Source: Nitrososphaerales archaeon (lineage in GTDB: Archaea > Thermoproteota > Nitrososphaeria > Nitrososphaerales > Gagatemarchaeaceae). Taken from it: a stretch of DNA of 49,513 nt. The translations under genes and the position numbers were made by a program. A model generated the notes under the pieces. That model was not told the DNA's origin and made no database searches. It was given only the letters and a program-made list of their open reading frames with translations. This document shows, piece after piece, positions 1-49,513 of the stretch. How positions within the stretch are numbered: position 1 is the first letter of the stretch; the number at the start of each line of letters is the position of its first letter. The stretch spans positions 1 through 49,513 of the forward strand of contig JACWAI010000091.1 of assembly GCA_014874415.1 (NCBI GenBank), written 5' to 3'.

Positions 1-180
1 GGGAGGCAACGTTAGGGTTCACTTCCACGATACTCGGCCTGGTGAACAATTAAGGCAAACCGCCCGATTTCAGATAGAGAACCCCAACGTGCATGTAGAA
101 GCCTGCGGCTGCGGCGGACACTAGGACCACTAACCGGTTCGGCTAACGACTTAAGAGCAGAAGGCTTTCCGCGCCCGCTC

Positions 181-1506
181 ATGAAGTACGTCGAGGGCTC
201 GAAGCATGTTTTTCTGAATACAGGGACCAGGTTTCCCAGAGAGGTCATCTGGGCGGTGGGGGCGATAAAGTACTCCGCCGCCAAATCGAACGTCGAGCTC
301 GGGCTGCTCGACAAAGAGATCGGCAGGACCATCCAGGCCAAGGCGAAGGAGCTGATGAAGGGGACCCACGATGGGATGGTCTCCGTCGACGTATACCAGA
401 CCGGGTCAGGGACGGGGCTGAACATGAACGCCAACGAGATACTCGCAGAGCTGGCGTCGGAGGAGTTGGGGAAGAAGGTGCATCCGAACGACCATGTCAA
501 CATGAGCCAGTCGTCCAACGACGTCGGGCCGACCGCCATCAGGGTAGCAGCCGCGCTCGCGATAAGCAGGAACCTGCTTCCGGCCCTGGAGGGCATGACC
601 AAGAGCCTGAACGCGCTCTCGAGGAAGACCTCGACCGTGTACAAGTCGGGAAGGACTCACCTCCGTGACGCGCTCCCGGTCACGATGGGACAGGAGTTCG
701 GCGCCTATGCCGACGAGTTCGCCAGGGACGCGAAGCTGGTAAAGCAGACGATGGAATACTTGCTGGAGCTTCCCATCGGAGGGACGGCCGTGGGGACGGG
801 GCTCAACGCTGACCCGAAGTTCGGCGGGATGGTGGCCAAGGAGGTCGCAGCTCTCTCCGGGCTCAGGTTCTCCAGCGCGAAGAACAAGTTCAGGCCGACC
901 AGGCTCCTGACGGACATGTCGTCAGTCAGCGGGACCATGCGGTCGGTCAGCATCGACATGTACAGGCTCTGCCAGGACCTGCGCCTGATGTTCTCCGGGC
1001 CCCGGACCGCCCTTGGAGAGATCGACATCCCCACCCAGGAGGAGGTGGCCGGGAGCAGCATAATGCCTGGGAAGACCAACCCTGTAACTGTCGAAAGCGC
1101 CCTTCTTGCGGCTGCCGAGGTGGTGGGGCTCGACGGCGCCAACGCCTTCGCCGCTGGACTGGGGGAGTTCGAGCTCACCATGGGGGTCCCCCTGATGGGA
1201 TACAACGTCGTGCTTCAGACCAAGCTCCTCTCGGAGGCGCTGAACAAGCTCTCTTCACTGGTCATCGACCACATAGTGCCGATGAAGAAGAAGGCCCGCG
1301 GCTACGCCGAGACCAGCCCGGCCCTGATCACGCTCGTCTCCCCCAAGATAGGCTATGACAAGGCGACGGAGATCGGCAAGCAGATGGCGAAGGGGGTATC
1401 AATCAGGGCGGCGCTCAAGAAGCTGGGGTACGAAGAGAAGGAGATCGACGCGATCCTCAACATGAAGGACCTGGTACAGCCGGGGATACCGTCCAAGAAG
1501 CTCTAG
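181..1506 (+). CDS. fumC: Class II fumarate hydratase (fumarase C type)
   Basis: This 441-residue protein interconverts fumarate and malate in the cytosolic TCA cycle. The superfamily signature GSSIMPGKTN lies at about residues 291-300, and the GTGLNMNANE and GRTHLRD active-site regions are also present. It matches the length and opening of crenarchaeal fumarases (a short N-terminus with an NTGT-FPR motif), so the ATG at 181 gives a full-length enzyme and no extension is needed. Aspartase or argininosuccinate lyase are less likely, because argH is recognised elsewhere in the window and the filter of residues is fumarase-like. The 180 bases upstream hold no gene I can support. Confidence 0.95.
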   Translation: MKYVEGSKHVFLNTGTRFPREVIWAVGAIKYSAAKSNVELGLLDKEIGRTIQAKAKELMKGTHDGMVSVDVYQTGSGTGLNMNANEILAELASEELGKKVHPNDHVNMSQSSNDVGPTAIRVAAALAISRNLLPALEGMTKSLNALSRKTSTVYKSGRTHLRDALPVTMGQEFGAYADEFARDAKLVKQTMEYLLELPIGGTAVGTGLNADPKFGGMVAKEVAALSGLRFSSAKNKFRPTRLLTDMSSVSGTMRSVSIDMYRLCQDLRLMFSGPRTALGEIDIPTQEEVAGSSIMPGKTNPVTVESALLAAAEVVGLDGANAFAAGLGEFELTMGVPLMGYNVVLQTKLLSEALNKLSSLVIDHIVPMKKKARGYAETSPALITLVSPKIGYDKATEIGKQMAKGVSIRAALKKLGYEEKEIDAILNMKDLVQPGIPSKKL

Positions 1507-1534
1507 GCTCGTTTTCTGGCGAAAATGGGCGTAT

Positions 1535-2032
1535 TCAGCGCCTCACTTTGACCCCGATCTTTTCCATCAGCTTGCCGAGCTCGGAGTCGTCTGCGGCGTC
1601 CATCCTGAGGTACTTCAGTATCTCTTCCTCGTCCATGCCGACGCGCCTCGCCTCGGCTACCGTGGCCCTGTAGGCCTCGAGCTCTGTCGGCCTGTCGACG
1701 TACTCGAACGCCTGATCGTACAGCTCCTTCCCCTCCAGGAACTGCCTGACGTGCACGAGGACATGGATCACGTCGAGGTAAAGGAAGTCGCTCTTGGCTG
1801 TCGTGAGGTGCTTCGCGCCGATGCAGATAGTCCCCGTGTCCCTGTCCAGCCACAGGCCCGAGTCGTGGCGCTCGACCCGGAGCTTCAGGTGTTTCATTAT
1901 CTTCGCCATCTGCGCCTTTGAGCCGAAGACCCTAGTCAAAGCTGGGGAAGACTCGAGGCCCGTGAAGACCTCTGACAGCTTGTATTCGCCTATCGCCGCG
2001 CTCCGGCGGACGCGGAATGACTTTGCGCGCAA
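1535..2032 (-). CDS. Uncharacterised protein with a degenerate HxxxH metalloprotease-like motif
   Basis: A 165-residue soluble protein of unknown function, convergent with fumarase. Around residues 88-120 it reads HVLVHVRQF, followed by a PTELEAYR segment. That spacing recalls small zincin-like proteins in which HELVH is followed by a downstream glutamate in an EAY motif. Here the catalytic glutamate of HExxH is a valine, so metal binding may remain while proteolysis is doubtful. The chosen start is a TTG at 2032; a later start is possible. The coding frame is open throughout with normal composition. Function is not assigned. Confidence 0.6.
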   Translation of the reverse strand: MRAKSFRVRRSAAIGEYKLSEVFTGLESSPALTRVFGSKAQMAKIMKHLKLRVERHDSGLWLDRDTGTICIGAKHLTTAKSDFLYLDVIHVLVHVRQFLEGKELYDQAFEYVDRPTELEAYRATVAEARRVGMDEEEILKYLRMDAADDSELGKLMEKIGVKVRR

Positions 2033-2179
2033 TCTTTACCCTTGAGAGTGTCTGGGGTATCAAAAGAGCCGAACTCAAAAGTTAACACTGGCACGGTGAA
2101 GTTTGGTTCACACGGAGCGTTTGCAGTGATCCTCGCTCTGCTCCGACCATGGTTTTTATTGCTGGGCTCCGCGCGAACC

Positions 2180-2760
2180 ATGATGAACCCGGAGAAGGCC
2201 TTCAAGCGCCTCCCTGCTTTCACAACGGAGCGCCTGCTGGTTCGTCCTTTGCGCAGAACCGACGCGCGAGCGATGTTCGCAATCAAAAGCGATTTGCGAG
2301 TCACGGAGCCTTACGGGACGGAGCCCCAGAAATCCCTCCGCGAAACCAAGCGCTGGGTGGAGCAAAGGCTAGCCGACAACAGGCGGCACGACTCGATGAT
2401 GTGGGCTATCTCGCCTAGAGGAGAGGGCGATGCGATCGGGAGCTGTTGTTTCTGGCACTTCGATTTCGGGTCAAAGAGCGCGGAAGTCGGTTACGAGCTC
2501 GACCCAAGCCACTGGCATCGTGGATTGACGACCGAGGCGCTGACCCCCGTGCTCGCCTATGGTTTCGACGGACTGGGACTGCACAGGATCGAGGCTGCCC
2601 TCTTGCCGAGAATGGGCCTTCCAATAAACTCCTTCTCAAACTGGGCTTCAAGCACGAGGGGACGCTCCGCCAGCGTATCCTCTTCAGGGGCCGCTTCTTC
2701 GACCAGCACTACTACAGCCTGCTCAAAGGAGAGCTGACGCCGATTCCAAGGAAGACCTAG
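2180..2760 (+). pseudogene. RimJ/RimL-type GNAT acetyltransferase, frameshifted
   Basis: The ATG at 2180 opens a typical RimJ/RimL acetyltransferase (TERLLVRPL, then EVGYELDPSHWHRGLTTEA, which carries the acetyl-CoA loop), and the frame holds until LHRIEA. The rest of the fold (ENGPSNKLLLKLGFKHEGTLRQR) continues in the next frame and ends at 2760. The break is near 2603-2611, where one base is missing relative to the expected proline-glutamate-asparagine codons. The original frame continues into an unrelated serine/threonine-rich tail. It is either a recent pseudogene or an assembly error; both halves are well conserved, so decay is not advanced. Confidence 0.75.
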
Positions 2761-2798
2761 TTTATCTGCCGTCGACCGGACGAATAGGGGCGGTTGAG

Positions 2799-4097
2799 TT
2801 GATAGCCTCCCTCAGCGGGATAAGAGGGGTCCTGAACAGGGACCTGACGCTAGCCGACGCGACCAGGTTTGCGTCCAACTTCGGGAGGGCCACAGGGCGC
2901 AAGGAGTTCCTCTTGGCCAGAGACCCCCGGAGCACCGGGCCGGCCCTCAGCAGGGCTGTCTCGGCAGGGATGATGTCCCTGGGAGCAACCGTCCACGACT
3001 ACGGCATCATCTCGACCCCGGCCCTCTTCAGGGAGAGCAGGAACAGGCGGCTCCCGGCAATAATGGTTACAGCGTCGCACAACGAGCCCGAGTTCAACGG
3101 ACTGAAGTTCCTGGTGGACGGGGCAGGGGCGGGCAGGGAGCTATTCGATCAGGTGATGGCGGAGAAACAGACAGGAATAGAATTCGGCCAGGGCACCGTG
3201 AGAAAGGCACCGCGTCCCGCCTATGTCGAAGATCTCGTCGGCAGGTTCGGAGCAGGCTCTTGCGAAGGAGTGAGGGTGGCCGTGGACCTGGGAGGCGGAG
3301 CGGCCATTTCGCATACCGTCCCGCTCCTCAGACGCCTGGGATGCGAGGTGACATCCCTCAACGACTCCTACGGTGTTTTCAACAGGAGGGTCGACCCGGT
3401 CGCCGACGAGCTCACGCTTCTCCGGAAGATGGTCAAACAGAAGAAGTGCGACATAGGGCTCGGGTTCGACTGCGACGGGGACAGGCTCGTCATCGTCGAC
3501 TCGTCCGGGCGGAAGAGGACCGGGGACTACATGCTGACCCTCGCCCTCTCAGAGATGCTGAAAGAGACAGGAGAGAAGAAGGTCGTCGTGTCCCTTGACA
3601 CCACCCAGGCCGTCGAAGATGTGACCAGGAAGGCGGGCGGGCACGTCTTCAGGTCGAAGGTAGGGGAGGCGAACGTCGTCGGGGAGATGGTCGAAAGAGG
3701 AGCCAGGCTCGGAGGGGAAGGGAGCAGCGGAGGATTGATCGACGGTTCGTTCAACTTCTGCAGAGACTCCATGCTCGCCGCGCTGGCGATCATAAGGGCG
3801 CTCAAGAAGGGGGGCAGGGAGTTCTACGACTCCGTCCCGGTCTACTGGCAAGAAAGGGTGGCCCTCGCGATACCGAAGGCGAAGGCGCAGAGGGGGATCA
3901 AGAAGCTGGCCAGGAAGTATGACGAACCGGACCTCACCGACGGGCTCAAGGTCCAGCTGCCGAAAAGGTCATGGGTGCTCCTGAGGCCATCTGGGACGGA
4001 AGACGTGGTCCGAGTGTCCGCCGAGGCAGGCACGGCCGAAGCGGCGGCCGAACTGGCCAGGAAGTTTGCAAAGAAGCTCAAGGAGCTGAGCGCCTAG
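2799..4097 (+). CDS. Phosphohexomutase (phosphomannomutase / phosphoglucosamine mutase family)
   Basis: A 432-residue alpha-D-phosphohexomutase interconverting 1- and 6-phosphosugars for nucleotide-sugar supply. The phosphoserine loop TASHN places the catalytic serine at residue 93. The Mg-binding DCDGDR loop is at about 224-229, a sugar-binding GEGSSGG segment follows near 308, and the C-terminal phosphate-binding motif RPSGTED closes the fold. Start is TTG at 2799; no better in-frame start is seen. It lies 13 bases before thiL and is probably co-transcribed. A second, only distantly similar phosphohexomutase lies on the other side of thiL, so the two probably have different sugar preferences. 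Exact substrate cannot be read from sequence. Confidence 0.88.
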   Translation: MIASLSGIRGVLNRDLTLADATRFASNFGRATGRKEFLLARDPRSTGPALSRAVSAGMMSLGATVHDYGIISTPALFRESRNRRLPAIMVTASHNEPEFNGLKFLVDGAGAGRELFDQVMAEKQTGIEFGQGTVRKAPRPAYVEDLVGRFGAGSCEGVRVAVDLGGGAAISHTVPLLRRLGCEVTSLNDSYGVFNRRVDPVADELTLLRKMVKQKKCDIGLGFDCDGDRLVIVDSSGRKRTGDYMLTLALSEMLKETGEKKVVVSLDTTQAVEDVTRKAGGHVFRSKVGEANVVGEMVERGARLGGEGSSGGLIDGSFNFCRDSMLAALAIIRALKKGGREFYDSVPVYWQERVALAIPKAKAQRGIKKLARKYDEPDLTDGLKVQLPKRSWVLLRPSGTEDVVRVSAEAGTAEAAAELARKFAKKLKELSA

Positions 4098-4110
4098 CAC
4101 GCCTGACGAG

Positions 4111-5058
4111 TTGGACGTGATCGAGTCCATCACCGAAGTGGCGAAGAAGCTCCCGAAAGGGTATTCGAAGATAGGGGACGACGTCGCACTGGTTCCTCCT
4201 GGAGAAGGGAAGCTGGTGCTCAAGGTGGACATGCTCGTGGAGCACACCGACGTCCCTCGGGGGATGACCTACAGGCAGGCGGCCAGAAAGGCGGTGGCGA
4301 TGTGCGTGAGCGACTTCGCTGCGAAGGGTGCGAGGCCCGATTCTTTCATGGTTTCTCTCGGCCTTCGAAAGGGCGTGACCCGGGGAGAAGTGGATGAGCT
4401 TGCTCTGGGATTCGGAGATGCAGAACGGGAGTGGAAGGTCCGCCTGGTCGGCGGGGACACGAACGAGTCGCAGGAGCTCGTCATCGATTGCGCCATGGCT
4501 GGCTTCGCCGAGAGCATCGTAGGCAGGAAAGGGGCGAGGGCAGGGGATGCGCTCGTGGTGACAGGTCTGTTCGGATACCCTCCCGCTGGACTGGAAATTC
4601 TAGAGCATGGAGCTGCTGCCGAACCCCTGTTTGAGAAGAGGGCCAGGTCGAGCGTCCTCTTGCCGGCGCCGAGCCTGCGGCTGGGGCGGGCACTGGCTCC
4701 CTACCTCTCCTCGGCCATGGACTCGAGCGACGGGCTGGCCAGGAGCCTTCACATTCTCGCGAAGGAGAGCGGGGTGGGTTTCGAGTTGACGTCTCTGCCC
4801 GTGGGCGTTGGCGTCGACAGGTTTGCTGCAGCCAACGGGCTGCAAGCGGAGGAGCTCGTCTTGGAGGGAGGAGAAGAGTATCTGATCGTCGGGACGGTCC
4901 CGAAGAGGAAGACTGCGTCCGCGAAGGCAGCCGCGCGCAGGGCGGACGGACAGCTCATCGAGATAGGCAGGGTCACGGCTCGACCAGGGCGTGTCGAGCT
5001 AAGAACCAGGGGCGGTGGCTCGCCCATCAGGGACGTGGGCTGGACGCATCTAAGATGA
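4111..5058 (+). CDS. thiL: Thiamine-monophosphate kinase
   Basis: A 315-residue ThiL, which phosphorylates thiamine monophosphate to the active cofactor thiamine diphosphate. The N-terminal IGDDVALV segment, the VDMLVEHTDVP metal-binding region, the VGGDTNES glycine-rich motif at about residues 114-121 and the MDSSDGLA motif near 200 are characteristic of the PurM/ThiL fold. Start is TTG at 4111. The gene follows the first phosphohexomutase by 13 bases, and its 3' end overlaps the convergent second phosphohexomutase by 9 bases. Full length, with no missing motifs noticed. Confidence 0.92.
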   Translation: MDVIESITEVAKKLPKGYSKIGDDVALVPPGEGKLVLKVDMLVEHTDVPRGMTYRQAARKAVAMCVSDFAAKGARPDSFMVSLGLRKGVTRGEVDELALGFGDAEREWKVRLVGGDTNESQELVIDCAMAGFAESIVGRKGARAGDALVVTGLFGYPPAGLEILEHGAAAEPLFEKRARSSVLLPAPSLRLGRALAPYLSSAMDSSDGLARSLHILAKESGVGFELTSLPVGVGVDRFAAANGLQAEELVLEGGEEYLIVGTVPKRKTASAKAAARRADGQLIEIGRVTARPGRVELRTRGGGSPIRDVGWTHLR

Positions 5059-6417
5059 AGCCGACTTCACGATCCTTTCGAACTTCTTGACGAGCTGGTC
5101 GGCGCCCTCCTGTGTCTCTGACTCGGCGAAGATCCGTATGATCGGCTCGGTGCCGCTCGGCCTGACGAGGACCCAGGAGCGCTCCTCCGTCCAGATCTTC
5201 AACCCGTCCACCCTTTCGACCTCCCCCTTGGCCTGGCGTTCGACGGCCTTCAGGACCGCGTCAACCTTCTTGCGGCTGACCTCGACCTTGGTCTTGGCCT
5301 GATGATATCTGGGGACGACGAAGGACAGGGCTCTTGAGAAAGACATGCCTCTTCCCGCGAGGCATTCGAGCATCAGGGCGGTGGTCATCCCGCCGTCCCT
5401 CACCGCTATGTGGGGCGGATAGGTGCACCCTCCGTTCTCCTCGAACCCGAAGATGGCACCCCGTTCCAGGATCGTGCTTGCCAACTCTACGCTCCCGACC
5501 CTAGTCCGCATCACCTTGGCTCCGTGCTTCTTAGCCACAGCCTCGATCGCCTGGCTTGAAGCCACTGACGTTACCACCGTCCCTCCCTTGTTCCTGTCCA
5601 GGACGAAGTCGGCCAGCAGGCACCCGCTCTGGTCCCCCCAGAGTACTCGCCCGTTCTCGTCGCAGAATATCGCCCTGTCCCCGTCGGCGTCGTAGGCCAC
5701 GCCGAAGTCTGCTCCCGTCGATTTCACTGCGGCCGAAAGGTCGTTCAGGGTGTCCGGCGTCGGCTCCGGTCCTCGCCCGGGGAAGCTGCCGTCCACCACC
5801 GAGTTCAGGGTGACGAGCTTGCACCCCAAAGATTCTACGAGGTAGGGCGCCGCCACAGATTGGGCGCCGTCGCCTAGGTCCATGACGACGTTGAACTTCC
5901 TGTCCGCGATCGCTTTGATGTTCACCTTCGAACGGATACCGTTCAGATAGTTCCTGACGACGGAAGGTTCGCCCCTCGCTACCCCGATCGACTTCCAGTC
6001 GGCCCTCGTCTGTGACTTGTCGAAGTAGATCTTCTCTATCCTCTGCTCGTCCAGGTGAGGAACTTCGACCCCCTCGGGACCCGAGACCTTGAGGCCGTTG
6101 TACTGGGGGGGATTGTGGGAGGCCGTCACCATCACCCCGCCTTTGAAGCCCAAGGTCTTGACGCCATACTGCAGCGCCGGGGTGGGGACGAGGCCTGCTT
6201 CTGCGACGTCCCTGCCAGAACTCAGCAGGCCCGAGACCGCCGCGTTGGCGACGGCCGGGCTCGAAAGCCTCCCGTCCTGACCCAGGAGTATCTCACCGCT
6301 CCCGAAGTAGGTGCCCATCGCCTCCGCGAGGCTGATCACAAAGTCAAGGTCGTGGGTCACCCCGGGGACGAACCTTACGCCGTTGGTCCCGAAGAGCCGC
6401 TGCTGGGTTGCGGCCAA
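5050..6417 (-). CDS. glmM: Phosphoglucosamine mutase-like phosphohexomutase
   Basis: A 455-residue phosphohexomutase with the opening RLFGTNGVR typical of archaeal GlmM/phosphomannomutase proteins. The phosphoserine loop VTASHNPP has its catalytic serine at residue 100, DADGDR metal ligands are at 243-248, a sugar-binding GFEENGG motif is near 324, and a C-terminal RPSGTEPIIRI phosphate loop is present. It likely makes glucosamine-1-phosphate for UDP-GlcNAc, though phosphoglucomutase activity is possible. The TTG start at 6417 is supported by a TATA box about 28 bases upstream, giving a leaderless transcript. Its 3' end overlaps thiL convergently. Confidence 0.88.
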   Translation of the reverse strand: MAATQQRLFGTNGVRFVPGVTHDLDFVISLAEAMGTYFGSGEILLGQDGRLSSPAVANAAVSGLLSSGRDVAEAGLVPTPALQYGVKTLGFKGGVMVTASHNPPQYNGLKVSGPEGVEVPHLDEQRIEKIYFDKSQTRADWKSIGVARGEPSVVRNYLNGIRSKVNIKAIADRKFNVVMDLGDGAQSVAAPYLVESLGCKLVTLNSVVDGSFPGRGPEPTPDTLNDLSAAVKSTGADFGVAYDADGDRAIFCDENGRVLWGDQSGCLLADFVLDRNKGGTVVTSVASSQAIEAVAKKHGAKVMRTRVGSVELASTILERGAIFGFEENGGCTYPPHIAVRDGGMTTALMLECLAGRGMSFSRALSFVVPRYHQAKTKVEVSRKKVDAVLKAVERQAKGEVERVDGLKIWTEERSWVLVRPSGTEPIIRIFAESETQEGADQLVKKFERIVKSASS

Positions 6418-6440
6418 GGGCCGACGATTCGCGCAAGACA

Positions 6441-6450
6441 GGATAAAACC
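6441..6450 (-). promoter_or_regulatory. TATA box of the glmM-like gene
   Basis: Read on the minus strand this is GGTTTTATCC, centred about 28 bases before the TTG at 6417. That spacing puts transcription start at or next to the start codon, so it supports the unusual TTG and predicts a leaderless mRNA. Confidence 0.6.
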
Positions 6451-6534
6451 TTCCGATTTTTGGCTGTTTCATGGGCAGAATGGGCGGGTATCGGGCCGCA
6501 AAGGCTTATTTCGAAACCCAGGTCGAGGGCCGTC

Positions 6535-6658
6535 GGGCCCGTAGCGCAGATCTATGAGAGCGGAATACGGATAGCGCGGCAGAGCGTCGCGCCGAACCTT
6601 CTAAGCTGTAGAGAGCTTAGACTCGCAGAGGTCGTGCGTTCAAATCGCACCGGGCCCG
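6535..6658 (+). tRNA. tRNA-Arg(UCU) gene with three apparent short insertions
   Basis: The outer parts form an excellent cloverleaf. Acceptor GGGCCCG (6535-6541) pairs fully with CGGGCCC (6651-6657), with discriminator G at 6658. The T arm GTGCG-TTCAAAT-CGCAC (6634-6650) is perfect. D-stem halves GCGC lie at 6544-6547 and 6574-6577, and the anticodon loop CTTCTAA (6598-6604) reads UCU. A standard 75-nt tRNA is recovered by removing 16 nt from the D loop (about 6553-6568), 14 nt inside the anticodon stem between positions 30 and 31 (6583-6596; stem then GCAGC/GCUGU), and 19 nt in the variable loop (about 6610-6628). I could not fit classical bulge-helix-bulge junctions, so exact ends are inferred from the cloverleaf. 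A TATA-like CTTATTT lies near 6504-6510. Confidence 0.85.
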
Positions 6659-6687
6659 CTCTTGACTTGCCGTATGAATGGCCCCCC

Positions 6688-6885
6688 TCATTCTTCCATT
6701 TCGACAGCCGGAGATCGCCTGAGGACGAGTCCGGCGAATGACAACAGGACGCCGAAGACCACCGCCATCGAGGCGAGGGAGAATGGGCCGATGGAAGGGT
6801 TTGCAATCAGGTTCTTCGAGCCGAAGGCTATGAATATGACTCCGAAGGTGACGACCAATGCCGCGACCGCCGAGTCTGGCTTCAA
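6688..6885 (-). CDS. Small two-helix membrane protein, unknown
   Basis: A 65-residue ORF with two hydrophobic stretches (about residues 7-24 and 36-57) joined by a short polar loop, ending in an acidic tail. This fits a small integral membrane protein. The start would be TTG at 6885. I recognise no family. It lies between the tRNA gene and the P-type ATPase and is on the same strand as the ATPase, 117 bases downstream of its stop. The stretch 6886-7002 holds no other gene. Evidence rests only on the clean two-segment hydrophobicity and open frame. Confidence 0.45.
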   Translation of the reverse strand: MKPDSAVAALVVTFGVIFIAFGSKNLIANPSIGPFSLASMAVVFGVLLSFAGLVLRRSPAVEMEE

Positions 6886-7002
6886 TCTCGGTGCTCCCTC
6901 CTGCTGCTGGAATCAGGACCAATTTCAAGGCGTCGGTCAGTGGCGTTTCGGTCGGGTGAGAGCCGATTCTAGAACTGTGTTGAGGATAGTAGAACCGTCA
7001 TT

Positions 7003-9435
7003 TCATTTGGGCTTGGCCCTCGAGTCAAGGAACTTGTAGAACCAGACCTTGGCGAAGTCCTGAACCACGAACCAGACGAGCGCGTACCCCCATACGAGCA
7101 GGGCCAGGTTCCATCCGATTGCCGGGAGGAGGATCCCATAGACAGTAATCACCGTCGCGACCACCTTGGTCAGGACGACCGCCAGGAAGAGGGACTTCCC
7201 CGGTCTTATGGACCAGAACGGCCCCCTGGTCCGCGCGACGAAGAGGGTCAGGTGCCCGGCGACGGCCAGCTTCAGGAGGATGAACGACTGGATGACCGTG
7301 GTGCTCAGGTGCAGGACGTCGAGGCCGATGTAGAGCAGACCGAATGACGAGACGACGCCGATGCCTCCCAGGAAAGTCGACATGTTCAGGAGGTTTCGCA
7401 TGTTCCACCTTTCTGGCTCGGATGAGTATCTGACGTTGTCGTATGCGATGGTGATGATCGGCATATCGTTTAGCAGGGCGAGCAGGACTATCATCAGGGC
7501 GGTCACAGGATAGAAATTGAACGCTACGATGGAGAGCGTGATGAAGGCCAGAACGCGGATGGTTTCGGTGATGCGGTAGATCGAGTAGTTGGTCATCCGC
7601 TGGAAGATCTTGCGGCTTTCCTTGACCGCGTCGATGATCACAGACAGGCCCGGGCTGGTGAGGACGACGTCGGCAGCCGACTTCGCCGCGTCGGTCGCTC
7701 CGGCGACGGCTATCCCCGCGTCCGCCTTCTTCAGCGCGGGGGCGTCGTTGACACCGTCCCCGGTCATGCAGACGATGTGCCCTTTCTTCTGGAGGAGGTC
7801 GACGATGCGGTACTTGTGCTCGGGGAAGACCTCGGCGAAGCCGTCGGCGCCCTCGACCGTCGATTCTGCCTGGTCGTCGGGCTCGTTCAGAAACGATGCC
7901 GGGGTGATTATGTTCGTGCGGAGCCCTACCAGGCCCGACACCTCCTTCGCTATCGCCGTGTGGTCCCCGGTCACCATCTTCACCTGCATCCCCATCGACT
8001 CGGCCGTGGCTATGGTAGCTGCCGAGTCCTCTCGCGGCGGGTCGTAGAGGGCGACCAGGCCGACGTACTTCCAGCTGTCCCCTTCTGTCCTGGCGACACC
8101 CAGGGCGCGGAACCCCTTCGCAGCGAAATCGTTCACAGAGGCGTCAACGGTCGCCTTCACCTCGGCGTCAGCCCCGATCAGTCCTAGAATCGCCTGGGGT
8201 GCGCCCTTCGAAATCCGGAATGCCTGACCCGGACCCTCCACCACCGTCGCCTCCGTCCGCTTGGACACGGGGTCGAACGGCTTGAAGCTCCCCACCTTGC
8301 AACCTGCGATTCTGCCGGCTACCCCGGCGGTTCCCTTCGCCCGCGCGATTACCGTGTCGTCGATTGGATCCTTGTCCTCCTCCCTGGAGGCGAGGGTGGC
8401 GTAGAGGAGCAGGTCGTCCTGGGTGAAGCCGGAAAGAGGCTTCACCTCCCCTACGGTGAGCTCGTTCTTGGTGATCGTCCCGGTCTTGTCGGCGCACAGC
8501 ACGTCGACCCCCGCCATCTCCTCGATGGCGACGAGCTTGCTGACGATCGCCTCCTTCTTGGCCAGGGCTTCGGCCCCCACGGCCATCGAGACTGAAAGCA
8601 CGGCCGGCATGGCTGCGGGTATGGCGGCCACGATCAGGACTAGGCCGAACTGGAGGAGGTCGCCGGCAGGGAGCGCGCGGTAGAGCCCCACGAGGGTCGT
8701 AATGGTCACCAGAACCGCCGCGATCTCTATCAGGTAGTCCCCGATCTTGATGATGGCCTTCTGGAAGTGGCTCTTCGTCTCGGCCTCTTCGACGAGCTTG
8801 GTGGTCTTTCCGAAGTAGGTGCCCATCCCGGTGGCGACGACCACCCCGTTCATCTCCCCCTGGCGTACGATGGAGGAAGCGTAGGCCAGGTCGCCCGGGT
8901 GCTTTTCGACAGGGAGTGATTCACCCGTCAGCGCGGACTGGTCGACGAGGAGGTAGTCCCCGTCGATGAGGCGCGAATCTGCGGGGATGATGTTGCCCAG
9001 GCGCAGCCTGGCTACGTCCCCGGGGACGAGCTCGGCGGCGGGCAGGTCGACCCACTTCTTGTCCCTCAGCACGGTCGCAGTCAGCGCCAGTCTCTTCTTC
9101 AGTAGCTCAATCGCGTTGCTCGCCTTGTTCTCCTGCCAGAAGCCGACTATCGCGTTGACCGCCAGGAGGACCGCGATTATGCTGAGGTCGTCCCAGTGCT
9201 GGATGAGCGCGGATATGATGGCCGCGGCTTCAATCATCCATGGGATGGGTCCCCAGAAATACCTCAGGAAGGCGACGAACCGAGATTGATGCTTCTCTTT
9301 GATCTCGTTTCGGCCGTACTGCTGCAGCCTCTTGGCCGCTTCCGCCGACGAGAGACCGTCCTCGCTGGTCGACAGCTTTTCTAGCAGGGCGGGTATCGGA
9401 AGCTCCGAGTCTTTCGAAGGCGCGCTGTCGACCAA
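7003..9435 (-). CDS. Plasma-membrane H+-efflux P-type ATPase (P3A)
   Basis: An 810-residue proton pump of the P3A class, using ATP to export protons and maintain pH and membrane potential. Visible are the N-terminal cation-ATPase domain, TM1-2 (about 55-100), the actuator motif LTGES at 169-173, TM3-4 with the IPAAMPAV segment near 272-279, the phosphorylation motif DKTGT with Asp316, the hinge TGDGVNDAPALKKAD, and four to six C-terminal helices. Length fits archaeal and plant-type H+-ATPases without a long regulatory tail. Start is TTG at 9435. It follows the PPK2 gene by 32 bases on the same strand, suggesting a joint energy or acid-stress operon. Ca2+- or K+-ATPase is less likely given the overall P3A-like sequence. 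Confidence 0.92.
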   Translation of the reverse strand: MVDSAPSKDSELPIPALLEKLSTSEDGLSSAEAAKRLQQYGRNEIKEKHQSRFVAFLRYFWGPIPWMIEAAAIISALIQHWDDLSIIAVLLAVNAIVGFWQENKASNAIELLKKRLALTATVLRDKKWVDLPAAELVPGDVARLRLGNIIPADSRLIDGDYLLVDQSALTGESLPVEKHPGDLAYASSIVRQGEMNGVVVATGMGTYFGKTTKLVEEAETKSHFQKAIIKIGDYLIEIAAVLVTITTLVGLYRALPAGDLLQFGLVLIVAAIPAAMPAVLSVSMAVGAEALAKKEAIVSKLVAIEEMAGVDVLCADKTGTITKNELTVGEVKPLSGFTQDDLLLYATLASREEDKDPIDDTVIARAKGTAGVAGRIAGCKVGSFKPFDPVSKRTEATVVEGPGQAFRISKGAPQAILGLIGADAEVKATVDASVNDFAAKGFRALGVARTEGDSWKYVGLVALYDPPREDSAATIATAESMGMQVKMVTGDHTAIAKEVSGLVGLRTNIITPASFLNEPDDQAESTVEGADGFAEVFPEHKYRIVDLLQKKGHIVCMTGDGVNDAPALKKADAGIAVAGATDAAKSAADVVLTSPGLSVIIDAVKESRKIFQRMTNYSIYRITETIRVLAFITLSIVAFNFYPVTALMIVLLALLNDMPIITIAYDNVRYSSEPERWNMRNLLNMSTFLGGIGVVSSFGLLYIGLDVLHLSTTVIQSFILLKLAVAGHLTLFVARTRGPFWSIRPGKSLFLAVVLTKVVATVITVYGILLPAIGWNLALLVWGYALVWFVVQDFAKVWFYKFLDSRAKPK

Positions 9436-9467
9436 CTGAGAATCAGACTCTTGTCTCCGCCCGCTTT

Positions 9468-10304
9468 CTAGGATGGTTTCCCGCTGGCTGCCATCCCGGC
9501 CTTCGCGGTGTCAAGCTTGGGATACTTCATGCCCAGGTCCTCCAGCGTTTTCACTATCGCCTGAGAGACGACCAGGTCCCTGAACCATGCATGGTCGGAA
9601 GGGACGACATACCAGGGAGCGAAGCCTGTGCTTGTCTTTTCCAGTGCGTCTTCGTAGGCGCCTGTGTAGTCCCTCCAGTAGGACCTTTCGTTGTAGTCGA
9701 GATAGCTGAACTTCCAGTGCTTCGTCGGGTCTTTCAGCCTGTCCTGGAACCTCCTCGCCTGCTCTTTCTTGTCTATGTGCAGGAAGAACTTCAGGATGGT
9801 CGTCCCCTCCTCGCTCAGCATCCGTTCGAAGTCGACTATCTGCCCGTACCTCTTGCTCCAGACCTTCTCCGGGACGAGCTCGTGCACCCTCTCGACCAGT
9901 ACGCTCTCGTAGTGGCTGCGGTTGAAGATGACTATCTCTCCTTTGGCGGGGACCTGCTTGTGGGCACGCCAGAGATAGTCGTGGTCGAGCTCCTCCGCCG
10001 ACGGCTTCCCGAAGTGGGCGACCCTCACTCCCTCTGGATTGACACCTTCGAAAACCCTCCTGATTGTCCCGTCCTTCCCTGAAGAGTCCATCCCCTGCAG
10101 GACTATGAGTAGGCTGTGTTTGTGCTCGGCATACAGCAGCTCCTGAAGAGGGTCGAGCTTCCTTATGATCGAGTCGATCGCCTTCTCGCCCTCGGCCTTG
10201 CCTTCCTTGAAGCCCGACGTTTCAGCGGGGTCGATCTTGCCCAGCCGCACCTTGGAACCGGGCTCGACGACGAACCTCTTCAGATGGAGAACCCCGCTCA
10301 ACAC
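9468..10304 (-). CDS. Polyphosphate kinase 2 family phosphotransferase
   Basis: A 278-residue PPK2-type enzyme transferring phosphate between polyphosphate and nucleotides. The Walker A-like GMDSSGKDGT (about residues 70-79), the GVNPEGVRVAHFGKPS segment, FNRSHYESVLVERVH (lid and Walker B region) and the DYNERSYWRDYTGAYEDAL C-terminal motif are all typical of short single-domain PPK2 proteins. Whether it is AMP- or ADP-specific cannot be told. Start GTG at 10304. It is the first gene of a probable operon with the H+-ATPase, which links polyphosphate energy storage with proton extrusion. The 198 bases between this gene and the next upstream start contain no supported gene. Confidence 0.9.
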   Translation of the reverse strand: MLSGVLHLKRFVVEPGSKVRLGKIDPAETSGFKEGKAEGEKAIDSIIRKLDPLQELLYAEHKHSLLIVLQGMDSSGKDGTIRRVFEGVNPEGVRVAHFGKPSAEELDHDYLWRAHKQVPAKGEIVIFNRSHYESVLVERVHELVPEKVWSKRYGQIVDFERMLSEEGTTILKFFLHIDKKEQARRFQDRLKDPTKHWKFSYLDYNERSYWRDYTGAYEDALEKTSTGFAPWYVVPSDHAWFRDLVVSQAIVKTLEDLGMKYPKLDTAKAGMAASGKPS

Positions 10305-10502
10305 CGTCCACCTCCGGTTCCTCCTCCTTTAGCGCTTTCGAGGGCCCTTGCGCATCATGATCGGCGGGGACGGGGCGTCGAAAGCCGTAAAATCGCCTTC
10401 AGCCGGCGGTTGCATACGCAAGAACCGCCCATAGCTCGTCCAATCAGGGTACAGAGAGTCAGACGCCACTCTCGGACGCTAGGGTTCGTTCTCTATCAAT
10501 CG

Positions 10503-11504
10503 ATGTATGCGCCGGCTTACCTTCTCAAGGCCATCTACAGACAGCTGATCATACTCGCTGGGATGTTCGCGCTGGGGGCGTGGGTGTTCATGTTCTACGA
10601 GCGCCTTGATTTTCTGACCGCCCTTCTCGGATCGGTCTCCACCATCACCACCATAGGGCTCTACGTGCCCGGCAACGGCAACATCTCGGCCGTTCCCACT
10701 AACGAGAAGATTCTCCTGATAGTAATGATTATTGTCTCGGTCGGCGCGGCCGCCTCCCTGTTGCAGGGCACGGTGAACGCCGTGGTTAACGGGGACCTCG
10801 CCAGGGGGGAGGCTGAGAGGAGCCTCATCAAGAGGATGAAGAACCATGTAATAGTGTTCGGGTATGCCTACCTGGGCCGCTACGTAGCGGACAAGCTGGG
10901 AGCCCTGGGGATAGACTATGTTGTGGTCACCCACGACCCAGCGATTTACCAGACCCTGACCAAACAGAAGGTCATGGCGGTCCTCGAGCAACAGAACAGG
11001 CCGATCGTGGCCCTGAAGGAGGCTGGCATAGACAAGGCGACTACCCTGATCGCCGCTCACGAGAAGGACCCGGAGAACATACTCATCATGCTCAGCGCCA
11101 GGCGGCTGAAGCCAGATATCAGGATAATCTCTGTCGTGTACGACGAGCAGCTGGTGGAGACGGCCAAGAACGCCGGCGCAGACGTCACCATCCCGTCGTC
11201 GGTCTCTGTGGGCCACCTGCTGGCGCTGTCTGCTACCACAAGGGATCTGGTCGGCGTCGTCTTCTCGGAGAAGGTGGGGACCAAAGAGATAGCTCAGTTT
11301 TCCGTGTTCAAGTCGTCGAAGCTGATTGGGAAGAAGATGGAGGACCTCACGCGGTTTGCGAATGTGATAGGGGTCGTCAGGAACCAAGAACTAATCCAGA
11401 ACGTCTTCGACCCGGGCCTGAGGATCAAGCAAGACGACACCCTTCTCGTGTTCGGAGACCCCGCGGGCCTCCACGAGCTCGAAGCCGAAGCCGAAGCGTT
11501 GTAG
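10503..11504 (+). CDS. Two-TM potassium-channel-like protein with RCK/TrkA domains
   Basis: A 333-residue membrane protein: TM1 at about residues 13-31, a pore loop, TM2 at about 69-95, then a TrkA-N/RCK Rossmann domain from about 113 and a TrkA-C domain at about 250-330. The architecture is that of MthK/Kch-type ligand-gated K+ channels. The pore loop reads TITTIGLY (about 47-54), whereas canonical filters read TVGYG, so ion selectivity is uncertain. The nucleotide-binding loop is GYAYLG (120-125), close to the usual GYGRVG. ATG at 10503 is chosen because the frame upstream is proline/arginine-rich and antisense to PPK2. It stands alone, convergent with the DMT exporter. Confidence 0.82.
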   Translation: MYAPAYLLKAIYRQLIILAGMFALGAWVFMFYERLDFLTALLGSVSTITTIGLYVPGNGNISAVPTNEKILLIVMIIVSVGAAASLLQGTVNAVVNGDLARGEAERSLIKRMKNHVIVFGYAYLGRYVADKLGALGIDYVVVTHDPAIYQTLTKQKVMAVLEQQNRPIVALKEAGIDKATTLIAAHEKDPENILIMLSARRLKPDIRIISVVYDEQLVETAKNAGADVTIPSSVSVGHLLALSATTRDLVGVVFSEKVGTKEIAQFSVFKSSKLIGKKMEDLTRFANVIGVVRNQELIQNVFDPGLRIKQDDTLLVFGDPAGLHELEAEAEAL

Positions 11505-11509
11505 GAGCG

Positions 11510-12424
11510 TCAGTCCTTTTTTGTCGATGGGGGCTGGGTGGCCGGTCTTCTGTTCCATGTAGTCATGCCGACGGCGAGGAGCATCAGGCCTCCGCCCACG
11601 ATGACCGAAAGCGTTATCGGTTCCGTCAGCAGCAAGGCGCCTCCTATCACGCTCACCACAGGTATGAGGTAGAGCTGGATCGAGAGTTTTGTCACCGCGC
11701 CCCTGCTGACGAGGGTGTAGAACATCAGGTAGCCGAAGACCGTGCTCAGGAGCCCGAGGTAGAGGACGCTGACCCAGCCATAGAACGAAAGGGAGGCCGC
11801 TTGGCTGAAGAAGCTCCCCGAAAGCAGCGGCATCATCATCGCCGTTCCGACGAGGCCTGCGACGATGGTGGTCGGCGCCGACCCGTACTTGTGGACCAGC
11901 GGTTTGCCGAGTACGGTGAACAGGGCGTAGCACAACGCGGTGAGCAGCGCCTCGAATATCCCGACGTATGAAGCGAAGTCACCGACCGTGATCGAACCCA
12001 AGGAAAGGATGACAGTCCCGACGGTCGCCAGGCCGAGGCCGAAGAGTATCCTGCGCCCGGCCACCTCTTTCAGGACGAAGTATGAGAGGATGGCGATGAA
12101 GATCGGGCCGAACGCTATCAGGAGGGCCGACAGCCCCGCTGAGATCGTCGTCTCGGCGTAGTTCAGCGATATGTGATATCCGGCCACGTTAGCCAGCGCG
12201 ACGGCCAAGAGGCGCGGCACGTCCTTCCTGTCGAAGGGGACCTTGGGCCTGCCTATGATAGGGAGTAGCACGAGAAACGGCACCCCGGCTATCATCCACC
12301 GCATCAGGGCCAGGTTCACGGGAGAGAGTTCGGTCACCACAGACTTGATCGCGACGAACGCCATCCCCCAGATCAGGCTGAGCACCGCCAGCCCGACGTA
12401 GGCGGTGATGCTCTTCAGGGCCAA
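11510..12424 (-). CDS. EamA/DMT-family transporter
   Basis: A 304-residue protein with about ten hydrophobic helices arranged as two EamA repeats (opening LSLIWGMAFVAIKS, second repeat starting near residue 150). The family exports amino acids, nucleobases, or drugs across the cytoplasmic membrane. The substrate is not readable here. It lies 8 bases downstream of the AraC-methyltransferase gene, so the two form an operon, and its 3' end is 5 bases from the convergent channel gene. A charged C-terminal tail follows the last helix. ATG at 12424. Confidence 0.85.
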   Translation of the reverse strand: MALKSITAYVGLAVLSLIWGMAFVAIKSVVTELSPVNLALMRWMIAGVPFLVLLPIIGRPKVPFDRKDVPRLLAVALANVAGYHISLNYAETTISAGLSALLIAFGPIFIAILSYFVLKEVAGRRILFGLGLATVGTVILSLGSITVGDFASYVGIFEALLTALCYALFTVLGKPLVHKYGSAPTTIVAGLVGTAMMMPLLSGSFFSQAASLSFYGWVSVLYLGLLSTVFGYLMFYTLVSRGAVTKLSIQLYLIPVVSVIGGALLLTEPITLSVIVGGGLMLLAVGMTTWNRRPATQPPSTKKD

Positions 12425-12432
12425 TGGCGCCC

Positions 12433-13293
12433 TCAGTCGCCTGACGAGTCCGGGAGGGCTCCTTCAGACGCAAGCAGCACCTTCTTGCGACCTATCCCGA
12501 GCCCGTAGCCCCCAAGGCTTCCGTCCTTCCTTATGACGCGGTGGCACGGGATTATCAATGGGATGGGGTTGGATGCGCACGCGTTGGCGACAGCCCTGAC
12601 CGCCCGCGGCTCCCCGACCATCTCAGCCACTTCGCAGTAGGACTTCGTCTCCCCCCGGGGGATGTCCCGGAGGGCGGTCCAGACACGCATTTGGAAGTCC
12701 GTCCCCCTGACGTCGAGGGGGAACTTCACCTCCTGTCCGCTAAGATGGTCGTTGAGCGCGTCGAGGAAGCGCTTCGCCCTGGCGGACTTCCTTACGCGCG
12801 CTTTGGGGAATTCGGCCTGAAGCGACCTGACGAGCTCCGCGTCGTTCGGGCCCGCCTTGACCGCGCATATCCCGTGACCTGTCGTGGCGACCAGGAGGCG
12901 GCCGAGAGACGAATTCCCTGTGGCGTATGATATGGTCGCCCCCTCCCCTCCCTTCCGGTAGGTGGCAGGTGTCATCCCGAGCCTCCTTCTCGAATCTTCA
13001 TACAGCCAGCTCTGCGAGGAGTAACCGGTCCTCCTCAGAGCGTTCAGGACAGGCTCACCCTTGGCCAGCCGCGACCTCAGGTCGTGCAGCCTGCACTCGG
13101 CGACGTACTCGCGCGGGGACATACCCATGACGTCGGTGAAGACCCTTTGAAGATGGAAGGGGCTGATGCCGAACCGCGCCCCCAGGCTTGTGAGTGTTAT
13201 CCTTTCGGCCGAGTTCTCCTTCAGGTAGCTGCAGACCCTCTTGACCAGGTCGGCATTCCGAGAGATCTTTGTTTCAGTGACGGCTCTTTGCAA
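12433..13293 (-). CDS. AraC-type HTH fused to O6-methylguanine-DNA methyltransferase (Ada-like)
   Basis: A 286-residue fusion. Residues about 12-112 are an AraC-type double helix-turn-helix (LTSLGARFGISPFHLQRVF ... MGMSPREYV), and 120-280 are a methylated-DNA-cysteine methyltransferase. The acceptor cysteine is Cys250 in IIPCHRVI, followed by GGYGLGIGRKKVLLASE. It would directly repair O6-alkylguanine and perhaps regulate alkylation genes. The N-terminal zinc domain of E. coli Ada, with its methylphosphotriester-accepting cysteine, is absent, so sensing must differ. Start TTG at 13293, with a TATA-like element (GTCTTATTACC, minus strand) about 30 bases upstream. Such fusions are chiefly bacterial, so acquisition by transfer is plausible. 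Confidence 0.9.
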   Translation of the reverse strand: MQRAVTETKISRNADLVKRVCSYLKENSAERITLTSLGARFGISPFHLQRVFTDVMGMSPREYVAECRLHDLRSRLAKGEPVLNALRRTGYSSQSWLYEDSRRRLGMTPATYRKGGEGATISYATGNSSLGRLLVATTGHGICAVKAGPNDAELVRSLQAEFPKARVRKSARAKRFLDALNDHLSGQEVKFPLDVRGTDFQMRVWTALRDIPRGETKSYCEVAEMVGEPRAVRAVANACASNPIPLIIPCHRVIRKDGSLGGYGLGIGRKKVLLASEGALPDSSGD

Positions 13294-13370
13294 CTTTGAC
13301 CTTCGTGGTTGATTTCGCTTTGGTAATAAGACGTTTGTCGGAATCTTGCGAACGAGACTCTCAGCGAAGC

Positions 13371-14309
13371 TCAGAGCAATTTGATGCCAGGGAACTCGGC
13401 GCTGACGAAGGCGCCCAGCAGGAAGACGATGATGGTGGTCGCGAATAGTATCGCCAAGATTTCGACGAAGTCCTTGAGGAAACGCTTCTGCTGAATCACT
13501 ATGCTGTACCAGGTCGTCACGGCCAGGATGACGACGGCCAAGGTCAGCGAGACGCTCAGGGCGAGCAGCATGTTCGAAGTGAGGAAGTAAGGCGTGGCGA
13601 GGAGTACCGCGGTTATGAAGTAGGAGACGCCGGTGTAGACGGCGCTGAGCCGGGCCGACCCCTGGAAGCCCTGCTTCGCCTGTGCGAAGGCCGCCGACGC
13701 CATTGCCAAGGAAGCCGCGCCACCAGCTATGACTCCGGCGAGGCCTGCGATCTCCGTCTTGTCGAAGAGTCCCAGCCAGCCGGCGTGAATGCCAGAAATC
13801 TCCACGAGCGCGTCGGCCAAGCCGAGCACCACGAACGAGATGTAGCGGACAGCCGAGCTTTCGACCTTCATTGCGAAGGCCTTCTCATGGTCCCGCTCGT
13901 CTGCGACCATCTCGTCGTAGGCTGTCTTGTCTGATACGGGGATTAGTTGGGCGAGCCCCTGATACTCCTGCACCACGTTAGCCTCGTGTCTGTCCAGGTA
14001 CCTTGTGGCGAAGGTGAGTCCGAAGAACCTCCTCAGGAAGAGGACCCAATAGAGCTTCAACTTGGCGAGCTTCGGTTCCTCGCCAGGAACATACTTCCTC
14101 CAGAATTCAAAATGCCTGTGTTCTGTGGCCGAGAGTTCCTTCAGCACTTCGCCGAATGGGCTTTGGGAATCGACCGTCTTAGACAGCCTCTCGTATAGCG
14201 TGAAGTCGGACCATTCGTCCGACATCCTCACGCGCGCCACGCTCTGGAGGGCCGCATCTGTCCGCGACATTTGACGAAACGGCGGGCTCGAGCGCCGTAT
14301 TTGAACCAT
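13371..14309 (-). CDS. Rubrerythrin-like domain fused to VIT1/CCC1-type metal transporter
   Basis: A 312-residue protein. The N-terminal half is helical and carries histidine/glutamate motifs resembling ferritin-like or rubrerythrin domains (ATEHRHFEFW near 67, ADERDHEKAF near 142). The C-terminal half has about five membrane helices of the VIT1/CCC1 iron/manganese transporter family, starting at SSAVRYISFVVLGLADALVEISG. It probably senses or binds Fe/Mn and exports it from the cytosol. The ATG at 14309 fits the bidirectional TATA at 14350-14355, leaving a short leader; an internal ATG at 14270 is an alternative. Divergent from the DUF5679 gene. Confidence 0.85.
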   Translation of the reverse strand: MVQIRRSSPPFRQMSRTDAALQSVARVRMSDEWSDFTLYERLSKTVDSQSPFGEVLKELSATEHRHFEFWRKYVPGEEPKLAKLKLYWVLFLRRFFGLTFATRYLDRHEANVVQEYQGLAQLIPVSDKTAYDEMVADERDHEKAFAMKVESSAVRYISFVVLGLADALVEISGIHAGWLGLFDKTEIAGLAGVIAGGAASLAMASAAFAQAKQGFQGSARLSAVYTGVSYFITAVLLATPYFLTSNMLLALSVSLTLAVVILAVTTWYSIVIQQKRFLKDFVEILAILFATTIIVFLLGAFVSAEFPGIKLL

Positions 14310-14349
14310 GAGGACGCTTGCCCGAATTGAAAGCGTTCGAAAGTGGTGG

Positions 14350-14355
14350 TTTATA
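14350..14355. promoter_or_regulatory. Bidirectional TATA box between VIT1-like and DUF5679 genes
   Basis: TTTATA on the plus strand is TATAAA on the minus strand. It lies about 25 bases before the GTG at 14377 (leaderless plus-strand transcript) and about 43 bases before the ATG at 14309 (short-leader minus-strand transcript). Confidence 0.5.
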
Positions 14356-14376
14356 GCGGATAGGAGAGAACGTCAG

Positions 14377-14532
14377 GTGAGGAGATCAGACACGACAGTC
14401 GGCTATTGTGTCAAATGCAAGGCAAAGAGAGAGATGAGGAACCCGCAGTCCATCACCATGAAGAACGGAAGGCATGCCACGAAGGGCACGTGCCCGGTCT
14501 GTGGAACGGGACTGTATCGCATAGGCGGTTAG
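14377..14532 (+). CDS. Small zinc-ribbon protein, DUF5679
   Basis: A 51-residue protein with CVKC and CPVC pairs about 30 residues apart and the body KAKREMRNPQSITMKNGRHA-KGTC, a pattern I recognise as DUF5679. It probably folds as a single zinc ribbon. The role is unknown; such ribbons often act in nucleic-acid or translation contexts. The GTG at 14377 is preferred over the upstream ATG at 14308, because TATA at 14350-14355 sits between them, which would exclude the longer form from the transcript. Confidence 0.8.
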   Translation: MRRSDTTVGYCVKCKAKREMRNPQSITMKNGRHATKGTCPVCGTGLYRIGG

Positions 14533-14575
14533 AGGCCAAGGGTCGGGTGCCCCTCTCCTCCGTTTTGTTTTCCGG

Positions 14576-17407
14576 TTACTCCAAAAAGAATCCAGGCTTG
14601 GTGGGAAGCGCGTCCCTTGCCTTGTTGGCTGGGTCGCGGATGTCTTTCGCTCCTGCTCTCTGGACGACCACTTTGATGCCGAGCTCCTTTGACATGAAAC
14701 CAGACGCGTCCGACAGCGTCCTGAACTCGTCGAACCCCCTGTTCGACAGCAGCTTCGTCAGCATCTCGTCCCCGATTTCGTATGACAGCTTGAGTATCCT
14801 GCCCGGCTGGACCTTGAGCGCCGCGAACTTCTTGATCACCAGGCCCACGTTCTCGTCCTTCCTTTTGGCGGCGGCGAGCTCGTAGAAGAAGCTCTTCGCC
14901 TGGTCGGAGCAGACGTAGATGTTGAGCGTCGTCCTCGGGCCCTTGACGACCTTCAGGACGTTCCGGGCGTCCTCGATCACCCTGTTCATGACGGCCTCGG
15001 CCAGCTCGGCCCGTTCGTCGAGGGGGAAGTCTTTGGTCGATGGCCAGTCGGCCTGACAGACGAGCCCCTTCCCGCCCAGCTCGTGATTCAGCTCCTCCGC
15101 CATGAAGGGGGTGAAGGGCGACATCATCCTGACCCAGGCGCTGAAGACGTCTACCAGGGTCTGCTTCCTCGGCTTCTCGGTCCTGTGGATGTAGTACCTG
15201 ACGTCATTCCATAGGTCGAGGAAGATGGTGGCAGACGCACGCCGAATCTTCATCTCTTCCATCGCCTCGGTGGCGGTCAGTATCCTCCTGTGGACGGACG
15301 AAACAAGCCAGTGGTCCAGCGCGTCCGTCTCGCGGGCGGTCGCAGCCTTCAGGCTCTTCTTGACGAACGGGACCACGGACTCGACCTTTCCCTTGGCGTC
15401 CTGGGCCGACCTGTCCCTCCAGTCTGCGTCGTCCATCCCGTCAGCTGTGAGCGCGAGAGCAAGCCTGAACGGGTCGGCGCCATACTTCTCCAGCGCTCCT
15501 CTCCAGGTTACGAAGTTCCCCTTCGTCTTGCTCATCTTCTTCCCTTCGACGAGGATCATACCGTTGATCCCGAATCCTCTGGGCCACAGCTTCTCGGGGA
15601 AGAGGGCGGCGTGGTGGAACGCATAGAACGTCAGGTGGTTGGGGATCAGCTCCTTGGCCGAGTTGCGCAGGTCGACGGGGTACCAGTAAGAGAACTCGGC
15701 CCTGATGTCCTTCAGGCGCTTCTCGGTCGTTCCCGCCGCCTTCGCCACGTTCGCGGGGTTCCCTTTTCCCAGGAGGATGTAGTCCAGGGCGCCGGTGGTC
15801 AGGTTGTCCGGGCCTATCTTCTCGAGATTGACGAACTTGCTGATGCTATAGTAGGCCATGTAGATGGTCGAGTCGCTCAGGGTCTCCACTATCCAGTCCT
15901 TGTCCCATGGGAGCTTGGTCCCCATCCCCGAGCGCCTCGCACAGGGCCAGTCGTTCAGCCACTCGATGGTGGAGTAGAACCACTCCCGGGCGCCTTCCGG
16001 GAAGACCTTCGCCCTGTCTACGACCAGCCTCGCCTTCGCCTTCCAGGCCTGGTCCGAGTAGTTCAGGAACCACTGGTTCTCGAGGATCTTGACGTAGCAC
16101 CTCGTCCCGCAGCGGCAGACGACCCTCTCGGGGAGCTCGAACATCTTGCTCAGGCGCTCTGTCTTCGCTATCAGCTCCAGCGCCTTGGCCTTCGCCTCGA
16201 CCACGGTCAAGCCGGCTAGGGGCCCGGAGCTCTGCGAAAGGATTCCGCCGTGGAACTCGGCGCTGTAGACCTCCTCCGTGGCTGCCTCAAGGCGCGGGTC
16301 CAGGGAATCTGTGACCCCCAGCCTCTTCACGGCGTCGTCGGCGGGGACCTGAGAGTATCCCTTCACCGTAAGGATGGGTATGGGGACGATCTTGTCTGCG
16401 ATTTCCTTGACCTGCCTTCCCACCGGGACTCTCCCTTCCTGGATGTCACGGAGGGCCATCAGGTCGTAGGGCGCGTGGGCGGGGACGCTGTATACGACCC
16501 CCGTCGCCAGCGAACTGTCTACGAACTTCCCCGGGAGGATGGGGAGGGACTTGCCTGTCAGCGGGGCCATGGCGAACATTCCGACCAGGTCCGAGCCCTT
16601 GAACGACCGGACGGGGACGACGTCGTGCTTCTGCTCCGAAAGCTTCGTCAGAGCCGCCGAGCTCACGACCCAGAGCTCGTTGTCCACCCTCGCCTCGCTG
16701 TACTCGGCGTCGGGGTTGACCCAGACGTTGGTGGCGCCGTAGACGGTCTCCGGGCGCAGGGTGGCGGCCACGAGGGCGAACTCGCCGAGGTGGAACTTGA
16801 TCAGGTTGAACTCTTCTGGGGAGACCCCTTCACCTTCCATCCTGTCATGGTCCCCTGTGGGGCTCTTGTCGAAGGGGCACCACACGACGGGGTGTGTCCC
16901 CTGGACCACATATCCGAGCTCCCGGAGGTGGAGGTATTGCCACTCCACGAACTTCCTGAAGGCGGGGTCGACTGTCCTGAACTCGCGCCTCCAGTCGATG
17001 GAGAAGCCCGTGTCTTTCATTACCTGGCGGCTGACCTTGGTGTAGTAGGACGCGAGATACTCGGGGTCGACGAACTTCTCGACCTCTTCACGCGGGACAC
17101 CGTCGATCTCGATGAAGGCGCGCCTGACGACCGGGTCCCCCTGCTTCAGCCTCTGGCTCATCCCGACGATAGTCTTCCCGGTCCAGTGCCAGGCCCAGGG
17201 GAAGAGGACGTTGTACCCCTGGAGGCGCTTGAAGCGGGCGTAGAACTCGACCCGGGCGGCGGTGAACGCCGTCCCCACGTGCACGGCGGCGTTCATGTAG
17301 GGGAAGGGGACGGTCGCGAACACCTTCTTCTTGCCTTCGACCGGGTCTGGCTCGAAGGCGCGCTTCTCGCTCCACACCTTCAGCCAGTACTTTTCTCTGG
17401 TGGACAT
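14576..17407 (-). CDS. leuS: Leucyl-tRNA synthetase, archaeal type
   Basis: A 943-residue class I synthetase that charges tRNA-Leu. The HIGH-equivalent is in FPYMNAAVHVGTA (about residues 36-48), the editing CP1 domain occupies roughly 180-430, the KMSKS-equivalent is KKMSKTKGN (about 645), and the C-terminal half has the anticodon-binding helical domain plus an archaeal C-terminal extension. The ATG at 17407 (MSTREKYW) lies 4 bases after the alaS stop. The longer ATG frame beginning at 17446 would extend into alaS and is rejected. Co-transcribed with alaS. Confidence 0.95.
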   Translation of the reverse strand: MSTREKYWLKVWSEKRAFEPDPVEGKKKVFATVPFPYMNAAVHVGTAFTAARVEFYARFKRLQGYNVLFPWAWHWTGKTIVGMSQRLKQGDPVVRRAFIEIDGVPREEVEKFVDPEYLASYYTKVSRQVMKDTGFSIDWRREFRTVDPAFRKFVEWQYLHLRELGYVVQGTHPVVWCPFDKSPTGDHDRMEGEGVSPEEFNLIKFHLGEFALVAATLRPETVYGATNVWVNPDAEYSEARVDNELWVVSSAALTKLSEQKHDVVPVRSFKGSDLVGMFAMAPLTGKSLPILPGKFVDSSLATGVVYSVPAHAPYDLMALRDIQEGRVPVGRQVKEIADKIVPIPILTVKGYSQVPADDAVKRLGVTDSLDPRLEAATEEVYSAEFHGGILSQSSGPLAGLTVVEAKAKALELIAKTERLSKMFELPERVVCRCGTRCYVKILENQWFLNYSDQAWKAKARLVVDRAKVFPEGAREWFYSTIEWLNDWPCARRSGMGTKLPWDKDWIVETLSDSTIYMAYYSISKFVNLEKIGPDNLTTGALDYILLGKGNPANVAKAAGTTEKRLKDIRAEFSYWYPVDLRNSAKELIPNHLTFYAFHHAALFPEKLWPRGFGINGMILVEGKKMSKTKGNFVTWRGALEKYGADPFRLALALTADGMDDADWRDRSAQDAKGKVESVVPFVKKSLKAATARETDALDHWLVSSVHRRILTATEAMEEMKIRRASATIFLDLWNDVRYYIHRTEKPRKQTLVDVFSAWVRMMSPFTPFMAEELNHELGGKGLVCQADWPSTKDFPLDERAELAEAVMNRVIEDARNVLKVVKGPRTTLNIYVCSDQAKSFFYELAAAKRKDENVGLVIKKFAALKVQPGRILKLSYEIGDEMLTKLLSNRGFDEFRTLSDASGFMSKELGIKVVVQRAGAKDIRDPANKARDALPTKPGFFLE

Positions 17408-17411
17408 TCGC

Positions 17412-20159
17412 TCAACCCTGGGCCGCCGGCTCGAGCCTCTCGGCAAGGGACGCCGCCTCCTCGATCTTGTCGGTCATGGGCCCTCCTCCCTGGGCGAAGG
17501 TAGGGGACCCTCCCCCGGAGCCTCCCAGCACCGGGGCGAGCTTCTTGACTATTTCAGCCGCGGAATGGCCAGCGCCCCTCGCTTCCGAACCCACGAAGCA
17601 GATGATCCGGGCTGACTTGCCGGCCGTGAATATGGTGAGGTAAATCAGGGAGGGGTCCGATGACACGCTCTTCTGTCCCTGAGCAATAATCTGGTCCTCG
17701 CCCAGGGGAGGGTTCTTCGAGACGTAAAGCTTTGCCCCTTCGATCGTCTTGGCTCCAGACCCCACTCCGGCAGAGGATAGCTCCACCATGGCCTGGCCCA
17801 GGCTCTTCTCTCGGGCCCGGGCAGCTTCGAGCTCCCCAAGGATGGACTTCGCTACCTTGGGGAGGTTCCCCCTTTGGGTCCCGAGGACAGACGACAGCTC
17901 CCGCAGCTCCGAGTCCATCCTGTGCATGTACTCTATGGCCGCCTCCCCGGCCACGAACTCCAGGCGCTCGACCCCGTCCTGGACCCTCTCCGCCTTGGTA
18001 ATCTTGATGAGCCCGACCTCCCCGGTCGACCTGGCATGGGTGCCCCCGCACGCTTCGATGTCCCACCCCCCGATGTCGACCACCCTCACGAGCTTCCCGG
18101 GGACGACGCCCCCCTGGTAGAGCCTGAAGCCGTACTTCTTCTCCGCATCCTGCCTCGGCATGAAGGTGTTCCGCACCCGCAGGTCCTTCCTTACGATCTC
18201 GTTGGCGAGGTCCTCGATCTTCTGGACCTCGGCCTCGGTCAGATGCGAGAAGTGAGTGATGTCTATCCGGCCGTAGTCCTCCTCCTTGAAGGCTGAATGC
18301 TGCCAGACCCAGGGTCCCAGGACCTGGCGGGACGAGCCGTTGATGATGTGCGTGGCCGTGTGTATCTGGGTGACGCGCCTCCTCCTTCTGGGGTCGACGC
18401 GGCACTTCACCAGCGTCCCCGCTCTGGGGGGCTTCCCCTCGATCCTGTGCAGGACGACGTCCCCGTACTTCTCGATGTCCACCACTTTTGCTTCGCCGAT
18501 GGTGCCTCTGTCGGGCTCCTGACCGCCCCCTCGCGGATAGAAGACGGTCCTGTTCAGGACCACGTACCTGCCCTCGAAGACCTTCACCACCCTTGCCTGG
18601 AAGTCCATGGGCGCGCCTTCTTCGTAGTACCAGAGCTTCGTCGGGGGCACCTGCCTTGTGTCGAACTGAGGCGCTGGTTCCTCCACCTTCCTCGTGAGGT
18701 GCCTGGCTTGCACCTTCTCGTAGAAGCCTTCGGGGAGGCTCACCTTGGCGCCGGCTTCGATGAGCTGCTCGGGGGTCACGCCGTCGGAGTCGTAGAGCCT
18801 GACCAGGTCGTCGGTAGAGAGAGGCTTCCCCTCTGATGAGATGGAGGCGACGATCTTGGAGACCCTTTCGGAGGACGAGGAGAACCTCGACTCCTCCACC
18901 TCGAGGACCTTCGTCACGTCCGAGCGGTGCCCCTCTAGCTCGGGGTACATGCTTCTGAGCTGGTCGACGTGCCAGGAGACGAGGGTCGGTATGTCGAGCT
19001 TGAAGCCGAAGTAGTTGATGAAGTTCCGGGCCCTCCTGAAGACCATCCTGAGGTTGTAGCCGCCACCGGAGTTGCTCGGGAGCATGCCGTCGGCTATGGC
19101 GAAGAGCAGCGTCCTGGAGTGGTCGGCGATGGCGTACATGGCCTCAAGGGCGCCGAACTGCTTTGTGAGGTCGGAGACGCCGGCGCCCAGTGCCTTCGCT
19201 ATCTTGACCCTGGCTTCGTCGAGGTCCCGGTACTCGTCGAGGTTGATGTCACCGGCCAGGGCGGCGTACCTGCGGAAGAGGGCCTCGTCGTACTCGAGGC
19301 GGTTCTCCTCTTTCATCTTCTTGAGCACCGGGGCGAAGTAGGCATCGTAGGCTGTCGGGGTCCCCTGGCTGAGCCAGGTGAGGCGCTCCAGGCCCGCCCC
19401 CATGTCGACGACGCGCTCCTTCAGGGGGACGTACTTCTCGGGGCTCCCCTCGAAGGCCGTGAAGACGGCGTTGCCTGTCTCCAGGCCGCGGACGTTGTAC
19501 TGGAGGGAGTAGCCGAAGGCGCCGTATCCCATCCAGACGCCCTCGTCGAACGATATCTCCTCCTTCGGGATGCCGAACGTCTTGGTGAGGAGCTGGAAGT
19601 CGAGGTCGATTGTCCTGTCCTTCCAGTAACCCTCCCTGTTCGCCAGGGCCGTCTGGCCTATCATGCAGAACGAGGTCCCGTGCTTGCCGTTGACCCCCAC
19701 CGTGGGGACGTCGTTGAACCTCAGGCACATCTGAGGCACCACCAGGGGGTTGGTCGGGAGCTCGAAGACGACCTTCCCCCCTTCCACCCTCTGAAAGTCG
19801 ATGATCGAGGCGACTGTGAAGTAGAGGTCGGGCCTCCATCGGCTGACGACGGGGTACCTCTTGACGCTCGCGTGGCCGTTCTTCACGAAGAAGGACTCGA
19901 CCGCCTTCCAGGCCTCGACGTAGCTGAACCTCCTCGAGGTCGGGGGCCGCCCGATGAAGGTGTAGGGAGAGCAGGGCTGGTCGTCGCACCTCTTCCTTTC
20001 GGGGTCGAGGGTCCAGAAGTACTTCCCGCAGTTCTCGCACTTCTTCCTTACGAAGCCCTCGCGCTTGAAGAGGTCGACCAGATAGTAGCGCTTGTAGTCG
20101 GCCGAGAACTTCGCTCTCAGGGCGTCCTTCTTGTCATTCAATGGGGGATTTGCTTTCAC
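17412..20159 (-). CDS. alaS: Alanyl-tRNA synthetase
   Basis: A 915-residue class II synthetase that charges tRNA-Ala. In archaeal fashion it opens with a zinc-binding segment (KKCENCGKYFWTLDPERKRCDDQPC). The catalytic core follows (motif 2 region KRYPVVSRWRPDLYFTVASI; motif 3 around NLRMVFRRA). Then come the editing domain with HTATHIINGSSRQVLG and CGGTHA zinc ligands, and a DHHA1-like C-terminal domain with the glycine-rich GGSGGGSPTFAQGGG. Start chosen as GTG at 20159, because a TATA-like TTTATCTATAT ends at 20184-20174 on the minus strand, about 22 bases upstream. That predicts a leaderless alaS-leuS transcript. Confidence 0.95.
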   Translation of the reverse strand: MKANPPLNDKKDALRAKFSADYKRYYLVDLFKREGFVRKKCENCGKYFWTLDPERKRCDDQPCSPYTFIGRPPTSRRFSYVEAWKAVESFFVKNGHASVKRYPVVSRWRPDLYFTVASIIDFQRVEGGKVVFELPTNPLVVPQMCLRFNDVPTVGVNGKHGTSFCMIGQTALANREGYWKDRTIDLDFQLLTKTFGIPKEEISFDEGVWMGYGAFGYSLQYNVRGLETGNAVFTAFEGSPEKYVPLKERVVDMGAGLERLTWLSQGTPTAYDAYFAPVLKKMKEENRLEYDEALFRRYAALAGDINLDEYRDLDEARVKIAKALGAGVSDLTKQFGALEAMYAIADHSRTLLFAIADGMLPSNSGGGYNLRMVFRRARNFINYFGFKLDIPTLVSWHVDQLRSMYPELEGHRSDVTKVLEVEESRFSSSSERVSKIVASISSEGKPLSTDDLVRLYDSDGVTPEQLIEAGAKVSLPEGFYEKVQARHLTRKVEEPAPQFDTRQVPPTKLWYYEEGAPMDFQARVVKVFEGRYVVLNRTVFYPRGGGQEPDRGTIGEAKVVDIEKYGDVVLHRIEGKPPRAGTLVKCRVDPRRRRRVTQIHTATHIINGSSRQVLGPWVWQHSAFKEEDYGRIDITHFSHLTEAEVQKIEDLANEIVRKDLRVRNTFMPRQDAEKKYGFRLYQGGVVPGKLVRVVDIGGWDIEACGGTHARSTGEVGLIKITKAERVQDGVERLEFVAGEAAIEYMHRMDSELRELSSVLGTQRGNLPKVAKSILGELEAARAREKSLGQAMVELSSAGVGSGAKTIEGAKLYVSKNPPLGEDQIIAQGQKSVSSDPSLIYLTIFTAGKSARIICFVGSEARGAGHSAAEIVKKLAPVLGGSGGGSPTFAQGGGPMTDKIEEAASLAERLEPAAQG

Positions 20160-20173
20160 GAGTCCTTGGCCTG

Positions 20174-20184
20174 ATATAGATAAA
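20174..20184 (-). promoter_or_regulatory. TATA box of the alaS-leuS operon
   Basis: Minus-strand TTTATCTATAT, centred about 20 bases before the GTG at 20159. It rules out an ATG/other start further upstream at 20225, which would lie before the promoter. Confidence 0.55.
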
Positions 20185-20264
20185 CATGGGACGGACCTCT
20201 GGGAAGATTGATTCAGTCCCGGCAACTCTTAAACGGCAATGAGGCGTGGTGATTTCCGACTGGA

Positions 20265-20738
20265 ATGTCCGAAGTCACCATACGACGGGCCCGGGAAGGC
20301 GAGCTTGAAGTTATCAAGAAACTGTCGGTCAAGCAGACGCTCCTTGAGCTCGACGAGTATGAGCGCCAGGAGAAGGAGCGCATCGAGGAGGACGACATGA
20401 AGCGGCTGGACGTGTTCTTCAGGAAAGCGGGGAACGAGTTCTACGTCGCCGAGGCAGGGAAGAAAGGAGAGATGGCCGGATACGTGTGGTTCGGTGTTTC
20501 AGAGAGGCCCTTCAGCGGCATGAAGATAGGTTGGATATACGACATCGAGGTCCTGCCTTCTTACAGGGGAAAGGGGGTCGGTGAGGCGCTGATGACGTAC
20601 GCGTTGAAGGTGAGCAGGGAGCGCGGGTTCGGCCAGGCAGGGCTCATGGTGAACTCGAAGAACAAGGTCGCGCTGTCCCTCTATGAGAAGCTAGGATTCA
20701 GGACGGAGCATATGATCATGACGAGGCAAGAGGGATAG
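20265..20738 (+). CDS. GNAT-family N-acetyltransferase (RimI-like)
   Basis: A 157-residue acetyltransferase. The acetyl-CoA loop is in [16 protein letters not shown] (about residues 97-112), preceded by the strand IGWIYDIEV and followed by a [16 protein letters not shown] motif near 126-141, typical of GNAT motifs A and B. The N-terminus contains a very charged helix ([19 protein letters not shown]). Substrate unknown; N-terminal protein or tRNA-related acetylation is possible. Divergent from alaS. ATG at 20265; a TATA-like CTCTTAAAC at about 20225-20233 is 32-36 bases upstream. Confidence 0.85.
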
Positions 20739-20758
20739 CACCTCTCACCGTCAAAAAG

Positions 20759-20765
20759 TTATATA
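20759..20765 (+). promoter_or_regulatory. TATA box of rpl12
   Basis: TTATATA about 35 bases upstream of the rpl12 ATG, leaving a leader of roughly ten bases. This is rpl12's own promoter, needed because the gene is inverted relative to the other stalk genes. Confidence 0.65.
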
Positions 20766-20796
20766 CGGAACGGAGACCGCCTGCCTGCGAATTAAC

Positions 20797-21099
20797 ATGG
20801 AGTACGTTTACGCTGCTCTCCTGCTTCACAAGCTGGGGAAGCCTGTCAGCGAAGAGAACCTGACCAGCGTGGTCAAGGCGACGGGCGCGGCCCCCGATGA
20901 AGTGAAGATCAAGGCTCTCGCCTCCGCCCTCAGCGAGGTAAACATCGACGAGGCTCTGAAGAACGCGGCCACCATGGCTGCCGCGCCTGCGGCCGCTGCG
21001 GCTCCGGGAGCCACGGCTGCGAAGGCGGAAGAGAAGCCCAAGGAAGAGGAGAAAAAGGAAGAAGAGGCTCTACAGGGTCTCGCTTCGCTCTTCGGCTGA
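20797..21099 (+). CDS. rpl12: Ribosomal protein L12 (P1 stalk protein)
   Basis: A 100-residue archaeal P1/L12 protein. It has an N-terminal dimerisation helix bundle ([22 protein letters not shown]), an alanine-rich hinge (about 65-80), an acidic lysine/glutamate segment, and the factor-recruiting C-terminal peptide LQGLASLFG. It forms dimers on L10/P0 and recruits translational GTPases. It is convergent with rpl10, 15 bases from its stop, and on the opposite strand from rpl10-rpl1-rpl11. In most archaea it follows rpl10 in the same direction, so the orientation here is unusual. Confidence 0.95.
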
Positions 21100-21114
21100 G
21101 AGATACAGCTTTTC

Positions 21115-21993
21115 TTATTCGGTCAGGCCCTTCTTCTTAGCCTCGGCTGTGAGTGCCGCTGCTTGGGCTTCGGCCTTTCCAAGGATCATGGGAGCCGACT
21201 CCTTTGTGACGAACCCTGCTTCCACGGCCAAGCTCAACGCCTCTCTGTATGCCTTCGCGAGTACCTCGGGCGCCGTCTCCTTGGTGACGTAGCCAATGAG
21301 GATGGCTAAACCCCTCGACGAAGAGTAGGCGTCCAGGAGGCTCTGCCTGTACTTCTCAAGGTCGATGGCGACCAGGTCACCAGCGTAGATGAGGCCGTCC
21401 TCGTAGGCAAGGGCGATGCTTAGCCCAGCGCGTATGGGCTTGATGTTCAGCTTAGAGAGCAGGCTTGCTAACTTCGGGGTGACTTCGGCGCCCTTCTTCA
21501 GCGCCACCGAGTCCCTGTTCACCCAGATGCTCCCCCCCTCTATCTTGGTCTGTATGCCGGCCTCCCTGAACTCGCTCAGCACCGGGCCGGCCGGGAGGCT
21601 GGTGTTGCCTGCTGGTACGATTATGTCATTTGGAGCCTTGTCCCCTGCCCTCGCGTGGAGGTAGACGTGGCTCTTGTCGAGGGTGAGGAAGAGCTTGAAC
21701 GGGTCGTAGGTGGAAAAGATGAGGGCGTTCTGGCCTGTCAGGTGCGAAAGCAGCTGGTCGGCGTTCTTGATCCCAGCCGCCTGGAGGCCGAGTATGGCGA
21801 GCTTGTTCTTGACGACGAAGACCTCGGCGTGCCCCCTCAGGGCCTTGCGGACGGCCATGAGCTGGGTCGACCTCACCTTCGACAGGTTTGTGACAGCGAG
21901 GACGGGATACTTCTTGGCCAGCCCGGTGACTCGCTCTACGGTCTCGGCCTTCTTCGGGTTGTGCTTCTTCTGGACCTGGACGGTCTCGCTCAT
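21115..21993 (-). CDS. rpl10: Ribosomal protein L10 (P0 stalk base), lacking the usual acidic C-tail
   Basis: A 292-residue P0 homologue that anchors the stalk to 23S rRNA and binds L12 dimers. The N-terminal L10 domain (residues 1-110, with VTNLSKVRSTQLMAVRKALRG) and the archaeal insert are clear. The helical spine (KYRQSLLDAYSSSRGLAILIGYVTKETAPEVLAKAYREALSLAVEAGF), with repeated L12-binding helices, follows. The protein ends AAALTAEAKKKGLTE, without the acidic hinge and terminal GLSALFG-like peptide seen in most archaeal P0 proteins. It is directly joined to rpl1 (TAG of rpl1 followed by ATG). The start ATG at 21993 is certain from this junction. Confidence 0.93.
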   Translation of the reverse strand: MSETVQVQKKHNPKKAETVERVTGLAKKYPVLAVTNLSKVRSTQLMAVRKALRGHAEVFVVKNKLAILGLQAAGIKNADQLLSHLTGQNALIFSTYDPFKLFLTLDKSHVYLHARAGDKAPNDIIVPAGNTSLPAGPVLSEFREAGIQTKIEGGSIWVNRDSVALKKGAEVTPKLASLLSKLNIKPIRAGLSIALAYEDGLIYAGDLVAIDLEKYRQSLLDAYSSSRGLAILIGYVTKETAPEVLAKAYREALSLAVEAGFVTKESAPMILGKAEAQAAALTAEAKKKGLTE

Positions 21994-22644
21994 CTAGTCC
22001 ACCGCCTGCTTCGCCGGCTTCCCCATCGTCGTCTTGACCATTATCGTCCTGATGTTCTTGTCTCCGTTCGGGAGCTTCTTGGCGACGGCGTTCACCACGG
22101 CCACTATGTTGTCGGCCAGCTCCGGCTCCGTCAGCTTGCTGTCCCCGACCTTGGCCATCACTCCGAGGGACCCTCTGCTGCGGACACGGACAGCCGTCCG
22201 CATCCTGTTGATCATCGCCTCTATGGGGGAGTTCGGAGGCACCGGGGTCGGTATCTTCCCCTTCGGGCCCAGCGCCTGGCCGAGGACCTTGCCTACCCTG
22301 GGCATGAGGGCCGTGTCGGCGAGGAAGAAGTCGTAGGAGCGGGCCAGCTTCTTGGCGTCCCTCTTGCTCCCGCCGTAGTTCTCGAGCTGGGAAGGGTCCA
22401 TGACAAGGTTGGCCTTCGCGTTCTTCGCCCTCACAGCCAGGTCCCCCCCGCCTATGAAGCAGAGCTTCGCCTGCTTGGACATCGGGTGGGGGAGGTAGAC
22501 TATCTCGTTTATGTTGAGGTCGGTCTTCTTGGGGTCTACTTCCTTCAGCGAGATCATTACTTCAACGGACTGTGTGAACTTCGCTTCCTTTGCCTGTTCC
22601 TTTCCCTTCTTTGCGAGTTCGGCGAGCTGCTGGTTGGAAAGCAT
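21994..22644 (-). CDS. rpl1: Ribosomal protein L1
   Basis: A 216-residue L1, which binds 23S rRNA helix 76-78 at the mobile L1 stalk and is often an autogenous regulator of its own mRNA in archaea. The conserved LGPKGKIPTPVPPNSP loop and the domain II segment ADTALMPRVGKVLG are present. The ATG at 22644 is separated from rpl11 by 87 bases, which contain a minus-strand TATA-like CTTTTAACC (about 22683-22692). So rpl1-rpl10 may have its own promoter and a short leader. Confidence 0.95.
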   Translation of the reverse strand: MLSNQQLAELAKKGKEQAKEAKFTQSVEVMISLKEVDPKKTDLNINEIVYLPHPMSKQAKLCFIGGGDLAVRAKNAKANLVMDPSQLENYGGSKRDAKKLARSYDFFLADTALMPRVGKVLGQALGPKGKIPTPVPPNSPIEAMINRMRTAVRVRSRGSLGVMAKVGDSKLTEPELADNIVAVVNAVAKKLPNGDKNIRTIMVKTTMGKPAKQAVD

Positions 22645-22731
22645 ACACTCTTCACGAATTCCTTGCCGAGCCTTCTTACATCGGTTAAAAGCCTTCTGCC
22701 TTCAATTTCCGTTTTCCGAGGGGATGAGACG

Positions 22732-23214
22732 CTATTGTAGCTTCGAGTCCCACTTTCCGGCGTCTATCTCTTTCATGAGCTCCCTGGCGTCCTTCCCTTC
22801 GACCTTGACCCCCATGCTGACGCAGCTCCCCACGACCTCCTTGACGGCTGAGCGGACGCTGGCGGCGTAGGAGCCTGAGATCTTGCTCTTGGCTATGGTG
22901 ACCACCTTGTCCATGGTCAGGTCACCGGCGAACTCGAGGTTCGGTTTGCCCGACCCCTTGGGTATCCCTGACTCTTTAGCCACAAGGGCCGAGGTGGTCG
23001 GGGTCCCGACCGAGATCACGAACTGCTTGGTCTCCGAGTCGACCTCCACCTTCACGGGGACGCGCATCCCCTTGAAATCCCCGGTCTGCTTGTTGATCTC
23101 GTTGACTATGCCTAGGACGTTGACCCCCAGCGGCCCCAGCGCCGGACCCAATGGAGGACCTGCGCTAGCTTCTCCGCCAGTTACCAGGACGTTGATAATC
23201 TTCTTTTCACCCAT
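22732..23214 (-). CDS. rpl11: Ribosomal protein L11
   Basis: A 160-residue L11, binding the GTPase-associated centre of 23S rRNA. The N-terminal GGEASAGPPLGPALGPLGVNV signature and the C-terminal RNA-binding domain (SGIPKGSGKPNLEFAGDLTMDKVVTIAKSK) are intact. Start ATG at 23214. A TATA-like TTAAATA on the minus strand (23255-23261) lies about 44 bases upstream, implying a leader of some 18-20 bases. It heads the rpl11-rpl1-rpl10 group, but spt5 and secE, usually just upstream in archaea, lie 5.6 and 8.6 kb away. Confidence 0.95.
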   Translation of the reverse strand: MGEKKIINVLVTGGEASAGPPLGPALGPLGVNVLGIVNEINKQTGDFKGMRVPVKVEVDSETKQFVISVGTPTTSALVAKESGIPKGSGKPNLEFAGDLTMDKVVTIAKSKISGSYAASVRSAVKEVVGSCVSMGVKVEGKDARELMKEIDAGKWDSKLQ

Positions 23215-23339
23215 CTCAGGTCGCTTCTTGGGTTGGCCCGCCGGCTCTCGACTGTATTTAAGGACGATTCGAATCTAGTGAGGGTAATCGGGCCCTTGCG
23301 TTACCTTCAGCTCCCCTCTCCGCCTGTCGGCTCGGACAA

Positions 23340-23471
23340 TCACCGCTCGACGCTGGCGACGTGCCTGAGACAGTCCTCGATGGTCCTTGGCCCACCTTTC
23401 GGCCTCCTGCTCAGAGCGTTGCCGTCCAGGCTCCCGCATAGCTTCAGGAGCTCCCTTCGGGAATGATTCAT
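23340..23471 (-). pseudogene. Short DinB-like remnant (43 residues)
   Basis: On the minus strand an ATG at 23471 opens a 43-residue frame: a helix ending RRELLKLCGSLDGNALSRR, then GGPRTIEDCLRHVASVER before a TGA. This resembles the first two helices of DinB-like four-helix-bundle proteins, where R-x-I-x-D-x-L-x-H-x-A-x-x-E-R-W-Y is common. The stop falls exactly where the conserved tryptophan codon would be. The following sequence in frame gives only LSEPTGGEGS before another stop, and nothing further downstream looks like the rest of the fold. The remainder of 23215-23569 contains only the rpl11 promoter region and no other supportable gene. Confidence 0.4.
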
Positions 23472-23569
23472 CAGACTGAGGGTTCCCTCGACGTCCTAGG
23501 GGGGTGACAGGGAGGACCTCTGACCAGAAGATAATCTGACATGTTTCCACCACCTTCAAGCGTCTGAGG

Positions 23570-24223
23570 CTAATCCGGTCGCCTAAACTTCAAGAGGGCG
23601 TCCGAGTAGATCTTCCCCACGAGGACCTCGCCCTCGCCCTGGTCCACCTCCCTTTCAGTGAACTTCCGGGCCACCGTTACGAGGGCCCTCGCAAAGTCTT
23701 CCCCTAGCCTATCGACATCGCGCCCGTTGGGGCCCGCAATTCCATGGCGATTCCCAAGAACGCTGAGAACTCCTCTGGCTCTCTCGATGTTGATTGGATA
23801 GAAATATCGCGCCACTTCTCTTGGAAGTGTCTCTATGTCAGGCAGGTAGAGATAGGCTGTCGGGGCATAGAACTTCTGCATAATGCCGTGCCCTTCCTCC
23901 TCCCGCTTTGCAATTGTGATGAATCCCGCCTTCCTAAGGAGTTGGAGGTGGTAATTCACGGTCGCATCGGTTAGCCCGAGGCTTTCAGCTAATTCGGCTT
24001 CGGTGAGTGAGCGTTGGCGCAACAGGTTCAGGATCGCCCTTCTCATAGGATCCGAGATCAACTTAGCCGCTTCTGGATTCTGAATGATTTCTACCAGTTT
24101 CAATTTGGGCTTGGCTTTCTCCGTGTTCCGTTCGAGGTGTATTTTACTTATTGCAGGCAACAAACCTATGATACCCCTGCTTTTCTCGCCAAGATGTAGA
24201 CATCCAAAACCCCATCGTCCCAC
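23570..24223 (-). CDS. Winged-helix (ArsR-like) transcriptional regulator
   Basis: Up to 217 residues. The core is a winged-helix domain: SDPMRRAILNLLRQRSLTEAELAESLGLTDATVNYHLQLLRKAGFI, typical of ArsR/helix-turn-helix-20 regulators that bind DNA as dimers. The C-terminal 110 residues are a helical domain without a known ligand motif; no metal-binding cysteine pair is visible. The GTG at 24223 is the longest start. The TTG at 24103, beginning MKLVEIIQNPEAAKLI, looks more natural and would give 177 residues. It is divergent from the MscS operon, and the intervening DNA carries a perfect inverted repeat, so it may regulate that operon. Confidence 0.82.
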   Translation of the reverse strand: MGRWGFGCLHLGEKSRGIIGLLPAISKIHLERNTEKAKPKLKLVEIIQNPEAAKLISDPMRRAILNLLRQRSLTEAELAESLGLTDATVNYHLQLLRKAGFITIAKREEEGHGIMQKFYAPTAYLYLPDIETLPREVARYFYPINIERARGVLSVLGNRHGIAGPNGRDVDRLGEDFARALVTVARKFTEREVDQGEGEVLVGKIYSDALLKFRRPD

Positions 24224-24333
24224 CCAACATTGAAAGTGTTCCCAGAGCCCCCGCCCTTTCTTGCACCTTCGTGGCGAATACGTCGTTCGACACAGCTTGA
24301 TGCTATGGTTTGCCGGCGCATTTAAGTGTTAGA

Positions 24334-24370
24334 TATGTCATAACGATTTGACATACGAAACTGATAAAAG
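24334..24370. promoter_or_regulatory. Inverted-repeat operator and TATA box before the MscS operon
   Basis: TATGTCA (24334-24340) and TGACATA (24349-24355) form a perfect 7-bp inverted repeat with an 8-base spacer. It lies immediately before a TATA-like GATAAAAG (24363-24370). A dimeric winged-helix repressor or activator could bind here and affect TBP/TFB loading. The 303-base region 24224-24526 otherwise holds no gene I can support. Transcription from this TATA would give a leader of about 140 bases, long for this genome. Confidence 0.55.
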
Positions 24371-24526
24371 GGATGGAGTGGTTCGTATGGAGTGATAGAA
24401 AGTGCAGAAACACGCCGATTTGAAGGGCAGCGGGTTCTCCCAGGTACTGAATGATGGGCAAGAGAGGTGCAACAGAGCGAGCCCACCGGTCGGCCCCTCG
24501 GTTGGCGAAGGAATCGGAAGGAGTCC

Positions 24527-25432
24527 GTGGTTCCAGTGAGCCCCTCTGAACTCAGACGACTTGCTCTCGTTGTAGTGCTGATAGTGGCTGTAGTCTCGGT
24601 CATTTCAGTTCTTGACCACTACTTGACATCCTACGGCTACCTCATGACCTACGCCTATGCGGGTGTCATTCTGCTCGGGGGTGTACTCCTCACTCGAGAG
24701 ATTTCGACCCTGACTATTCACCGAATCCATAATCATCCTGAGAAGACATCACTCGTGGTGAAGAATGCAATCATGGTCGTGGGTTACATACTGAGCCTCG
24801 TAGCTGCACTCTCGTATGCTTCTTTTTCGCCGACCGAATTCTTAGCGACGGCCGCCTTCGGAGGTCTGGTGCTTGGGTTGGCGCTTCAGCCTACCCTTGG
24901 AAGCTTCTTCGCAGGGATTCTCATCTTGGTCTCAGGGACGATCAGGCCGGGAATTCAAGTCAGAATCATGTCCTGGCACATACCCTTTCAAGGGGCGCTG
25001 AGTCCCGGGTACAAGTACTTCTCACCCGATCAGATTTATGCAGGGTACATGGCCGAAGTAATCGAGATAGGGCTCTTCTTCACCACAATACTCACCGAAG
25101 AAGGCCAGACGATCAGGATTCCCAACACCATAATCGCCACCGACGCCGCGGTGGTGACATATACCAACAGGGATTACATCTTCAACGTCCGGTACGAGTT
25201 CTCGAACAAGCTCGACCCAGCCATGGTCTTGGAGCGCGTGAAGAAGGAGGTCGCCAGCTATCCCGTGGTCAACTGCTTCATCAATGAGCAGAGCGACAAG
25301 AACTACTACATCGTGAAGGTCGTGCTGAATGCGAGAGAAAAGGATCATGCCGTCCTGAAGTCAGAGATACTGACTCGCTTGATTAACCTCGACCGAAGCT
25401 TGTCGGCACGGCAGGAGGTTACGCTCCGATGA
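24527..25432 (+). CDS. MscS-family mechanosensitive channel
   Basis: About 301 residues. TM helices at roughly 11-31, 37-57 and 78-98 are followed by the glycine/alanine-rich pore helix (TAAFGGLVLGLALQPTLGSFFAGILIL) and the MscS beta domain (YMAEVIEIGLFFTTILTEEGQTIRIPNTIIATD). It would open under membrane tension to release solutes after hypo-osmotic shock. Start GTG at 24527 is preceded by a GGAAGGAG purine run; the frame is open back to 24467, so a longer form is possible. Its TGA overlaps the ATG of the phosphatase gene by 4 bases, implying translational coupling with sugar-solute genes. Confidence 0.88.
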   Translation: MVPVSPSELRRLALVVVLIVAVVSVISVLDHYLTSYGYLMTYAYAGVILLGGVLLTREISTLTIHRIHNHPEKTSLVVKNAIMVVGYILSLVAALSYASFSPTEFLATAAFGGLVLGLALQPTLGSFFAGILILVSGTIRPGIQVRIMSWHIPFQGALSPGYKYFSPDQIYAGYMAEVIEIGLFFTTILTEEGQTIRIPNTIIATDAAVVTYTNRDYIFNVRYEFSNKLDPAMVLERVKKEVASYPVVNCFINEQSDKNYYIVKVVLNAREKDHAVLKSEILTRLINLDRSLSARQEVTLR

Positions 25433-26187
25433 AGGTAGCAGGACTCTTCACAGATTACGATGGGACCCTGGCGCCCGCGGACGTCCGCAGGGAGGATTCG
25501 GCGGTGCCCGGTCCGCTCCTCTCGGCGCTTTCGCAAGTATCATCGCGCATTCCTGTGGCGGTCGTCACGTCGAAGGACTTTGAGTTCGTGAAGCCGAGAA
25601 CGCCATTCGCATGGGCTTGGGCTACGGTCCTTGGGCTCGAAGTGAGACTAAGGGATGGATCAGGACGTCTGGCACAGGTCTCCGGGAATTTCCGTGAAAT
25701 CTTGACCCGAGTCAGGAAAGCTCTGCCACCGGATATCATAGTGGAAGAGAAACATGGGACTGACGGAAGGCTTCTTGGGGTCTCGCTGGACTGGGCCTCG
25801 ACTCCGAACTCTCCCCCGCTCGAACTGAAAGACGCGGAGACCGAATTCAAAGCCGGAGGATTTCAGATCAACAAATACGTGGGCGAGAGATACACGGATG
25901 TCTACGCCGCTCCCATCGACAAGGGAATGGCAGTCAGGGAGCTCGTCGACCTTCTGGGCGTAAGGGGTCCGGTCATGTACCTTGGAGATAATGAGGCGGA
26001 CAACGCGGCCTTTGAAGAATGCGAAATCCCAATCTGCATAGAACGTTCCCAGAGGGCAGACCGTCTTAACTGCGATCTTGCGGTTCGGCCTGAGGAGCTG
26101 CCCGGGTTGTTAGCCGCGCTGGTGACAAGCGAATTCGAATTCGAGGGCGCACTGGCAAGAGTAGGCAAGGTGACCAGGACGAAATGA
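25429..26187 (+). CDS. HAD-family sugar phosphatase, trehalose-6-phosphate phosphatase-like
   Basis: A 252-residue HAD phosphatase. The nucleophile motif is FTDYDGTLAP with Asp9 and Asp11, motif II is VVTSKD, and the metal-binding motif YLGDNEADNAAF is near 184-195. The alpha/beta cap is of the type found in OtsB and mannosyl-3-phosphoglycerate phosphatase. It probably dephosphorylates a disaccharide- or glycosyl-phosphate made by the adjacent glycosyltransferase. Start and stop both overlap neighbours by 4 bases (ATGA), so stoichiometric translation is likely. The exact substrate, trehalose-6-P versus a mannosyl compound, is unresolved. Confidence 0.82.
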   Translation: MKVAGLFTDYDGTLAPADVRREDSAVPGPLLSALSQVSSRIPVAVVTSKDFEFVKPRTPFAWAWATVLGLEVRLRDGSGRLAQVSGNFREILTRVRKALPPDIIVEEKHGTDGRLLGVSLDWASTPNSPPLELKDAETEFKAGGFQINKYVGERYTDVYAAPIDKGMAVRELVDLLGVRGPVMYLGDNEADNAAFEECEIPICIERSQRADRLNCDLAVRPEELPGLLAALVTSEFEFEGALARVGKVTRTK

Positions 26188-27485
26188 ACTTCGGGGTAAT
26201 CATGTACCAGACAAGCACCAGCAAGGGCCAGGAGGTGGTGGCCCAGCGAATGACGAAGGAGCTTGCCTCCCAAGGGCACAGGGCGGTGCTGATTACGAGC
26301 AGGTTCCACGACTTCCGGCCCGTCATAAGCGCCGACGAAGTCAGGCGGAACGGCGGATATGTAAGATACGAAGACGACAGCCTCGGATTCGAGGTCTTCA
26401 GAGTGGAGAGCCGGAAGGTGGACTGGCCGCCCAGAAGGATCGAATTCAGCAACTTCGTCTCTGCCCTCGACCGGATTGTCGGAGAGCTGGACTTGCAGGT
26501 TCTGATTACCCACTCTACTCTCTGGAACGGGCCCGATCTTACGGCTCAGTTCGTCTCCTGGAAAAGGAGGATGTTTGGTGAAAAGGGAGGAAGGCGACTG
26601 ATATTCTGCCACATGAGTCACTTCCAGCCACCTGCGACGGAGAGGTACTCGCTACAAGAGCGCGAGTGGCGGCGAGCGTGGAATGACTACGTCCTGAAGA
26701 GGATAATGGGAGAGGCGGACTTGCTGCTCGTCACGACCCCCATGGCCGAGAGGCACATGGTGGAGCTCGGCGCACGCAGAGAGCAGTGCCTGCTCTTCCC
26801 CGGCGGGATCGAGGTCCCCCCGCGTCTGAGCCCCGAGGAAGTGAAAGAATTCAGACAGAAGCACGGCTTCCTTCCCAAAGAGAAACTCGTCACCTTTCTG
26901 GGGACAGTGGAAAAGAGGAAGAACGTCGGTGCAATAGTCAAAGTGGCAAGGCTACTACGGAGGCGGCGAGGCATCAGGTTCGTAGTGGCGGGGAGAATGG
27001 AGGGAGAATACGCGAGAAAGATAATGGGCAGCACACAAGGTGTTCCCAACCTGTCAACACTCGGCGAAATAGGGGACGAAGAGAAGGTTGCTCTGATTAG
27101 GGCCTCCTACCTGAACTTGACCATGAGCAAACTGGAGGCGCTCGGACTCGCCCAACTCGAATTCATGAGCGCGCGGGTTCCCGTGGTGACTTCCGGGGTG
27201 GGTGGCCAAGCCTGGATAGTCAAGAACAATCATACGGGGATCGTGCTAAGAGGTCCCGGGGACATGAAAGGAGCGGTCGATGCAATAACGCGCCTAGTCG
27301 AAGATCCTGAATACAGAACAAGACTTGGAAGGAACGCGAAGAAGTTCGCTTCAAGGTTCACGACGAAAGCATTGGTGAAGAGACTGCTGCTGAGGATTCA
27401 GGAGAAGCTCGAAGCTGAAGATGCTGAAGCGGCCGTAAACCACCGCCCATGGAATCCCCTTGACCTCGCTCAGACCTCAGATTGA
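26184..27485 (+). CDS. GT4-family glycosyltransferase
   Basis: A 433-residue GT-B glycosyltransferase. The N-terminal acceptor domain starts GVIMYQTSTSKGQEVVAQRMTKELASQGH. The C-terminal donor domain has VTFLGTVEKRKNVGAIVKVARLL and the family-4 signature SKLEALGLAQLEFMSARVPVV (around residues 310-335), whose first glutamate contacts the nucleotide-sugar. It is cytosolic, with no membrane helices. Fused by a 4-base overlap to the sugar-phosphatase gene and thus probably making the glycosyl-phosphate compound which that enzyme dephosphorylates. Trehalose or mannosylglycerate-type solutes are candidates; the evidence does not distinguish them. Confidence 0.85.
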   Translation: MNFGVIMYQTSTSKGQEVVAQRMTKELASQGHRAVLITSRFHDFRPVISADEVRRNGGYVRYEDDSLGFEVFRVESRKVDWPPRRIEFSNFVSALDRIVGELDLQVLITHSTLWNGPDLTAQFVSWKRRMFGEKGGRRLIFCHMSHFQPPATERYSLQEREWRRAWNDYVLKRIMGEADLLLVTTPMAERHMVELGARREQCLLFPGGIEVPPRLSPEEVKEFRQKHGFLPKEKLVTFLGTVEKRKNVGAIVKVARLLRRRRGIRFVVAGRMEGEYARKIMGSTQGVPNLSTLGEIGDEEKVALIRASYLNLTMSKLEALGLAQLEFMSARVPVVTSGVGGQAWIVKNNHTGIVLRGPGDMKGAVDAITRLVEDPEYRTRLGRNAKKFASRFTTKALVKRLLLRIQEKLEAEDAEAAVNHRPWNPLDLAQTSD

Positions 27486-27516
27486 GCGGTGCGACCGTCT
27501 CCATCCCCTGGACTCG

Positions 27517-28752
27517 TCACCGGAGGAATGCAAAGGGGTCTTTCCCATGGAAGGAGGCATAAGCCGCCATGTACATCCCTGCGTTCCAGGACTGACCATA
27601 CTGGCCCCTCGCTTCCCCTTTCCTCCCGTCTAGCCATTCGTTGAAGCCAACATCTTCGCCTGCGCGGAAGACGCCGTTAGCTTTGGCCAGGTTGTCGAGC
27701 TGGGCCTCGGCATACTCCAAGTCAAGCGAGCGGAGGGCACACACGTAGAACCCCCCGACGAAGGGCCACACCCCTCCGTTGTGATAGTCGTGGGGGGTGC
27801 TCCTGTGCTGTATGGGGAGCATGGCGTCGAACTTGTCGTCATACCCTCCGTCTCCCTTCTCGTAAGGAGGATCCAACACCCGGATGGGGAACGGCTTGGA
27901 GAGTTTCCTCCTCTCCACAATGTCGATTATGGAGCGGAACGTCTCTTCGCTGGCGACGCCCCAGAGCCCGCAAAGCAGGTTCGACAGCGTGTCGAAGTGA
28001 GAATCGATTCTGGCGAACGAGATGTACTGGAGGTAGAACCTCCTGGACATGTCGACCACCTTCTGCTCCTTGTGATGTGTCGCCAGCCTCGGCCAATACT
28101 TTGAGATCCTCCCGGTGCTGTCATCCCCAGGGAGGAAGACATCGGTGAACCTCTCCTTCAGGGCCTCGTAGTCTAGCAAGCCGAAAGAATCGGGCGGCCT
28201 GGAGGCGGCGGTAAGCAGCGACGTGATGCACTTGGTGGCAGCAAGGAAAAGCACGTTGTTGTAGAGGGTCTTGCCCGTCCGTTGGATTGCAGCGTCCATC
28301 CAATCGGCGCCCTGAGGGGAATCAACTAGCCATGAGTTGTTCGCATCTTGGAACCTGACGAACCTGTAGGCGTCCATGGCAGCGTCGAGGTCAGAGCCAA
28401 GGAGGGTTCTGTCTCCTGTCGCGTGGAAGAGGCTAGCGAGACCGATGATGTACCAACAGGACGAGTCGGTGGAACCTGAGAAACCAAACTCGGGAAGGTC
28501 CTTGCTCAGGTCATAGAAGTTGGGGATCTGACCGAGCGGAGCGCGAGTCTTGGCGAAGGTGTCGAGGGTCGTTCGGGCGGACTCGAGAAGCGCCGGATCC
28601 TGCACCATGTTGGCTCCCAAGAACGAAACGAAAGCGTCGCGCGCCCATATCTGATTGTAGTACGCGTGGGAGGCCTTGAGCCCGCGCTGAGTCGAGTTCC
28701 TGCGGAGGACCTCGATCGCGCTCTGATATGTGGCGTCGCTGGGCGGACTCAT
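27517..28752 (-). CDS. Glycoside hydrolase, (alpha/alpha)6-barrel, amylo-1,6-glucosidase/GH100-like
   Basis: A 411-residue protein with the (alpha/alpha)6 toroid pattern of glycogen-debranching C-domains and neutral invertases. Features include YNQIWARDAFVSFLGAN near residues 27-43, DSPQGADWMDAA with a candidate acid, HDYHNGGVWPFVGGFYV near 320, and FNEWLDGRKGEARGQYGQSWNAGMYM near the C-terminus. It is cytosolic, with no signal peptide. It may break down storage glucan or the solute produced by the convergent operon, 32 bases away tail-to-tail. Substrate is not readable. Confidence 0.82.
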   Translation of the reverse strand: MSPPSDATYQSAIEVLRRNSTQRGLKASHAYYNQIWARDAFVSFLGANMVQDPALLESARTTLDTFAKTRAPLGQIPNFYDLSKDLPEFGFSGSTDSSCWYIIGLASLFHATGDRTLLGSDLDAAMDAYRFVRFQDANNSWLVDSPQGADWMDAAIQRTGKTLYNNVLFLAATKCITSLLTAASRPPDSFGLLDYEALKERFTDVFLPGDDSTGRISKYWPRLATHHKEQKVVDMSRRFYLQYISFARIDSHFDTLSNLLCGLWGVASEETFRSIIDIVERRKLSKPFPIRVLDPPYEKGDGGYDDKFDAMLPIQHRSTPHDYHNGGVWPFVGGFYVCALRSLDLEYAEAQLDNLAKANGVFRAGEDVGFNEWLDGRKGEARGQYGQSWNAGMYMAAYASFHGKDPFAFLR

Positions 28753-28857
28753 CCGAATGGGCGAAAGCAGATTGTCCCTCCTTTAACCCTCGCGGAGGAG
28801 CAATCCTTTTCTCCTGAAGAGGGGCCCCTGTCCCGTCAGAAGCGAAGGGGAAGAAGC

Positions 28858-29349
28858 CTAGGATGGTGAAGGCGCTGGTTTTGCCTTTGCCACGACCTTG
28901 ACGTAAGAAGCGGATATGGTAATGGGTAAGGCGAAGGCCGTATCGATAAGGGTGACCGTAATCTCTTGTTTCTCCTTTTCCACTCTTGTTATGGTTGCCC
29001 TCATGGTCTTGAAGGGTCCCGCTACCACCTCGACCGTGTCCCCCTCATCCAGTTGTGCCACCATGGATTTGGTAACGAGATACTTTTCGATGTCGGAGTA
29101 CTGCATCATGCCGGGGATCTTGCTCCTCACGTGTTTGAAACCCTGGACAGATTCATCTACAGCCTGTGAGTTCGCAGACTCCAGGAGTATGTACCCCTTC
29201 CACGTGTCCAACGCCAGGATCGAATAGATCGGTTTCTTCTGCTGCTCCGCCCGTGACGCAACGAACGTCGCGACCGTCCTTTCCTGACCTCCGGTGGTCT
29301 TGACGGCGAAAATCGAGTTGTTTCTTTCTTGTTCGCTCAAAACGGACAC
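28858..29349 (-). CDS. spt5: Transcription elongation factor Spt5
   Basis: A 163-residue archaeal Spt5/NusG. The N-terminal NGN domain (IFAVKTTGGQERTVATFVASRAEQ ... YILLESANSQAVDESVQGFKHVRS) binds the RNA polymerase clamp. A single KOW domain (LDEGDTVEVVAGPFKTMRATITRVEKEKQEITVTLI) follows. Starts are GTG at 29349 or TTG nine bases later. In most archaea secE and spt5 sit directly upstream of rpl11; here spt5 is isolated between a glycoside hydrolase and a GNAT gene. Confidence 0.93.
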   Translation of the reverse strand: MSVLSEQERNNSIFAVKTTGGQERTVATFVASRAEQQKKPIYSILALDTWKGYILLESANSQAVDESVQGFKHVRSKIPGMMQYSDIEKYLVTKSMVAQLDEGDTVEVVAGPFKTMRATITRVEKEKQEITVTLIDTAFALPITISASYVKVVAKAKPAPSPS

Positions 29350-29448
29350 TTCGGAAACTGCCCGATTTTCGTTGGCCTATTAACCATTTGGCCCGTGAGA
29401 AGCGGCCCTATGGGACGACACCACTCGCGCCGCCAATGAGACGCGGTC

Positions 29449-29943
29449 TCAGGCTCTGATGTGCTTCTCCATCATCAGCTCGTCGTAGTATCTGCCGCCC
29501 ACCTTCAGCTCCCGGCGGAGCCTCCCCACCTCTCTGAAGCCGGCCTTCCTGTATAGCTCCAGGGCGGCCCTCTGCTCAGGGTTGACGGTGAGCTTGATCT
29601 TCTCTACGTCAGGGTTCTTCGCTATCTCCTTCAGGGCGCTCTCAAGCAGAATTTTCCCTATCCCTTTCCTCCTCTCACTGCTTCTGACGTAGACCCCGAA
29701 TATGTCCGCCACATGCTTCGTCTTCTGGCGGGTGCTTGTGACGACCGCTATCATCCCCACAGGCTTTCCGTCCGAGAATGCGAAGAGGGTGTTCTCGGCC
29801 CTCCTCTCCCATTCTGCCTCGGACAACGGCACTTCATCTTCGACCGAGCTGCCGAAGGCCGTAGGGTCGGACTGGAGCGCTTCCATCCTCAGCGCCCTGT
29901 ACTCCTCCCACCTTTCAGGCTGGAGCCTGCCCACCTCAATCAT
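29449..29943 (-). CDS. GNAT-family N-acetyltransferase
   Basis: A 164-residue acetyltransferase with the GNAT acetyl-CoA loop SSERRKGIGKILLESALKEI and a C-terminal NPEQRAALELYRKAGFREVGRL segment. The N-terminal YRALRMEALQSDPTAFGSSVEDE is the common opening of this subfamily, so the ATG at 29943 is chosen over an upstream start at 29988. It is divergent from the ABC-2 exporter operon. Substrate unknown. Confidence 0.85.
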   Translation of the reverse strand: MIEVGRLQPERWEEYRALRMEALQSDPTAFGSSVEDEVPLSEAEWERRAENTLFAFSDGKPVGMIAVVTSTRQKTKHVADIFGVYVRSSERRKGIGKILLESALKEIAKNPDVEKIKLTVNPEQRAALELYRKAGFREVGRLRRELKVGGRYYDELMMEKHIRA

Positions 29944-30039
29944 ACGCCCTTCGGATGTGTTGAGGCGGTCATAACCTTTGGTAGTCACTCGATGTGCGCT
30001 GATTTTTTATCCGACGGTCCAGGGCCCGGCCTGTAGAAC

Positions 30040-31005
30040 TTGTCAAGGGTTAGCCGGTCTGACCAGACGGTCATACGCGTCGAAGGGCTAGAGCACACCT
30101 ATGATGGCAAGGCTTTCGCGCTCAAAGGCGTAGGCTTCGAAGTCAAGAAGGGAGAGGTCTTCGGGCTGCTCGGAAAGAACGGCGCCGGAAAGTCGACTCT
30201 GATCAAGATCCTGACGACGCTGATTAGGCCGACGGAAGGGACGGTTACCATTTTGGGGATGGAGCCGTCCAAGGACGGGCCCAAGATCAGGAAGAGGATA
30301 GGCGTCGTCCAGCAGGACGAGTCGTTCGACTTCACGACGGTCCAGGGCAACTTCGACATCTACGGCGTGCTGTGGAACGTCCCGAAGGAGGAGAGGGTCA
30401 GGCGCCGCGAGGAGCTCCTCAAGAGGTTCGGGTTGGAGGACATAAGGAAGAAGCGCGCCTTCGACCTGTCCGGAGGGCAGAAGCGCCGGGTCCAGGTCGC
30501 GAGAGAAATGATGCACGACGTGGACATACTCTTCCTTGACGAGCCGACCGTGGGCTTGGACGTCATAATGCGGAGGCAGCTTTTGGACTTCGTTCGGGAA
30601 GACGTGAAGAAAGGGCTGACTGTCGTCTTCACCACTCACAACCTGGAGGAGGCGGACTACCTGTGCGACCGCGTGGCCGTGATCGACTCGGGAAGGATAC
30701 TGGTCATGGATACGGTGGACAACCTGAAGAACATGTACAAGGGGAAGAAGACGATCGAGCTCACTGTGGAAAGCTCGGGGGCGGAAAGGTTCTACGAGAG
30801 GCTGGCAACGACGCTCGGGACCCAGGCGAACCTGAAGCGCGAGTCTGAATCCGCGGCCGTCCTGTCGGACAATCCAAAGGAGACCCTTGCTGCCATCCTT
30901 GGAGTAGCGAAAGAGACGGGGGCGCAGATAGAGTGGCTGAGCGTGAGGAAGGACACCTTGGAAGACGTGTTCATCGACTCGGTATCAAGGGAGAACGTCG
31001 GGTGA
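30040..31005 (+). CDS. ABC-2 type exporter, ATP-binding protein
   Basis: A 321-residue ABC ATPase of the DrrA type. Walker A is GKNGAGKST (about 45-53), Q-loop VVQQDE, signature LSGGQKRR near 146, Walker B ILFLDEP, and switch His in TTHNLEEA. The C-terminal domain ends LSVRKDTLEDVFIDSVSREN, typical of drug or polysaccharide exporters. TTG start at 30040 with a TATA-like TTTTTTAT at about 30003-30010, roughly 33 bases upstream. The stop overlaps the permease start by one base. Confidence 0.92.
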   Translation: MSRVSRSDQTVIRVEGLEHTYDGKAFALKGVGFEVKKGEVFGLLGKNGAGKSTLIKILTTLIRPTEGTVTILGMEPSKDGPKIRKRIGVVQQDESFDFTTVQGNFDIYGVLWNVPKEERVRRREELLKRFGLEDIRKKRAFDLSGGQKRRVQVAREMMHDVDILFLDEPTVGLDVIMRRQLLDFVREDVKKGLTVVFTTHNLEEADYLCDRVAVIDSGRILVMDTVDNLKNMYKGKKTIELTVESSGAERFYERLATTLGTQANLKRESESAAVLSDNPKETLAAILGVAKETGAQIEWLSVRKDTLEDVFIDSVSRENVG

Positions 31006-31772
31006 TGGCGTACCCCAACCTCCTGAAGCTGGTCTATCGGAACATCAAGGTCAATACTGACTACGGCACCCTCATCATACTCATCGGCCTGCCCGCAATG
31101 TACCTCGTCTTCTTCGGGTACGGGTTCCAATCGATCGTCTCTGGGGAAGGTCCCGGCAACTCGTACCTCCCCTTCCTCACCCCCGGGATTATGGCGTTTC
31201 AGACGGTGATGGCAGGGACGGTCGGGGGGAGCATGCTCTGGGCCGACAGGAGGTATGGCATGCTTGCTCAGCTGCTTGTGGGGCCGTTCACCCGGCTCCA
31301 GTACCTTCTGGGCATCATGCTCACGGCTGTCATGTTCGGATTCGCGGGAGCCGCAGTCATGCTCGTCGGCGCCTACCTGCTGATCGGCACAGTCTCGATC
31401 GGGTTCGTCGGGGCGCTGGTGATCATCGTGGCGATTCTGGCGGGATCCATCTTCTTCGGCTCGCTCATGCTCGTGCTGTCGGCCCTGCTCAAGTCGAACA
31501 ACGCCTACAACAGCGTCCAGGTGCTGATCATATTCGTGGTCAATTTCGCGAGCACCGTCTTCTACCCCCTTAGCCCGAAGCTTCCAGTTGCCCTGCAGGT
31601 CCTCTTCGACATCAACCCGCTCACCTATGTCGCGAACGTCGTGAGGGACGGATATTCGGGCGCTGTTGCCGTTGGAGACGCCTACCAGATTGCAGGCCTG
31701 GTCGCGGTCACCCTTGTGTTCCTTTTCCTCGCAGTAAGATCATACATGCGCTCTGGAGTCTCGTTCAGCTAG
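31005..31772 (+). CDS. ABC-2 type exporter, permease
   Basis: A 255-residue integral membrane protein with six helices. It begins MAYPNLLKLVYRNIKVNTDYGTLIILIGLPAMYLVFFGYGF and has the ABC-2 LLVGPFTRLQYLLGIML coupling region. It partners the preceding ATPase; two copies would form the channel. Cargo is unknown (drug, lipid, or glycan). The ATG at 31005 in the TGATG overlap is the translationally coupled start. Confidence 0.9.
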   Translation: MAYPNLLKLVYRNIKVNTDYGTLIILIGLPAMYLVFFGYGFQSIVSGEGPGNSYLPFLTPGIMAFQTVMAGTVGGSMLWADRRYGMLAQLLVGPFTRLQYLLGIMLTAVMFGFAGAAVMLVGAYLLIGTVSIGFVGALVIIVAILAGSIFFGSLMLVLSALLKSNNAYNSVQVLIIFVVNFASTVFYPLSPKLPVALQVLFDINPLTYVANVVRDGYSGAVAVGDAYQIAGLVAVTLVFLFLAVRSYMRSGVSFS

Positions 31773-31804
31773 AATGCGGCACCCAGTGGAAGGGTCGTCT
31801 CGTT

Positions 31805-31972
31805 TCAGCCGAAGAAGAAGCTCCCGATGAGCTTGATCAGGAAGCCTATGGCGCCGACGACGGCGATCCCAAGGGTCACCAACTTCAGATAGAGGGTGAA
31901 CTCGTCCCTGTCGCTTTTGTGGGCCAGCTTGAAGATGGCGTTGGAGGACCTCAAGAACTCTTTGAAACCCAT
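31805..31972 (-). CDS. secE: Preprotein translocase subunit SecE (Sec61 gamma)
   Basis: A 55-residue protein (MGFKEFLRSSNAIFKLAHKS ...) with an amphipathic N-terminal helix, then the SecE motif region DEFTLYLKLVTLGIAVVGAIGFLIKLIGSFFFG containing one membrane helix. This is the minimal archaeal SecE that clamps SecY in the membrane. A minus-strand TATA (GCATATAAGCC, about 32001-32011) lies about 34 bases upstream. It normally precedes spt5; here the ABC exporter and a GNAT gene separate them by 2.5 kb. Confidence 0.88.
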   Translation of the reverse strand: MGFKEFLRSSNAIFKLAHKSDRDEFTLYLKLVTLGIAVVGAIGFLIKLIGSFFFG

Positions 31973-32056
31973 GGTCGAACTTGAGGCGACCCTGTCGCTC
32001 GGCTTATATGCTTAACGTCACTTGAGACGGGGTACTGTGAGAATCTTTCACGTCCC

Positions 32057-32299
32057 CTACTTCATCCCCATCTCTCTTAGGATCAGACCCCTGTTCTCCT
32101 TCCTGAGCCCCTGAAACAGGAAGTTTACAATCGCCTTTCTCTCGTTCTCAGTGAACCACGTCTTCAGAACCTTGTCTATCACCCAAGGCGGGTTCTTCGC
32201 CAGTCCCTCCAGTCCCCCATAGACGCGCAGGAGCCCTTCTGCCTTGCTTTGCAACTCAGAAGATAGCCTCTTCATACAGGCTTCAAAGGAGTCTATCAT
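32057..32299 (-). CDS. Small helical protein, unknown
   Basis: An 80-residue soluble, mainly helical protein (MIDSFEACMKRLSSELQSKAEGLLRVYGGL ... NERKAIVNFLFQGLRKENRGLILREMGMK). I recognise no family. ATG at 32299 is clean, and upstream AT-rich DNA could hold a promoter. It could be a small regulator or partner protein; nothing in the sequence supports a specific role. Confidence 0.6.
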   Translation of the reverse strand: MIDSFEACMKRLSSELQSKAEGLLRVYGGLEGLAKNPPWVIDKVLKTWFTENERKAIVNFLFQGLRKENRGLILREMGMK

Positions 32300-32412
32300 C
32301 GTGGGGATATATCGCCCATGGAAGTTATTTCTGTAATAATCGTACAGAAAACGTCCTTACTCCCTTGAGAGCTGCCCAGGCGTTAATACCCCCTGCCTGA
32401 CGGCCAGGGGCG

Positions 32413-33240
32413 ATGACACCCCAAGGAGAACCCGCGACCGTGATACTTGCTTCATCCACGGACCTGGCATCCAGAACCTTGGCCGACGCCCTGGTCGAGA
32501 GCCAGGGCTTCACTTCCACAGGGGTAAACCTGCTGGGCCAGCCTGTATTCCAGAAAGACTCGTTTTTGCTGGCTCGGTTCGAAGGAATGATAGTCTTTCC
32601 CCCTGCCCTGGATGAATATTTCAACCCCCAGGCTTACATCTTCCTTTCGAGGCACAGCGCAGAATCAGGCATCGCGTCGTTGACCGCCCACACCACGGGA
32701 AACTTCTCGGCCGAGGCGAAGTTCGGAGGCCTGGGGAAGGAGCTCGGGAGGGCCGACCCGTCGCTGCTGAAGAACTACCTGATGGCTCTCTGGAAGCACA
32801 GGGGGGAGGTGAAAGGATACGAGATCACCATGGAGGCGACCCATCACGGGCCCACGTCGCTGCAGAAGCCTCTCCTCTTCGTGGAGCTTGGCTCCTCTGA
32901 GAAGTACTGGGGGGACAAGGAGGCGGCGGCGGTCGTCGGGAGGTCTCTCATGGAGAGCCTCCGGGAGAGGAGCATATGGAGCAAAGCGGCCATAGGCTTC
33001 GGAGGCACCCACTACCCTGAGAAGTTCATGAAGCTGGTCATCGAAGAGGACATGTCATTCGCCTTCGTCGCACCAAAGTACGCGCTGGAACATGTGGACG
33101 AGAAGATGGTCGGGCAGATGCTGTCGCGGTCTACCGCCCCTGTCAGGTATGCTGTCCTCGACTGGAAGGGGCTGGGCCAGCATAAGGAGAAGATCGTCAA
33201 GCTCGTGAAACAGTCCGGGCTAGAAGAAATCAGGGTGTGA
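32413..33240 (+). CDS. dtdA: D-aminoacyl-tRNA deacylase (DTD2/GEK1 type)
   Basis: A 275-residue archaeal/plant-type deacylase that hydrolyses D-aminoacyl-tRNAs, proofreading chirality and detoxifying aldehyde adducts in some organisms. Family motifs FLSRHSAESGIASLTAHTTGNF (about 77-98), EATHHGPTSLQKPLLFVELGSSE and GFGGTHY (about 195-201) are intact, carrying the histidines of the zinc/active site. ATG at 32413 is preceded by GTTAATACCCC, a weak TATA about 25-30 bases upstream. The 3' end overlaps convergent argF by 11 bases. Confidence 0.93.
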   Translation: MTPQGEPATVILASSTDLASRTLADALVESQGFTSTGVNLLGQPVFQKDSFLLARFEGMIVFPPALDEYFNPQAYIFLSRHSAESGIASLTAHTTGNFSAEAKFGGLGKELGRADPSLLKNYLMALWKHRGEVKGYEITMEATHHGPTSLQKPLLFVELGSSEKYWGDKEAAAVVGRSLMESLRERSIWSKAAIGFGGTHYPEKFMKLVIEEDMSFAFVAPKYALEHVDEKMVGQMLSRSTAPVRYAVLDWKGLGQHKEKIVKLVKQSGLEEIRV

Positions 33241-34186
33241 GGGCAGCGTAGTCCCTGCGGCCCAGCATGAGAAAGCAGAGGAGCGCCTTCGTCGTGTGGA
33301 GCCTGTTCTCTGCTTCGTCGAATATGACCGACTGCGGGCCGTCCATCACGTCGGCGGTGACCTCCTCCCCTCTGTGGGCGGGGAGGCAGTGCTGGAATAT
33401 CGCGTCTTTCTTGGCTCGGGCCATCAAAGGCTTGTTCACCTGATACTCCGGGATGAACGCCGCAATCCTCTTCTGCTTCTCTTCTTCGAGCCCCATTGAA
33501 ACGAAGGTGTCGGTGATGACGCAGTCTGCTCCCGATGCAGCTTTGCCAGGGTCTGAGACGACCGCGACGCTCCCACCATGCTCGCGGGCCATCCGTTCAG
33601 CCTGTGTGACAACCTCTTCAGGCGGTTCGTAGCCTTTCGGGGTCGCGGCAACGAAATCGATCCCCGTGAGCGCCGCACCGAACATCCATGAATTGCATAC
33701 GTTGTCCCCGTCCCCTACCCAGGCGACCTTCAGCCCCTTCAGCTTCTTCTTGTGCTCCTGAAGGGTGAGCAGGTCAGCAAGGATCTGCACGGGGTGATAG
33801 AGGTCGCTCAGCCCGTTGATGACCGGGACGCTGGAGGAAGCTGCGAGGCGCTGCAGGTCGGCGTGCCTGTTGACACGTGCCATTATGCCGTGGACATAGC
33901 GGGAGAGGACGTGCCCCGTGTCCTCGACGGTCTCTCCTCGCCCCAGCTGGAGCTCGTTCGAGCTCAGGCTGATAGCGTGGCCGCCGAGCTCGCTTATCGC
34001 GACCTGGAAGCTGACCCTGGTCCTGGTGCTCGGTTTCTCGAATATCAATGCCACGCTCTTCCCGGAGAGCGCGGTGGACCCGAAACGTTTTCCTCTCTCC
34101 TTCTTCAGCCGGGCCGCAACCGGTAGGATTGACGCAAGGTCGTTGGGCTCCAGCTCAGATAGAGTGAGGAAGTCCTTGCCTTTCAT
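33230..34186 (-). CDS. argF: Ornithine carbamoyltransferase
   Basis: A 318-residue enzyme making citrulline from ornithine and carbamoyl phosphate. The carbamoyl-phosphate motif STRTRVSF is at 53-60, the ornithine-binding region is DLYHPVQILADLLTL, and HCLPAHRG near residue 275 carries the catalytic cysteine. The ATG at 34186 overlaps the lysK-like stop by 4 bases, so it belongs to the LysW cluster. The cluster therefore feeds arginine. A far upstream extension in this frame runs through lysK and is an artefact. Confidence 0.95.
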   Translation of the reverse strand: MKGKDFLTLSELEPNDLASILPVAARLKKERGKRFGSTALSGKSVALIFEKPSTRTRVSFQVAISELGGHAISLSSNELQLGRGETVEDTGHVLSRYVHGIMARVNRHADLQRLAASSSVPVINGLSDLYHPVQILADLLTLQEHKKKLKGLKVAWVGDGDNVCNSWMFGAALTGIDFVAATPKGYEPPEEVVTQAERMAREHGGSVAVVSDPGKAASGADCVITDTFVSMGLEEEKQKRIAAFIPEYQVNKPLMARAKKDAIFQHCLPAHRGEEVTADVMDGPQSVIFDEAENRLHTTKALLCFLMLGRRDYAALTP

Positions 34187-35289
34187 GCCCTCTTCCCCTG
34201 GTCCAACGCGTCCAGCTGCTGAATCGCCTCTTTCAACACTTCTATGCTGTTGAGATAGTCTTTGATCTGGACCATCTCGCCATCGGTATGGCTGGTCCGC
34301 GAAAATCCCGGGCCGTAGGTCACGCACTCGGCACTTTTCTTGTGGGCGAAGGTGTTCATGTCCCCCGTGCCAGTCTTCCGGATGAGGCTTGGCCTTGACT
34401 TCAGGCGGAGAAGGATGGCCCTCTGGAATGCCCGGACCAGACGCGAACCGGTGTCGGCTTCGTAGGCTTCGGTCGGCTCCCCGGGGGTGATTTCGACGTG
34501 GACGCCTTCGTCTGTCTGGCATGCGATGGTGCGTATCTCGTCGATGGCCTTGGTCGAAGAGATGGATGGAGGGAGCCTCAGGTCGAGGGTGGCTTCGCAC
34601 TGGTTCGGGATGACGTTGTGGTATGTCCCGGCTTTGACAAGCGTCGGAGAGATGGAGATGGACCTGAAGTGATCTCCTTCCACTTCCATCGACCGCTCGT
34701 ACTTCTTCAGCCGGGCGAGAAGCGAGTTGAATTCGTCGAAGGCGCTCCGCTGCGCCCAGGGGGAACCCGCATGGCCTCCGGCTGTCTTCACCGAGACGTA
34801 GAGGCTCACCCTTCCCCGATAGCCGATGGTAATCCGGTCGGCGCCGCTGGGCTCCCCGAAAATCGCGTAGTCGAACTTCGCCCCGCTGCTGATTATCTGC
34901 TCGATGCCCGCCCCTTCCCCCTCCTCCTGCGTCGCACCGGCCAAGGTCACGCGGACCCCGGAGTCGGCCGCCTGGGCGCCCGCCATCAGGAGGGCGCAGA
35001 GGGGGGACTTGGCGTCTGCGGCACCCCGGCCGTAGATCCTCCCCTGTCTTCTTGAGACCGGGAGCTTACCGGGCACAGTGTCCATGTGCCCGCAGAAGAG
35101 GAGCCTGGTCCGCCCCTTTCCGATCTCTCCCACGGCGTTGCCTGCCTTGTCGATCCGGACCTTGGAGTATCCCAGCCTCTCCATCTTCCCTGCGAGGAAC
35201 GAAGCGAGCTCGGACTCCTCTGTCGTGGGGGAGTAGATCTTGAGGGCGTCGAGGAGAACCCCGACGGGCTCGTCTGCGGCGCCTGTCAT
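34183..35289 (-). CDS. lysK: [LysW]-lysine/[LysW]-ornithine hydrolase
   Basis: A 368-residue M20-family metallopeptidase releasing lysine or ornithine from the LysW C-terminal glutamate. Zinc ligands are in FCGHMDTVPG (His and Asp), GRGAADAKSPL, ATQEEGEGAG (catalytic Glu), FGEPSG, and a C-terminal SHTDGE histidine. Start ATG at 35289 overlaps the lysX1 stop by 4 bases. Standing next to argF, its product here is at least partly ornithine. Generic ArgE is possible by homology alone but the LysW genes argue for LysK. Confidence 0.92.
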   Translation of the reverse strand: MTGAADEPVGVLLDALKIYSPTTEESELASFLAGKMERLGYSKVRIDKAGNAVGEIGKGRTRLLFCGHMDTVPGKLPVSRRQGRIYGRGAADAKSPLCALLMAGAQAADSGVRVTLAGATQEEGEGAGIEQIISSGAKFDYAIFGEPSGADRITIGYRGRVSLYVSVKTAGGHAGSPWAQRSAFDEFNSLLARLKKYERSMEVEGDHFRSISISPTLVKAGTYHNVIPNQCEATLDLRLPPSISSTKAIDEIRTIACQTDEGVHVEITPGEPTEAYEADTGSRLVRAFQRAILLRLKSRPSLIRKTGTGDMNTFAHKKSAECVTYGPGFSRTSHTDGEMVQIKDYLNSIEVLKEAIQQLDALDQGKRA

Positions 35290-36142
35290 CTTTTCTGGAC
35301 CGAAATCAGATAATCAATAACCATTCCGGGGATGTCTACCCCCGTTGCAGGGACGGTGTTCTTGAACTCTGTGGTGTTGTTGACCTCGTGGACCAGGAGC
35401 CCGTCCTTTCCCTCCATGAGGTCGACGCCGACGAAATCCCCGCCGACCGCGTCTGCCGCACGCACGGAGAGCTCGTCCAGCTCTGGAGTGATCTTGCAAT
35501 TTTCTGCCTTCCCCCCGCGGGCTGTGTTCGTCCGCCAGTCAGAGTCCGAGTACCTGTAGATGGCGGCGACGGTCCTGCCGCCTATCACGAAGGAGCGCAC
35601 GTCCCGGGGTGGCCTCCTGACGAACTCCTGCAGGTAGTATATCTGGTAGAGTGGGAACATGTGCTCCCTGTCTTCAATCACCGCCTTCGCAGCATCCTGG
35701 TCCTTCAGCAGGGCGGAGAGCCTCCCCCAGCTCCCTACCACGGGTTTGACGACGGCCGGGTAGCCGAGGCTCTCGATCGACTTCAGGGCCGAGTCCTCCG
35801 CCATGGCGAGGACCGTCTTCGGGGTCGGGATCCTGTGCTTGACGAGCGCCAACGACCCGAAGAGCTTGTTGCCGCAGACCCAGGCGCAGGCGAAGGAGTT
35901 CACGACCCGGTGGCCCGCTGACTCAAGAGCCGCGGTCGAGTGGACGTTCCTGAAGTAGCTCACGGACCTCTGCAGGACCACCCTGTCGGCAAGAGGCAAC
36001 TCGCCAGAGTTCAGGGTGATCGAGAGGTCTTTGGAGTCGACGAGGTTGACCCCGACTCCCCGCTTTTCAGCCGCATTGACGATGGCCTTCTCTTCCCAGC
36101 GGATGGTGTCGTAAAGTAGGGAGAAAGACGGCGTCCGCTCAC
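35286..36142 (-). CDS. lysX: LysW-glutamate/aminoadipate ligase, copy 1, apparent frameshift at the N-terminus
   Basis: An ATP-grasp RimK-like ligase that attaches glutamate or alpha-aminoadipate to the C-terminal glutamate of LysW. The ATP-grasp body is complete (YPAVVKPVVGSWGRL, YLQEFVRRPPRDVRSFVIGG, then DLMEGKDGLLVHEVNNTTEF). The conserved N-terminus LLYDTIRWEEKAIVNAAEKRG is encoded from about 36119, but that frame has no start codon. A GTG at 36142 overlapping the lysW1 TGA is the expected coupled start, yet lies in another frame. Removing one TC from the TCTC at about 36123-36128 would join them as MSGRRLSLLYDTIRWEEK. The TTG at 35999 would truncate the N-terminal domain. Confidence 0.8.
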
Positions 36143-36309
36143 TCGCCCCAGTCCTCTTCTTCCGTTTCGGCGGGCCGGAGGGTGAAGAGGTTGCCAGACT
36201 GCTCCCTCACCAGTTCGAATGACGTCCCGCACTCCTTGCAAGAGACGATTTCGCCCTGGATGGCGTCGTTCGGGATTGCGACCTGGGCGTCGCATTCGAT
36301 GCAGTTCAT
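36139..36309 (-). CDS. lysW: LysW amino-group carrier protein, copy 1
   Basis: A 56-residue carrier with a zinc ribbon (CIEC ... CKEC) and the diagnostic acidic C-terminal tail EEEDWGE, whose last glutamate gamma-carboxyl is ligated to the substrate amino group. ATG at 36309 with a GGAGG about 14 bases upstream. Its TGA overlaps a GTG that is the likely coupled start of lysX1. It begins the promoter-proximal half lysW1-lysX1-lysK-argF. Confidence 0.92.
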   Translation of the reverse strand: MNCIECDAQVAIPNDAIQGEIVSCKECGTSFELVREQSGNLFTLRPAETEEEDWGE

Positions 36310-36347
36310 AATGGCTGAATTCCTCCTCTCTGAAGCTGGGAGGGATA

Positions 36348-36360
36348 CCGATATAACGAT
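36348..36360 (-). promoter_or_regulatory. Internal TATA box before lysW1
   Basis: Minus-strand ATCGTTATATCGG, about 40 bases before the lysW1 ATG and directly after the lysM-like regulator gene. This would allow lysW1-lysX1-lysK-argF to be transcribed separately. In Sulfolobus the Lrp-like LysM acts at a lysW promoter, so this is a natural target for the neighbouring regulator. Confidence 0.55.
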
Positions 36361-36372
36361 AATCGGCCGAAT

Positions 36373-36807
36373 TCAGCGAATTGTCCGCAACACCATGGTG
36401 GTGTTCGTCCCTGTCACGCCGCCGGCACGACGTATCCCTTCGATGGTTGCGTTCACCTCGCCGATATTCGCACCTTTAATGACGACCGCGATGTCGAACT
36501 GGCCAGCCGTCTCGTAGACAGATTCGACCCCCTTGACGCCCCTAATCTTCTCGCTCACCTGGCGTGTGGGCGTTCCCGGGTCTACGGAGACCCAAGTTAT
36601 GGCGCTGCTCAGGTCTTTGTCGTCGACCTCGACGGTGAACCTTCGTATCCTCCCGCTCGACTTGAGGTTGTCGATCCTGCGCCTAATCGCTGACTCCGAC
36701 AGGCCGAGCTTGGTCGCAATCTTGGTGTTGGACGCCCGGGCGTCCTCCCTCAGCAGCCCCAGGAGCAAATCGTCGATCCTGCTAGAGTCTATTTGCTTCC
36801 TCTTCAC
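36373..36807 (-). CDS. lysM: Lrp/AsnC-family regulator (LysM-like)
   Basis: A 144-residue Lrp-type regulator. The HTH is at about 10-55 (IDDLLLGLLREDARASNTKIATKLGLSESAIRRRIDNL), and a RAM/ACT-like effector domain follows (ITWVSVDPGTPTRQVSEKIRGVKGVESVYETAGQFDIAVVIKG). It probably senses lysine or another amino acid and tunes the LysW cluster. It overlaps the lysJ 3' end by 26 bases, and the lysW1 promoter lies just downstream. ATG at 36807. Confidence 0.88.
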   Translation of the reverse strand: MKRKQIDSSRIDDLLLGLLREDARASNTKIATKLGLSESAIRRRIDNLKSSGRIRRFTVEVDDKDLSSAITWVSVDPGTPTRQVSEKIRGVKGVESVYETAGQFDIAVVIKGANIGEVNATIEGIRRAGGVTGTNTTMVLRTIR

Positions 36808-37969
36808 CTATCACTCGCCCCAGTACCTCCAGCCCCTTTGATATTTGGCTCTCCTGGATGACAAGCGCCGGGAGGAACCTGAAGGTGTCCCTTCCGGAGT
36901 AGGCGAAGATGACGCCGTTAGCCTCCGCGGAAAGGAGCTGAGAATGGATGTCAACCCTTGTCTGCATGGCAAGCATCAGGCCGAGCCCGCGCACCTCCTT
37001 CACGAGCTTGTGCTCCGAGGCTATCTTGGTGAGCCCGGTTTTCATCTTCCCCCCCTTCTCCTGCGCCTGCCGCGGTAGGTCGTTTTGCTTGATGAAATCC
37101 AGGGTCGCCGACCCGGCCGCGCAGGAAAGCGGGTTGCCGGCGAAGGTGCTCGTGTGCTCTCCGCCCTTGAGGCTCCCGGCCACTTCGTCGGTGGCTACTG
37201 CGGCGCCGATCGGGAGGCCCCCGCCGAGCCCCTTGGACACCGTCATTATGTCGGGGGTTACCCCCCAGTGCTCAGAGGCCCACATCTTACCCGTTCGCCC
37301 TAGCCCGGTCTGAATCTCGTCGAGTATCAGGAGGGCACCGGCCTTGTCGCAGATCTCCCTGACTTGTTTGAAGTAGTCGGCAGGAGGGACTATGACGCCA
37401 CTCTCTCCCTGGATGGGTTCCGCGAGGACCGCTGCGGTATCGTTGTCGACTAGCTGGGAGAGGGATGCCGGGTCCCCGTATTCGGCGAACTCGAACCCCT
37501 CCAGGAGGGGGCCGAAGGGGTCCCTGTACTTCTTGTTCCAGGTTGCGGACAGAGACCCGTACGTCTTCCCGTGAAAGGCGCCTTTCATGGATATGATCTT
37601 CTTCCGCGCCGTGTGCCGCCTCGCCAACTTGATGGCCGCCTCAACAGATTCGGTCCCGCTGTTAGTCAGGAGCGCCTTGCCAAGCCCCTCGGGCGCTGCC
37701 TTGACGAGCCTCTCCATGAAGCCGGCCCTGGCGTCGTTGTAGAAAGTGCCGTGGCATGTGATTAGCCTATCTGCCTGTTCCCGGATCGCGTTGACTACGG
37801 AATCGTTCGAGTGGCCGACGAGGGCGACCCCTATGCCGGTCATGAAGTCTATGTACTCTTTTCCGGCAGAGTCCCAGACGACCGAGCCCTTCCCTCGGAC
37901 AATGGTGAGGGGGAACTTCTTGAAGGCGGGCGCCCCATAGGACTCCTCCAGCTCTTCGATCGGGTTCAT
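36782..37969 (-). CDS. lysJ: [LysW]-semialdehyde aminotransferase
   Basis: A 395-residue class III PLP aminotransferase of the ArgD/LysJ group, converting LysW-bound semialdehyde to the LysW-lysine or LysW-ornithine precursor. Motifs: LLTNSGTESVEAAIKLAR (phosphate-binding), MKGAFHGKTYGSLSAT, LILDEIQTGLGRTG (PLP-interacting Asp), and TVSKGLGGGLPIGA with the PLP lysine. The ATG at 37969 overlaps the lysZ stop by 4 bases. The longer frame upstream lies inside lysZ. Confidence 0.93.
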   Translation of the reverse strand: MNPIEELEESYGAPAFKKFPLTIVRGKGSVVWDSAGKEYIDFMTGIGVALVGHSNDSVVNAIREQADRLITCHGTFYNDARAGFMERLVKAAPEGLGKALLTNSGTESVEAAIKLARRHTARKKIISMKGAFHGKTYGSLSATWNKKYRDPFGPLLEGFEFAEYGDPASLSQLVDNDTAAVLAEPIQGESGVIVPPADYFKQVREICDKAGALLILDEIQTGLGRTGKMWASEHWGVTPDIMTVSKGLGGGLPIGAAVATDEVAGSLKGGEHTSTFAGNPLSCAAGSATLDFIKQNDLPRQAQEKGGKMKTGLTKIASEHKLVKEVRGLGLMLAMQTRVDIHSQLLSAEANGVIFAYSGRDTFRFLPALVIQESQISKGLEVLGRVIGEEEANRL

Positions 37970-38775
37970 CGCGAGCTTATCACCGTGCACTTGTCGTGGG
38001 CCAGGGCCTTCGCGAGCGGGGCGCTCCTGGTCCCCGAGCAAATGATCGACTCTCTGACCCCGGCTTCCACCGCCTCGACGGCGGCCATCACCTTCTTCTG
38101 CATGCCGAAGCCGATCTTCGGGAGCCTCGTGGTCGCTTCTGAAGGGGTGAGGTGTGTGGCGAGCTTCCCGTCGAGGCTCAGCCCTTCAACGTTCGTCAGG
38201 AACACGGCCGCGTCGGCTTTGATCTTTGAGGCTATCGTTGAAGCAGCCCTGTCCCCGTCAATGTTGAGGGGTTCTCCTTGTTCGCTCGCCGCGACGGGCG
38301 AAACCACGGGCACGTATCCCTGGGAAAGCAGTGTGTCGATGAGCCCGGAGTTGACCTCGGCGATCTTGCCTGTGTACCCTCCCTCTATGGCCACCTTTCT
38401 CCCTCGCTCGTCCATGATCACCAGTTTGCTCTTCCGCTTTCCACGGAGGAGGAGCCCGTCGGCCCCTGCGAGAGAGACGCTCCTCAGTCCGGCCCTCCCG
38501 AGGGCGAGTACGAGCCGCTTCGCGAGGAGCCCGCTCATCACCATCTGGTAGATCTCGGCGGTCTCGCTGTCGGTATATCTGCTCCTGATCCCTTCAGGGG
38601 ACACGACGAAGCGCTGCTCCTTTCCGAGGCGGTTTGCGTAGTCGGTCACCACGTCCCCACCTCCGTGGACGAGCACAAGCTGGTGCAAGGGGGACAGCGC
38701 GACGACGTCTTCCACGAGCTGGGCCGGCACTCCCTCCTTCATCAGGCTCCCTCCTATCTTCACTACTATTCTCAT
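37966..38775 (-). CDS. lysZ: [LysW]-aminoadipate/[LysW]-glutamate kinase
   Basis: A 269-residue amino-acid kinase of the ArgB/LysZ type, phosphorylating the side-chain carboxylate of LysW-bound substrate. The N-terminal KIGGS and VHGGGD nucleotide loops and LAGADG, PLNIDGDRAAS and GFGMQKKVMAAVEAV motifs are present. The R-S-R-Y-T segment replaces the RFTD substrate loop of N-acetylglutamate kinases, as in LysZ. Coupled to lysJ by a 4-base overlap and 6 bases from lysY. ATG at 38775. Confidence 0.93.
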   Translation of the reverse strand: MRIVVKIGGSLMKEGVPAQLVEDVVALSPLHQLVLVHGGGDVVTDYANRLGKEQRFVVSPEGIRSRYTDSETAEIYQMVMSGLLAKRLVLALGRAGLRSVSLAGADGLLLRGKRKSKLVIMDERGRKVAIEGGYTGKIAEVNSGLIDTLLSQGYVPVVSPVAASEQGEPLNIDGDRAASTIASKIKADAAVFLTNVEGLSLDGKLATHLTPSEATTRLPKIGFGMQKKVMAAVEAVEAGVRESIICSGTRSAPLAKALAHDKCTVISSR

Positions 38776-38781
38776 CTCGAG

Positions 38782-39843
38782 TTACACCGGATGGAGGGGA
38801 GCCATGGCGATCCCAGTCTTCTCGTCGAATCCGAGCATCAGGTTCATCGACTGGATGGCGTTGCCCGCGGCTCCCTTGATCAGATTGTCTGTGGCTGAGA
38901 GGGCGACGAGGCGGCCCGTCCTTTCTTCTATCTCGAAGCCTATGTCGCAGAAGTTCGAACCTACCACGAGCTTGGGGTCGGGGAGGCGGAAGGGCCCCTG
39001 CTTGTCCCTGACGAGGCGGACGAAGTAGCTCCCTGTGTACATCGAGCGATATACCTTCCAGACGTCCAGGGGTTTTACCGCAGTGGCCGTGAACAGGTGC
39101 GAGGTGATCAGTATGCCTCTGACCATGTTGACCGCGTGGGCGGACATCGAGACCTTCACCTTCTCCCCTGCCATGGCTGCCAGCACCTGCTCGATTTCGG
39201 CGGCGTGCCTGTGCCCGGCTGGCTTGTAAGGCCTCACGACGCTGAAGCGCTCGGAGAAGTGAGTGGAAAGCGACGGCTTGCCTCCTGCCCCCGACGAGCC
39301 CACCTTGGCGTCGACCACGATGTGTTCCCTGTCTATACCGAGGGACTTCTCTTTGAGCAGGGGCGCGAGGGCGAGGATGGCTGTGATCGCCATGCACCCC
39401 GGGGATGCGACCAGCCTGGCGCCCTTCACCTGCTCCCTGTTGATCTCCGGGACGGAGAGCACGAACTTCTCGAGAAGGTCGGGCCTGGGGTGGTCGTAGC
39501 CGTACCAGCTGGGATACTCCCCCTTGTCGCTCAGCCGGAAGTCGGCGCTGAGGTCTATGACCCTGAGCCCGGCGTCCGCGAGCTGGGGGACGATCTTCAC
39601 AGATTCGCCGTGGGGGAGCGCGGCGAACACGACATCGGTGGAGCTCGTGAGCTTCGAGGGGTCGTTGGGGGAGAACTTCAGCTCGGTGATCCCACGTAGG
39701 TTCGGATGGACGCGGAAGACGTACTCCCCGGCGTACTTTCTCGAGGTTGCTGCCGTTATCTCGACCTCCGGGTGCTGCAGGAGGAGGCGCAGAAGCTCCC
39801 CGCCTATGTAGCCTGAAGCTGCGAGCACTCCGACGCGGACCAA
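38782..39843 (-). CDS. lysY: [LysW]-aminoadipate/glutamate 6-/5-phosphate reductase
   Basis: A 353-residue ArgC/LysY dehydrogenase that reduces the acyl-phosphate to the semialdehyde with NADPH. The Rossmann loop is VLAASGYIGGELLRLL, the catalytic cysteine sits in VASPGCMAITA (about residue 150), and a histidine-containing GHRHAAEIEQ segment is near 215. The start GTG/ATG region is at 39843, one base after the lysX2 stop. Present only once, so it must serve both arms if both lysine and arginine are made. Confidence 0.94.
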   Translation of the reverse strand: MVRVGVLAASGYIGGELLRLLLQHPEVEITAATSRKYAGEYVFRVHPNLRGITELKFSPNDPSKLTSSTDVVFAALPHGESVKIVPQLADAGLRVIDLSADFRLSDKGEYPSWYGYDHPRPDLLEKFVLSVPEINREQVKGARLVASPGCMAITAILALAPLLKEKSLGIDREHIVVDAKVGSSGAGGKPSLSTHFSERFSVVRPYKPAGHRHAAEIEQVLAAMAGEKVKVSMSAHAVNMVRGILITSHLFTATAVKPLDVWKVYRSMYTGSYFVRLVRDKQGPFRLPDPKLVVGSNFCDIGFEIEERTGRLVALSATDNLIKGAAGNAIQSMNLMLGFDEKTGIAMAPLHPV

Positions 39844-39844
39844 A

Positions 39845-40696
39845 TCAGTTCCTCACCGATTGCGCCACGTATTTGATGAGCTGGCCAGGGATGTCGGCGT
39901 CCACTGCCGACTGGGCGCCCTTGAACTCCACCGTGTTGTTGACCTCATGGACCAGGTAGCCTGACTCGGGCTCCATGGCGTCCACTCCCAGGATGCCTCC
40001 GCCCACAGCTTCCGCCGCCGAAAGGATGATCTCCTTCAGCTCCTTGTCGGGCTTGAAGGCCTTCGAGACTGCGCCGCGGGCCACGTTGGTCCTCCACTCT
40101 CCCTTGGGCGCGATCCTGTGCACGCACGCTATGATGCTGTCTCCCGCAACTATCGCCCTGATGTCCCTGGGTGGCCTCTTGATGTATTCCTGCATGTAGT
40201 ACATGTGCTGCTCCTGAGGGTTCGCGAGCTCCTCCTTGAATTCAATCAAAGACTGAAGGGTTGATCTGTCGCGCACGACGGTCACCATCCGACCCCAGCT
40301 CCCTGTGAACGGCTTAAGCACTAGAGGAAAGCCCAGCTTCTCGGCTGCTTCTTCGGCGCCTTCCGGTGTGAGCGCCAGAAGGGTTCGTGGCGTCGGGACC
40401 CCGGCCTTCGCCAGGGCTATGCTGGTGGCCAGCTTGTTGCTGCACGTCTCGGCGACGGCGAAGCTGTTGATCACCTTCAGCCCCGAGCCTTCGAGGGTCT
40501 GGGTGAGCAGGGAGGACCTGTAGTGGCTGATGCACCGCTGCAGCACGACGTCCCCGAACTCGGGGCGCTTCTTCGGGAGCTCGAAGACCAGTCCCTTGGC
40601 ATCGACCAGAGATGCCTCTAACCCTGCCGAACGGGCGGCGTCGCTGAGTGCCTTCTCTTCCCACCTCAGCCTGTCGAATGTGATGCTGAGCTTCAC
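39845..40696 (-). CDS. lysX: LysW-glutamate/aminoadipate ligase, copy 2
   Basis: A 283-residue ATP-grasp ligase, full length (KLSITFDRLRWEEKALSDAARSAG; FPLVLKPFTGSWGRM; YMQEYIKRPPRDIRAIVAG; DAMEPESGYLVHEVNNTVEFKG). It pairs with lysW2 directly upstream, whose TAA abuts this GTG start. Compared with copy 1 the metal/substrate end differs (NNTVEFKG versus NNTTEFKN). Copies in Sulfolobus are split into an aminoadipate-specific LysX and a glutamate-specific ArgX. One copy here is probably ArgX, but I cannot say which. Confidence 0.93.
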   Translation of the reverse strand: MKLSITFDRLRWEEKALSDAARSAGLEASLVDAKGLVFELPKKRPEFGDVVLQRCISHYRSSLLTQTLEGSGLKVINSFAVAETCSNKLATSIALAKAGVPTPRTLLALTPEGAEEAAEKLGFPLVLKPFTGSWGRMVTVVRDRSTLQSLIEFKEELANPQEQHMYYMQEYIKRPPRDIRAIVAGDSIIACVHRIAPKGEWRTNVARGAVSKAFKPDKELKEIILSAAEAVGGGILGVDAMEPESGYLVHEVNNTVEFKGAQSAVDADIPGQLIKYVAQSVRN

Positions 40697-40870
40697 TTAC
40701 TCGCCCCAGTCCTCTCCGACCTGCTCGGCCGGCTTGAGGAGCACGTTGCCGTTTGTTATCTCGGCCACCTCGTACTCCGTCGAGCAGTCCTTGCACGAGA
40801 CTATCTCCCCGACAATGGCGTCGTTGGGGACGGCCAGCGCTGCCCCGCACTCCTTGCAGCTAGTGTTCAA
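40697..40870 (-). CDS. lysW: LysW amino-group carrier protein, copy 2
   Basis: A 57-residue carrier: zinc ribbon (CKEC ... CKDC) and C-terminal VGEDWGE, ending in the reactive glutamate. It starts with TTG at 40870, overlapping the argH 3' end by 11 bases, and its TAA is followed at once by the GTG of lysX2. It is roughly half identical to copy 1 in the ribbon, so the two copies have diverged beyond a recent duplication. Confidence 0.9.
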   Translation of the reverse strand: MNTSCKECGAALAVPNDAIVGEIVSCKDCSTEYEVAEITNGNVLLKPAEQVGEDWGE

Positions 40871-42350
40871 CCCTTGATTTCACCTCCCGGGCCATGCCCG
40901 ATGCGGTTGCGTTCAGCTTCCTCTCCGACGACTTCAGGGACGAACTCATCTCCGAGACGGCGGATTTCGCAAGCGAAAGTTCCTTCTGACGCGCCTTCAG
41001 GCCCTCGGGGACGAAGCGCGGGTTGCTCCCTCCTTCGGTGACTATGCTCTCGAGGAAACGCCTGGGGTCGAGGATCTCCTTTGCGGTGCCAGGGTCGATG
41101 GTGATGCGTCTGCCGAACTTGGCTGAGGCTGCGGCCATCTTGGGTGGGGCGACCTCCTGGAGCGGCTTACCCGATTCGACTGAGAGTTTGACCAGATATC
41201 CGACTATGGCGTGAGCCTGCCTGAACGAGATGCCATGTTCCTTGACGAGGTAATTCGCCAGAGCCACGGCCGTGGAGCTGTCGTCCGGCGTCTTCTTCCC
41301 CGGCGAGTCGGGTTGAATCGAAGCAGAGGAGATCATGCCTGTGAGGACGCTCACTGATTCGATCGTGTCGTCCAGGGCGCGCCAGACCTGGGGGGTGACC
41401 TCCTGAAGGTCCAGGTTGTACGAGTAGGGCAGAGCCTTCAGGATGGCGCAGGCGGCCATGAGGTCCCCGATCACGGAACCGGACTTCGCCCGGACCATCT
41501 CGGCGGCCACCGCGTTCTTCTTCTGGGGCATTATGCTGCTCGAAGCGGCGTAGGCGTCGTCTAGCTCGATGAGGCCGAACTCCGAAGTGCTCCAGAGGAT
41601 GAGCTCTTCGGCAAGCCTGCTGGCGTCGAGCATTGTCATGGCGGCGCAGGAGAGCGCCTCCACAGCGGTGTCCCTCGCCGAAACCGCGTCCATGGCGTTT
41701 CTGACTATCCCTTCGAACCCGAGAGATTCGGCCACGGATTTCCTGTCTATCTTCACGGCGGTCCCTGCCATGGCCGCCGCGCCCATGGGGGACAGGTTGA
41801 CCCTGGCATACAGCTGGAGGGCCCTCTCCGCGTCACGCTGGAAGGCGTCGAAGTGTGCGAAGAAGTGGTGCGCCAAAGTGACAGGCTGGGCGCGCTGCAA
41901 GTGAGTGTAACCGGGAATGATCAGAGCGCCGTCCTTGCCCGCCAGCTGGAGCATGGCCCCTTGCAGGTCCAATACCGCGCCAAGGAGCTCAATCAGCTTC
42001 AGCCTCAGCTCCATCCTGATGGCCGTGGCGACCTGGTCGTTCCTGCTCTTCCCGTAGTTGAGGTAGCCGGCGGTCTCCAGGCCGAGGGCGTCGACAGCCT
42101 GCTGCTCCAGCATCTGGTGGAAGTCTTCGGCCTTCGCGCCGGTGGGGATCTCGGAAGAGGCGCTGAGAAGGAACTTCAGGGACTTCGAGCCCGCCTCCCT
42201 GCTCACCTCCCCTCCCTCCATGAGGGCGATCGTGTGGGCGATGTTCACCGCGATGACGTGGCGCGAGATGCGCCCGTCGAATGCCATCGAGGAGGTGAAG
42301 GCGAGAGCCCTTTCACTCTGCTTCCTTAGCCTTGGTCCTCTGATGTCCAT
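40860..42350 (-). CDS. argH: Argininosuccinate lyase
   Basis: A 496-residue enzyme of the fumarase superfamily releasing arginine and fumarate from argininosuccinate. Signature SSSIMPQKKNA near 290 and the GKSRNDQVATAIRM motif identify ArgH. ATG at 42350 is chosen; it overlaps argG by 38 bases, and the upstream ATG at 42368 gives only six more residues. Fumarate released can be used by the fumarase at the start of the window. Confidence 0.93.
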   Translation of the reverse strand: MDIRGPRLRKQSERALAFTSSMAFDGRISRHVIAVNIAHTIALMEGGEVSREAGSKSLKFLLSASSEIPTGAKAEDFHQMLEQQAVDALGLETAGYLNYGKSRNDQVATAIRMELRLKLIELLGAVLDLQGAMLQLAGKDGALIIPGYTHLQRAQPVTLAHHFFAHFDAFQRDAERALQLYARVNLSPMGAAAMAGTAVKIDRKSVAESLGFEGIVRNAMDAVSARDTAVEALSCAAMTMLDASRLAEELILWSTSEFGLIELDDAYAASSSIMPQKKNAVAAEMVRAKSGSVIGDLMAACAILKALPYSYNLDLQEVTPQVWRALDDTIESVSVLTGMISSASIQPDSPGKKTPDDSSTAVALANYLVKEHGISFRQAHAIVGYLVKLSVESGKPLQEVAPPKMAAASAKFGRRITIDPGTAKEILDPRRFLESIVTEGGSNPRFVPEGLKARQKELSLAKSAVSEMSSSLKSSERKLNATASGMAREVKSRVEH

Positions 42351-43557
42351 TCTCCCTTTTTTCCTCAACTTGCGAGTTCAGGCCCGCTGCCACCCGCGAC
42401 TGGAGCCCCCAGAGTTCGATGAAGCCGACGGCGCTCTTCTGGTCGAAGGTGGAGCCGCGGCCATAGGTGGCGAGGCCGACGTCGTAGATGGAATACTCGG
42501 ACGACCTTCCGACGACCCGGGCCGAGCCTTTGTAGAGTTTCATGCGGACCGAGCCGGTGACGCGGTGCTGCGTGGCTGAAATGAACCTGTCCAGGGCGAT
42601 GCGCAGAGGCTCGAGCCAGAGCCCCGAGTAGACGAGCCAGGCCCACTCCCTCTCCACCTGGGCCTTGAAGTCGAGCTCATGCCTTGTGAGGACAAGCTTC
42701 TCCAGGTCTTTGTGAGCCTCTATGATGACCGATGCGGCGGGACACTCGTAAACCTCGCGGGACTTGATCCCCACGAGCCTGTCCTCGATGTGGTCTATCC
42801 TCCCGACGCCATGCGAGCCGGCGAGCTGGTTGACGTAGCTGACAAGCTTCAGGGGCTCCATAGACCTCCCGTTCACCCTGGTGGGGATCCCTTCCCGGAA
42901 GGTCATGTCCAGATACCCCGGCTCGTCAGGCGCCTCTTCAGGGGACACCGTCCATTCGAAGGCTTCCTCCGGGGGCTCGGTGCTGGGGTTCTCCATGGGG
43001 CCGCTTTCAATGGAGCGCCCCCAGATGTTCTGGTCGACGCTGTAGATCGATTTCGACGGCTTCACAGGTAATCCGCGCTTCTGGGCGTAGGCTATCTCCT
43101 CGTCCCTGCTCATGTTCCACTCGCGGACTGGGGCGATCACCTGCAGGGTCGGGTTCATGGCGCGAACGGTCACGTCTATCCTCACCTGGTCGTTCCCCTT
43201 TCCTGTGCAGCCGTGTGCCACCGCGGTGGCTCCCTCCTTCTCGGCTACCTCGACGAGCTTCTTGCCGATCAGGGGCCTGCCGAGGGCGGTGCTGAGCGGG
43301 TACTTCCCCTCATAGAGGGCGTTGGCCTTTATGGCCGGGGCGATGTATTCGCGGAGGAACTCCTCCTTCGCGTCTACGGTGTAATGGTTCTTGGCCCCGA
43401 TCTGCCTGGAGCGCCTTTCGATCTCCTTCATGTCGTCCCGCTGACCGAGGTCCAGTGTGACGGTGACCACTTCGGCGTCGTACTTCTCCTGAAGCCACTT
43501 GACGCAGACTGAAGTGTCTAATCCGCCGGAAAACGCGAGGGCAACCGTTCTACGCAA
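42313..43557 (-). CDS. argG: Argininosuccinate synthase
   Basis: A 414-residue ATP-dependent ligase joining citrulline and aspartate. The PP-loop ALAFSGGLDTSV is at about 6-17, YPLSTALGRPLIGKKLVEVA and AHGCTGKGNDQVR follow, and the C-terminal YGRGSTFDQKSAVGFIELWGL is typical. The C-terminus is extended by a charged tail overlapping argH. TTG start at 43557 is supported by the bidirectional TATA at 43585-43593 (about 32 bases). It leads the eight-gene first arm of the cluster. Confidence 0.95.
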   Translation of the reverse strand: MRRTVALAFSGGLDTSVCVKWLQEKYDAEVVTVTLDLGQRDDMKEIERRSRQIGAKNHYTVDAKEEFLREYIAPAIKANALYEGKYPLSTALGRPLIGKKLVEVAEKEGATAVAHGCTGKGNDQVRIDVTVRAMNPTLQVIAPVREWNMSRDEEIAYAQKRGLPVKPSKSIYSVDQNIWGRSIESGPMENPSTEPPEEAFEWTVSPEEAPDEPGYLDMTFREGIPTRVNGRSMEPLKLVSYVNQLAGSHGVGRIDHIEDRLVGIKSREVYECPAASVIIEAHKDLEKLVLTRHELDFKAQVEREWAWLVYSGLWLEPLRIALDRFISATQHRVTGSVRMKLYKGSARVVGRSSEYSIYDVGLATYGRGSTFDQKSAVGFIELWGLQSRVAAGLNSQVEEKRENGHQRTKAKEAE

Positions 43558-43584
43558 TTACTTTTCATGTCGCCCTGAAGAATA

Positions 43585-43593
43585 CTTTTATAG
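43585..43593. promoter_or_regulatory. Shared divergent TATA box between argG and the ACT-like regulator gene
   Basis: CTTTTATAG reads CTATAAAAG on the other strand. It lies about 28 bases before the TTG at 43617 and about 32 bases before the TTG at 43557, so one element could direct both leaderless transcripts. Only 59 bases separate the genes. Confidence 0.6.
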
Positions 43594-43616
43594 ATTACGG
43601 ACAGGAAAAATATGTT

Positions 43617-44318
43617 TTGGTCAAACATGACCCGAAACTGGCCAACGGCCTGTCTGTGACAAAAGCGGTCAAGGCTGAGGTCGATTCTGACCTCTCTATC
43701 CAGGACGCCATAGCCAGAGACTACGTCAACCTGAGTGCGCTGGCGAGGATCCTGATCCCCAAGGTAGCGGCGAGGACGGGCAAGAAGGCCAAGGGGGTAA
43801 GCGAGGTGGGGATCGCCACCGCTCTAAAACGCCTGAGAGGGTCATACTCGTCTCCAACGCCCCGGGTGACCAAGGTCATCGCCGGGAGCGTCGTCAACGT
43901 CAGGACCCAAGTCTCACGGCTGTCAGTCGAGAGGACAAGGAGGACTCTCCAGACGGTCACCACCCTGCTTTCGGGGAACCAGGAGGACTTCATCCAGGTC
44001 TCCGAGTCTCTTTCCTACATCACAATGATCTTCGATCAGAAGCTCCACTCCAGGGTCAAGAGATCGCTGGCTGCCGCGGAAATTCTGGATGAGGGAGAAG
44101 GAGAAGCTGCGATCACCGTCCACAGCCCCGAGGACATCGTGACGACCCCCGGGTGCATCAGCGCCTTCTACAATCAGCTCTTCAGGAGGCGCATCAATGT
44201 GGAGGACACCGTGAGCTGCTACACGGACACCATCATGCTCGTGGAGATGAAGGATGCGAGCCGCGCATTCGAGGCCCTCACCGAGCTCATCGCCGAGGAG
44301 CAGAGGAAACTAGGCTAG
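43617..44318 (+). CDS. Winged-helix protein with ACT-like domain, putative amino-acid regulator
   Basis: A 233-residue protein. Residues about 20-110 look like a helical DNA-binding domain (DLSIQDAIARDYVNLSALARILIPKVAARTG ... VGIATALKRLRGSY). The C-terminal half has two beta-alpha-beta segments (QVSESLSYITMIFDQKLHSRVKRSL; VEDTVSCYTDTIMLVEMKDASRAFEALTEL) of ACT/RAM type that could bind an amino acid. TTG start at 43617. Divergence from argG through a shared TATA makes it a candidate arginine-pathway regulator; I know no characterised homologue. Confidence 0.65.
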   Translation: MVKHDPKLANGLSVTKAVKAEVDSDLSIQDAIARDYVNLSALARILIPKVAARTGKKAKGVSEVGIATALKRLRGSYSSPTPRVTKVIAGSVVNVRTQVSRLSVERTRRTLQTVTTLLSGNQEDFIQVSESLSYITMIFDQKLHSRVKRSLAAAEILDEGEGEAAITVHSPEDIVTTPGCISAFYNQLFRRRINVEDTVSCYTDTIMLVEMKDASRAFEALTELIAEEQRKLG

Positions 44319-44351
44319 GCTCGAACGGATAAGAGGCTGACCAGGGTGGGC

Positions 44352-45125
44352 ATGGCGATGAAGGTAACCGTCTGCGAGCTCCCGGATGACAGGTCTGCCT
44401 TCGCTTCAGAATGGGGACGCCTGGTCAGGCACGCGAAGCGCGAATCTTCGGACATGGTGGTGCTCCCAGAAACGCCATTCAGCACGTGGATCTTCGCTTA
44501 CCCCAAGTTCGATGCCGATGTCTGGAGGGACGCGGTAGAGGAGCACAGGAAGTGGATGGGCCGCATGGCAGAGCTGGAGGCGAATGTAGTCCTGGGGTCA
44601 AGACCCGTCGGTTCGGGGGACCGTAGGTTCAACGAAGGATTCGCCTGGTCCAGGACGGGAGTGACCGCCTCTCACCGCAAGTGCTACCTGCCCGACGAAG
44701 CGGGTTACTACGAAGCTAGATGGTACAGTAGAGGCGCAAGGAAGTTCGCCCCATTCGATGTGGCGGGGTGGAAGGCTGGGTTCATGATCTGCAGTGACCT
44801 CTGGTCGATGGCGAACGCAAGGTTCTATGGCAAGGCAGGGGTCGGGCTCATCGCGACCCCCAGATGCACTGGGATGAGCACCGATAAGTGGCTCGCGGGA
44901 GGAAGGGTGGCCGCAGTCGTCTCTGGGGCGTACTCTGTTTCTTCGAACAGGAAAGGTGAGAAAGGGCCCGCCAAGTTCGGCGGACTCGGTTGGATCGTGG
45001 ACCCGGACGGGAAGGTCCTGGCGACCACGAGCAAGTCGGAGCCTTTCGTCACCGCCGAAATCGAAGAGTCTGTGGCCGCGAAGGCCAAGAGGACCTACCC
45101 GCGTGATTCCCTGGAACCCGACTAG
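44352..45125 (+). CDS. Carbon-nitrogen hydrolase (nitrilase superfamily)
   Basis: About 257 residues with the nitrilase-superfamily triad: Glu in VVLPETPFS, Lys in SHRKCYLPDE, and Cys in FMICSDLWSM. Size fits amidase/omega-amidase or N-carbamoyl hydrolase members. The substrate is unknown. Starts at 44346 (GTG), 44352 or 44358 (ATG) are all possible; MKVTVCELP at 44358 resembles the usual first strand. The 3' end overlaps convergent ftsY by 4 bases. Confidence 0.87.
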   Translation: MAMKVTVCELPDDRSAFASEWGRLVRHAKRESSDMVVLPETPFSTWIFAYPKFDADVWRDAVEEHRKWMGRMAELEANVVLGSRPVGSGDRRFNEGFAWSRTGVTASHRKCYLPDEAGYYEARWYSRGARKFAPFDVAGWKAGFMICSDLWSMANARFYGKAGVGLIATPRCTGMSTDKWLAGGRVAAVVSGAYSVSSNRKGEKGPAKFGGLGWIVDPDGKVLATTSKSEPFVTAEIEESVAAKAKRTYPRDSLEPD

Positions 45126-46033
45126 AGCTCCAGCAGCGAGCCGAGGAACTTCTGGGTGTCGAACGGGACGAGGTCGTCGTATCCCTGTCCCATGCCCAGG
45201 AAGATGACTGGCTTCCCCGTGGAGTAGACGATGGAGAGGGCGGCTCCGCCCCTGACGTCCGCGTCAGCCTTCGTAAGTATGGCCCCGTCGAACCCGACGT
45301 GCTGGTTGAAGAGCTCGGCCTGGGAGACAGCGTCGTTCCCCGTAAGTGCGTCTGCCACGAAGACGCGGAAGTCGGGCTTGACGACCCTCACTATCTTTGC
45401 CATCTCCTCCATCAGGTTCTGGTTCGTCTGCATGCGCCCTGCGGTGTCTATCAGGAGGCAGTCAACGTGATGCGCCTTGGCGTAGAGGACCCCGTCCCTT
45501 CCTACGGCGGCGGGGTCGGCCCCGTACCGCTGAGAGACCACCTTCACGGAGAGCCTCCCCGCGTGCTCGGTTAGCTGCTCGATGGCCCCCGGCCGGTGGG
45601 TGTCCCCTGCGGCTGCGGCGACCGAGAGCCCCCTCTTCTGCATGAAGCTCGCCACCTTGGCCACAGTGGTCGTCTTGCCCGTCCCGTTTATCCCGAGGAA
45701 CAGGACCACGTAGGGCCCCCCTGTCTTCTTGACCTTCTCCCTGACGTTCGCCACCAGGTCGACTGAACCTGCCTTGGAGAACGCGGCCTGCAGGACGGTG
45801 GTGAGCCTCTCCCCGACGACTTCCGAGGGGTCGGCCGAGCGGTCGACCTTGCTGCCTGCGACGCTCTTCTGGACCTCGGCCGTAAGCGCCTCTGCGACGC
45901 TCTGGGCCACGTCGCTTTCGATCAGGGCGAGCTGGAAGTTGAAGACCACGTCGTCGAGGTCCTTGTCGCTGAGCTGCTTCTCTTTTACGGCGCTTGTGAC
46001 GGCTGAAAACGCCTGCTTCAGCCTGTCGAACAT
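45122..46033 (-). CDS. ftsY: Signal recognition particle receptor FtsY
   Basis: A 303-residue SRP GTPase: a short N-domain helical bundle, then P-loop GINGTGKTT (114-122), AAAAGDTHRPGAIEQL, DTAGRMQTNQNLMEEM (G3), TKADADVRGGAALS (G4) and FLGMGQGYDDLVPF closing the G domain. It docks SRP-ribosome complexes at the membrane. No long acidic N-terminal domain is present, as usual in archaea. It follows prefoldin alpha by 4 bases. Confidence 0.95.
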   Translation of the reverse strand: MFDRLKQAFSAVTSAVKEKQLSDKDLDDVVFNFQLALIESDVAQSVAEALTAEVQKSVAGSKVDRSADPSEVVGERLTTVLQAAFSKAGSVDLVANVREKVKKTGGPYVVLFLGINGTGKTTTVAKVASFMQKRGLSVAAAAGDTHRPGAIEQLTEHAGRLSVKVVSQRYGADPAAVGRDGVLYAKAHHVDCLLIDTAGRMQTNQNLMEEMAKIVRVVKPDFRVFVADALTGNDAVSQAELFNQHVGFDGAILTKADADVRGGAALSIVYSTGKPVIFLGMGQGYDDLVPFDTQKFLGSLLEL

Positions 46034-46037
46034 GGGA

Positions 46038-46472
46038 CTACTCCTGCTGGCTCTGGGCCATCAGGTTGTTGAGGACATCCCTGTCGGAGTTCAGCCTTTG
46101 GGCTATCTCGTTCCTCTGACCGATAAGAGACACGAGCGTCTTCTCGACGTCCCGGCTCCTTTCCTCCAGCATGGCCACGGCCTCCTCCTTCGGCTTCTCT
46201 ATCACCACGTTGGAGCCCACGCTTACTAGCACGCTTTCTGTCGAAGGGGGCTTCGAGCGGAGCATCGCCCCTCCTCCTATCTGGGTGAGCACTTCCGATG
46301 ACGGCTGGCTCCCAAGACCCTTGATAGAGTCGAGGGCGGCGCGGCTCTCGAGCAGGGCCCTTTCCAGGAGGTTCTGCCTCGCCGTGAGCTCGTTGTATGT
46401 GCTTTCGAGGACGCGTATCTCGACAACGAGGGCGTTGACTGTCTCCTCTGCGGTGGGCTGCTGCCTGCTCAT
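46038..46472 (-). CDS. pfdA: Prefoldin subunit alpha
   Basis: A 144-residue coiled-coil chaperone subunit: two long helices (about 8-50 and 95-140) flank a beta-hairpin region (GGGAMLRSKPPSTESVLVSVGSNVVIEKPKEEAV). It assembles with prefoldin beta into the hexameric holdase that passes unfolded proteins to the thermosome. It lies between aIF6 and ftsY, a common archaeal order. The rpl18a/LX gene often found here is absent, as the gaps are 13 and 4 bases. Confidence 0.92.
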   Translation of the reverse strand: MSRQQPTAEETVNALVVEIRVLESTYNELTARQNLLERALLESRAALDSIKGLGSQPSSEVLTQIGGGAMLRSKPPSTESVLVSVGSNVVIEKPKEEAVAMLEERSRDVEKTLVSLIGQRNEIAQRLNSDRDVLNNLMAQSQQE

Positions 46473-46485
46473 TTCAGTTGATTTT

Positions 46486-47151
46486 TCAGACGCTCAGTGC
46501 CCGCGTTATAAAGACAAGCTCAGGCCCAGACGTCTGGCTGCCGACGACGGCGTTTTTGGCGTTGGCCACTATCCCTGACGCGACATAGGGGACGCCTCTG
46601 TTTACCGATGTTGGGTAGGCATCGACCCCCAGCAGCGAGCCCAGCCTCGCCACCTCCTTCTCGTCCAGGCCCGGGTAGACCGCGGCGCCCCTGTTGGTCG
46701 CCACCACCAACGAGCCCACCTGGTAATACTCGCCTATGTGGGTCCGTTCCACCTCGGTCCCGAGGACGTCTTTTACTTGGGAGGCGGCCCGCCCGTCAAG
46801 GATGGGCGAAATGAGCGCGCATCTGTCGTTGGCAACGACCAGGTTTCCCACCGCGGTCAGCTTCGACTCGAATCGCTGGACGTTCAGGCCCGTGGCCGAT
46901 TTCAGCTCGCTCACCTCGTAGTCTTCCGCCAGCCTGGACAGGAGCATGCCGTTGCCGTTCATGGCCACCAGGGGACCGAGGAGCCTTGAATCGCCGACGG
47001 AAGAGGGGACGGCCGTGACCCCGAGGCTCGAGCAGAATTTGTCAGTCTTTGTCTGGGCCAGCCCCTTCGGGACGAGGAGGAACCTGTCGCTTGCCTTCAG
47101 GAAGACGCCTATGTTGGGGCTCCGGTAGATGTCGATCAGGTGCAGACCCAT
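46486..47151 (-). CDS. eif6: Translation initiation factor aIF6
   Basis: A 221-residue anti-association factor of the pentein fold, binding the large ribosomal subunit near L14 to prevent premature joining. Five pseudo-repeats are visible, each with a G-x-L-V-x-x-N-x-x-G/A pattern (for example GPLVAMNGNGML, GNLVVANDRCAL, GSLVVATNRGAA and GIVANAKNAV). ATG at 47151, 4 bases after rpl31e. Confidence 0.95.
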   Translation of the reverse strand: MGLHLIDIYRSPNIGVFLKASDRFLLVPKGLAQTKTDKFCSSLGVTAVPSSVGDSRLLGPLVAMNGNGMLLSRLAEDYEVSELKSATGLNVQRFESKLTAVGNLVVANDRCALISPILDGRAASQVKDVLGTEVERTHIGEYYQVGSLVVATNRGAAVYPGLDEKEVARLGSLLGVDAYPTSVNRGVPYVASGIVANAKNAVVGSQTSGPELVFITRALSV

Positions 47152-47155
47152 TAGG

Positions 47156-47440
47156 TCACACTTTTTCTGATTCTGGAGGGAGCCTTACCTTCACGACACC
47201 GTCCTCGTCGCGCTCCATCTCGAGCGTGATCCGGCGAGGCGGGTGCTTAATGCCCCTGGACCAGATCAGTTCGTTGACCTCGACGTCGATGCTCACCTGG
47301 CGTGCCTTCATGTGCCGGGTGGCGAACTCTCTGATGATGATGACAGCCTTCTTCGCCCTCCTGTAGGGCGGGGCCTCGAAGACGACCCCCAGCGGGACGA
47401 CGTAGGTCCTGGTCAGCTCTTCCATCTTCTGTTCAGACAT
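47156..47440 (-). CDS. rpl31e: Ribosomal protein L31e
   Basis: A 94-residue large-subunit protein sitting near the peptide exit tunnel. The RTYVVPL start strand, RAKKAVIIIREFATRHM and the WSRGIKHPPRRITLEM motif are diagnostic. ATG at 47440. It is part of a tightly packed minus-strand run from S19e to FtsY. Confidence 0.95.
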   Translation of the reverse strand: MSEQKMEELTRTYVVPLGVVFEAPPYRRAKKAVIIIREFATRHMKARQVSIDVEVNELIWSRGIKHPPRRITLEMERDEDGVVKVRLPPESEKV

Positions 47441-47446
47441 CTATCA

Positions 47447-47605
47447 TCACTTCAGCTTCAGCTTGCGCTGCCTCCAGTTCCTGCGCTTCGGGTTGGTCCT
47501 GACCGCCCTGTTGGTCCTCACTATCACCCACGTCGGGACAGACCTGGACTGCTTGCCTGCCTTAGCGAGCCTGTTCTTCTTCGAAGTGTCCTTCACTTTC
47601 GCCAT
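47447..47605 (-). CDS. rpl39e: Ribosomal protein L39e
   Basis: A 52-residue, very basic tunnel protein ([20 protein letters not shown], then [30 protein letters not shown]). The P-x-W-x-x-x-R-T and N-P-K-R-R-N-W-R motifs are diagnostic. ATG at 47605 lies one base after the PDCD5-like stop; its stop is 6 bases before rpl31e. Confidence 0.93.
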
Positions 47606-47606
47606 G

Positions 47607-47882
47607 CTAAGCTCTCCTGATCTTGATCTCCCGCTTCTTGTCCTGCAGCGCGGCCAGCATCTGCTTGACCTGATCGTCGTCCACGGCGCTCCTCAGCTTC
47701 CCGGACGATGCCAGTTGGATCACGTACTCTTCGATGGAGGACGCTAGCTGCGGGTTCACCATCTTCACGTTGGCCAGGCGCTGCCTCGCTTCGGAGGTCA
47801 GGGCCATCCTGAGGGCCGCCTCCCTCATCATCTTGCGCTCCTGCGCGTCCTTGTCGGGCTGCCTTTGCGGCTGCTCGGACAT
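47607..47882 (-). CDS. PDCD5-family DNA-binding protein
   Basis: A 91-residue PDCD5/TFAR19-type protein: a polar glutamine-rich N-terminus, then a helical bundle ([46 protein letters not shown]) and a basic tail. Archaeal members bind DNA, though their role is unclear; the constant pairing with S19e and L39e suggests a link to translation. ATG at 47882 is 2 bases after the S19e stop. A longer frame reaching 48191 is inside S19e. Confidence 0.92.
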
Positions 47883-47884
47883 GG

Positions 47885-48337
47885 CTAGGCGTACCTCGCC
47901 AGAGCCTTGTTCTCCTCGCTCATGGACGTGAATATCTCCCTGCTCGCCTTGTCGAGCATGGCGCGCCCCTTGGAGGTGAGGATCCTCCCCTTGGGTGTCT
48001 TCGAAACCAGTTCCGCCTGCTCGAGCTGCTTCAGGATCTTCCTGACCGACGAGCCGCCTGCGTCCCTGTGGTGCTTCGGGTAGTAGTGGAGGGCCTTGGT
48101 CCCGCCGTAGGCCCGCCTGAGGTCGGTCAGCCCGACCGGGCCATGGAGGTAGAGCTTGCGGAGGAGAGAGGCTGCCCTGGTGAACCACCAATCTGAGTCC
48201 GTCGGGGGCCTTTCAGCGTGTGAGCCCGTCTTCACATAGCGGGCCCAGTCCGGCTCCTCCATCCCGGGGAGGCCTTTCACCTGCACCGCTAGGGCGGATA
48301 TCAGCTTGCCAGACGGGACGTCGTGTACACTTACCAT
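47885..48337 (-). CDS. rps19e: Ribosomal protein S19e
   Basis: A 150-residue small-subunit protein needed for head maturation. The WWFTRAASLLRKLYLHGPVGLTDLRRAYGG core (about 50-80) and KHHRDAGGSSVRKILKQLEQAELV segment are typical. Start at 48337. It heads the run S19e-PDCD5-L39e-L31e-aIF6-prefoldin-FtsY, all with gaps of 1-13 bases, so one polycistronic operon is likely. Confidence 0.95.
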   Translation of the reverse strand: MVSVHDVPSGKLISALAVQVKGLPGMEEPDWARYVKTGSHAERPPTDSDWWFTRAASLLRKLYLHGPVGLTDLRRAYGGTKALHYYPKHHRDAGGSSVRKILKQLEQAELVSKTPKGRILTSKGRAMLDKASREIFTSMSEENKALARYA

Positions 48338-48379
48338 AACGTTTCACGAAGCGGTTTTCCGAGCCCTTCTCTTCAGTAT

Positions 48380-48691
48380 TTAAGTTTCCTTCAGGACTCG
48401 GCGGTTTACGTGGCCGCAATCGGCGCAGGTCACTCGGAGGATGGTGGTTTTCCCATGGCCCAACCTCACCCTGGCGTTGACCCCGGGGACAAGGAGGCCT
48501 TTGCACCCCCTGCAGGTGAAGCGCGTAAGGGACGGGTCGAGGCGGACGTTGAACCTCAGCTTCACCTTCCTTGCAAGGGCGGCCTGCTCCTTCGCGATGG
48601 CAGGGTTGGTGTGAGACAGCTTCACCGCAGACTCGGTCAACAGCCTGACGATGGATGCCGCGTCTTCCTTCTTCCCTCCCCGCTGCTTCAT
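48380..48691 (-). CDS. rnp4: RNase P protein component 4 (Rpp21)
   Basis: A 103-residue protein: N-terminal helices (DAASIVRLLTESAVKLSHTNPAIAKEQAALARKVKLRFNVRL) and a zinc ribbon with CRGC and CADC pairs. It binds RNase P RNA with Rpp29 to support tRNA 5' processing. ATG at 48691, 42 bases before S19e, so it may share the same operon. Divergent from Nep1. Confidence 0.9.
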   Translation of the reverse strand: MKQRGGKKEDAASIVRLLTESAVKLSHTNPAIAKEQAALARKVKLRFNVRLDPSLTRFTCRGCKGLLVPGVNARVRLGHGKTTILRVTCADCGHVNRRVLKET

Positions 48692-48713
48692 GGACCTAGC
48701 CTCTCTTGGAAGG

Positions 48714-48721
48714 TCTTAATG
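48714..48721 (+). promoter_or_regulatory. TATA-like element before nep1
   Basis: TCTTAATG centred about 27 bases before the TTG at 48745. It decides the start: the longer frame beginning at 48706 would start upstream of its own promoter. Confidence 0.45.
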
Positions 48722-48744
48722 ATGCTCTTCCCCTCCGTTGGCCG

Positions 48745-49416
48745 TTGCTGAATTTCGTGCTCGCCGAGTCGGCATTAGAGCTGGTGCCGAAGGAGGTCAG
48801 GAAGCTCCCGGCGGTGGTGAGCGACTCGAAGCGGAGGGAGGCAGACGCTTCCGAAATCCTCCTCGACCGGAGCTTCCACCACTCGGCCATGACAAGGCTG
48901 AAGGATTCGGAGAAGAGGGGTAGGCCAGACCTGGTCCACGTCGCACTGCTCAGCGTGACCGGGACGCCGCTGTACCTCGACGGGAAGGTGAAAGTGTTCG
49001 TCCACACCTGCGGCGACGTGGTGCTGGCGATCGCCGAGAAGACGAGGCTTCCGAAGAACTACATTAGGTTCAGGGGGCTGATGGAGGAGGCGCTCAGTGA
49101 GAAGCCGGGGACGGGCCTGATCAAAGTACGTCCGATGGGCATCAAAGAGCTGTTCAGGAGCATACGAGCAGATGCCGTCATCGGGCTGTCGGTGCAGGGG
49201 AAGCAGATGTCGGTCGAGGAACTGGCCCGCAAGCTCTCTGCAGCCACGGAACCGTGCGTCGTCGTAGGCGGCTTCCCACACGGGCACTTCACAGCAGAGA
49301 CCCTTTCTGCTTTCGATGAGCTGGTCAGGGTGAACCCGAAGCCACTCGAGGCCCAGGTCGTGGCTTCGAGGGTGATTTATGAAGTTGAGAAGGCTCGGCG
49401 CGGATTGAACGATTAA
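48745..49416 (+). CDS. nep1: rRNA pseudouridine N1-methyltransferase Nep1
   Basis: A 223-residue SPOUT methyltransferase that modifies a pseudouridine in 16S rRNA helix 35 and assists small-subunit assembly together with S19e in eukaryotes. Family motifs: VLAESALELVP at the N-terminus, RPDLVHVALLSVTGTPLYLDG, LPKNYIRFRGLMEEAL, and the trefoil-knot SAM site CVVVGGFPHGHF. TTG at 48745 is favoured by the TATA spacing. Confidence 0.9.
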   Translation: MLNFVLAESALELVPKEVRKLPAVVSDSKRREADASEILLDRSFHHSAMTRLKDSEKRGRPDLVHVALLSVTGTPLYLDGKVKVFVHTCGDVVLAIAEKTRLPKNYIRFRGLMEEALSEKPGTGLIKVRPMGIKELFRSIRADAVIGLSVQGKQMSVEELARKLSAATEPCVVVGGFPHGHFTAETLSAFDELVRVNPKPLEAQVVASRVIYEVEKARRGLND

Positions 49417-49444
49417 AAGCGATGGGTGAGCCGCGGCGGCCCGT

Positions 49445-49513
49445 GCGGTCGTCGTCCAGCCTGGTCTAATGACATGCATGCCAAGAGGACACAAGCCCTC
49501 CAAGCTTGTAACC
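49445..49513 (+). tRNA. tRNA-Gly(UCC), 3' truncated by the window, with a D-arm insertion
   Basis: The anticodon arm CAAGC-CCTCCAA-GCTTG (49492-49508) is perfect and gives anticodon UCC, with C instead of U at position 33. The variable loop starts TAACC. D-stem GTCC (49454-49457) and loop AGCCTGGTCTA pair with GGAC only at 49487-49490, so about 18 extra bases (49469-49486, or shifted by one) interrupt the D arm. The acceptor 5' strand would be GCGGTCG (49445-49451). T arm and 3' acceptor lie beyond the window, so the start is provisional. A TTAAAAG element near 49411-49417 could be the promoter. Confidence 0.75.

Follow-up and report, generated by a model that had tools for sequence, protein, structure and literature searches.

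Three mini-introns very probably interrupt a functional tRNA-Arg(UCU) gene in a Nitrososphaerales archaeon

The window analysed here, a 49,513-nt stretch of DNA from a Nitrososphaerales archaeon, contains at positions 6535-6658 (plus strand) a 124-nt segment that opens with GGGCCCG and closes with CGGGCCC and a discriminator G. Neither ARAGORN nor Rfam called a tRNA in the raw segment, raising the question of whether it is a working gene and, if so, how its transcript could be spliced. A first-pass annotation had read it as a tRNA-Arg(UCU) gene carrying three inserts of 14-19 nt, whose removal leaves a paired 75-nt cloverleaf. This reading held, with exact coordinates and with orthologues found both with and without the inserts. 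The three-intron gene is real and very probably functional: 6535-6658 is almost certainly a working tRNA-Arg(UCU) gene with three archaeal bulge-helix-bulge (BHB) introns of 16, 14 and 19 nt at tRNA positions 15/16, 30/31 and 45/46.

All parts of the precursor gene lie on the plus strand. Exon 1 (GGGCCCGTAGCGCAG, 6535-6549) holds tRNA positions 1-15 and is followed by the 16-nt intron 1 (ATCTATGAGAGCGGAA, 6550-6565) at 15/16 in the D loop. Exon 2 (6566-6582, positions 16-30) precedes the 14-nt intron 2 (AGCGTCGCGCCGAA, 6583-6596), which lies inside the anticodon stem at 30/31, and exon 3 (6597-6611, positions 31-45), containing the anticodon UCU, precedes the 19-nt intron 3 (AGAGCTTAGACTCGCAGAG, 6612-6630) at 45/46 in the variable loop. 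Exon 4 (6631-6658, positions 46-73) supplies the T arm, the acceptor 3′ strand and the discriminator G. The noncanonical placement of the inserts, earlier likened to that in Thermoproteales, was thus borne out with exact boundaries at all three sites. Without them, the gene gives a 75-nt cloverleaf with all stems paired and an anticodon loop CUUCUAA. A conserved A+T-rich box (AAAGGCTTAT, 6500-6509, plus strand) lies 26-35 nt upstream, and almost every relative has a AAAGCTTATGTCGAAA-like box equally far upstream; its presumed role is likely that of an archaeal BRE/TATA promoter. The divergent neighbour at 5050-6417 (minus strand) is a glmM-like phosphoglucosamine mutase gene, named glmM in annotated relatives, which served as the synteny anchor. 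AGA codons are in use in the window, with 22 occurrences across nine ORFs.

Introns were located using a script that removes as many as three stretches fitting BHB geometry and then rates the cloverleaf left behind. The interior of the gene was then shuffled 1000 times, with the acceptor and T arms left intact and no more than three BHB-type deletions permitted. The observed score was 70, against a shuffled mean of 47 (sd 3.9, best 64), and none of the 1000 shuffles reached 70. Since about 1% of the shuffles fully paired both inner stems, the cloverleaf by itself is only moderately convincing, and it is the comparison with orthologues that confirms, at the level of sequence, the reality of the three inserts.

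The window GlmM shares 67-83% identity with its counterparts in named genomes, which are Nitrososphaerota (Thaumarchaeota) MAGs; tRNA-Arg(UCU) sits just upstream of glmM in these, as it does at most of the 30 additional loci drawn from the same genus and family. Among the orthologues, the inserts occur independently of one another, and the removal of each is exact. Intron 1 is absent from L066, L069, L071, L073, L081 and L162, and elsewhere present but variable. Intron 2 is missing in most relatives, leaving the exact join GGCAG|CC, and is carried by L054, L061, L065, L071, L073, L077, L079 and L081. Intron 3 is absent from L066, L067, L039, L078 and L162. All three occur together in the window, L054, L055, L061 and L065, many orthologues have the D-loop and variable-loop inserts only, L071, L073 and L081 have the 30/31 and variable-loop inserts with no D-loop insert, and L069 has the variable-loop insert alone; L066, L067, L036, L037 and L039 carry a 37/38 intron instead. 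At the same locus in genus g2, L162 is an intron-free 75-nt gene that agrees at 70 of 75 positions with the mature tRNA predicted from the window. All 23 distinct parsed orthologues reduce to exactly 75 nt, and among these genes the exons are 95.5% identical on average, the introns 57-80%. Mapped onto the GlmM tree, on which several branches are weakly supported, the pattern requires a minimum of five changes at 15/16, six at 30/31, and two each at 37/38 and 45/46. Position 25 also varies: UCU orthologues with the 30/31 intron all have C25, which pairs with the intron, those without it mostly have U25, and CCU copies have C25 with or without the intron.

The first-pass annotation had found no strict BHB and suggested that an unusual endonuclease might be needed. 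Neither point survived, as motifs were identified at all three sites, with strict central geometry at 30/31 and 45/46 and a relaxed form at 15/16. The 30/31 motif consists of a 4-bp helix (CGGC/GCCG), 3-nt bulges AG^A and AA^C, and an inner helix GC/GC. At 45/46, a 4-bp helix (CUGU/GCAG) is flanked by 3-nt bulges AG^A and AG^G, with an inner helix GAG/CUC. The 15/16 site has a 3-bp helix (CGC/GCG), bulges AG^A and AA^U, and an inner helix UCU/AGA; in its full layout (GCGC AG^A UCU...AGA GCGG AA^U) three of four core pairs form, the outer end being a G-A or G-G opposition in most copies. BHB geometry was found at fixed positions in 32 (15/16), 14 (30/31) and 21 (45/46) distinct UCU or CCU copies. 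The inner helix at 45/46 is kept in 21 distinct copies, and conservation at 30/31 stops at one or two pairs. In L078, both sides of the 15/16 helix have changed, GCGC/GCGN becoming GCUC/GAGC, such that GCUC of the D stem now faces an intronic GAGC. The 15/16 layout recurs in tRNA-Asn and tRNA-Met of the host genome and, on reading by hand, in tRNA-Lys. By inspection, no stable outer exon-exon helix (full hBHBh′) was seen at the three sites, because such a helix would compete with the cloverleaf; relaxed BHB forms that lack it still count as family members (PMC4090602).

Core-helix pairing takes up exon positions 10-13, 25-28 and 40-43 without overlap, and therefore the three hairpins can coexist. 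In folding predictions for single segments, each hairpin was the optimal structure or close to it; for the whole 124-nt precursor, the predicted minimum-energy fold is a long-range alternative (−54.9 kcal/mol), with the three-hairpin form at −35.5 kcal/mol. This result counts against the proposed structure, as do the missing outer helix and the poorly conserved inner helix at 30/31. An 8-bp hairpin in the precursor fold (UCUAAGCU/AGCUUAGA) was considered as an intron structure and rejected, being lost in most relatives.

Both endonuclease subunits, which the first-pass annotation had proposed to look for, are encoded in the host genome. Two genes match PF01974, and NCBIfam places both in endA. 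The L031 ORF, closest to the Aeropyrum pernix catalytic subunit (3p1z, 3ajv), retains GPGIDHAP, including the His mutated in 3ajv; in the L032 ORF, a Pro aligns with that His. From these sequences, L031 and L032 are assigned as the separate catalytic and structural subunits of an ordinary two-gene, crenarchaeal-type (αβ)2 endonuclease. As regards the Crenarchaea-specific loop linked to relaxed substrates, alignment with A. pernix shows no gap in the N-terminal segment PLGIPKPKDFEFDAPL. This heterotetrameric class is reported to occur in Thaumarchaeota and Crenarchaeota and to accept relaxed motifs (PMC4090602; PMC12397907). The ligase RtcB is also encoded, and since both (αβ)2 subunits and RtcB are present, no unusual enzyme is needed.

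The boundaries, motifs, orthologues and enzyme genes can be read directly from sequence; for transcription, cleavage, ligation and the order of splicing, we infer the following pathway. The acceptor and T arms could form within the precursor while the introns pair with the neighbouring exon strands 10-13, 25-28 and 40-43; each BHB or relaxed BHB hairpin would keep a portion of the D or anticodon stem from pairing until it is excised. The (αβ)2 endonuclease would cleave within the 3-nt bulges, and RtcB would ligate the exons, leaving those strands free to pair into the D and anticodon stems.

Could the locus instead be a pseudogene, decayed or damaged by insertions, while some other tRNA reads the AGA codons? 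The failure of ARAGORN and Rfam to recognise the raw gene would fit such decay, and another Arg(UCU) copy could be missing because the assembly is incomplete (91.6%). Against this, the exons are conserved with all stems paired while the inserts vary, the upstream A+T-rich box is conserved, and inserts of like kind occur in most tRNA genes of the host genome. An intronless copy elsewhere had been named at the outset as the observation that would speak against the gene; it was looked for, and no second Arg(UCU) gene, intronless or other, was found in the 91.6% complete genome. We consider a pseudogene highly improbable.

Retention of the inserts, as extensions of an enlarged, unspliced tRNA, would suit their shortness and their ability to form hairpins of their own, but the 30/31 insert interrupts the anticodon stem, with a core helix that takes up exon positions 25-28, close relatives and L162 have the tRNA gene without each insert, and all boundaries obey BHB geometry, making this reading barely credible. 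It is also very unlikely that the introns are real but excised via an unusual endonuclease or motif: the 15/16 helix, with only 3 bp and a G-A or G-G at its outer end in most copies, might suggest as much, but the bulges at 30/31 and 45/46 are standard, the genome encodes both (αβ)2 subunits, the catalytic one closest to the A. pernix structures, and this class is known to take relaxed motifs (PMC4090602; PMC12397907). The preferred reading remains a working gene with three spliced BHB introns.

Rfam detected 26 tRNAs above threshold in the host genome; the addition of three weaker tRNAs, L112 and the window gene brought the number of genes examined to 31. About 22 of the 31 carry about 34 introns, mostly 13-28 nt, an approximate count in which multi-intron genes may still be missed. 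This corresponds to approximately 1.1 introns per tRNA gene; the value for Thermoproteales is 0.84 (PMC8450103). The introns occupy 15/16, elsewhere in the D arm, 27/28, 29/30, 30/31, 37/38, 44/45, 45/46, 48/49 and 53/54. Five genes in the genome intron table were placed by hand, and for L010, L019, L022, L027, L029, L078, L126, L144, L145 and the four-intron genes the intron positions come from manual reading or from fixing the boundaries; the specificity of a class-wide pattern search was too low to map introns outside the window's family. Two near-identical tRNA-Leu(CAA) genes (L021, L030) were observed on two contigs of the host genome, one truncated by the contig end, a duplication that possibly reflects a strain mixture in the bin.

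Some related genes carry four introns. The tRNA-Arg(CCU) gene L112 (G000:C39:5592-5730, minus strand) has introns of 16, 16, 13 and 19 nt at 15/16, 30/31, 37/38 and 45/46, and its orthologues L134, L151 (from a near-complete genome), L152 and L153 have the identical set of four sites; the orthologue L121 has no introns and gives the same 75-nt tRNA. Genus g7 has four introns in the UCU gene as well (L077, L079). In the CCU genes with four introns, the core helix of the 37/38 intron contains one C-A mismatch. Three is the maximum number of introns per archaeal tRNA gene given in PMC8450103 and PMC3293823, which the CCU gene exceeds. Among the papers searched, none reports four introns in an archaeal tRNA; the two in which the phrase occurs concern group II introns. 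In a separate observation, the UCU (L066) and CCU (L137) genes of G025 have similar 15-nt 37/38 introns (CACATGAGTGGAGTG and CACGAATGTGGAGCG), a likeness that suggests transfer or gene conversion between paralogues.

An insertion of 0.7 kb with a LAGLIDADG-like ORF precedes tRNA-Arg(CCU) L112 (G000:C39:5731-6448, minus strand), lying between two copies of exon 1, and a similar arrangement is found at L166. At both, a conserved flank is followed by a lone exon 1 (GGGCCCGTAGCGCAG), TCCA, an ORF and then the complete gene, which restarts with exon 1, 718 or 703 nt on. The insertion ORFs of L112 and L166, from two species, are 55% identical. The 211-aa insertion ORF itself had no match in Pfam, NCBIfam or PDB; a third homologue, in G018, matches PF14528 LAGLIDADG_3 below threshold (E 0.0014). 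Sequence reading places this LAGLIDADG-like ORF inside an apparent 23S rRNA gene (L168, G018:C1, around 1020306-1020641), and it is probably an intron-encoded homing endonuclease. The arrangement at L112 and L166 is consistent with entry of a homing-type element into the tRNA gene at the 15/16 site, and the exon-1-flanked insertion hints at a way in which introns are gained. Tentatively, LAGLIDADG-type mobile elements that insert at tRNA-Arg genes and duplicate exon 1 up to 15/16 might seed or reshuffle the mini-introns.

Multi-intron archaeal tRNA genes are a known kind, as in Thermoproteales, and the lineage is new. Like Pyrobaculum and other Thermoproteales (PMC8450103; PMC4033280), the host has several short noncanonical BHB introns per gene (up to three in that order), an (αβ)2 endonuclease and interruptions in more than half of its tRNA genes. 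Unlike those Thermoproteales hyperthermophiles, it belongs to a Nitrososphaerota lineage, for which record names suggest acid mine or tailings-type samples, and its paralogous CCU genes have four introns. In Caldiarchaeum subterraneum tRNA-Thr(GGU) (PMC3293823), intron presence likewise varies at one locus among close relatives, and a 5′ tRNA fragment, an element with a gene for a DNA enzyme and a restored intron-containing tRNA stand in a row, as at L112 and L166. However, the element there encodes a recombinase rather than a LAGLIDADG-like ORF, and the hosts are thermophilic Aigarchaeota; many more orthologues are compared here. Atabeyarchaeia and Freyarchaeia (PMC11291895) are also intron-rich non-thermophiles with many noncanonical and multiple introns, but are Asgard archaea.

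A lineage within the window's order, in a family separate from the large sampled ones, joins the short list of tRNA-intron-rich archaea. As ARAGORN and Rfam miss tRNA-Arg(UCU), such genomes can seem to lack essential tRNAs. This little-studied group is unusually rich in mini-introns, with four in some tRNA genes, and because single introns come and go at one locus among dense close relatives, the long-standing problem of how tRNA introns are acquired becomes directly testable. If the element model is true, extant species would allow intron gain, loss and transfer between paralogues to be followed, in genes with as many as four introns.
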